Positions 1 to 40,932 of a stretch of DNA of 40,932 bases are shown here, piece by piece. The DNA lies in contig CAIQPH010000312.1 of assembly GCA_903873655.1 (NCBI GenBank), forward strand, positions 1 to 40,932, read 5' to 3'. The notes beneath the pieces are model-generated. The model was not told the origin of the DNA. It searched no databases and saw only the letters and a program-made list of their open reading frames with translations. Numbering within the stretch: the first letter of the stretch is position 1; each line of letters opens with the position of its first letter. Both the position numbers and the translations under genes were made by a program. The DNA is from an uncultured Holophagaceae bacterium (GTDB taxonomy: Bacteria > Acidobacteriota > Holophagae > Holophagales > Holophagaceae).

Positions 1-2034
1 GCGGCGCAGATGTGGGTAAGCACCTTCCACAGCTTCTGCACCCGCATCCTGCGCCGCGAGGGCGAGCGCACGCCCGTGGGCCGGGACTTCGTCATCTTCG
101 ACCCGGCCGACCAGAAAAGCCTCATCAAGCAGGTGCTGGCGGAGCTGAAGCTGCCGGAGAAGCAGTTCCACCCGAAGAAGCTGCTGGAGCTCATCGGCGA
201 TTTCAAGAACCGGTGCCTGCTGCCGGACGAGGCCCGGGAGGAGGCCCTGGATCCATGGACACGGAAGGCGCTGGAGGCCTACGATCTCTACCAGAAGGGC
301 CTGAAGAACCACCGGGCCTGCGACTTCGACGACCTGCTGCTCTGGACCGAGCGCCTGTTCCGCGACCCCGTGATGCAGTCGATCTACGGCGAGCGGTTCA
401 AGTTCATCCTGGTGGACGAGTACCAGGACACCAACCGCGCCCAGTACCTGCTGGTGCAGCACCTGGCCCGGCGGCACCACAATCTCTGCGTCGTAGGTGA
501 TGAGGATCAGTCGATCTATGGGTGGAGAGGTGCCGACATCCGCAACATCCTGGACTTTCAGCGGGACTTCCCCGAGGCGGTGCGCATCGAGCTGCTGCAG
601 AACTACCGGTCCACGAAGAAGATCCTGGACGCGGCCTCGGAGGTGATCGCCAACAATGCCCAACGGGTGGAAGGGAAGGGCGCACTCATCACGGATCTGG
701 GCGACGGCGAATCCCTGGTCTTCAAGTTGTCCGACGAGGGGCGGTTGGAGGCGGAGTGGGTGGTGCAGAGGATCCAGGAGTTGCGGTACCAGGAACCCGA
801 GTCCAAGGTCGCCGTGCTCTACCGCGCCAACTGGCAGTCCCGGCTGCTGGAAGAAGCGCTGCGGGCCCAGAACCTGCCCTACCGGCTGGTGGGTGGGGTG
901 AAGTTCTATGAACGGCAGGAAGTGAAGGACCTCATCTCCTACCTGCGGCTGATCTCCAATCCCTTCGACTTGGTGAGCTTCCGCCGCTGCGTGAATGCCC
1001 CCAGCCGTGGCGTGGGGCCGACGACGCTTGGCAAGATCGAGGGCGCCATCCCCGAAGGCGGAACGCCGCTGGAAGGCTTGGCCCTGCTGCTGCGGTCGGG
1101 TGAGCTGAAGGGCCGGGCCCAACGGGAGCTGGGGAAGTTCCTGGAGCTGTTCCACCGCGCCGGTCCCGAGCGCGAGGCCCAGGGTCTGGCTGGCCTGGTG
1201 AGATGGGTGCTCCAGGAGAGCGGCTACCTGCAGAGTCTGGAAGACGAGGCCACGCTGGAGGCCGAGGGTCGCATCCGCAACCTGGAGGAATTCCTCAGCG
1301 CCGCCGCCGAGTCCGAATCGCTGGGTCTGCGCCTGTCGGAGTTCCTGGACCGCATCACGCTGGCTTCGGATACCGACAACCTGGAAGAGGCCTCACAGCT
1401 CAGCCTCATGACCATCCACTGCGCCAAGGGTCTGGAGTTCCCGTATGTCTTCGTGGTCGGCATGGAGGAGGATGTCTTCCCCAACCGCAATGCCCGGGAG
1501 ACGCCGGAGGGCTTGGAGGAGGAACGGCGCCTCTTCTACGTGGCCATCACCCGCGCCCAGCTGCGCCTGACGCTGAGCGCCGCCCGCCGCCGCCGGATCA
1601 TGGGCACCGAGATGCTGGCCATGCCTAGCCGCTTCCTGCGGGAACTCCCCGCCTCGACCCTCAGTGCGCCCATCCGCTGGGGCACCGAGCTCTACCAGGC
1701 GGGCGAGGGCGTGCGCCCCGGCAGTTCCTTCAACCGCGGGGCGGGTGGCGCTTCCGTTGCCACGGAACTGCAGCGCATCCGCAGCTTCTTCGATCGGGTC
1801 AGGGAGGTGCCGGTTCCTTTGAGCAGTCCGGATGGCGGCAGGTTCTCCGAACCTGCCGAGATGAAAGATCCGAATGCGTTCGCGGCTGGAACCCGGGTGA
1901 AAAGCGCGCGGTTCGGCGCGGGCACTGTGCTGGCGGCAACTGGGCGCGGTGAGGGGCTCACTTATACCGTGCGCTTCGACCAGAGCGGCGACAAGCGCAT
2001 CATGGCGCGCTTCGGGGGACTGGAGCCTGCCTGA
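1..2034 (+). CDS. UvrD/PcrA-family ATP-dependent DNA helicase (5' end outside window)
   Basis: Frame open from base 1; SF1 helicase motifs TFHSFC, LVDEYQDTNRAQY, VVGDEDQSIYGWRGA, LLQNYRS, LMTIHCAKGLEFPYVFVVGMEEDVFP, EEERRLFYVAITRA. Confidence 0.95.
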   Translation, partial: AAQMWVSTFHSFCTRILRREGERTPVGRDFVIFDPADQKSLIKQVLAELKLPEKQFHPKKLLELIGDFKNRCLLPDEAREEALDPWTRKALEAYDLYQKGLKNHRACDFDDLLLWTERLFRDPVMQSIYGERFKFILVDEYQDTNRAQYLLVQHLARRHHNLCVVGDEDQSIYGWRGADIRNILDFQRDFPEAVRIELLQNYRSTKKILDAASEVIANNAQRVEGKGALITDLGDGESLVFKLSDEGRLEAEWVVQRIQELRYQEPESKVAVLYRANWQSRLLEEALRAQNLPYRLVGGVKFYERQEVKDLISYLRLISNPFDLVSFRRCVNAPSRGVGPTTLGKIEGAIPEGGTPLEGLALLLRSGELKGRAQRELGKFLELFHRAGPEREAQGLAGLVRWVLQESGYLQSLEDEATLEAEGRIRNLEEFLSAAAESESLGLRLSEFLDRITLASDTDNLEEASQLSLMTIHCAKGLEFPYVFVVGMEEDVFPNRNARETPEGLEEERRLFYVAITRAQLRLTLSAARRRRIMGTEMLAMPSRFLRELPASTLSAPIRWGTELYQAGEGVRPGSSFNRGAGGASVATELQRIRSFFDRVREVPVPLSSPDGGRFSEPAEMKDPNAFAAGTRVKSARFGAGTVLAATGRGEGLTYTVRFDQSGDKRIMARFGGLEPA

Positions 2035-2482
2035 ACAGGTCGGCCAGCACGTGCTTCCGGTACTCGAAAATCCGCGCGATTTCCCGCCGGACCCACAGCA
2101 AGGTGGCAACCCATCCCAGGAGCCCGTAGCCCACCCGGTATCGGACGGTGTCAGTCATTCGTGTTCCGCCGCTGGGTAGGTCCTCGAAATGATGCGTATG
2201 GTGCCAGAGGGCAAAGGGACCGGCGATCTGGCGGTCCACGAACTGCTCGCCAGCCACAAAGGTCTCGATGAGGGTGTGCCACCGGATGGGCAGGCCACGC
2301 ACTCTGATGCGGTAGTCGAAGCGCGCACCGTCCCCTCGAGGCAGGGGCCTCGGCGTGAGCACTTCGAAGCGCAGCCAGGGCGGTGTCAAGGCTTCAAGGT
2401 TGGCGGGATCCGCGAAGAAGGCGAACACCTCGCCGCGCGGCGCGGAAAGTTCCTGCACCGCGATGAATACCTCCTCTCTCAA
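2000..2482 (-). CDS. SRPBCC family protein (polyketide cyclase/START-like)
   Basis: 160 aa; N-terminal SAPRGEVFAFFADPANLEALTPPWLRFEV and the TDTVRYRVGYGLLG pattern; overlaps the downstream TIGR01777 gene by ATGA. Confidence 0.8.
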   Translation of the reverse strand: MREEVFIAVQELSAPRGEVFAFFADPANLEALTPPWLRFEVLTPRPLPRGDGARFDYRIRVRGLPIRWHTLIETFVAGEQFVDRQIAGPFALWHHTHHFEDLPSGGTRMTDTVRYRVGYGLLGWVATLLWVRREIARIFEYRKHVLADLFRQAPVPRSAP

Positions 2483-3396
2483 AGCAGATCCTCCAGGGCT
2501 GCCTCAGCCGAGGGATAACGGAATTGGAAGCCCTGAGCCAAGGCTCTGGCAGGAACCACGAAGGCGCCCTGCAGCAGCAGTTCCCGCCCCAGCTCGCCGA
2601 GCGCGAGTTTCAAGGCAGCGGCGGTCAGGAACCCGGGCACGGGCAGCAGTGGCCGTCGCAACCGCTTCGCGATGAGCCGGGTGAAGGCCCCGTTGCTCAG
2701 CGGTGCGGGGGCGGTGCCGTTGAAGACGCCCTGCCAGGCGGGGTTTCGGGCCGCCTCGATGAGCATGGCCACCAGGTCGTCGATATGAATCCAGCTGATC
2801 CCCTGCCGTCCGGAGCCGAGCTTGCTTCCCATGAACCACCGCACTGGAGTCGCCATCTTCGGCAGGGCGCCACCCTCCCGGGCCAGCACCACGCCGATGC
2901 GCACGACGGTCACCCGCACGCCGAGAGTCGAAGTCATCTGCGCCTCGGCCTCCCAGGCTTGGCAGACGTCTGTCAGGAACCCTGCCCCCGGTCCACTGCC
3001 CTCATCCACCGGATCGCTCCCCCGGGGGACGTAGAACCCGATGGCCGAGGCATTCACCAGCGCCGCCGGCGGCTGGGCGCAGGCCCGCATCGCCCCCACC
3101 AGCCGTGCCGTGGCACCGATGCGGCTGTCGAGGATGACGGCCTTGCGCGCGGCGGTCCAGCGCTTGTCGGCGATGCCTTCGCCAGCGAGGTTGATGACCG
3201 CGTCCCCGTCCTGCAGCAGAACTGGCAGATCTTCCCAGCCGTGCGCGGTGGCTCCCGGGGGCAGGCGCAGACGACCGGGACTTCGGGTGAGCACGATCAC
3301 CTGGACGCCCTGTTCCACCAGGGTCTGCACCAGGGCCCGTCCCACCAACCCCGTGCCCCCAGCCACCACCACCCGCTTCAGACCCGCCGTTTCCAT
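2479..3396 (-). CDS. TIGR01777 family protein (YfcH-like NAD-dependent epimerase)
   Basis: VVVAGGTGLVGRALVQTL Rossmann motif, INLAGEGIADKRWTAARK, NASAIGFYVPRG, SWIHIDDLVAML. Confidence 0.9.
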   Translation of the reverse strand: METAGLKRVVVAGGTGLVGRALVQTLVEQGVQVIVLTRSPGRLRLPPGATAHGWEDLPVLLQDGDAVINLAGEGIADKRWTAARKAVILDSRIGATARLVGAMRACAQPPAALVNASAIGFYVPRGSDPVDEGSGPGAGFLTDVCQAWEAEAQMTSTLGVRVTVVRIGVVLAREGGALPKMATPVRWFMGSKLGSGRQGISWIHIDDLVAMLIEAARNPAWQGVFNGTAPAPLSNGAFTRLIAKRLRRPLLPVPGFLTAAALKLALGELGRELLLQGAFVVPARALAQGFQFRYPSAEAALEDLL

Positions 3397-3535
3397 GCGC
3401 GCTCCCTGCCTAGACTACTGATGAGGCAGGGGGAATGGCACCGGGTTCAATGGGTTTGTTGAATTTCGTGTCGGTGGAGCAGTACCCGAGGCATTTCGGT
3501 GGCTGGAATGCGAACATGGAGGTTCCGGGGAACCC

Positions 3536-4723
3536 ATGCCCTCACTGAACCAGCAATTCGAGCGCATCCGCCAGTCCGCCACGGTGGCCATGGCCGACCG
3601 GATCCTGGCGCTGAAGGCCAGCGGGCAGCCCATCATCGGGCTGCAGGTCGGCGACCCCGATTTCGGGACCCCGCCCGCGGTGCTGGACGCCGCATCCAAG
3701 GCCATGCAGAGCGGGTTCACCCACTACGGTCCCTCCACTGGCTATCCCGAACTCCGGCAAGCCATCGCGGCCAAGCTGATGCGGGACGAAGGACTGGCCT
3801 ATGACCCCGGTACCCAGATCCTGGTCACCCATGGCGGCATCCACGCCTACTACACCGCCCTGCAGGCCATCCTGAATCCCGGCGAGGAGGTCCTGGTTCC
3901 GGATCCCACCTGGGCCACCCACGCCAACATGGTGGTCATGCTGCGCGGCAACGTGGTGCGCGTTCCCGCGCCCGCCGAGAACGGCTTCATCCCGTACCTG
4001 GACTCCTGGGAGCGGGCGCTCACGCCGAAGACCCGGGCGATCGTGCTGAACTATCCCTCGAACCCGACTGGCGCCTACCCCACCCGCGAATACCTGGAGA
4101 AGCTGCAAGCTTTCGCCAAGGCCCATGATCTGTGGGTCATCAGCGACGAAGTCTACGGCAGCTTGTATTACGGCGACCGCCCCACCAGCGTGGCGGCGGT
4201 GGAAGGCGCCAGGGAACGCACCCTGCTCGTCAACAGCCTGTCGAAGACCTACGCGATGACGGGCTGGCGCGTGGGCTTTCTGGCGGCCCCCGCCCGCGTC
4301 ATTGGGAACGCCCTGAAGGCGGGACAGAATTCCATCACCTGCGTCGCCCCCTTCGTCCAAAAGGCCGCCGCCTTCGCCCTCACCGATCCGGCCATCCAGG
4401 AGGCCACCGCCCAGATGCGTTCCGCCTATGCCAGGCGCCGAGATTTGGTTCTGCGGATCGCGCGGGAACTGGACAGTTCCAAGGTCCTGGTCACGCCGCC
4501 CCAGGGAGCCTTCTACTTCTTCCTGGATGTCCGCCCGTTGCACCAATCCTCGGTGGAGATCTGCGAACGGATTCTGGAAGAAGCCAAGGTGGGACTGGTT
4601 CCGGGGTCCGCTTTCGGCGAACAGGGCGAGGGCTTCCTGCGGATGACCATCGCGGCCGCCGACGAAGATGTAGAGGCTGGATTTAGGAACATCATCCAGT
4701 GGGCTGAAGCGGAGCAGAGATGA
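3536..4723 (+). CDS. Pyridoxal phosphate-dependent class I/II aminotransferase (aspartate aminotransferase-like)
   Basis: GLQVGDPDFGTP, NYPSNPTGAYPTREYL, SDEVYGSLYYGDRP, PLP lysine region SLSKTYAMTGWRVGFLAAP. Confidence 0.93.
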   Translation: MPSLNQQFERIRQSATVAMADRILALKASGQPIIGLQVGDPDFGTPPAVLDAASKAMQSGFTHYGPSTGYPELRQAIAAKLMRDEGLAYDPGTQILVTHGGIHAYYTALQAILNPGEEVLVPDPTWATHANMVVMLRGNVVRVPAPAENGFIPYLDSWERALTPKTRAIVLNYPSNPTGAYPTREYLEKLQAFAKAHDLWVISDEVYGSLYYGDRPTSVAAVEGARERTLLVNSLSKTYAMTGWRVGFLAAPARVIGNALKAGQNSITCVAPFVQKAAAFALTDPAIQEATAQMRSAYARRRDLVLRIARELDSSKVLVTPPQGAFYFFLDVRPLHQSSVEICERILEEAKVGLVPGSAFGEQGEGFLRMTIAAADEDVEAGFRNIIQWAEAEQR

Positions 4724-5532
4724 GAGTCGCCTTTCAAGGTGAAGCCGGGGCCTATTCAGAGCAGGCACTGCTCGGTCATTTCGGGCAAGTGGACACCCTG
4801 CCTTGCGAGTCCTTCGAGGCCGTGTTCGAGACGGTGAATGCTGGGGCATGCGAGTCGGCCATGATCCCCATCGAGAATTCCCTCGCGGGCAGCATCCACC
4901 AAAACTACGACCTCCTGCTGCGAAACGAGCTGCAGATCGTCGGTGAGCATTTCCTCCGCGTGCGGCACTGCCTGATTGCCATCCCTGGTGTGGATATGCG
5001 GGACATCCTGAAAGCCATCAGCCACCCGCAGGCCCTGGGACAGTGCGCGGGCTACCTGCGCAGCCATGGCATCCAGGCCGAGCAGGCCTACGACACGGCT
5101 GGCAGCGTGAAACTGCTCAAGGAATCAGGTGCTCGCGACACCGCAGCCATCGCCTCGCGGCGCGCGGCGGAGCTGAACGGGATGCAGATCCTGGCAGAGG
5201 GCATCGAGGACAACCCCGAAAACTTCACGCGCTTCCTCGCCATCCAGCGGGAACCGCAAGCCTTCCGGGGCGAAGCCAAGACGTCCATCGTGTTCACCCT
5301 CAAGAACCTGCCCGGGGCCTTGTTCAAGGCCATGAGCGTGTTCGCCCTCCGGGACATCGATCTGACCAAGATCGAGTCCCGACCCCTCCAGGGGAGTCCC
5401 TGGGAGTATCTGTTCTACATCGATTTCGTCGGCGCGACCCAGGAGGATACCGTCAGGCGGTCCCTGGATCACCTGCGGGAATACGCCACGATGCTGCGAG
5501 TGCTCGGGTCCTATCCGAGGTTCCGGGGATAA
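4720..5532 (+). CDS. pheA: Prephenate dehydratase with C-terminal ACT domain
   Basis: MRVAFQGEAGAYSEQA, PIENSLAGSIHQNYDLL, ACT-domain ESRPLQGSPWEYLFYIDFVG; ATGA overlap with the upstream aminotransferase. Confidence 0.92.
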   Translation: MRVAFQGEAGAYSEQALLGHFGQVDTLPCESFEAVFETVNAGACESAMIPIENSLAGSIHQNYDLLLRNELQIVGEHFLRVRHCLIAIPGVDMRDILKAISHPQALGQCAGYLRSHGIQAEQAYDTAGSVKLLKESGARDTAAIASRRAAELNGMQILAEGIEDNPENFTRFLAIQREPQAFRGEAKTSIVFTLKNLPGALFKAMSVFALRDIDLTKIESRPLQGSPWEYLFYIDFVGATQEDTVRRSLDHLREYATMLRVLGSYPRFRG

Positions 5533-5611
5533 AGGTTCCGCCTTTCTTTGGTCCAGGGTTTAACTTGAGAGTTGGCTTTGAGTCCCGTGGACTCCTTCCG
5601 CCGAGGCGATC

Positions 5612-7255
5612 ATGCGCTACCTGCTCTCCAACCTGCCCCTGAACCTGGGCGAAGAGGCGCTGGACCTGGCGGAACTGCTGGCCCACACCCTGGGAGGCCC
5701 GCGGACGGATTACCGCGCTATGACCCTGGAGCGCCGCAGCCTGGATGCCCGCCACAAGGGAGCCATCCGTTTCCTGGCGGCACTCAGCTTCGAGTCCGAT
5801 CGCCCCTTCGAGTTGGGACCGCTGCCAGGTGGACTCAAACTGGAGCCTGCGCCGGTCACGGCGCCTTACGCGGTGGCGCAGCCGCCGCGTAAACCCCGCG
5901 TGGTGATCGTAGGCAGCGGTCCCGCTGGCACCTTCTGCGCGCTGCGACTGCTGGACTACGGCATTGAGCCCATCGTGCTGGAGCGCGGCCCGGCCATGGG
6001 CGAGCGTGTGCAGGCCATCGCCGGGCTGTGGAAGGAGGCGGTGCTGGACCCCGAGGCCAATGCCCAGTTCGGCGAGGGCGGTGCGGGTACCTTCAGTGAC
6101 GGCAAGCTCACCACGCGCATCGGGCATCCGGCCACCCGCTACGTGCTGGAAACCTTCGTGCGATTCGGCGCAAACCCCCGGATCCTCTACCTGGCCAAGC
6201 CCCACGTGGGCACCGATGTCATCCGCCGTTGCGCCGTGCTCATCCGCAAGTCGGCGGAGGCCCGGGGTGCGCAGTACCGGTTCAAGGCGCAGTTGGCGGA
6301 CGTGCGCTTCGACACTCAGGGCCGGGTGCGCGCCGCCGTTCTTGCCAGCGGTGAGGAACTGCCCTGCGAGGCCCTGGTGCTGGCGCCCGGTCACAGCGCC
6401 CGGGACACCTTCGAGATGCTGCATGGGCATGGTGTCGCCATGCGGCAGAAGCCCTTCGCGATGGGCGTGCGGGTGGAGCATCCCCAGGACCTCATCGACC
6501 GTTCCCAGTACGGGCCCAGCGCCGGGCATCCCTCCCTGCCCGCGGCGGACTACAAGCTGGTCTGCAACTTCGGGCTGAATCGAGCCGCCTACAGCTTCTG
6601 CATGTGTCCCGGCGGCGAGGTGATCCAGTGCGCCAGCGAGCCTGGCGGCGTGGTGGTGAACGGCATGAGCCATGAGAAGCGCGATTCGGGCTTCGCCAAC
6701 TCGGGCCTGGTGGCCAAGGTGAACACGGCTGATTTCGGCAGCGACCACCTGCTGGGGGGCATGTACTTCCAGCGGACCTGGGAGCAGGCCGCCTTCCGGG
6801 CGGCAGGCGAGACCTACGGAGCCCCGGCCATGTCCGTACAGGATTTCATGAAGGGCAGGCCCTCGGGCCACCTGCCGCGCACCAGCTTCAAGCCCTTCGC
6901 GGTGGCGGCGGACCTGAAGACCTGCCTGCCGGATTTCATTCGGGAACAGCTGGCGGGAGCGGTGCCCAGCTTCGACAAAAAGATCCATGGCTTCGCCAGT
7001 CGGGAGGCGATCCTCCTGGCCATCGAAAGCCGCACCAGCAGCCCCATCCAGCTGCTTCGCGGCGAGGATGGACAGTCCGTGTCCCATCGGGGTCTCTATC
7101 CCTGCGGCGAAGGCGCGGGCTTCGCCGGGGGCATCACTTCCGCCGCCGTGGATGGCATCCGCGTGGCCGAGTGGATCGCCCAGGCCGCCGGAGCCACTGT
7201 CTTCTTGCCCTTCGAGAAGCAGGTGCGGGCCGGAGACCTGGCCAACGAGTACTGA
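5612..7255 (+). CDS. FAD-dependent oxidoreductase (COG2509-like FAD dehydrogenase)
   Basis: VVIVGSGPAGTFCALRLLDYGIEPIVLERG dinucleotide-binding motif, GEGGAGTFSDGKLTTRI, C-terminal GLYPCGEGAGFAGGITSAAVDGIRVAEWI. Confidence 0.9.
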   Translation: MRYLLSNLPLNLGEEALDLAELLAHTLGGPRTDYRAMTLERRSLDARHKGAIRFLAALSFESDRPFELGPLPGGLKLEPAPVTAPYAVAQPPRKPRVVIVGSGPAGTFCALRLLDYGIEPIVLERGPAMGERVQAIAGLWKEAVLDPEANAQFGEGGAGTFSDGKLTTRIGHPATRYVLETFVRFGANPRILYLAKPHVGTDVIRRCAVLIRKSAEARGAQYRFKAQLADVRFDTQGRVRAAVLASGEELPCEALVLAPGHSARDTFEMLHGHGVAMRQKPFAMGVRVEHPQDLIDRSQYGPSAGHPSLPAADYKLVCNFGLNRAAYSFCMCPGGEVIQCASEPGGVVVNGMSHEKRDSGFANSGLVAKVNTADFGSDHLLGGMYFQRTWEQAAFRAAGETYGAPAMSVQDFMKGRPSGHLPRTSFKPFAVAADLKTCLPDFIREQLAGAVPSFDKKIHGFASREAILLAIESRTSSPIQLLRGEDGQSVSHRGLYPCGEGAGFAGGITSAAVDGIRVAEWIAQAAGATVFLPFEKQVRAGDLANEY

Positions 7256-7333
7256 GTAAATCACACTCTGAGGTGTCGGAAATCAGCTATCGTAGGTTGC
7301 CATCCGAAGGGAAGGCATCGGCCCGGAGGAACC

Positions 7334-8806
7334 ATGTTCGAATCCGCGGAACTCGGCCACAAGATCACTAAGGAAGTTTGGGACCGGGAGCTCCCCGCGC
7401 TGCGCGAGGCGCTGCTGGACGCGCAGTACGACCTGGCCGCCGCGAAATTCCCGGTGATCATCCTGGTGGCCGGAGTGGACGGTTCGGGCAAGAGCGAGAC
7501 GGTGAACACGCTCAACGAGTGGATGGATCCCCGGCACATTCAGACCCATGGGCTCGATGAGCCCTCGGATGAGGAGCGCGAGCGGCCCCACATGTGGCGG
7601 TACTGGCGCATGCTTCCACCTAAGGGGAAGATCGGGATCTTCGATGGCTCCTGGTACACCTGGCCCATCCTTGAGCGGGCCTACGGTCGCATCAAGACCT
7701 CCGAACTGGACCAGGACATGGGCAGGATCGCACGGTTCGAGCAGATGCTCATCCAGGAGGGCGCCCTGGTGTTGAAGTTCTGGATGCACCTGGGCAAAGG
7801 GGCGCAGAAGAAGCGGTTGAAGGGGCTGGAAAAGGATCCGAAGACCAGCTGGCGGGTCACGCCCAGGGACTGGAAACACTTCGAGATGTATGACACCTTC
7901 AAACAGGTAGCCGAGCGGTCCCTGCGCGCCACCAGTACCGGAGAGGCCCCCTGGATCGTGGTGGAGGCCACCGATCCTCGGTACCAGAAGCTGACCGTAG
8001 GCAAGATCCTGCTGGAGAGACTACGCGCTCAGCTGGACCACCCGGCACCGGTCCTGTCGTCGGTTCGGGCCCTCCCGCGAACCTCCATCGACAGCAGGAA
8101 TGTCCTCAGGGCATTGGACCTCACCAAGCGGTTGGACAAGAAGGACTACGAGGAGGCCCTGCTGACCCTTCAGGGACGAATGAACCTGCTCGCCCGCCAT
8201 CGCAGCCTCCGGGAACATTCCATCGTTCTGGCCTTCGAAGGTGTGGATGCGGCGGGTAAGGGCGGGAGCATTCGCCGCATCACCCAATGTCTGGACGCTC
8301 GCAGGTACAACATCCATCCCATCGCGGCCCCGACCGAGGAGGAACGGGCCCAGCCCTACCTTTGGCGCTTCTGGCGGACGCTTCCACGCAGGGGCAAGGT
8401 GGCCATCTACGACCGCAGCTGGTACGGCCGGGTGTTGGTGGAGCGCGTTGAAGGTTTCTGCTCTGAGGCTGACTGGCAGCGGGCCTACAGTGAGATCAAT
8501 GATTTCGAAGATCAACTCGTGCGCAGCAAGATCATCGTGTTGAAGTTTTGGCTGTCCATCAGTCAGGAGGAACAGCTGCGGCGCTTCGAAGAACGTCAGG
8601 TGACGCCCTTCAAGCGGTTCAAGATCACTGAGGAGGACTGGCGCAACCGGGAGAAGTGGCCCGAATACGAGGCCGCGATCTGCGACATGCTGGATCGGAC
8701 CAGCACGGAGATTGCACCCTGGACTCTCGTCGAAAGTGAAAACAAGTACTACGGGCGGGTCAAGATCCTGAAGACCCTCGTTCAGCGGCTGGAGGAGGAA
8801 CTCTAA
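7334..8806 (+). CDS. pap: Polyphosphate:AMP phosphotransferase (two fused PPK2 domains)
   Basis: Two PPK2-type P-loop modules: GVDGSGKSETVNTLNEW...FDGSWY and GVDAAGKGGSIRRITQ...YDRSWYGRVLVERVEGF. Confidence 0.9.
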   Translation: MFESAELGHKITKEVWDRELPALREALLDAQYDLAAAKFPVIILVAGVDGSGKSETVNTLNEWMDPRHIQTHGLDEPSDEERERPHMWRYWRMLPPKGKIGIFDGSWYTWPILERAYGRIKTSELDQDMGRIARFEQMLIQEGALVLKFWMHLGKGAQKKRLKGLEKDPKTSWRVTPRDWKHFEMYDTFKQVAERSLRATSTGEAPWIVVEATDPRYQKLTVGKILLERLRAQLDHPAPVLSSVRALPRTSIDSRNVLRALDLTKRLDKKDYEEALLTLQGRMNLLARHRSLREHSIVLAFEGVDAAGKGGSIRRITQCLDARRYNIHPIAAPTEEERAQPYLWRFWRTLPRRGKVAIYDRSWYGRVLVERVEGFCSEADWQRAYSEINDFEDQLVRSKIIVLKFWLSISQEEQLRRFEERQVTPFKRFKITEEDWRNREKWPEYEAAICDMLDRTSTEIAPWTLVESENKYYGRVKILKTLVQRLEEEL

Positions 8807-8820
8807 CAGGCTTCAGGCTT

Positions 8821-8962
8821 CAGGCTCCAGGTCTCAGGCTTCAGGAAGGAACTGGCGGCGGCCTGCGGGCCGCCCCGTCTTTTCCATTGGAGCCGTGAAG
8901 TCCGGAACGGCCGCCCACAACTTCGCGGCCCTTCTTTCCTGAAGCCTGTAGCCTGGAGCCTG
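8821..8962. repeat. Imperfect inverted repeat with 31-bp arms built from CAGGCTTC/CAGGCTCC words, enclosing a GC hairpin
   Basis: Left arm 8821-8851 caggctccaggtctcaggcttcaggaaggaa; right arm 8932-8962 is its reverse complement at 27/31 positions; inner ggcggcc/ggccgcc. Lies between convergent stop codons. Confidence 0.85.
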
Positions 8963-8965
8963 CCC

Positions 8966-9793
8966 TCAGACCGCCCGCTCTTTGCCGAACACGCGGTCGA
9001 GCACCAGCCCGGCGGTTTCTTCGATGCTGCGCCCGGTAACATCCAGCACGGGCCAGCGGCGATGGTGCCGGAAGACATCGTCGGCGTAAGCCAGCTCGTC
9101 GAGAATCCGGCCCATGTCGCTGTAGCTGTCCGCGCTGCCCGTGGCGCCCAGACGCTTCAGGCGGTAGGCGCGGATTTCCTGAAGGCGGTCGGCCTGAATG
9201 GTGAGGCCCACGATGCGGCCCTGGGGAATGGTCTGGAGTTCCGGCGGCAGGGGCACCCCCGGCACAAGGGGCACGTTCATGACTTTGTAGCCTTCCATGG
9301 CGAGGTAGACGGACAGGGGGGTCTTGCTGGTGCGGCTGATGCCGACCAGCACGATGTCCGCATCCGGAATGCCGCCCATGTCGATGCCATCATCGAATTT
9401 CAGCGCGAACTCGATGGCTTCCATGCGGCGGAAGTATTTGTCGCCCACCACATGGAAGGCCCCAGGGCGCTCTTCGGGGCGTTCATTGAGGTAGGTTGCC
9501 AGGGTGTCGAGAAGACTGGCGAACAGGTCCACCTGAGTGAGGAGCAGGGCCGAACAACGCTCGTCAAGGTAGTCCCGCATTTCGCGGGACACGGTGGTGT
9601 GGACGATGACCGCCTGCTTGTCCGTGGCCATCTGGAGGACCCGGTCCAGGTCGTCCCGGGAGCGGACGTTCTGGAAGCGGCGGATCAGCGTCGCGCTTTC
9701 GCCCTTGGAAAACTGGGTGAGTGCCGCCTGTACCATTCGAAGGGCCGTCTCCCCAGAGCCGCCGGAGACTACGTAGATCTGCTGTTTGTCCAT
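8966..9793 (-). CDS. Pyruvate, phosphate dikinase / PEP synthase regulatory protein (DUF299, PPRP family)
   Basis: MDKQQIYVVSGGSGETA, DADIVLVGISRTSKTPLSVYLAMEGYKVMNVPLVPG, PP/GRIVGLTIQ. Start taken at MDKQQ (9793) rather than the ORF-track start at 9826. Confidence 0.9.
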   Translation of the reverse strand: MDKQQIYVVSGGSGETALRMVQAALTQFSKGESATLIRRFQNVRSRDDLDRVLQMATDKQAVIVHTTVSREMRDYLDERCSALLLTQVDLFASLLDTLATYLNERPEERPGAFHVVGDKYFRRMEAIEFALKFDDGIDMGGIPDADIVLVGISRTSKTPLSVYLAMEGYKVMNVPLVPGVPLPPELQTIPQGRIVGLTIQADRLQEIRAYRLKRLGATGSADSYSDMGRILDELAYADDVFRHHRRWPVLDVTGRSIEETAGLVLDRVFGKERAV

Positions 9794-9816
9794 GCAATTC
9801 AGCATAACCTGGGAGG

Positions 9817-10953
9817 ATGCACCCACGCGTCCTAGCTTGGCTAGTCATGGCCCTGCCCATCGGAGCGGTGCTGGGCGCGCTCCTGGTCCTCACCCTCCGC
9901 TGGATCCGCCTGCGGCGACGCGTGCCTGGGGATCCTGAATCCCTGCTCCTCTCGGCGGTCTCGGGCAGCCTGAGGGAGCGGGGCGAACTGGCCGCTTCCC
10001 TCGGCGAACTGCGCACGGTCCACGAGCGGCTCCTGGATGCCCTTCCCACGGGTCTGCTGTGGGTGGACCAGCGGCGTCGCGTGGCGGCCCTGAATCGCAG
10101 GGGACAAGAACTCCTGGGCGTGACGCCGGGCGTCGTCGGCCTGGAGGCGGCCTTCGTGCTGGAACCCTATCCATGGTTGCGCGAGGCGCTGGAGGCCGAA
10201 CCCGGCCCAGCCCATCGGCTTGGGGCGCTGGACCGGCGATGGCGGATCCAGCGCATGGAAGCGCCCGATCGCATCGGGGCCCTGGTCCTGTTCGAGGACA
10301 TCACCGAGGGGGAACTGGAAGGTCGCCGCCGTCAGTTGCGTGAGCGGTTCGCCGAGCTGGGGGAAATGACGGCGGGCATCGCCCATCAGCTGAAGAATGG
10401 CCTGGCTGTCCTGAAAGGGCAGGGACAATTGCTGGATCGGGCCGGCCACGGTGCGGCCGCCGCGGTGCTGCTCGAGGAGACCGAGGACTTGGAGCGGCTC
10501 GTCCAGCGGTTCCTCCAGTGGGCGAAACCGCTCGAGCCGCTATCCGAACCGCTGCGGCTCGAGGACGTGGCCGCCCAGGCACTGACTGAACTGAAGCGGC
10601 GCCCCGTGAGCCAGGGCCGCAGCCTCCTGAGTGAGGGGAATGGTGCTGCCATCGGTGATCCCCTTCTGCTGCACCAGGCCCTGGTGAACCTGGTGGAGAA
10701 TGCCTGCCAGGCCACGCCCGTGGGCGGGCGTGTGCTGGTGCGGATCTCCGAGCGGCACCTGGACATTCTGGACGAAGGTCCCGGCCTTTCCGAGGACATG
10801 GCCCGACGCATGCTGCGTCCTTTCGAAAGCGGCCGTCCCGATGGCACGGGCCTGGGTCTGCCACTGGCCCTGAAATGGCTCAATGCGCAGGGCGCGGACC
10901 TGCGCTTGTCACGCAGGCCCGAGGGGGGCACCCGTGCGGAGATCATCTGGTGA
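9817..10953 (+). CDS. Sensor histidine kinase
   Basis: N-terminal TM helix, PAS-like segment, H-box ELGEMTAGIAHQLKNGLAVLKG, N-box LVNLVENACQATPVGG, G-boxes LDEGPGLSEDM and GRPDGTGLGLPLAL. Confidence 0.92.
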   Translation: MHPRVLAWLVMALPIGAVLGALLVLTLRWIRLRRRVPGDPESLLLSAVSGSLRERGELAASLGELRTVHERLLDALPTGLLWVDQRRRVAALNRRGQELLGVTPGVVGLEAAFVLEPYPWLREALEAEPGPAHRLGALDRRWRIQRMEAPDRIGALVLFEDITEGELEGRRRQLRERFAELGEMTAGIAHQLKNGLAVLKGQGQLLDRAGHGAAAAVLLEETEDLERLVQRFLQWAKPLEPLSEPLRLEDVAAQALTELKRRPVSQGRSLLSEGNGAAIGDPLLLHQALVNLVENACQATPVGGRVLVRISERHLDILDEGPGLSEDMARRMLRPFESGRPDGTGLGLPLALKWLNAQGADLRLSRRPEGGTRAEIIW

Positions 10954-10969
10954 CTGGTAGATTGGTGGA

Positions 10970-11179
10970 ATGAGCATGCAGCAGAAGCGGAATGCCACTT
11001 TGGCGACCATTCGCCGAAGGCGAATAGGACCGGCTGCGCAGCAGACGGCCCCGGATGGGCGAGCGCTACCTGCGCGAGTCAAGCCGAAGCCCGGAGGGCG
11101 CGGCACAGGGAGGCTCCACCTCGGCCAGCCAAGCGCGCAGGAGCACGCGCAGCGTGCGTTAGGTGGAGGTGCCGCGTGA
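10970..11179 (+). CDS. Possible 69-aa small ORF; expanded first member of a tandem small-ORF array
   Basis: MSMQQKRNATLA[...]KPKPGGRGTG[...]GGAA: same start and end as the two 25-aa units that follow, with two in-frame insertions; TGA overlaps the next GTG. Confidence 0.4.
   Translation: MSMQQKRNATLATIRRRRIGPAAQQTAPDGRALPARVKPKPGGRGTGRLHLGQPSAQEHAQRALGGGAA
11009..11025. repeat. Short perfect hairpin ATTCGCC-GAA-GGCGAAT
   Basis: 7-bp stem with 3-nt loop read directly from sequence. Confidence 0.8.
11114..11168. repeat. Nested inverted repeat: CTCCACCT...AGGTGGAG around GCACGC-GCA-GCGTGC
   Basis: 11114-11121 pairs with 11161-11168; 11143-11148 pairs with 11152-11157. Confidence 0.85.
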
Positions 11180-11253
11180 GCATGCAGCAGAAGCGGAATG
11201 CCACTTTGGCCAAGCCGAAGCCCGGAGGGCGCGGCACAGGAGGTGCCGCGTGA
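11176..11253 (+). CDS. Possible 25-aa peptide MSMQQKRNATLAKPKPGGRGTGGAA (unit 2)
   Basis: GTG start 11176, TGA 11251-11253 overlapping the next GTG at 11250; preceded by ggtggaggtgccgc. Confidence 0.4.
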   Translation: MSMQQKRNATLAKPKPGGRGTGGAA

Positions 11254-11323
11254 GCATGCAGCAGAAGCGGAATGCCACTTTGGCCAAGCCGAAGCCCGGA
11301 GGGCGCGGCACAGGAGGTGCCGC
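11176..11323 (+). repeat. Two perfect tandem copies of a 74-bp unit immediately before NAD+ synthase
   Basis: gtgagcatgcagcagaagcggaatgccactttggccaagccgaagcccggagggcgcggcacaggaggtgccgc at 11176-11249 and 11250-11323. Confidence 0.97.
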
Positions 11324-11327
11324 GTGA
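11250..11327 (+). CDS. Possible 25-aa peptide MSMQQKRNATLAKPKPGGRGTGGAA (unit 3)
   Basis: GTG start 11250 with AGGAGGT upstream; TGA 11325-11327 overlaps the NAD+ synthase GTG at 11324. Confidence 0.4.
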   Translation: MSMQQKRNATLAKPKPGGRGTGGAA

Positions 11328-13033
11328 AGATCGCGCTGCTCCAACTCAACGCCCGTCTCGGGGATCCCGAAGGCAACGGCCACAGGCTGGAAGTGGCCTA
11401 CGGCGAGGCCGTCCGTGCCGGGGCCCAGCTGGTCCTGGCCCCTGAGTTGGCCATTCCAGGCTACCTGCTGGAGGACCGTCTCTGGGAAGCCGGCATGCGA
11501 CGGCGCATCGAAGGGGAATCTATGCGGCTGGCGGCCCTGTCCGGGTCCGTGCCCCTGGTGTTCGGCACCGCCCGGCCCGCGCCCTCGGGGCGGCTCTGGA
11601 ACGAGCTCTGGTGGTGTGAGGGCGGTCGCCTCGGGCACTGCTCCCGGAAGCGCGTGCTGCCCAGCTACGATGTCTTTGACGAGCACCGCTACTTCGAACC
11701 CGACGCAGCGCCGCAGCCGCTGGTGCCCTTCCTCGGTCATCGCATCGGGCTGTCCATCTGCGAGGATCTCTGGGCCGACCCGCAGCTGGGAAATACGCCG
11801 GTGGGTTACGGGATGGATCCCATTGCCGATCTGGTCGCCGCCGGGGCAACGCTCATCCTCAACGCCAGTGCCAGTCCCAGTTCCCTGGGCAGCTGGCTGC
11901 CGGAGGGCCGGAGCGCCCCCTGGGCCATTCCTTCGAAAGAGGCCCAGCGTCGCCGCCTCCTGCCTGGGCTGGCCCAGAAGCATCGGATTCCGGTCGCCTA
12001 CGCCAGCCGCGTGGGCGCGGAAAGCTGGCTGCTCTTCGATGGCGGGTCCGGCCTGGCCCTGCCTGATGGCCGCTGGCAGGGAGGCGATTCCTTCCAGGAG
12101 GGACAGCTCCTGGTGGATCCGGCGGCTCCCGGCCGGTCTTGGAGTTCCGTGGAGGAGGGTCCCTGGCTGCGCCGGGCCCTGGTGACAGGCATCCGGGACA
12201 ATCTCGCCAAGCAGGGTCTGGAGGCGGTCGTTCTGGGCCTGTCCGGTGGCATCGACAGCGCAGTGGCCGCCGCCCTGGCGGTGGAAGCGCTAGGACCGGA
12301 TCGCGTTCTGGGAGTGGCGATGCCCACGCGCTACAGCAGCGCGGAAAGTTCCGATTACGCCGAGCGGCAGGCCCGGCATCTGGGCATGGGCTTCCTCGGC
12401 CTGGACGCGGACGCCCCTTTCGCGGGCTTTGCTGCCGCGCTGGAGAAGGCCTTGCCCGGCCGCACCTTCGGATTGACCGATGAGAACCTCCAGAGCCGTT
12501 GTCGCGGCAGCCTGGTCATGGCGCTCACCTCGGAGCCGGAAGTCCAGCGCCGCTTGGGAACCGACCGGGTGGCGGTGCTGAACACGGGCAACAAGAGCGA
12601 GGCCGCCACAGGCTACTTCACGCTCTACGGCGACGGCATCGGCGCCTTCTCGCCTCTGGGGGATTGTCTCAAGGCCCGCGTCTACGCCATCGCCCGGGAC
12701 CTGGGGGAGGCCGTGCCCCGCAGCGTGCTCGAGCGTCCACCCACCGCCGAGCTGAGGCCCGGGCAGACCGACGAGGCGAGCCTGCTGCCCTACGCCCAAC
12801 TGGATGCCATCCTGGGCACAGCTCTTGAAGCCCAGCGCCCCGAAGAAGGCCTGGCGGACGATCTGGCCCTGCTGCTGGAGGGCGAGGCCCTGGCTCAGGC
12901 CCGGTCCGCCCTGCCGCGCATCCTGGGCCTCCTGCGGCGCACCGAGTTCAAGCGGCGGCAGCTGCCCTTCGCCTTCAAGGTCAGCCCCAAGGCCTTCGGC
13001 GCCGGCCGCCGGATCCCCCTCACAGCGCTCTGA
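11324..13033 (+). CDS. nadE: Glutamine-dependent NAD+ synthase (N-terminal nitrilase-like domain plus synthetase domain)
   Basis: MKIALLQLNARLGDPEGN, GLSICEDLWAD, LGLSGGIDSAVAAALA, NTGNKSEAATGYFTLYGDGIGAFSPLGD. GTG start at 11324 with AGGAGGT-N5 spacing; the ORF-track start at 11198 falls inside the repeat array. Confidence 0.95.
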   Translation: MKIALLQLNARLGDPEGNGHRLEVAYGEAVRAGAQLVLAPELAIPGYLLEDRLWEAGMRRRIEGESMRLAALSGSVPLVFGTARPAPSGRLWNELWWCEGGRLGHCSRKRVLPSYDVFDEHRYFEPDAAPQPLVPFLGHRIGLSICEDLWADPQLGNTPVGYGMDPIADLVAAGATLILNASASPSSLGSWLPEGRSAPWAIPSKEAQRRRLLPGLAQKHRIPVAYASRVGAESWLLFDGGSGLALPDGRWQGGDSFQEGQLLVDPAAPGRSWSSVEEGPWLRRALVTGIRDNLAKQGLEAVVLGLSGGIDSAVAAALAVEALGPDRVLGVAMPTRYSSAESSDYAERQARHLGMGFLGLDADAPFAGFAAALEKALPGRTFGLTDENLQSRCRGSLVMALTSEPEVQRRLGTDRVAVLNTGNKSEAATGYFTLYGDGIGAFSPLGDCLKARVYAIARDLGEAVPRSVLERPPTAELRPGQTDEASLLPYAQLDAILGTALEAQRPEEGLADDLALLLEGEALAQARSALPRILGLLRRTEFKRRQLPFAFKVSPKAFGAGRRIPLTAL

Positions 13034-13103
13034 TACCCTCCGGGGGTTCCGCGCTGCGCCCACACCCCCAGGGCGATCCCGGCATCGGCGCCATATTTCA
13101 GGA

Positions 13104-13189
13104 TGGTAGCCCTCCCCGGACTCGAACCGGGACTTCATCGCTGAAAGCAGATTTTGAGTCTGCCGCGTCTGCCATTTCGCCAGAGGGCC
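13104..13189 (-). tRNA. tRNA-Leu (anticodon CAA), CCA encoded
   Basis: Reverse complement ggccctctggcgaaatggcagacgcggcagaCTCAAAAtctgc...cccggttcgagtccggggagggctacca folds with a class II variable arm. Confidence 0.93.
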
Positions 13190-13343
13190 AACCCGCCCAG
13201 AATACCCAGCCTGATGAGGGGGGTCTACTTCCAGCGGGCGCTTTTCCCGCTTAGCCCGCACTTGAATGGACGAAACTCGATGAGAGCGGAGATACCCGAA
13301 TGTCGTCTTCACTATTTGAGTAGACCGAAGGATCTACCGATGG

Positions 13344-15515
13344 TTGAGACATCGTGGCCCTCCCCGGACCGGAATGACCAGGCCGGTGAAGGGGTGGGTC
13401 GTGATCGATATCTCAAAGGACATGATGCTGAAGCGCCTCCTGAAGCAAGTGCAGTCCAGGCTGGTTCCCGACCCGGACCTGCCGCTGGAGAAGCAGTTCT
13501 TCCAAGGGCTTTGCCACCTGGCCGGCCTGCTGTGCATCTTCCTGGTCCTTCCCGTGAACGCATTCCAGAACCTTCCCCACTGGGAAAACGGCGTGCTTTT
13601 TGTGTTTGGCCTGGAACTTCTGGGACTGGCCTGGGCCGCCCGGCGCGGAATGTACCTCAGATCGACGGCGCTGATTTCCGCGGTGATCTGCCTGGATCTG
13701 GTCTGGTTCCCCAACGGCGGTTCTCAGGGCAGCATCGGTCTCTATTTCTTCACCGCAGCTCTCTTCCTCGTGGTGTTCTACCAAGGGCTCTCCCGCGCGG
13801 TGGTCTTTGTCCTGCTTGTGGCGGACATCATCGGGCTGCACCTGGTGGAGGGAATTTGGCCTCACTTGGTGCATCCATTCCAGAACAGTACGGATCGCTT
13901 GATGGATCTGTCGACGGGCTATCTATTCAGCCTGCTCATCTGTGCCCTGATGCTGTGGGTAATCTTGAGCAGGCTCAACTGGGAGCGAAGGAGGCTTGCC
14001 GAGTCTGAGCGGTTCTATCGCGAATTGCTGGAGCGCCAAGGGGAAGGCTTCGGGATGGTGGATGGTGAAGAACGCTTCACATTTGCCAATCCGGTGGCCG
14101 AGATGATCTTCGGGGTCCCGCCCGGCGGCCTGGTGGGGCGGAACCTCATGGAATTTCTTGAGGGGCCACAGCAGCAGCAGGTGCAGGGGGAGACCCGGGA
14201 ACGGAAAGTCGGGCACTCGAGCACTTATGAGCTGGATATCCGGAGACCCGATGGCGATGTGCGGACCCTACTGGTCACTGCCAATCCGGGGCCTGGTGAC
14301 CCCGGGCAAGCCTTCCAGGTCATCGCGGTGTTCCGGGACATCACGGAGCGCAAACAGGCCGAAGAAACCACGCGGCTCCTGGAATTGGAGAAGCATCAGA
14401 CTCAGAAGATGGACAGCCTGGGCAGCCTCGCGGGCGGCGTGGCCCACGATTTCAACAACATGCTGGGCGGCATCATGGGGTACGCCGACCTGCTCCTGTC
14501 CAGGGAGTCGGACCCAGCCCGCCAGAAATACCTGCGTTCCATCCTGAGTGCGGCCTCCCGATCCTCTGAACTGACCCAAAAACTCCTGGCTTTCGGTCGC
14601 CGGGGCAAGAACCGTGTTGAATCCCTGGATTTGCCGATCCTGGTGGAGGAGTGCCTGGCCATCCTGCGGCCCTCCATGCCGCCTGACCTCCAGGTGGTTG
14701 TTCAGGTAGCCGGCTGCCCCACGGTGGACGGCGACCCCTCGCAGCTCCGCCAGGTGCTGATGAACCTCTGCCTCAACGCGATCGAAGCCATGCCCGAGCG
14801 AGGGATCCTGACGATCAGCGCCCGCTTGCGGGAATGGTCCGAGGAAACGCTGCCGGGACTTTCGTTGATTCCGGGATCCTACGCGGAGCTTGCGGTTTCC
14901 GATACCGGCATCGGCATGACCGAGGAGACCAGGCAACGCATCTTCGAACCCTTCTTCACGACGAAGGACAGTTCCCAGGCGACCGGAACCGGCCTGGGCC
15001 TCTCCACGGCCTACGGTATCATCCACGCTCACCGGGGCTGCATCACAGTGAGTTCTGTCCGGGGCAGGGGGAGCACCTTCCGCGTGTTCCTGCCCGTGGG
15101 GACCCTTGCTCCAGCGCTGCCGGCGTCCAGGGTCGAGTCGGTGCCGGGGCAGGGCGTGATCCTGCTGGTCGAGGATGAGCCTCTGCTCAGGGAACTGGGG
15201 ACGTCCATCCTCGAGACGCTCGGGTTCAAAGTCGTCACGGCCGTTGATGGGGTTGACGCCCTCACCGTCTTCCGAAGGCAAAACCAACGCCTTCGGGCCG
15301 TCCTCCTCGACCTGAAGATGCCCAACATGGGCGGCCGCGAAGCCTTCATGGAATTCCGGCGGATCAATCCAGGCGTGCCGGTCATCATCTGCACTGGCTA
15401 CGGGGAGAACGAGGAAGTGCAGGAACTGCTGACCCTGGGTGCCACGGGCATGCTGGCCAAGCCCTACCGGATTGCAGACCTGGCGATGAAACTCGGGCAG
15501 GCTCCCGTGGATTGA
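13344..15515 (+). CDS. Hybrid sensor histidine kinase/response regulator (MFS-like/7TM N-terminus, PAS, HisKA, HATPase, REC)
   Basis: PAS segment, GSLAGGVAHDFNNMLGGIMGYADLL, LMNLCLNAIEAMPERG, SDTGIGM...TGTGLGLSTAYGI, REC VILLVEDEPLLRELGTSIL...VLLDLKMPNMGG. Exact start uncertain. Confidence 0.92.
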   Translation: MRHRGPPRTGMTRPVKGWVVIDISKDMMLKRLLKQVQSRLVPDPDLPLEKQFFQGLCHLAGLLCIFLVLPVNAFQNLPHWENGVLFVFGLELLGLAWAARRGMYLRSTALISAVICLDLVWFPNGGSQGSIGLYFFTAALFLVVFYQGLSRAVVFVLLVADIIGLHLVEGIWPHLVHPFQNSTDRLMDLSTGYLFSLLICALMLWVILSRLNWERRRLAESERFYRELLERQGEGFGMVDGEERFTFANPVAEMIFGVPPGGLVGRNLMEFLEGPQQQQVQGETRERKVGHSSTYELDIRRPDGDVRTLLVTANPGPGDPGQAFQVIAVFRDITERKQAEETTRLLELEKHQTQKMDSLGSLAGGVAHDFNNMLGGIMGYADLLLSRESDPARQKYLRSILSAASRSSELTQKLLAFGRRGKNRVESLDLPILVEECLAILRPSMPPDLQVVVQVAGCPTVDGDPSQLRQVLMNLCLNAIEAMPERGILTISARLREWSEETLPGLSLIPGSYAELAVSDTGIGMTEETRQRIFEPFFTTKDSSQATGTGLGLSTAYGIIHAHRGCITVSSVRGRGSTFRVFLPVGTLAPALPASRVESVPGQGVILLVEDEPLLRELGTSILETLGFKVVTAVDGVDALTVFRRQNQRLRAVLLDLKMPNMGGREAFMEFRRINPGVPVIICTGYGENEEVQELLTLGATGMLAKPYRIADLAMKLGQAPVD

Positions 15516-15727
15516 CGGGTGGGATTCTGGCTGAGGCTGCCCGCTAACCAGAACTCGGTATGATTTTTTTCGAAAATTTCTGAAAACTTTTCGCCCAGAA
15601 AAGACACTTGCGCCGCCTCGCTGCTCTGGGGGATGCTCGGCTATTCCACTGTTTGGATGTCCAAGACCCTCCCCCCTTGGACTTCCTGCAGCCCAACCAA
15701 GGCCAGCCTCTGGCCCAGGAGAGATGC

Positions 15728-18700
15728 ATGAATCGAAAGTTCGCCACACTTACTCTGACGGCCTTGGCTTGCGCCATGGTCGCCTCAGCCCAGACCTCCT
15801 CCACATCTGGTGCTGTCCGGGGCGTCATCAAGGACAAGGCGGGCAAGATCATGTCCGGCGCCAGCGTGGTTCTGCGCAATCGCGAAACCGGCTACACCCG
15901 GACGACGACCTCGGATGCCCAGGGTGAGTACCGTATCGGCCTGCTGCCCGTTGGCAGCTACGAACTCACCGTCAGTGCCTCGGCCATGAGGACCGTCAAG
16001 GATGCAAACATCCAGGTCCTGCTGGGCCAGAGCTCTGTGGCCAACTTCAGCGTCGACAAGGCAGAGGCCGCCGCGACGGTGGAGGTTGCCGCCGTGTCAG
16101 GATCCCTGGACACGACGCAGGTGAACGCGATGGTCGCCATCGACGAGAAGCTCGTGGAGAACGTCCCCCTTAAGGGCCGCAACTTCACTGACCTCATGAA
16201 GCTCACTCCCGGCGCCGTCACAGGGGCCACCGGGCGCCAGGTGGTGGAAGGCTCCCGCGGCATCATGAACAACCTGACCATCGATGGGGCGAGCTTCAAC
16301 TCCAGCTTCTACGGCGATCCCCGGGGCGGCACGGCCATCCCCTTCAGCTTCGGGCTGGATACGGTCAAGGAAATGCAGATCATCACCGATGCCTATGATC
16401 CCCAGTACGCGGGCGCCGGTGCGGTCATCAATGCCGTTTCCAAGCAGGGCGGGAATGAATTCTCGGGCGATGTCCTGGACCAGTTCCGCAGCCAGAATCT
16501 GGTGGCCAAGCTTCGTCCGGTGCCTTACGACCCCCGGGGCACCACCAACACGACCGCCTCTAGGACCCTCGCCTTCAGCCAGCAGCAGCTCAGCGCGAAT
16601 GTGGGCGGTGCCATCATCAAGGACAAGCTCTTCTACTTTGTGGGCGCCGAGACGGTCCACTACTCCACCAACCTCACCCCTGCTTTCGCGGTTGCCTCCA
16701 GTGGCAACAATTCCATCACCAATCTCAACACTTTCATCACGAACTTCGGCGGCATCGCCGTGGGGAGCGACGGCCACACCCTCGCCTCCGAATCAGGCCG
16801 GGCCATTACCAACGACCAGAAGAACACCACCGTGTTCGCCCGCCTGGACTGGATCATCAACGAGAACCACCGGGCCTCGCTCCGGCTGAATACTCAGAAC
16901 TTCACCAACACGAACGGGACGAACCTCGGCCTCACCACGGGTCTCAGTGACAATGGCGTGGACGGGGTGAGCAGCGTCTCCTGGGTGGCTGAACTGGTGA
17001 GCAGCATCGGCGTCAACATGACCAACGAAGCCCGCCTCCAGGTTGCTGACGAACGCCATCCGAGGGCGGCCAATTCATCCGTGCCTGAATTCACCGTGTC
17101 GGGCGGCTTCACCGCCGGGCAGATCTGGTACGCCCCCAGCCAGCTCAACGAGTTCAACAACCAGCTGCTGGACACTCTGACCTGGTCTCAGGGCGATTGG
17201 CTGGTCAAGGGCGGCGTGGATCTGCAGTGGTATTCCTTCCAGAACCAGTTCCCCCAGTACATGGGCGGCTTCTTCAGCTTCCCCGATTACGCCACCGCCA
17301 ACCTCTGGGCCGCGGGTTCCCTTACGGCCGCCAACAGCAGCGTGTCCTACCGGGGCGCTGTGAGCCCCACCAACGGCTGGATCAACTACAACTCCTCGCT
17401 GTTGGCCGGGTTTCTGCAGGCCCAGTACAAAGGGTTCCTGGACCATCGCCTGAACCTGACCGGTGGCCTGCGCGTCACCCGGGAGGGCGAGCCGAACAAT
17501 CCCATGCCGAGAGCCCAGCTGGCCGGCACGGATCAGGCGGACACCAATACTTCCATCGATCCCCGGTTCGGCTTCAGCCTTGACCTGTTCGGGGACGGGA
17601 AGACCGTGGTCAAGGGCGGCTGGGGCGCCTTCTCCAGTCCCAACCCAAGCCTGACCGTGTCGAACACCATGACAGCCAACGGCAACACCATCTCTGTCTA
17701 CAGCATCAGCCCTTCGACCAGTGCTGCCACCCTGGCCGCCTGGAACAGCGGCGCGCTCTCCTATGCGAACCGTACTCTGAGCGACACGACTTTGGTTCCC
17801 CTGGATACCACGACGCTGACAACTTTGGGCGGCGTCGGGGCCCGCACCGGCCAGATCTGGGATCCGGCCAACAAGATGCCCCGGAAGATCAGCAGCACCC
17901 TGGGCGCCGAACACCGGTACGACAACGGGCTGGTGCTGGGCCTGCGCGGCGAGTACACCGTCTTCCAGCATCAGCAATACTTCGTCAACGTGAACCTGGG
18001 ACAGCGCAATGCGGATGGGACCACCGCCACCGGGGCCTACTACAACGATGGCTACCCCACCACCGTGAACCTCTTCACCACTGCCGCCGCCAGCAGGCCT
18101 GGGCATGCCACCATCCGGGGCCGCAATGTCGACTTTACTGGATTCGGCGATGTCTACCTCTCCGAGAACAATGGCACCGGATCCTACAAGGCCCTCACGT
18201 TCACCGCCGCCCGCACGTCGGAGACCGGGTTCGGATTCCAGAGCAGCGTGACCTTCTCGCAGGAGAGGGACATGAACAGCAACGAGCGCATCACGAATGG
18301 CGGCATCAGCGTGACCAACAACCCCGCCGATCCGAGCGCCAACCTGGCCCCCGGTGACAGCGACGTCAAGTTCCGCGGCGTATTCACCGGGTATTTCCCG
18401 GTGCTCTTCGGGGTCCAGGGGGCGGTCACCCTCCAGTTCCAGTCCGGCCTGCCCTACTCCCCGTTTGCTACCTCGAATGTCAACGGCGACAACCTCACCA
18501 ATGACTATGCGCCCGGCTATGGAGGGCGCAACGCCTTCCGGCAGCCCTCCCAGAAGTACTTCGACCTGGCCCTCAAGCGGGCCTGGAAGATCACCAAAAC
18601 CTTCCAGATTGAAGGCGGCGTGCAGGTATTCAACGTCTTCAACTGGGCAAACCAGACCACCAGCCAGACGACCGCCATCACTTCTGCCACTACGTCAGCG

Positions 18701-18802
18701 ACCAATCCTGTCCCCAACGCTCCCATTGCGAGCTTTGGCTGGAGGGATACCCTCGATCGGAACCCGCGGGAAGTTCAGTTCAGCCTGCGCCTGAAGTTCT
18801 AG
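15728..18802 (+). CDS. Oar-like TonB-dependent receptor with carboxypeptidase-regulatory-like N-terminal domain
   Basis: Signal peptide MNRKFATLTLTALACAMVASAQ, VRGVIKDKAGKIMSGASVVLRNRETGYTRTTTSDAQGEYRIGLLPVGSYELTV, plug-like region, aromatic C-terminus QFSLRLKF. SD aggaga before 15728. Confidence 0.92.
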   Translation: MNRKFATLTLTALACAMVASAQTSSTSGAVRGVIKDKAGKIMSGASVVLRNRETGYTRTTTSDAQGEYRIGLLPVGSYELTVSASAMRTVKDANIQVLLGQSSVANFSVDKAEAAATVEVAAVSGSLDTTQVNAMVAIDEKLVENVPLKGRNFTDLMKLTPGAVTGATGRQVVEGSRGIMNNLTIDGASFNSSFYGDPRGGTAIPFSFGLDTVKEMQIITDAYDPQYAGAGAVINAVSKQGGNEFSGDVLDQFRSQNLVAKLRPVPYDPRGTTNTTASRTLAFSQQQLSANVGGAIIKDKLFYFVGAETVHYSTNLTPAFAVASSGNNSITNLNTFITNFGGIAVGSDGHTLASESGRAITNDQKNTTVFARLDWIINENHRASLRLNTQNFTNTNGTNLGLTTGLSDNGVDGVSSVSWVAELVSSIGVNMTNEARLQVADERHPRAANSSVPEFTVSGGFTAGQIWYAPSQLNEFNNQLLDTLTWSQGDWLVKGGVDLQWYSFQNQFPQYMGGFFSFPDYATANLWAAGSLTAANSSVSYRGAVSPTNGWINYNSSLLAGFLQAQYKGFLDHRLNLTGGLRVTREGEPNNPMPRAQLAGTDQADTNTSIDPRFGFSLDLFGDGKTVVKGGWGAFSSPNPSLTVSNTMTANGNTISVYSISPSTSAATLAAWNSGALSYANRTLSDTTLVPLDTTTLTTLGGVGARTGQIWDPANKMPRKISSTLGAEHRYDNGLVLGLRGEYTVFQHQQYFVNVNLGQRNADGTTATGAYYNDGYPTTVNLFTTAAASRPGHATIRGRNVDFTGFGDVYLSENNGTGSYKALTFTAARTSETGFGFQSSVTFSQERDMNSNERITNGGISVTNNPADPSANLAPGDSDVKFRGVFTGYFPVLFGVQGAVTLQFQSGLPYSPFATSNVNGDNLTNDYAPGYGGRNAFRQPSQKYFDLALKRAWKITKTFQIEGGVQVFNVFNWANQTTSQTTAITSATTSATNPVPNAPIASFGWRDTLDRNPREVQFSLRLKF

Positions 18803-18811
18803 GGATTCCAG

Positions 18812-18857
18812 CCAACGCGAGAAGGGCCCCGCGTTTGCGGGGCCCTTCTCGCGTTGG
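18812..18857. terminator. Long perfect hairpin between convergent genes, probable bidirectional terminator
   Basis: ccaacgcgagaagggccccgc-gttt-gcggggcccttctcgcgttgg: 21-bp perfect stem, 4-nt loop. Confidence 0.8.
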
Positions 18858-18865
18858 TGAATGGT

Positions 18866-20416
18866 TCAGATCCGGAACCGGGCCACCAGGGCATTGAGCT
18901 GCTCGGCCAGATGGCTGAGCTCGTCCACGGTGTGGGTGGATTCCTTGATGGTGGCGGCCATCTCTTCCATGGCCGCGGCGTTCTGCTCGGCGATGGCGGT
19001 GAGGTTGTCCATGGCGGCGACGACGGACTGGCTGTCGCGGCTCTGGGTCTCGCTCTGGCCGCCGATGGTCTTCATGCGCTCGGCGGAGTCCGTAATGGCG
19101 CTTTGGATGCTGTTGAGGGCCTCGCCTGCGGTGTTCACCATCTTGGTGCCGTCGGTGATGGCGCGGTTGGAAGTCTGGATCAAGGCGGTGATCTCTTTGG
19201 CTGCAGTGGCGCTGCGCTCCGCCAGCTTGCGGACCTCTTCGGCCACCACGGCGAAGCCCTTGCCGTGCTCGCCGGCCTTGGCCGCCTCGATGGCGGCATT
19301 GAGCGAGAGCAGGTTGGTCTGGTTGGCGATCTCGGTGATCACCGTAAGGATGTTGCCGATCTGCTTCGAGTTCTGGTTGATGGCCTGCATGCCCGCAATG
19401 GCGCTGCCCACGGCGGTGCCGCCCTTGCCCGCGGCCGCCTGGGCCTGCTCGAACACGCCGAGGGCATCCGCGACGTTGGAGTTGACCACCTGGGAAGAGC
19501 CGGCGATGCCCTGCACGCTGTCGGTGGTGGTGGAGACGCTGGCCTTCTGGCTTTCGGCCGCATGGGCGATGCTCTGGGCCGTGCTGTGCATCTCGGACAT
19601 GCCCGCCGACATCTGCAGCGAACCCGAGGCGATGTTGGTGGAGATGGCCATCACTTGCTGGACAATCTGGTGGATGTTGTCCACGAACCGGTTGAAGTGG
19701 CCGGCCAGGGCCGCGATTTCGTCATTGCCGGTCACGTCCAGGCGGGCGGTGAGATCGCCCTCGCCTTCAGAAATGTCCCGCATGCGCTTCTGAATGTTCT
19801 CCAGGGGCGTAACGATGGTGTTGCCCAGGAAGAACGCGGCGCCGGTGCCGGCTCCCAGCATCACGATGCCGAGCAGGGCCAGGCCCAGGATGGCGCTGAG
19901 CTGACTCCGCTGGAGTCGGTCGCGATTGACCAGCAGCATGACGTAGGACTTGAGTGGCGCGCCTTCGACCTTCACCAGCACGCCCATCACCAGATAGCCA
20001 TCCATATCGAAATAGGGCGTGCGATTGGCGGGCTCCTTGGCCGTTGCCTTCAGCAGGGCCTCGGCGAAGGGGGCCAGGTCCACTTGCGAGGTCTTGGCCT
20101 TCGATTTGGTCACGACCCTGGGTGCCTTGGTGGCCGGGTCCTGCGAGACGAGGGCGGCCTGGGTGATGTCGTTATCATCCTTCAGCCCATCGAGCCCCCG
20201 CTCCACCAGGCCCAGGTCCTCGAACTGGACTCCGGACTGGATGCCATCGGCGACCAGCCCGGCCAGGCTTTCGGTTTTGAGCTTGAGCCCGTCGTTGAGC
20301 GCCGAGTTGAGGCGCCATAGGGAGAAGGCATTGGCCGTGAGCCCGAGCATGACCGCCAGGGCCAGGATCGAATACATCAGCTTCTTGCGGATGTTGAGGT
20401 TGTTCCAGAAGTCCAT
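18866..20416 (-). CDS. Methyl-accepting chemotaxis protein
   Basis: TM helices, HAMP region, signalling hairpin [48 protein letters not shown]. Start taken at [12 protein letters not shown]. Confidence 0.95.
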
Positions 20417-20477
20417 GGCCCGCCCCTGAAGAGGTGTGCCGTCGCATCGGGTGCCTGGAAGCCGGAGTTGAATTTTG

Positions 20478-22898
20478 CTACCGGAGGGTGACGACTGTGG
20501 CGCCGGCTCCACCCTGGGCCTGAGGGGCGTCCTCGACCCGGGCGATGCCGGGGTGGCCGCGCAGGGCCTCGCGGACCGCCGCCTTCAGCCGGCCAGTCCC
20601 ATGGCCGTGGATGATGCGGATGAACCGGCGACCCGCCGCCAGGGCTTCCTCCACAAAGCGGTAGACTTCGCTGTCCACATCGTCGCTAGCTCGGCCGATG
20701 AGGTTGATCTCGGCTTCGACATCCTGGACTTCGGCTCGTACTCGGACCTTGCCGGAGGCCTTCGGCAGGCTCTCCCTGGCCCCGGTGGCTTCCAATTCAT
20801 CCAGACGGCACTCCAGGCGGCGACCCTGCGGTGTCTCCAGGGTTACCCGGCCGCCTTTCACCGCGACGACCCTGCCTTCGACCCCCAGGCCCCGGTGGCG
20901 GGCAAACCCGCCCTCAGACACTTCCCGGGGGACAGAGTCCTTGGTGCTGCCTCGGGCCGGGGCCAGTTCGGCCTCGGCCAGACGGGTCAGCTGCTTGACC
21001 CGTTCATGGGCCTCGGTGCCCAGGCGGTCCGCATTCCCCCCGGCAGCCTTCTGACGGTCCTTGAGTTCGCGGACCAGTCGCTTGCCCTCGTGCTCGAGGA
21101 AGTCCAGCACCCGGGCCACTTTTGCTTTTGATTCTGACTGGAAGGCCTCGCGTTCCAGGCGCAGGCGTTCCTCGCGCTGGCGCAGGATCTCACGGTCCTT
21201 CTCGGCGGCGGTCAGCTGTTGGCGCAGGCCTTCGGCACCTTCCAGCTGGCGTGCCCGTTCCGCCTCCAGCTCCCGGAGGAAGTCCCGCCAGTCCTGTTCC
21301 CGCTTGCCCAGCACCCGGTCGGCGTGATCCAACACGGGTCGCGGCAGGCCCAGCCGCGCCGCGATGGTGAGGGCCCGGCTTTGGCCAGGCTGGCCCACCA
21401 GCAGGCGGTAGGTGGGGGCGAGGCGGTCCTCGTCGAACTGGACCGAGGCGTTCTGGAAGCGGCTATGGCGCAAGGCCCATTGGCTGATGTCGCCCAGGTG
21501 GGTGGAGCAGAGGATCCAGCAGTGGCGGCGCGACAGGGTCTGGAGCAGGGCGATGCCGAGGGCCGCGCCCTCCTTGGGGTCCGTGCCCGTGCCAAGCTCG
21601 TCCAGGAGCACCAAGCCGCCATCCTGAACTGTTTCCAATATCCCTTTCAAATGCAGAATATGGCTGCTGAAAGTTGAGAGGCTTCCGGTGATGGTCTGGT
21701 GATCGCCGATGTCCGCATGAAGGCTGGGCAGGGCGGGGAAGCTGGAGCCCTCCCTGGCAGGCACGGCGCAGCCGCAGGAAGCCAGGGCCGACAGCAATCC
21801 CACCGTCTTGAGGACCACCGTCTTCCCCCCGGTGTTGGAGCCAGAGATGATCAGGCCGGGCCTTGCCGCCTCCAGCACCAGGTTCAGGGGCACCACATCG
21901 TGCGACAGGGGGTCCAGACCCAGCGCCTCACGGACCGCCGGCAGCAGGAGCGGATGCCGGGCTTCCAGCAGGCAGAGGCGGCCCTGCTTTGGATCGGTCG
22001 CCAACTCCGGGAGATGAGCATTGCAAAGGGAGGCCCAGCGCAGGAGTGCAAGGCCCTGATCGGCCCTGGCCTGGAGAGCCCGCCACCGAACGAAGTCCTC
22101 CCGGCGGTTCCGCAGTTCCGCCAGCAGATCCCGCAGGAAGGCCTGGACGGCCTGGGCGTAGTCGCGGTCGGCTTCGACATGGGCGTTGTTGAGCGGCACG
22201 GCCTCCATGGGCTCGATGAACACCGTGGCGCCGCTGCCGCTGCGGTCCAGCACGAGGCCCGGTACCAGGCTCCGGCGCTCGGTCCGCACAGGCAGGCAGG
22301 AGCGGCCGTTCCGCTCGACGACCACGGCCTCGCTGAAGGCATCGGGCGCTGCGCGCAGGAGTCGCTGGAGCTTGGCCTGCACCGCGTGGAAGGCCTCCTG
22401 GCGATCCCGGTGGAGGCTCGCCAGGGCGGGAATGCGCAGGGGATCCAACTGCCCGTCGGCATTGAAGCACTTCGAGAGGCGCTCCACCAGCGGGGTGGGC
22501 TCTGGCAGCAGGGCCGCCGTCACCTGCAGGCGGTCGATGCCCAGGTGCGTGCCCTGGGGTGCGGGCCGTGCTTCCGGCCAGGCCAGGGAGGAGAGGCTCG
22601 ACAGCAGCCGTGACAGGGCCTTCAGCCCATCCCTCAGCTGCCGCCAGTGCTCGGGCAGCAGCCAGCCCGCCGGATTCAGCAGCTCATCCAAGGCTTCATC
22701 CATGGGCAGCACGGGCAGCAGGTCCGGCGAGGCGGCCCAGAAGTCCCGGAGCTCCAGCTGGTGGAGGCGGCGCAGGCCCGCCAGCCCATCTCCTGGATGC
22801 ATGCCGCCCAGGGCTTCCCGAGCGAGGCGCGTGCGCCCGCCCGACTGGATCAGCCGGACCGCTTCCGGGAATTCCAGGGCGTCAAGTTCAGGGTTCAT
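20478..22898 (-). CDS. mutS2: Endonuclease MutS2
   Basis: Walker [50 protein letters not shown]-terminal Smr domain [22 protein letters not shown]. Confidence 0.95.
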
Positions 22899-22940
22899 GG
22901 GAGGGCTTCCGGCTCCAGGCTTCTGGCTTCAGTAAAACAA

Positions 22941-22966
22941 AAAAGGCCCGCTCTCGCGGGCCTTTT
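22941..22966 (-). terminator. Rho-independent terminator downstream of rpsU
   Basis: aaaaggcccgc-tctc-gcgggcctttt; in the minus orientation the stem runs into a T-tract. Confidence 0.85.
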
Positions 22967-22993
22967 CACGCGGCGCGAGGCGCCGCACCAGTC

Positions 22994-23200
22994 TCAACCG
23001 ATCATGCGGCGCTCTTGTGCGAGGCGCTTCAGGGTCTTCTTACGGGCGGCGAGCATTTTCCGCTTGCGCTTGGCACTGGGCTTCTCGTAGTGCTGGCGTT
23101 TCTTCAGCTCACTGAGGATGCCGGACTTTTCGCACTTCCGCTTGAAGCGGCGAAGGGCGAACTCGAAGGTTTCGTCTTCTTTGACCTTGACCAAAGGCAT
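22994..23200 (-). CDS. rpsU: 30S ribosomal protein S21
   Basis: [57 protein letters not shown] ggaggtg upstream. Confidence 0.97.
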
Positions 23201-23263
23201 GGGGATGCACCTCCTTTCCCGTGAATTTCAGCCGGGCCGCCAGGGCACCGGACCGAACGAGCA

Positions 23264-25078
23264 GTGTATCCCAACTTCCGGGTTATGGCCATGTCGAATC
23301 CCAGCCGCTACTCTGGGGTTCCCAGTTCCCGGAGCCCAATGTCCCGCCCCCTGCTGCTGATCGTGGACGGCGAGTCCATCCGGACTCCAACGCTGGACTC
23401 CGCCCTGGAGGCCGACGACTGGGCGGTCCAGTGGATCAGTTCCGGGGATGCCCAGGCCTCCTTGGGCGCGGGGCCCCTTCCTGACCTGCTGCTGCTCGAC
23501 CCGTCGGTGGCCGGCGGGGCGGGGTATGTGGTGGCCCGGGCCCTGCGGGAGCGGAAGCCCAAGCTGCCGGTGCTGGCGTTATCGGATGGGCCCTTCCCCC
23601 ATCCGGATGTGACTGGGTCCGCGGTGGACATCCAGGTTCACCTGGACCGCAGCCAGGATGCAGAAACCCTGGCCGAGTGGCTCCGCCGTTTCCATCCGGG
23701 AGGCCCCAAGCTCACGACCGAGGATCTTTTCGGCGATCTGCTGGAGGAACTCGAGCGGCTCCCGACGGCTCCGGCCTTACCGCCCGCCCCCAGCGTCCCC
23801 AGCATCGTCCCGAGTGCGGGTGAGCCCCTCGACTGGACGGCCGCCGGCGCCGAAGTGGCTGTCGTGCCTGCCACGCCACTGCCCGATACCCCTGCCCAAG
23901 CCGGTCCCATCGAGGAATACGGGAACTACTTCCTGCTGGAGAAGATCGCCGTGGGCGGCATGGCCGAGCTCTTCAAGGCCCAGCAGCGGGGCGTGCAGGG
24001 CTTCCAGAAGATCGTGGCCATCAAGCGCATCCTGGCGCACTTCAGCGAGAACGAGGACTTCGTCACGATGTTCATCGACGAGGCCAAGCTGGCCGCCCAG
24101 CTCACCCACCCGAACATCGTGCAAATTTTTGATCTCGGGAAGTCCGGCAACTCCTACTACATCGCCATGGAGTACGTGAATGGACGCGATCTCCGCACCC
24201 TGCTGAAAAAGGTGCGAGAGTACGGTCGGCCCTTCCCGGAACAGGTCGCGGCCTTCGTGGTGATGAAGGTGGCCGCGGCCCTCGACTATGCCCACCGCAA
24301 GCGCGGCTTCGATGACCGGGAACTCAAGCTGGTTCACCGGGACATCAGCCCTCAGAACGTGATCCTCTCCACCGAAGGCGCCGTGAAGCTGGTGGACTTC
24401 GGCATCGCCAAGGCTGCCAGCAAGGCCAGCCATACGATGGCCGGGGCCTTGAAGGGCAAGCTGCTCTACATGAGTCCCGAGCAGGCCATGGGGCTGCCCC
24501 TCGACAACCGCTCTGACCTCTATTCACTCGGCCTAGTCCTGTTCGAGCTGCTCACGGGCGAGCGCTGCTTCCAGTCCGATTCGGAACTGGGCGTGCTGGA
24601 GAAGGTCCGGCTGGGGCGCATCGCGGATCTGGCGACCCTGAACCCGAATGTGTCCCGCGAGATGGTCGCCATCGTAAGCCGGGCCCTGCAGAAGAGCGTG
24701 GATCACCGCTACCCTTCGGCGCGGTTCATGGAGCGGGATCTTCGGGAGCATCTCCAGAGCCAGGGATCACCCATCACCGAGCATGATGTGGCCGAGTATG
24801 TGAATACCCTGCTCAGAGGCCCCAAAGAGAGCCTGGAGGCCCTGGTCGCAGCCCGCTTCCCACTCCCGGTCAGCCTCGCCAGTGGGTCCTACCAAGCCGT
24901 CGGGGAAGCCATCGGGACCCAAACCGCCGCGCCGGCGGTAAACCCCTCGCCCCTGGAGGCACCCGCAGGCCAGGTCCTGGCGGAAGCCGAGCCTGTCCGG
25001 CCCCGCTGGCTCCTTCCCGTGATCCTCGCCCTGGCCCTGATCCTGGCGATCATTCTGATCATGGCTGGCGGGTCATGA
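23264..25078 (+). CDS. Serine/threonine protein kinase with N-terminal receiver-like domain and C-terminal TM helix
   Basis: MSRPLLLIVDGESIRTPTLDSAL...DLLLLDPSVAGG receiver-like region; kinase YFLLEKIAVGGMAELFKA, VAIKRI, LVHRDISPQNVILS, LVDFGIAK; C-terminal WLLPVILALALILAIILIMAGG. Start may be 23339. Confidence 0.9.
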   Translation: MYPNFRVMAMSNPSRYSGVPSSRSPMSRPLLLIVDGESIRTPTLDSALEADDWAVQWISSGDAQASLGAGPLPDLLLLDPSVAGGAGYVVARALRERKPKLPVLALSDGPFPHPDVTGSAVDIQVHLDRSQDAETLAEWLRRFHPGGPKLTTEDLFGDLLEELERLPTAPALPPAPSVPSIVPSAGEPLDWTAAGAEVAVVPATPLPDTPAQAGPIEEYGNYFLLEKIAVGGMAELFKAQQRGVQGFQKIVAIKRILAHFSENEDFVTMFIDEAKLAAQLTHPNIVQIFDLGKSGNSYYIAMEYVNGRDLRTLLKKVREYGRPFPEQVAAFVVMKVAAALDYAHRKRGFDDRELKLVHRDISPQNVILSTEGAVKLVDFGIAKAASKASHTMAGALKGKLLYMSPEQAMGLPLDNRSDLYSLGLVLFELLTGERCFQSDSELGVLEKVRLGRIADLATLNPNVSREMVAIVSRALQKSVDHRYPSARFMERDLREHLQSQGSPITEHDVAEYVNTLLRGPKESLEALVAARFPLPVSLASGSYQAVGEAIGTQTAAPAVNPSPLEAPAGQVLAEAEPVRPRWLLPVILALALILAIILIMAGGS

Positions 25079-25128
25079 AGCGGGTTAGACTCGACCTGCC
25101 TTCCTGATATTCCCTACCCGGAGCACCC

Positions 25129-25359
25129 ATGGATTTGACCCTGGACCAGAGAAATTTCTACGAGGCGACTCGGGTGCGATGCCGTTCAGAGGTTTCGGAA
25201 ATCAACAACAACATCGCTTCCGAAGTCCAGCGGGTGAAGCATCTGCTCACCAGCCTGAGCAACCGCAAGACCGCCGTACTGCAGATGTACGGCGCTGCCT
25301 GCGAGGTTCTGGGCGAGCCGAACGACCTCGCCGATGAAGCCATCGAGATCGAGTTCTAG
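25129..25359 (+). CDS. Small hypothetical protein (76 aa, acidic C-terminus)
   Basis: ORF MDLTLDQRNFYEATRVRCRSEVSEINNNIASEVQRVKHLL...; compact placement and coding-like composition. Confidence 0.6.
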   Translation: MDLTLDQRNFYEATRVRCRSEVSEINNNIASEVQRVKHLLTSLSNRKTAVLQMYGAACEVLGEPNDLADEAIEIEF

Positions 25360-25374
25360 ACTGGCTTCTGGCTT

Positions 25375-25442
25375 CAGGCTCCAGGCTTCTGGGAAACGGC
25401 GCCCCCGGCGCCATTTCTGCCTTTCCTGAAGCCTGAAGCCTG
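25375..25442. repeat. Second member of the CAGGCTTCAGGCTCC inverted-repeat family
   Basis: Left arm 25375-25396 matches the reverse complement of 25421-25442 at 18/22; encloses ggcgcc-ccc-ggcgcc. Lies between convergent stop codons. Confidence 0.8.
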
Positions 25443-25446
25443 GGGC

Positions 25447-25692
25447 CTACAGCCTGCTCATCAGCGGCGCGGCGCACTGCTGGCAGTTGCTCTGGTGGGG
25501 GGGGTTCTTCTTCCCGCAGTGGCTGCAGATCTGAGTCCGGGCCTGCTTCCGCCGCCAGCTGCGGAGGTAGAGGATCCCGAGGAGCAGGACCAGCAGGCCA
25601 CCCTTCTGCCACGGCTGGAGGAAAAGGCCCGTGGGGCTGTCGGCCTTGGGTTGGGCGGGCTGTGCTTCAAGACTGAGCGTGGACTGGCTCAT
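25447..25692 (-). CDS. Small membrane protein with C-terminal zinc ribbon (CxxC...CxxC)
   Basis: 81 aa: MSQSTLSLEAQPAQPK...GGLLVLLLGILYLRSW...ICSHCGKKNPPHQSNCQQCAAPL; ATGA overlap with scpB. Confidence 0.7.
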   Translation of the reverse strand: MSQSTLSLEAQPAQPKADSPTGLFLQPWQKGGLLVLLLGILYLRSWRRKQARTQICSHCGKKNPPHQSNCQQCAAPLMSRL

Positions 25693-26369
25693 TCGGCAGG
25701 ATCTTCCTCGGAGACGGGCGGCTCTGGCGCAGAGATCAGGGCGTGGACCCCGAAGAGACCATCCTCGGGAAGGGGCGGCTCCAGGGCGGCCAGGGCTTCG
25801 GCCTCCAGGCGGCCCTCGCCGAAATCCTCGAGGCGGGGGAGATCCTGCAGGCTCTTCAGACCGAAGTGCAGCAGGAACGCCTGAGTGGTGGCGTAGGTCA
25901 TGGGCCGGCCCACGACCGGCTTGCGGCCAGCGGGGATGATGAGCTCGCGCTCCAGGAGGCTCTTCACCTGGTTGGCGCTGCTGGTGACGCCGCGGATGGC
26001 ATTCAGCTCGGTGATGGTGACGGGCTGGCGATAGGCAATGATGGCCAGCGCCTCGAGCTGCACTGGGGTCAGCCGGCCGCTGCGGGTGGTGGTCACCAGG
26101 CGGGAGACCATCTCCCGGTAGACGGGACTGGTGGCCATGCGCCAGCCACCGCCCACTTCCAGCAGGCACAGGCCGGAGGCTCCCTGCAGCCGCTCCTGCA
26201 GCTTCTCGATGCCCTGCTGGAGGGCGCCGTCACCCAGCCCCGTCAATTCCCGGAGCCTGGGCAGATCGAGCACCTCGCCGGCGGCCGTGAAGAGCGCCTC
26301 CAGGGCGCCTGGCAGGTCGCCGCCCTCGTCCCAGAGCGGCTCCTGGTGGAAGAGGTTGCTGTCGTTCAC
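25689..26369 (-). CDS. scpB: Segregation and condensation protein B
   Basis: ALEALFTAAGEVLDLPRLREL, LTPVQLEALAIIAYRQPVTITELNAIRGVTSSANQVKSLLERELI, GRPMTYATTQAFLLHFGLKSLQDLP. GTG start 26369. Confidence 0.92.
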   Translation of the reverse strand: MNDSNLFHQEPLWDEGGDLPGALEALFTAAGEVLDLPRLRELTGLGDGALQQGIEKLQERLQGASGLCLLEVGGGWRMATSPVYREMVSRLVTTTRSGRLTPVQLEALAIIAYRQPVTITELNAIRGVTSSANQVKSLLERELIIPAGRKPVVGRPMTYATTQAFLLHFGLKSLQDLPRLEDFGEGRLEAEALAALEPPLPEDGLFGVHALISAPEPPVSEEDPAE

Positions 26370-27298
26370 CGGAAGGCCCCCAGCCGCTGTCCCACCTGCA
26401 CGTCGCCTCCCGTTCGGCTTGGCGACCAGTCGCCTGCCTTCGGTCCGCCAATCAGCAGCACCACCGTCGAACCGAACTCGAAGGTGCCAAGGTCGTCGCC
26501 CGCGGCACAGGGCAGATGGTCCACAGCGAAGCCCCCGTCCCTGGGTAGCGTCCGCCCTCCCAGCCAGCGGGCGTCGATGACCACGCCACCCACATGGGTC
26601 GCGCCCACCAGCACTGCGGCCACTTCCAGCCCTGCACAGGGGCCGTCGCCCAGGGCGGTCCAGCTGGCCCGGCGGTTGCGCTCGTAGAGGCGCGGGACAT
26701 GACCGGTACTGGCATCGTTCACGGGCCAAAGCTCGCCCTCGACGCGGCTTATGGCGCTGACCTGGCCCGGCAGCGGCACGTGGATGCGGTGGTAGTCCTT
26801 GGGCGAAAGGTAGAGGGTGAGGAAGTGCCCGCCCTCGAATCGCGCGGCGCCGGGGTCGTGCTTGAGCAGTTCCGCGATGCGGTAGGACAGGCCCTTGGCC
26901 TGGATGGCGACCCCGGACTCGATGCGGCCGCAGGCGATGATGCGGCCATCCACCGGGCTGTTCACGAAGCCGGGCACCACTGTCTCCTGGGGGCGGAGCC
27001 CTGGCTTCAGGCGGCGGGTGAAGAGGGCCTGCAGGCTGGGGTAGTCCACGAGGGGCCATTCCGCCTCAGCCAGGTTGATGCCGTAGTGGCCCGCGAAGCG
27101 GCCGAGCAGGGGGCCGCGCCAGGACACCGGCAGGGAGCAGCTGGCGGCCCAGCCCACCACGCGGGAGCCCAGTTTTTTCGGGTAGAGCCCGAGGACCCGC
27201 AATGAGAAGGGGCCTGGCGTCCAGAGCAGCACATAGGCCACCCAGAGCAGGGCGAACACAAGCGCGAGGCGCGATGGCTGGGGCCAGGACACGGACAT
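26366..27298 (-). CDS. psd: Phosphatidylserine decarboxylase proenzyme
   Basis: NSPVDGRIIACGRIE, LYLSPKDYHRIHVPLPGQV, GTFEFGSTVVLLIGG (autocleavage GST motif). Start taken at MSVSWPQPSR. Confidence 0.92.
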   Translation of the reverse strand: MSVSWPQPSRLALVFALLWVAYVLLWTPGPFSLRVLGLYPKKLGSRVVGWAASCSLPVSWRGPLLGRFAGHYGINLAEAEWPLVDYPSLQALFTRRLKPGLRPQETVVPGFVNSPVDGRIIACGRIESGVAIQAKGLSYRIAELLKHDPGAARFEGGHFLTLYLSPKDYHRIHVPLPGQVSAISRVEGELWPVNDASTGHVPRLYERNRRASWTALGDGPCAGLEVAAVLVGATHVGGVVIDARWLGGRTLPRDGGFAVDHLPCAAGDDLGTFEFGSTVVLLIGGPKAGDWSPSRTGGDVQVGQRLGAFR

Positions 27299-27350
27299 CT
27301 CATCAGGATAACCGGCCCTCCGAGAGCCGGGGTTCGCGCACAATCAGGAG

Positions 27351-27995
27351 ATGGGTTCCCACGCTGCCAGCCTGATCGCACTTTCCTTTGCGTGGATTGC
27401 CTACGGGGCGCTGCACTCTGTCCTGGCCGCTCATGGCACCAAAGGCTGGGTGGCCGCGCACCTGCCTCGTCTGATGCCCGCCTACCGGCTCATGTATAAC
27501 CTCTTCGCCGGACTGGCGCTCCTCCCGATCCTGTGGCTGCTGTGGTGCGATCCTGACCCCTGGCTCTGGCACTGGCATGGAGGTCCTGCCTGGGTGCTGA
27601 ACGGTCTCGCCCTGGTCGCGGCCGGTGTTCTGGTGGCGGGACCAGGGCTCTATGACCTCTCAGAGTTTCTGGGGTTCCGGCAACTCCGTGAGCGCCGGAT
27701 CGCACTCGAGGATCAGGAACCCTTCCGGATCGCCCCGCTTCATCGTTACGTGCGCCATCCCTGGTACGCCCTGTCGTTGGTGATCCTCTGGACCCGGGAC
27801 ATGAACGCCGCGAGGCTCGTCTCGGCCCTTTGGATCACGGCCTATTTCATCCTCGGATCGCGGCTGGAAGAGCGAAAGCTCCTCATCCGGTTTGGGGACG
27901 CCTACCGGGACTACATGACGCGGGTCCCGGGCCTGCTGCCCCGGCCTTGGAAGATCCTGAGCCGCGACGCCGCCCGCAGGTTCGTAGGCCGTTGA
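27351..27995 (+). CDS. NnrU / isoprenylcysteine methyltransferase-like integral membrane protein
   Basis: Multiple TM segments; HRYVRHPWYALSLVILW and EERKLLIRFGDAYRDYMTRVPGLLPRPW. Confidence 0.78.
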   Translation: MGSHAASLIALSFAWIAYGALHSVLAAHGTKGWVAAHLPRLMPAYRLMYNLFAGLALLPILWLLWCDPDPWLWHWHGGPAWVLNGLALVAAGVLVAGPGLYDLSEFLGFRQLRERRIALEDQEPFRIAPLHRYVRHPWYALSLVILWTRDMNAARLVSALWITAYFILGSRLEERKLLIRFGDAYRDYMTRVPGLLPRPWKILSRDAARRFVGR

Positions 27996-28050
27996 GGCGC
28001 TGATCGCAGCGGGCTTCTGCACCACCCGCGGACATGTCATCGTGGAGGGC

Positions 28051-28839
28051 ATGAACATCGTCCACCTCCTCACCGTCATGGCGGCGGCCTTCATGGCTGG
28101 GGCGATCAACTCCATCGCGGGGGGCGGCACGCTCGTGTCCTTCCCTGCGTTGCTGGGGATCGGACTCACGGGCCAGCAGGCGAACGTCACCAGCACCCTC
28201 GCCCTCTGGCCGGGATCCATGGCCGGTTTCTGGGGCCACCGGGAGGATCTGGCCGGTATCCGGGCCTTCGCCATCCGGTTGATGCCCCCCTCGCTCCTGG
28301 GCGGTGCGCTGGGCGCCTGGCTCATGCTCGTCACCCCTCAGAAGGTCTTCGACCAGCTCGTGCCTTGGCTGATCCTGGCGGCCACGGTGCTGCTGGCGGC
28401 CAACGATCCCGTCGGCAGGCTGCTGAAGAAGATCCACGGCCATGAGCGGACGCCGGGCTGGTGGGTCGCCGCCATTACCTTCCAGTTCATCGTCGGTATC
28501 TACGGTGGCTACTTCGGCGCCGGCATCGGCATCCTCATGCTGGCGGCCCTGAGCCTGCTGGGGCTCACGGACATCCACCAGATGAACGGACTGAAGAACC
28601 TGCTGGCCCTCTGCATGAACGGCATCGCCATCTTCGCCTTCATGGCATGGGAGTTCCTGCGGCATCCCGGCAATGCGAAATGGATGCTGGTGCTCCCCAT
28701 GGCCGTTGCTGCGGGCCTCGGCGGGCTTTTTGGGTCCCACATGGCCCATCGCGTCGGCCGTACCCCCGTCCGCTACGGCGTGATCGGCATCGGTTTCATT
28801 CTGGCGGCCTGGTACTTCTACAAGACCTACGCCGCCTGA
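28051..28839 (+). CDS. Sulfite exporter TauE/SafE family permease
   Basis: AAFMAGAINSIAGGGTLVSFPALLGIGL, multi-TM, IYGGYFGAGIGILMLAALSLLG. Start may be 28042. Confidence 0.9.
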   Translation: MNIVHLLTVMAAAFMAGAINSIAGGGTLVSFPALLGIGLTGQQANVTSTLALWPGSMAGFWGHREDLAGIRAFAIRLMPPSLLGGALGAWLMLVTPQKVFDQLVPWLILAATVLLAANDPVGRLLKKIHGHERTPGWWVAAITFQFIVGIYGGYFGAGIGILMLAALSLLGLTDIHQMNGLKNLLALCMNGIAIFAFMAWEFLRHPGNAKWMLVLPMAVAAGLGGLFGSHMAHRVGRTPVRYGVIGIGFILAAWYFYKTYAA

Positions 28840-28871
28840 ACCGAATTTCTTCCCCTTGAGAGAGAGACGCC

Positions 28872-29885
28872 ATGTCTGAGACTGCCATCACCTTCGACGA
28901 TGTCCTGCTGATCCCAGCCTACAACCACCACGAATCCCGCCGGGTCGTGGACATCGGCATGACCGACAAGACCGGCAAGCTGACGCTCGGGCTGCCCATC
29001 ATGACCTCCAACATGGATACCGTGACCGAGGATGGCATGGCCAACTTCGTCGGCGAACGTGGCGGCATCGGCGTCCTCCACCGGTTCGTCTCCGTCGAGG
29101 ACAACGTCGCGATGTTCAAGCGCTGCCGCTTTCCGGCCTTCGTGTCGGTGGGCACGGCCGAAGCCGAAATGGAGCGCATCGAGGCCCTGCGGGATGCCGG
29201 CGCCCAGTACTTCTGTGTGGACGTGGCCCATGGCCATGCCAAGTACGTGGGCAAGATGATCAAACGCATGCGCCAGATGCTGCCCAACGAGTGCATCATG
29301 GCGGGTAACGTGGCCACCTACGCCGGCGCCGACTACCTGGCCTCCGTGCATGCGGACATCGTGAAGGTCGGCATCGGGCCGGGCAGTGTCTGCACCACCC
29401 GCATCAAGACCGGTTTCGGCGTGCCCCAGCTCAGCGCCATCCAGGAGTGCGCCCGCGCCGACCGATCCATCGTGGCTGACGGGGGGATCCGCACGCCGGG
29501 CGACATCGTTAAAGCCCTGGCCTTTGGTGCGGACTTCGTGATGGTCGGCGGCATGTTTGCGGGCACCCGGCCCACACCCGGCGATCCGATCCTGGATGAG
29601 AAGAGCGGTGCGGGCTACAAGGTCTACCGGGGCATGGCGAGCAAGGAGGTGGCCGATGACCACCTGGGCGGCTTAACCGGGTGGAAGACGGCCGAAGGCG
29701 TCGCCACCCGGGTTCCTTACCGGGAAGACGAGGAGGAGATCCTGGCGGACATCGTCGGCGGCCTGCGCTCCGGCCTGACCTACGCCGGCTCGAACACGAT
29801 CCGCGAGCTCCAGCGGAAACTCAACTACGTCATGGTGTCTCCCGCCGGGAGGATCGAGAGTCTTCCCCACAAGACCCTCGGTTGA
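28872..29885 (+). CDS. IMP dehydrogenase/GMP reductase family protein (CBS-less, probably GMP reductase)
   Basis: TFDDVLLIPAYN, VGIGPGSVCTTRIKTGFGVPQLSAIQEC, IVADGGIRTPGDIVKALAFGADFVMVGGMFAGT; 337 aa, no CBS pair. Confidence 0.88.
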   Translation: MSETAITFDDVLLIPAYNHHESRRVVDIGMTDKTGKLTLGLPIMTSNMDTVTEDGMANFVGERGGIGVLHRFVSVEDNVAMFKRCRFPAFVSVGTAEAEMERIEALRDAGAQYFCVDVAHGHAKYVGKMIKRMRQMLPNECIMAGNVATYAGADYLASVHADIVKVGIGPGSVCTTRIKTGFGVPQLSAIQECARADRSIVADGGIRTPGDIVKALAFGADFVMVGGMFAGTRPTPGDPILDEKSGAGYKVYRGMASKEVADDHLGGLTGWKTAEGVATRVPYREDEEEILADIVGGLRSGLTYAGSNTIRELQRKLNYVMVSPAGRIESLPHKTLG

Positions 29886-29908
29886 TGGATTCTGGACCAG
29901 GAGCAGCC

Positions 29909-31096
29909 ATGGATACGCGCAACAAGGGCTTCAACACCAAGCTCGTCCACGCGGGGATCAAGGAGGATGCGCTCGGCAGCGTGGTGACGCCCATCTACCA
30001 GACGTCCACGTTCGCCTTCCGCGATGCCCAGCAGGGTGCGGACCGCTTCGCCGGCATCGAGAAGGGCTACATCTACACGCGCATCGGCAACCCGACCACC
30101 GATGCCCTGGAGGAAAATGTCGCCCAGCTTGAGAACGGCTTCGGCGCCACGGCCATGGCCAGCGGAATGGGCGCCGTCAGCACGGTCTATCTCGCCCTGC
30201 TCAGCTCGGGTGACCACATCGTGAGCACGGACTCGGTGTACGGTCCCAGCCGCGGCCTCATGGAGAAGCACATGAGCCGCTTCGGGGTCCAGTCCTCCTA
30301 TGTGGATACTTCGGATCTGGACAATCTGCGGCGGGCCATCCGTGGAAATACCAAGCTCGTCTACATCGAGTCACCCTCCAACCCCGCCATGGCCGTCACC
30401 GACCTGGCCGGTGCCGCCGAACTCGCCCACGCCGCCGGCGCCCTCCTAGTCGTGGACAACACTTTCGCCAGCCCCCACCTGCAGAAGCCCCTGAACCTGG
30501 GCGCGGACGTGGTCCTGCACTCGGTCACCAAGTTCATCAACGGTCACGCCGACGTCGTCGGCGGCATTGTGGTGGCCAAGACGGAAGCCCTGCACAAGAA
30601 GCTCCGCGCCATGCTCATCAACCTCGGCGCCAACATGGATCCCCACCAGGCCTACATGGTGAGTCGCGGCCTCAAGACCCTCGCCCTTCGTGTGGAGCGC
30701 GCCGAGGAGAACGCCCGGAAAGTTGCGCCCTGGCTGGAAGCCCATCCCCAGGTGGCCTGGGTCCGCTACATTGGGCTGCCCAGCCACCCCCAGCACGAAC
30801 TCGCGAAGCGACAGATGACGGGGTTCGGCTCCATGATCGCCTTCGAACTCAAGGGCGGCCTGGAAGCAGGCCGGATCCTCATGGACAACGTCCACCTCGC
30901 GGGCCTGGCCGTGTCCCTGGGCGGTGTCGAGACCCTCATCAGCCACCCTGCGTCCATGACCCACGCGAGCATGGCCCGGGCCGACCGCCTCGCCGCGGGC
31001 ATCACCGATGGACTCGTCCGGATCTCGGTGGGCATCGAGGACGTGGCGGACATTCTCTCCGACCTTCAGCAGGCTTTGGATCTGGTTGGGCCGTAA
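29909..31096 (+). CDS. PLP-dependent Cys/Met metabolism enzyme (methionine gamma-lyase / cystathionine gamma-synthase type)
   Basis: TPIYQTSTFAF, YTRIGNPTTDALEENVAQLENG, VVDNTFASPHLQKPLNLGADVVLHSVTKFINGHADVVGG. ATG at 29909 with SD. Confidence 0.92.
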   Translation: MDTRNKGFNTKLVHAGIKEDALGSVVTPIYQTSTFAFRDAQQGADRFAGIEKGYIYTRIGNPTTDALEENVAQLENGFGATAMASGMGAVSTVYLALLSSGDHIVSTDSVYGPSRGLMEKHMSRFGVQSSYVDTSDLDNLRRAIRGNTKLVYIESPSNPAMAVTDLAGAAELAHAAGALLVVDNTFASPHLQKPLNLGADVVLHSVTKFINGHADVVGGIVVAKTEALHKKLRAMLINLGANMDPHQAYMVSRGLKTLALRVERAEENARKVAPWLEAHPQVAWVRYIGLPSHPQHELAKRQMTGFGSMIAFELKGGLEAGRILMDNVHLAGLAVSLGGVETLISHPASMTHASMARADRLAAGITDGLVRISVGIEDVADILSDLQQALDLVGP

Positions 31097-31116
31097 GCGC
31101 GCCGTGGGAGATGGAT

Positions 31117-32037
31117 ATGTCCGAGCCTGTTTCACTGGGACCCGTCACGGTGCTGGACCTGCATTTCCAGACCGCCGGCACCGTCGCGGCCTTCCTGGTC
31201 CGCACCCCCGAGGGGCCGGTGCTCGTGGAGACCGGCCCGGAGTCGCTGTTCGGAACCCTTGAAACGGCGGTGAACGCACAGGGATTTGCGCTGGAAGACA
31301 TCCGCCATGTGTTCGTCACCCACATCCACCTGGACCACAGCGGGGCCGCCTGGCGGCTGGCCCGCCACGGGGCGCGGATCTACGTCCACCCTATCGGCGC
31401 GCCCCACCTAGCAGATCCGGGCAAGCTGCTCGGCTCTGCCCGGCGCATCTACCAGGAGAACATGGAGCGGCTCTGGGGCCATCTGGAACCCATCCCACAG
31501 GAACAGATCACGCCCCTGGAGGATGGGCAGGTGGTGCGGTTCGGAGGCCTCGCACTGCAGGCCATCCATACGCCGGGACACGCCATCCACCACATCACTT
31601 ACCGCCTGGAGGATGGCCTCTTCACTGGGGACGTGGGCGGCATCCGCCTTGGCCAGGGCACGGTGATCCCGCCCTGTCCCGCGCCTGACATCAACCTCGA
31701 GGCTTGGGCGGATTCCATCGTCCGCATGCGGGCTGCGGCGCCCACCACCATCTACCCCACCCACTTCGGCATCAAGGGCGATGCCATGGCCCACTTCGAC
31801 TCCCTGGAGGAGAACATCCACCGGATCGCGGGCTGGGTGCGGGAGCAGCTGGTCGCAGGTGGGACCGAGGAGGGCGTGGTGCCCCGCTTCCAGGCGTTCA
31901 TGCACGACCTCCTTGCCGGACACGGGCTGTCTGAACCGGCCATCCAGGATTACGAGACCGCCGACCCTGCCTTCATGAGCGTCTATGGGTTGGCCCGCTA
32001 TTGGCGGAAGCGGGAGCCGGGAGCCTTTCCCGCCTGA
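31117..32037 (+). CDS. MBL-fold metallo-hydrolase
   Basis: VFVTHIHLDHSGAAWRLARHGARIYVH, IHTPGHAIHHITYRLEDGLFTGDVGGIR. Start may be 31111. Confidence 0.92.
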   Translation: MSEPVSLGPVTVLDLHFQTAGTVAAFLVRTPEGPVLVETGPESLFGTLETAVNAQGFALEDIRHVFVTHIHLDHSGAAWRLARHGARIYVHPIGAPHLADPGKLLGSARRIYQENMERLWGHLEPIPQEQITPLEDGQVVRFGGLALQAIHTPGHAIHHITYRLEDGLFTGDVGGIRLGQGTVIPPCPAPDINLEAWADSIVRMRAAAPTTIYPTHFGIKGDAMAHFDSLEENIHRIAGWVREQLVAGGTEEGVVPRFQAFMHDLLAGHGLSEPAIQDYETADPAFMSVYGLARYWRKREPGAFPA

Positions 32038-32077
32038 GACGCCAGGGCAGCACCCATTCCAATGCGGAGGCAGTCCG

Positions 32078-32590
32078 ATGAATCCCTACGAGACCATGGA
32101 CCGGGAAGGGCTGCTGAAGGCCCTGGAGATGTTCGCCAAGAACTGGCTGGCCCATGATGGCTGCTGGTTCCTGGCCGCCGAGGAGAAACTGGGCATGGAG
32201 GCGGCCATGGACCTGGACGCCTGCTCCTGGCAGCGCTTCGCCGAGGCCGAGGGCCGGAGGGTTGTCGAGTTCCTCGGCCTGCCGAAAGAGGGCGGTCTGG
32301 AAGCCCTGGCCAAGGCCCTTGAGCACCGCATGTACGCCCTCATCAATGAGCAGCATGTCGAGTGGTCCAGCGATGGTCAGGAACTCACCTTTGTCATGGA
32401 CCGCTGCCGCGTGCAGGAAACCCGGCGCCGCAAGGGTCTGCCGGACTTCCCCTGTCGCCCCGTGGGCGATGTGGAGTTCAAGGCGTTCGCGCAGGCTGTG
32501 GATTCCCGCATCGAGGTCGAGTGCCGCCACTGCCCGCCTCATGCCCCGGCCCATGCCTACTGCGCCTGGTGCTTCCGCCTGAAGGATTGA
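32078..32590 (+). CDS. Conserved hypothetical protein with C-terminal cysteines (DUF6125-like)
   Basis: 170 aa: MNPYETMDREGLLKALEMFAKNWLAHDGCWFLAAEEKLGMEAAMDLD...CRVQETRRRKGL...ECRHCPP...CAWCF. Confidence 0.7.
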   Translation: MNPYETMDREGLLKALEMFAKNWLAHDGCWFLAAEEKLGMEAAMDLDACSWQRFAEAEGRRVVEFLGLPKEGGLEALAKALEHRMYALINEQHVEWSSDGQELTFVMDRCRVQETRRRKGLPDFPCRPVGDVEFKAFAQAVDSRIEVECRHCPPHAPAHAYCAWCFRLKD

Positions 32591-32594
32591 ACCG

Positions 32595-33692
32595 ATGACC
32601 AGATCGATGCTTGTCACCATGCGCTTCTTCACCCCGCTTCTCCTCACCTTCCTGCTGGGTCCGCCGCCCCTGCTTTCACAGGCGGCCTTGGCCGCGCCTC
32701 CCGCGGTCACCGCGTCGCAGGAGGATGGGCCCTACGTCCTCTGGGAAGGCGGGAAGCCCAAGGTCCTGAAGGTCCATCAAGGCAAGCTCGAAGTGTCGGC
32801 CCTGGGTCCTTCTCTGCAACTGCCCCTGGATGGCCTGCCCGCCTTTCAACTGGATCCGGCGCCACCGAAGCCTGCCCAGGACAGCTTCCCTGCCGCGGAC
32901 CGCATCGCCGCCGTGAGCGACATCCACGGGAACTATTCCGGGCTCCTCGCCCTGCTGCAAGCCCAGGGCATCATCGGCAAGGATCGGCGCTGGTCCTTCG
33001 GCCAGGGGCACCTGGTGGTCGTGGGCGACCTGTTCGACCGGGGGGCCCAGGTCACCGAGCTCCTCTGGTTCGTGCGGAGCCTCGGGCAGCAGGCGGTGCT
33101 GGCGGGCGGGGCGGTTCATGTCGTCCTGGGCAACCACGAGACCATGGCCCTGCGCGGGGACCTCCGCTATCTCAACCCGAAATATGCCGCCCTGCGTTTC
33201 GGCATCCTTCCCATGGATCTGCCCGCCCTGTACGGCCCCTCGACTGAGTTGGGGCGGTGGCTCAGGTCTCTGCCTGCTTTCCTGAAAATCGGGGATGTCC
33301 TGTTCATTCATGGTGGGGCCTCACCCCTGCTCAGCTACGGGCCCGTCAACCTGGGAAGGCTCAACGCCGACTTCCGCCATGCTCTCGATGCAGCAGGCAA
33401 GGATCCACTCCTAGGTTCCTCAGGACCCGTCTGGTACCGGGGCCTCATCCCCGGAGCCGGACAGGGTCCTGACGCTTCCGACGCACAGGTCGCGAGCATC
33501 CTGGGCGCCTTCCAGGCCAAATGCATGGTCATTGGCCATTCGACGCTGGAACATGTCACGGCCTTCCATGGCGGGTCTGTCTTCGGCATTGATGCCGGCC
33601 TGAAGGATGGCAAGCCAGGGGAAATCTGGGTCCGCATAGGTGGCCGGGTTTTTCGAGGCCTGGCCGACGGGGGCAGGATCCCGCTGGAGTGA
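32595..33692 (+). CDS. Secreted metallophosphoesterase (calcineurin-like)
   Basis: Signal peptide; IAAVSDIHGNYSGLLALL, VVVGDLFDRGAQVTELLW, VVLGNHETMALRGDLRYLN, CMVIGHSTLEHV, FGIDAGL. Confidence 0.92.
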   Translation: MTRSMLVTMRFFTPLLLTFLLGPPPLLSQAALAAPPAVTASQEDGPYVLWEGGKPKVLKVHQGKLEVSALGPSLQLPLDGLPAFQLDPAPPKPAQDSFPAADRIAAVSDIHGNYSGLLALLQAQGIIGKDRRWSFGQGHLVVVGDLFDRGAQVTELLWFVRSLGQQAVLAGGAVHVVLGNHETMALRGDLRYLNPKYAALRFGILPMDLPALYGPSTELGRWLRSLPAFLKIGDVLFIHGGASPLLSYGPVNLGRLNADFRHALDAAGKDPLLGSSGPVWYRGLIPGAGQGPDASDAQVASILGAFQAKCMVIGHSTLEHVTAFHGGSVFGIDAGLKDGKPGEIWVRIGGRVFRGLADGGRIPLE

Positions 33693-33782
33693 TGGAACGC
33701 CTGGTGGCGCTCCCGCGACTTTGCGTTTCCAGATTTTCCTCGGGAGGGTAGCCATTCCGGCAGGGTCGAGGCTGAACGATCA

Positions 33783-33925
33783 GGGGAATTCCCTCCAGGG
33801 CCACCGCTGCGCGGCGTCCCTTCCGGCCGCACGGAATGCTGGCACGGCGCTTCACGGTTCCGGCAGTCCACCGGACTGCCTCCACCTACGCCTACCTGCC
33901 AGCATTTCAGTGACTTCGAATCCCC
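33783..33925. repeat. Structured repeat element, copy A
   Basis: Three nested inverted repeats: ggggaattc/gaatcccc, ggaatgctggca/tgccagcatttc, ggcagtcc-acc-ggactgcc; shares sequence with 40727-40866. Confidence 0.85.
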
Positions 33926-33934
33926 TCCAAAATT

Positions 33935-33978
33935 TCCGCCAGAAAAAGGCCCCCTGGCGGGGGCGTTTTTCTGGCGGA
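33935..33978 (-). terminator. Rho-independent terminator of tRNA-Ser embedded in a 20-bp inverted repeat
   Basis: tccgccagaaaaaggccccc-tggc-gggggcgtttttctggcgga: arms match at 19/20; core gccccc/gggggc followed by a T-tract on the minus strand. Confidence 0.8.
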
Positions 33979-34062
33979 GAGTGGGGGATTCGAACCCCCG
34001 AACGGCTTTTGACCGTTACACGATTTCCAGTCGTGCTCCTTCAGCCACTCGGACAACTCTCC
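33972..34062 (-). tRNA. tRNA-Ser (anticodon GGA), CCA encoded
   Basis: Reverse complement ggagagttgtccgagtggctgaaggagcacgaCTGGAAAtcgtgt...ggggggttcgaatcccccactctccgcca pattern; 7-bp acceptor stem and long variable arm. Confidence 0.93.
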
Positions 34063-34136
34063 CGTGGCTCCGCAAAGGCGGAAGCAGCAAGGTTATCACG
34101 GCCCAGGACTTCGGCCAAGGGCCGTGATCGGAAGGG

Positions 34137-35585
34137 CTACACCGCTTCGAGCACGGCGACCAGCAGCTTCCAGAAATTGCCGACGGAGGAGACGCTCACG
34201 TGCTCGTCGGGGGTGTGCACGTCCCACATATTCGGTCCGATGGACACCATTTCCATGCCCGGGTACTTTTCGCCGATGATGCCGCATTCGAGTCCGGCGT
34301 GGATGGCCATGATCTCCAGCGGCTTCCCGAAGACCGCCTGATTGACGTCGTTGAGGATGCGGACCAGAGAGGCTTCGGGTTCGGGTTTCCAGCCGGGATA
34401 GCCACCGGAAGTATGGGACTCGAAGCCAGCCAGGGCGCAGATGGCGGCGATGCGCTCGGTGAGTGCCACCTTGGAGGCTTCGATGGAACTGCGGGTGAGC
34501 AGATTCACTTCCACCGCGTCCTCGCGGGTCTCGATGACGCCAAGGTTGGTAGAGGTCTGGACCAGGTCCTTGATGTCGGGGCTCATGGCCTCGACGCCGT
34601 GGGGCAGGGCCATGAGCAGTTGGAGAAGGGCGTCCGCATCGGTGCTCGACATGGCCTGGGTGGCTTCGCCGGTCTCCAGCGCCAGGTGGAGGCCTGGATC
34701 GAAGGCCCCCAGTGCGGTGCGCCAGTGGGCTTCATGAGCGGCCAATGTCTGGCGGAGGGCCTGCTCTCTGGCTGGATCCAGGAAGATCATCGCCGAGGCT
34801 TCGCGGGGGATGGCGTTGCGCTTGTTGCCACCATTGATGGAGGCGAGCGCGAGACCGAACTCGGGCTTCAGGAAACAGAGCACCTGGGCCAAAAGGCGCA
34901 GGGCATTGCCGCGCCCGGCGTTGATGTCGATGCCGGAATGCCCGCCCTTGAGGCCGAACACCTTCAGCCGGTAGGCCCGGCTGCCCGCGGGAGGGGCGGT
35001 GCGGGTGAGTTTGCGGGTGGCGATGGTATCCACGCCACCGGCGCAGCCGATGGTCAGGAAGCCCTCTTCCTCGCTGTCGAGGTTGATGAGGAACTTGGCC
35101 TTGAGGCGACCCGCCTGCAGGCCGTTGGCGCCGGTGAGGCCGGTTTCCTCGTCGATGGTGATCAGCGCCTCGATGGGGCCATGGGCGATGTTCCTGTCGG
35201 CCAGGACAGCCATGGCCGCCGCCACGCCGATGCCATTGTCTGCGCCCAGGGTGGTGCCCTTGGCACGGAGGACGTCCCCGTCCTTCCAAACTTGGATTGG
35301 ATCCGCCGTGAAGTCGTGGTCAGTGCCTTCATTCTTCTCGCAGACCATGTCGACATGGGCCTGAAGGCAGGTGGTTGGGCGGTCTTCCCGACCCGGTGTG
35401 GCCTTCTTCCGGATGATCACGTTCCCGACTTCATCGCGGTCGACTTCGCAGCCGAGGTTCCTGGCCTGATCGGCCACCCAGGCCGCGGCCGCGGCCTCGC
35501 TCTTGGAGCCCCGGGGGATCTTCGAGAGCTCCAGGAAGTAGGACCAGAGGGTCTTTGGTTCGAGCGATTCGAGCAGGGCGTTCAC
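34137..35585 (-). CDS. pepD: Aminoacyl-histidine dipeptidase (PepD, M20 family)
   Basis: LSKIPRGSKSE, LQAHVDMVCEKNEGTDHDFTADPI, TTLGADNGIGVAAAMAVL, ITIDEETGLTGANGL, FGLKGGHSGIDINAGRGNA. Confidence 0.94.
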   Translation of the reverse strand: MNALLESLEPKTLWSYFLELSKIPRGSKSEAAAAAWVADQARNLGCEVDRDEVGNVIIRKKATPGREDRPTTCLQAHVDMVCEKNEGTDHDFTADPIQVWKDGDVLRAKGTTLGADNGIGVAAAMAVLADRNIAHGPIEALITIDEETGLTGANGLQAGRLKAKFLINLDSEEEGFLTIGCAGGVDTIATRKLTRTAPPAGSRAYRLKVFGLKGGHSGIDINAGRGNALRLLAQVLCFLKPEFGLALASINGGNKRNAIPREASAMIFLDPAREQALRQTLAAHEAHWRTALGAFDPGLHLALETGEATQAMSSTDADALLQLLMALPHGVEAMSPDIKDLVQTSTNLGVIETREDAVEVNLLTRSSIEASKVALTERIAAICALAGFESHTSGGYPGWKPEPEASLVRILNDVNQAVFGKPLEIMAIHAGLECGIIGEKYPGMEMVSIGPNMWDVHTPDEHVSVSSVGNFWKLLVAVLEAV

Positions 35586-35699
35586 GAGTCCTCCAGGGGG
35601 CGCTCTTCCAGGCGGGGGCCGGAGCGGCTTTCACAGAGTTAATGATGGCCCCGCGGGGCCGAAGAGACCAGAGTCACCATGGATGGTGTGCTGGGCTGC

Positions 35700-35816
35700 T
35701 CAGCGGGACAGGGAAAGGATGGTTCCCACATCTTCGGGCGGCCGCCCGAAGATGGCTTGGTAGTTGTCTCGGTCCGTGGCGCGTTCAGTGGCGAACAGCA
35801 GCAGCGTCTTGCCAGG
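35700..35816 (-). pseudogene. Possible C-terminal gene remnant (PGKTLLLFATERATDRDNYQAIFGRPPEDVGTILSLSR*)
   Basis: Reverse-strand open segment with protein-like composition; no credible start before an upstream in-frame stop. Confidence 0.35.
35729..35754. repeat. 26-bp perfect palindrome
   Basis: catcttcgggcggccgcccgaagatg equals its own reverse complement. Confidence 0.95.
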
Positions 35817-35910
35817 CCCAAGCCTATGCCTAAATTTGGGAGCACTTGCGGTTTTCTTCAACCTTGCGGCGGATCATCCGCTCTAACCGGGTTGAACAGG
35901 AGGTCGGAAC

Positions 35911-36558
35911 ATGCGCTCACGTTCTTTTCTACCCTTGATGCTGCTGGTGCCAGCCATCTCGGCTCCGGCCCAGGTGAGGATCAGCATCGGCTTGCCTCAC
36001 CTGAACATCGGTATCAATGTGCCGATCATGCCGGAGATGGCACCCGTGTCGGGTTCCCCGGCCTACTATGCCCCGGGGATGGACACCAATTTCTTCTTCT
36101 ACGACGGCATGTACTGGGTCTTCAAGGACGACAACTGGTACGCGAGCTCCTGGTACAACGGACCTTGGGCTGCGGTGCATCCGGAGGCTGTGCCGCTCTT
36201 CATCCTGCAGATCCCGGTTTCCTATTACCGCCAGCCCCCGGCCTTCTTCCGGGGCTGACAGCCCAACGGCCCGCCGCGCTGGGGAGATCATTGGGGCGGG
36301 GACTGGGCCCGGCGTCGCGCTGGCTGGGACCAGGTTGGCCGTCGCCCGGTGCCGCCGTCCGCCCCGCTGCCCGCCTATCAGAGAAACTTCCAGGGAGGGC
36401 AATACCCGACGCCGGACCGCCAGCACGCCATCCACACCCAGAACTACGGCTACAAGCCCAAGGAGCCGGTGGTGCGCGGAAACTACGCGGCCCAGGCCGA
36501 GCACAGCCGCAGCGCCCCCAAGGGGGGACGCCACGAGGAAGAGCACCAGCACCGCTAA
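35911..36558 (+). pseudogene. Secreted Trp/Tyr-rich hypothetical protein interrupted by one in-frame TGA
   Basis: Signal peptide MRSRSFLPLMLLVPAISAPAQ; frame runs to FFRG, TGA at 36256-36258, then continues QPNGPPRWGDHWGGDWARRRAGWDQ...HEEEHQHR to TAA at 36558. Confidence 0.75.
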
Positions 36559-36573
36559 GCGTTTCCTGCTGCG

Positions 36574-36607
36574 CCAGAAAGGGGTCCCGGCCGAGACCCC
36601 TTTCTGG
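36574..36607 (+). terminator. Hairpin, probable terminator for the interrupted gene
   Basis: ccagaaaggggtc-ccggccga-gacccctttctgg: 13-bp perfect stem; no strong T-tract. Confidence 0.55.
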
Positions 36608-36889
36608 CTTAGGGTTGGGAGGAAATGATCGAATTCGGGTACATTCCTAGGTCTGAGGCCCCTTCGAATGAAGCCCCGCGTTCTGATAATGGGTTGGCCG
36701 TCTTCCCCTGCGCGCTTCTGGAATCGACTCGGCATGGCCTGGAAAGCCTATGCAGCCTTCTTCCCCGACCTGGGCTTCAGTCTCGTTTTATTGCTCGTGG
36801 GCAATCGACCATGGTGCGCTAACTACAGGCTCACGCCACCTATCAGCAATGAAGTGACGTCGAACTCCTTTCTCGCCGGATATTCGCCT

Positions 36890-37255
36890 TCATCCAATCA
36901 AATCCTTGGTGTGCTCAAGTAGAACAGCTGTATTCCCTTTAAATGCGAAGCCGTCCACGCCACGATTTAGCATGGACCCAGCAAGCCCGGCATCTTGATC
37001 TGACGAAAGGACCATGACGACGAGATCCGTCAGAAATTGGTCTTCGCGCAGGGCACGCAGCAGGGATTCGGCGCTTAGGCGAGGCATATGGTAGTCAGTG
37101 ATAACCAGGCGAAGTTAAAATTGCCTCACGACTTTGAGGACATCAAAAAGTGAGATGGGATCCACAACCTGGACCTCATGTCCTTCGTCAACCAAACTCC
37201 GGGCGACAAGGTCACGAACCAGTTTGCTGTCATCGACAATTACAATTTTGGCCAT
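36890..37255 (-). pseudogene. CheY-like single-domain response regulator interrupted by one in-frame TAA
   Basis: MAKIVIVDDSKLVRDLVARSLVDEGHEVQVVDPISLFDVLKVVRQF*LRLVITDYHMPRLSAESLLRALRE...VVMVLSSDQDAG...FAFKGN; both halves in the same frame (stop at 37115-37117). Confidence 0.75.
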
Positions 37256-38047
37256 ATCAGAACCCTGTAGAACAACAATAATGGGACCATTCAAGTCAAA
37301 CGAATTGATGGCGAATAGACAGCTATTGCCCTGAGAAAAGTTGATCTGATTGCCGGCGAGCACAGATTAACCAGCCCGCCCCATCGTGGATAGCGAGCCA
37401 GGCGAGAAATGCGAATCGAGGTGAGGCTTCTGCGCATGGTGGTGGCTCTAGTTCTGCAAGCGATGGTTGAGGTCTCCGCAAATGAGCGAGGGGGATTCCC
37501 GTCAATCTGGCGGACAATTCCAGCGAGGATTCGACGAGCCGGCGTGAGGACTTGTCAAGGCTGATTTTCTCCAATGGCATTGAATTCGACAGCCCCGGCT
37601 GGGTCTCCAGGTTGACCGGCCTGATTAATACCGTCCGGGTAACTCGATGACCCGTTTTCCGCCCTTCGGCCGACAGGTCCATCCGCGGTGTGCCAGCATC
37701 GGCGCCTGGAACTCTTCAGGTGTGTCAGACAGCGTCCAGCCACCGCCACTGGCTGTCGTCATAGCGATGCCCGTCGCTGCGATCCACGCCACCGCCGAGC
37801 ACCACACCAGTTCACGCGCCATCAACTCCACCATAGCCGGGTCCACCAGTGGGCTGATGCCCTCACACCTGAGGCCCTCCTAACCTTTCGCCGGCCTTGT
37901 CGCGTGAAAATGTCCCCAGCAGGCGCTTTGAGTTACACAAAATTCACAACAATTTTACAAATCGATTAATGGAAATGACATCAAATCAAACCCTTTCATA
38001 GCTATCCCGCAGCCACTCCCCTGTTTCTATCCTGCGGAGGCATATAG

Positions 38048-39664
38048 ATGGATTTCTCCGTGCTCGACAGAATGACCGTCAGGGCGAAGCTCTGGGTCCT
38101 GGCTGGTGGCCTCATGGGTGTCGCTGTCCTGCTATGGGTGGTGGCCTTCTGGCTTTCCGCGCGGCAGACGGCGCAATCGAGTCGGTTGGCATCCACCATC
38201 CTGGCCGTGGCGAGGGCTTCAGATACTACCCGCGAATCCCAGGCGGATTTCAAGGCCCAGGTCCAGGACTGGAAGGACTTGCTGTTGCGTGGGCATGATC
38301 CCGCCATGATGGCCAAGTACAGGGGTGAGTTTGAAAAATATGAGAAGGAAGTCCAGGACGACTTCCGGAAACTCATCGGACAGTTGGAAGGCTTGGGTAT
38401 CAGCACTGATCCAGTGAAAAATGCCATCGAGGAACATAATAAACTCGGGCAGAAGTACCGGGACGCACTTGCAACCTGGAAGGCGGGTGATCCCCTCGCT
38501 TACCGATCCGTGGATGGCCAGGTCAAGGGGATGGACCGGCCCATGTCCGCAGCCATGGGAGAACTATCCGCGTCCATTTTGAAGGAGTCAGACCGGATCA
38601 GGAGCCAGGAAGAGGCTGCGATGGCCGAGCTCGTCAGGTGGAGCAGAATCATCCAGACAATCCTACTTGGGGTTGGCCTTGCTATGGGTGTCATCCTGGC
38701 CAAGGCAATCCTCGGCCGAATCGAGTCCTCCATCGCTGAGGTATCAAAGGGCATGGAGCGAATGGTGGCGGGGGATCTCACCCTTGGCGTTACGGTCACA
38801 TCCAGCGATGAACTCGGACAGATGGCCAAGGATTTCAATAACCTGCTCAAGCGGTTCCAGGACCTCTTTGCAGAGCTTCGAGACGCGAGTACCCAGGTCG
38901 CCAGCGGGGCCACGGAGCTGTCAGCCACCGCCAATGAGGTGGGACGGGCCAGCGAGGAGATCGCCCAGTTTGCCGAGGGCCAGCGCCAGGCTTCCGAGGG
39001 CACATCTGCTGCCATGACCGAGTTCGCAGCCTCCATCCAGGAAGTCTCGGCGAATATCCGGACCAGCAACGTCCAGACAGAAACCATGGTCAAGGCCACG
39101 GACGAGGGCGCCAAGCAGGGCAAAGCCACGGTCCGTGCGATGAAGGATATTCGTGAGGCATCCCAGGAGATGGTGAAGGCAGTGGCGGTCATACAGGACA
39201 TCGCTCGCCAGACCAACTTGCTGTCCCTCAATGCCGCCATCGAGGCAGCCAAGGCTGGGGTGCACGGCAAGGGCTTTGCAGTGGTCGCGGAAGAGGTCAG
39301 GAAACTTGCGGAGCGGAGCGCCGAGGCCGCCAAACAGATCGGTGATCTCATCTCTCAGACCGAGAAGGCCATGCAGGAGGGCGTCCGGACGGTGGAAGGT
39401 ACGGAACTCACCATCCGGACGATCCAGGAAAACATCCAAGCTGTGGCTTCGGCTTCCAAGGAGATCGCCATGGCCACAGAGGAGCAGAGCCGGACCTCGG
39501 ATGAAGTGGCGAAGCAGGTGGAGTCAACCTCACTGGCCACGGAGCGCAGCGCAGCGGCTTCCACGGAACTCTCTCATACGGTGGCGGAGGTCAACCGGAC
39601 CGCCGAACATCTAGCCCGGATCTCGGAGAACCTCGCCACCGCCGTATCGAGGTTCAGAACCTGA
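38048..39664 (+). CDS. Methyl-accepting chemotaxis protein
   Basis: TM-periplasmic-TM, [54 protein letters not shown] ggagg upstream. Confidence 0.95.
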
Positions 39665-39729
39665 CGGAGGCTGGAAGGAACAATCTCAGCATGAGATCCA
39701 GCCCCTTACTAATCTGATCAATAAACAAG

Positions 39730-39750
39730 TGATTACTTATAAGTGAATCA
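39730..39750. promoter_or_regulatory. Imperfect palindrome TGATTACTTATAAGTGAATCA, candidate operator/promoter element
   Basis: ACTTATAAGT perfect core with flanking TGATT/AATCA, about 40 bp upstream of the orphan ORF. Confidence 0.3.
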
Positions 39751-39788
39751 GTACTGGTCGATGATGTTGGGACGGATTCCGGACCAAG

Positions 39789-40532
39789 ATGCCTGAACGA
39801 GCCTTCTATACCCGCTCTCCAATGCTGGCCGACTTGAAGCGGCTTGTGCAGGAGAACGCTCGTGGTGAATACAACTTTGATAGGTTCAGGCAGCTGTTCA
39901 CCGCTGTAGATGACTACTGTGCTGTACATTTCCCCGCTGAGGATCGAGGAGGCTGGTTCAGCCCCAGGGTTGTAGGCGGTGCACAGGTAAGCCATATACC
40001 ACCCCAAGTTGTCTTCGCCGTCTTCGGCATCTATATGCACTTGGCATATGGAGATGTGGATCCTGTTCCATTCCTAGCCGGTCCGCTGGAAATGCATGGT
40101 GCGACAGCCGTAACCCTGGAACCTACAGATCGCTTCATGGTTGTGGACAGGGCAGGGAACGCTCACCCCATGACGGACTGCTTGATCATTGCTCCCACTT
40201 CGACACCGGTGTCTTGGACCCTGGACACTTACGGGCTGCCTGGGCTACGACCGGGCATTGCGGTTATCGGCTGGCACGCTGCCGCACAACCTAACTGGAC
40301 TGCCTTGATCACGGCACAATTCCTCTTGCATGTTGAATCCAAGAAAGTCCTTGACCCCCTGGCGACGTTCACGGAAGAGGAAGAAGAACTGTTCTTTTCC
40401 GAACCCGTGATCCAGGGCAGGTTGGGAAGGCATAGAGCCAGGCTGGCCGAAACATTTGCCACCTCACTAGAGGTGCTCGAACGGAATTCGTCCACGGCCC
40501 TTCAGGTTATTGAAGCTTATCTCGCCCTTTAG
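39789..40532 (+). CDS. Hypothetical protein of unknown family (247 aa)
   Basis: Long ORF with protein-like composition (MPERAFYTRSPMLADLKRLVQENARGEYNFDRFRQLFTAVDDYCAVHF...); no domain recognised and no clear SD. Confidence 0.65.
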   Translation: MPERAFYTRSPMLADLKRLVQENARGEYNFDRFRQLFTAVDDYCAVHFPAEDRGGWFSPRVVGGAQVSHIPPQVVFAVFGIYMHLAYGDVDPVPFLAGPLEMHGATAVTLEPTDRFMVVDRAGNAHPMTDCLIIAPTSTPVSWTLDTYGLPGLRPGIAVIGWHAAAQPNWTALITAQFLLHVESKKVLDPLATFTEEEEELFFSEPVIQGRLGRHRARLAETFATSLEVLERNSSTALQVIEAYLAL

Positions 40533-40628
40533 CCGACTCAGGCTCATTGCATTCTTCAAGTGACTGGAACCACCAGTCCAGGCCAGTTCTAACTGGCTGA
40601 TTCGGGCAATTCCACAAGGACTGCATTC

Positions 40629-40932
40629 AGGGGCCGCTACCTGCCAGCATTTCTGTGATTTCGAATCCCTGCCTCCTCAACCCAAAAAGACTCCATTGAG
40701 AAGGGAGAACGAGGACGAGCGAGGACGGGATTCCCTCCGGAGCCACCGCTGCGCGGCGTCCCCTCCGGCCGCACGAAATGCTGGCACGTGGCTGATCCCT
40801 TCCGACAGCCCCCCGGGCTGTCTCCAGGGGCCGCTACCTGCCAGCATTTCAGTGATTTCGAATCCCTGCCACCTCAACCCAAAAAGACTCCATTGAGAAG
40901 CGAGAACGAGGACGTGCGTGGACGGGAGTCCC
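40629..40932. repeat. Tandem ~197-bp duplication containing structured repeat copy B; runs off the window
   Basis: aggggccgctacctgccagcatttc...cgaatccctgcc...ctcaacccaaaaagactccattgagaag at 40629 and again at 40826, offset 197 bp. Confidence 0.88.
40727..40866. repeat. Structured repeat element, copy B
   Basis: gggattc/gaatccc, gaaatgctggca/tgccagcatttc, gacagccc-ccc-gggctgtc nested stems; homologous to 33783-33925. Confidence 0.88.

Follow-up and report, generated by a model that had tools for sequence, protein, structure and literature searches.

A start-codon repeat dispersed in Geothrix forms the array of coupled mini-ORFs upstream from nadE

The region located immediately upstream from the NAD+ synthase gene (nadE) of an uncultured Holophagaceae bacterium contains three mini-ORFs, each ending on a stop codon that overlaps the next start codon. 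The unit forming these mini-ORFs belongs to a repeat dispersed through Geothrix (Acidobacteriota). The array very probably results from the local expansion of this apparently mobile Holophagaceae repeat, which would insert exactly at start codons and would be built in such a way that translation survives. In all likelihood, it behaves as a passenger and not as a dedicated regulator of nadE. The DNA analysed, referred to as the window, is a stretch of 40,932 nucleotides.

The array comprises an expanded unit of 206 nt followed by two units of 74 nt, and the first mini-ORF begins 16 nt downstream from the stop codon of a histidine kinase gene (Table 1). The two 74-nt units are identical (74/74 nt) and encode the same peptide, MSMQQKRNATLAKPKPGGRGTGGAA. 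The ORF of unit 1 encodes 69 amino acids. The 3' end of unit 1 reads GTGGAGGTGCCGC and that of units 2 and 3 reads ACAGGAGGTGCCGC. The tandem match within the array was 100% across 163 nt (TRF score of 326), far beyond chance. The sequence-only reading of this region had described two perfect 74-nt units and one expanded unit, a GTGA stop/start overlap at every hand-over, including the last one at the GTG codon of nadE, and successive units in different frames. Coordinates, unit identity, and overlaps were confirmed, as was the change in frame, the starts at positions 10970, 11176, 11250, and 11324 being in frames 2, 1, 0, and 2, respectively. Comparison of positions 10900 to 11400 with Rfam 15 gave no match up to E = 1, the mini-ORF peptides had no match in Pfam, and scans for sigma-70 promoters and terminators found no pattern. 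Two tRNA genes were seen on the minus strand of the window, for tRNA-Leu (CAA) just 3' of nadE (13104-13189) and for tRNA-Ser (GGA) at 33972-34062.

Table 1. Features of the window in and around the array located upstream from nadE.
Feature	Position	Strand	Basis and remarks
Histidine kinase gene (PAS/HisKA/HATPase)	9817-10953	+	ORF, Pfam; adjoins nadE in 30/30 compared loci
Unit 1, expanded, 206 nt	10970-11175	+	Mini-ORF of 69 codons, ATG at 10970; TGA at 11177-11179 overlaps GTG of unit 2
75-nt nested module, H1 loop of unit 1, in frame	11006-11080 (edges +/-1 nt)	+	A 75-nt module also in H1 loop in L005, L007, L044, and L061
57-nt nested module, H3 loop of unit 1, in frame	11108-11164	+	Also in H3 loop of 32 other units
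Unit 2, 74 nt	11176-11249	+	25-codon mini-ORF (GTG start, 11176-11253); TGA overlaps GTG of unit 3; covariance model R2, 99.8 bits
Unit 3, 74 nt, same sequence as unit 2	11250-11323	+	Mini-ORF 11250-11327; stop overlaps nadE GTG; covariance model R2, 99.8 bits
Hairpin H0 of unit 3 (GCAU...AUGC)	11254-11275	+	Covariation, MFE
Hairpin H1 of unit 3 (CUUUGGC-CAA-GCCGAAG)	11278-11294	+	Covariation, MFE
Hairpin H2 of unit 3 (CCC-GGA-GGG)	11295-11303	+	Fold; almost invariant, covariation support slight
Hairpin H3 of unit 3 (CGCGGCAC-AGGAG-GUGCCGCG)	11304-11324	+	Covariation, fold
nadE, NAD+ synthase, 569 aa, GTG start	11324-13033	+	ORF; Pfam NAD_synthase and CN_hydrolase

The possibility that the 74-nt unit is a dispersed repeat, raised in the sequence-only reading, was borne out. 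A DNA query of 90 nt derived from units 2 and 3 produced 14 significant matches in the genome of the window itself and was positive for 42 of 47 Geothrix genomes. All 47 genomes were positive with a covariance model, which returned 1 to 33 hits per genome; nadE itself was matched in 44 of the 47. At the level of the order, the DNA search was positive for 6 of 11 genera. The covariance model detected the repeat in 35 genomes from 10 genera in a sample of 396 Acidobacteriota, nearly all of them in the same family. A genome from another family (G178) contained one strong hit (E = 5.5e-19), and this copy was likewise coupled to a start codon. Tandem arrays reached 5 units.

For 105 parsed arrays, the final RTGA opened a same-strand ORF of 60 codons or more, 37 distinct genes being concerned; the parsing pattern demanded a terminal RTGA, and loci L067, L072, L101, and L208 (gene beginning with ATGTGC) are outside this set. 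The host genes include nadE, hemC, nnr, ymdB, nuoC, and a histidine phosphatase gene, together with murF, dnaE, ddl, glmM, dnaJ, prmA, and mtnP. A census was performed in four complete genomes (G008, G015, G018, and G031) with a query lacking the ends of the element and the covariance model, the tally being made by hand from the outputs. Among the 37 loci recovered, 25 were coupled by overlap at a start codon, two formed in-frame N-terminal extensions, three were in-frame copies within coding sequences (L179, L181, and L249), and seven were elsewhere. Since start codons represent a tiny fraction of the genome, this bias is not due to chance. An SD-like word preceded the first unit in only 71 of 115 cases.

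Copies at other sites formed a minority (L151, L169, L170, and L177). L151 (1496-1960; G031:C1:357534-357921) consists of three tandem units of 155 nt containing a variant that ends with GTCAG instead of GTGAG; together with its relatives in L169, L170, L219, and L267, this variant suggests a subtype no longer tied to start codons. In L177 (G018:C2:1277604-1278381), the copy lies within a 3 x 348-nt tandem of an apparent antisense uvrA 3' end. Divergent copies of the hairpin unit were present in frame within coding sequences in L179 (1045-1118), L181 (1014-1093), L249, L254, L255, and L257. These in-gene copies use another frame of the element (EAEAGAE...), and the copy in L181 forms a linker beside the apparent C-terminal domain of a methionyl-tRNA synthetase. 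In L176 (1093 onward) and L131, the terminal stop/start junction has been lost and the copy now extends the host protein at its N-terminus, which may be a way in which new protein N-termini arise.

Orthologous sites with and without the repeat were compared. Comparison of the region upstream from nadE in relatives, an analysis proposed along with the sequence-only reading, involved 30 species; the repeat was absent from 26 and located exactly at the start codon in four. In the empty sites, the start of nadE followed the stop of the kinase gene at a distance of only 9 to 34 nt in nearly all cases, one site containing 277 nt of other sequence. For hemC, empty sites read ccaacc followed by ATGAGACACGTC, versus ccaacc followed by ATGAGAACGG...GCCGC and ATGAAGCACGTC for filled sites; the flanks of the orthologues match, and the filled sites hold ATGAGAACGG...GCCGC immediately 5' of the ATG. 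With regard to the features typical of a MITE (terminal inverted repeats and target-site duplication), RTG or RTGA was found at both ends of the element at the nadE and hemC sites, and inspection by eye revealed no clear terminal inverted repeat in the unit.

A single origin of the repeat at nadE was considered and rejected, as the four filled species require at least three changes on the nadE tree and the sister species of the window (L011) has an empty site, although a distinctive variant copy common to three species (L010, L014, and L015) blurs the distinction between gains and losses. For the latter species, a shared ancestral insertion followed by losses is possible. The copy in the window differs from this variant and may represent a separate insertion. 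Some of the shared sites look ancestral, and the mobility of the repeat may thus not be ongoing.

Conservation of the reading frame was assessed in 150 units of 50 to 332 nt from about 40 genomes. Unit length was 2 modulo 3 in 146 of the 150 units, and the first in-frame stop was a TGA exactly overlapping the next start (RTGA) in 145 of the 150 mini-ORFs. These counts support, on evolutionary grounds, the geometry of a coupled relay, with frames demanding re-initiation, that had been proposed for the nadE array. The exceptions mostly support the rule. In units of 72 and 138 nt, the internal junction is lost and reading continues to the RTGA of the gene itself; the 133-nt 'unit' is 59 + 74 nt, a 75-nt unit is fused to the gene in frame, and the 332-nt case is the non-start copy of L169. 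None of the 89 distinct 74-nt units contained an in-frame stop, whereas stops interrupted 28 units in one of the alternative frames and 7 in the other. Diversity was even across codon positions (0.18, 0.13, and 0.15). Selection at the level of the peptide was rejected owing to the lack of third-position excess. A frame devoid of stops combined with even variation across codon positions is the pattern expected from selection for the passage and hand-over of ribosomes, not for a peptide. For annotation purposes, the tiny tandem ORFs preceding genes in these genomes are repeats, not leader peptides.

The RNA fold was analysed with 28 divergent units. Four consecutive hairpins (H0 to H3) were conserved, 91.0% of the cells being paired versus 78.8% after shuffling. 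The covariation score was 0.354 versus 0.139 for shuffled alignments, none of 500 shuffles reaching the observed value, and controls with slid partners did not exceed 0.095; the relatedness of the copies inflates the shuffle tests, but the slid controls retain this relatedness and score far lower. Fifteen pairs were changed on both sides, and the nearly invariant H2 contributed little to covariation. The terminal hairpin (H3) carries AGGAG in its loop, 6 to 7 nt 5' of the start, and its outermost pair takes the first base of the start codon (C-G in 56 and T-A in 31 of 91), GTG starts being paired with C and ATG starts with T, twenty bases upstream. In H3 of unit 3, the Shine-Dalgarno sequence is accordingly within the loop, and the start codon of nadE contributes its first base to the outer pair.

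Longer units consist of the 74-nt unit and inserts of 57, 63, 66, 75, 90, or 93 nt. The length of the inserts of at least 20 nt was a multiple of three in 59 of 60 cases, and 54 of the 60 were located in a hairpin loop, with four more at the stem/loop edge of H2; many of these inserts share common ancestry and do not represent independent events. In unit 1 of the window, the 74-nt unit is extended by two modules, one of 75 nt within the H1 loop and one of 57 nt within the H3 loop. A 75-nt module was also found in the H1 loop in L005, L007, L044, and L061, and 57-nt modules occur in the H0 loop as well as in the H3 loop. The 57-, 63-, 66-, and 75-nt modules seem to be distinct families of small repeats that enter hairpin loops.

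These features can be assembled into a model for the insertion and maintenance of the repeat. The core unit (ATGAG...GCCGC) lies immediately before the RTG of the gene. The inserted ATG would take over the former ribosome-binding context of the gene; it opens a 25-codon mini-ORF, which keeps the frame and ends at the TGA overlapping the gene start (RTGA). Within its loop, the terminal hairpin supplies a new Shine-Dalgarno sequence, while also pairing with the first base of the start codon. The translating ribosome would melt the hairpins, terminate on the TGA, and re-initiate at the overlapping RTG with the aid of the loop Shine-Dalgarno sequence, the output of nadE being roughly preserved. 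Such a hand-over would render insertion tolerable even before essential genes. Every insertion would leave a fresh RTGA, enabling units to stack. At nadE, one copy would have been inserted and now bears the 75- and 57-nt loop modules, the 74-nt copies having been added later by tandem duplication. The average identity of 74-nt copies was 95% within arrays versus 84% between arrays, as would be expected if some arrays, that of the window among them, had grown by tandem duplication. The recent duplication of a start site envisaged in the sequence-only reading is upheld for units 2 and 3. Other arrays hold dissimilar units that look like a second insertion, as for hemC in L061.

Four other explanations were weighed against the start-codon repeat. 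The window belongs to a 328-contig assembly, and tandem units might arise there as an assembly artefact or as a chance low-complexity tandem. The same units, including a 5 x 74-nt tandem, were present in the complete single-contig genome G008, and copies were also found in G. rubra Red803 and G. limicola Red804. These observations rule out an assembly artefact and leave this type of explanation with a negligible probability. The sequence-only reading had offered, beside a start-site duplication, a leader-peptide relay acting on nadE translation or as a sensor. The corresponding rival explanation is a cis-regulatory leader dedicated to nadE, whose copy number would tune NAD+ synthesis. The precise coupling and the conserved hairpins argue for such a device, as does the mycobacterial fpg1 gene, in which upstream repeats of variable length correlate with expression at the mRNA level (PMC2734929). 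The presence of the unit at no fewer than 37 unrelated genes, its absence from most nadE loci compared, the lack of coding-type constraint on the peptide, and the negative Rfam, promoter, and terminator searches largely refute a nadE-specific device, which is very improbable. Occurrence at many loci without coupling and absence from relatives had been named in advance as evidence against the relay; the many loci and the absence at nadE were observed, but coupling is mostly present. The relay geometry is meaningful, but what the window contains is one local array of a start-codon repeat spread through the genus, rather than a sensor for nadE.

The hairpins might alternatively provide a shared RNA control, for example a protein- or temperature-responsive Shine-Dalgarno hairpin, recruited at many genes to form a genus-wide translational regulon. 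The location of the Shine-Dalgarno sequence in a conserved loop, the pairing and covariation of the first base of the start codon, the maintenance of the frame, and the housekeeping function of many host genes are compatible with this explanation. A regulon is nevertheless unlikely in view of the large variation in the number of hits per genome, the absence of a common pathway among host genes, the lack of the repeat in most nadE and hemC orthologues, and the existence of copies in frame within genes and at non-start sites. A regulon specific to NAD was rejected, since the hosts comprise nadE, nnr, and nuoC but also hemC, murF, ddl, glmM, dnaE, and dnaJ. A further explanation, which departs from the preferred one only in the cause of the site bias, is that a palindromic repeat was scattered everywhere by a Y1 (REP/IS200-type) or retro-element enzyme and that copies located at start codons alone survived selection. 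The chain of hairpins, the hairpins nested in loops, and the in-frame gene copies recall REP sequences and Rickettsia palindromic elements. The search for an enzyme that could mobilise the repeat yielded none. The Y1/RAYT transposase (PF01797) was detected in 7 of 47 genomes and reverse transcriptase (PF00078) in 15 of 47; both were absent from G008, G015, and G018, three complete genomes rich in the element, and neither followed copy number. Neutral intergenic sites should also have been hit, whereas 27 of the 37 loci of the complete genomes were at start codons. This scenario is accordingly a minority possibility, although selection alone is still tenable as the origin of the site bias.

The start-codon repeat resembles several known systems. 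Rickettsia palindromic elements (RPE) are small hairpin-forming repeats that enter coding sequences in frame, as do some Geothrix copies (L179, L181, L254, L255, and L257), but most Geothrix copies precede start codons and have their own start, stop, and Shine-Dalgarno sequence. The REP/IS200-type palindromes mobilised by RAYT are dispersed intergenic hairpins that encode no transposase. The Geothrix repeat also consists of dispersed hairpins in intergenic DNA and encodes no transposase; it differs in being fixed in orientation and site to start codons, in holding an ORF, and in lacking association with RAYT. Termination and re-initiation at an overlapping stop/start is the feature shared with translationally coupled short upstream ORFs, although in Geothrix the upstream ORF is a dispersed repeat found at dozens of genes. 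The repeat also offers natural bicistronic leaders, with dozens of evolved variants of a re-initiation hairpin with the Shine-Dalgarno sequence in the loop, before genes such as nadE, murF, ddl, hemC, and dnaE.

The closest known system is the mycobacterial MIRU, to which the Geothrix element can be likened by its layout, in another phylum. Published work describes MIRUs as short dispersed repeats (about 40-100 bp), often in tandem, inserted at start codons (PMC12548453, PMC4128351, PMC4213456, PMC2734929), with a small ORF coupled to the gene in the same orientation by a -4 overlap (ATGA/GTGA; DTGA) (PMC12548453). According to these publications, the entire 77-nt 5' UTR of an M. bovis gene is a class I MIRU, the M. 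marinum gene being leaderless there (PMC4128351), the senX3-regX3 interval holds MIRUs of 77 and 53 bp (PMC4213456), and M. tuberculosis H37Rv has MIRU repeats of 40-100 bp at 41 locations (PMC2734929). The Geothrix repeat has a comparable size and organization (74-nt core, 1 to 33 hits per genome, tandem arrays of up to 5 units), a comparable coupling of mini-ORFs to the next RTGA and of arrays to a same-strand ORF, and a comparable location at start codons that lack it in orthologues (nadE and hemC). It differs by its occurrence in Acidobacteriota and in frame within coding sequences. The four-hairpin fold, the Shine-Dalgarno sequence in a loop, the paired base of the start codon, and the loop modules seen in Geothrix do not figure in the MIRU descriptions consulted.

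MIRUs serve worldwide as markers for the typing of tuberculosis strains, and we know of no explanation for how repeats of this type settle at start codons. The repeat described by Supply in 1997 as MIRU reportedly had no dyad symmetry, in contrast to the four covarying hairpins of Geothrix. Because of this conflict, the Geothrix repeat was kept apart from the MIRU class and compared by layout, not by sequence. A literature search retrieved no earlier description of the Geothrix repeat and no MIRU counterpart outside mycobacteria, the term 'MIRU-like' leading only to a Trichodesmium species name. With Geothrix, target choice, mobility, and effect on translation become testable in a second system, this time in environmental bacteria: strains have been named (Red803 and Red804), copies are numerous, orthologous sites occur both empty and filled, and the fold is conserved. 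There is an even chance that the element is unrelated to MIRUs and that life at start codons evolved independently in the form of a self-translating hairpin chain, which would capture the host start, return the ribosome via a hairpin with a Shine-Dalgarno loop, and take hairpin elements into its loops in frame. If so, 'start-codon hitchhiking' would be a recurrent class of bacterial repeat and not a mycobacterial curiosity.
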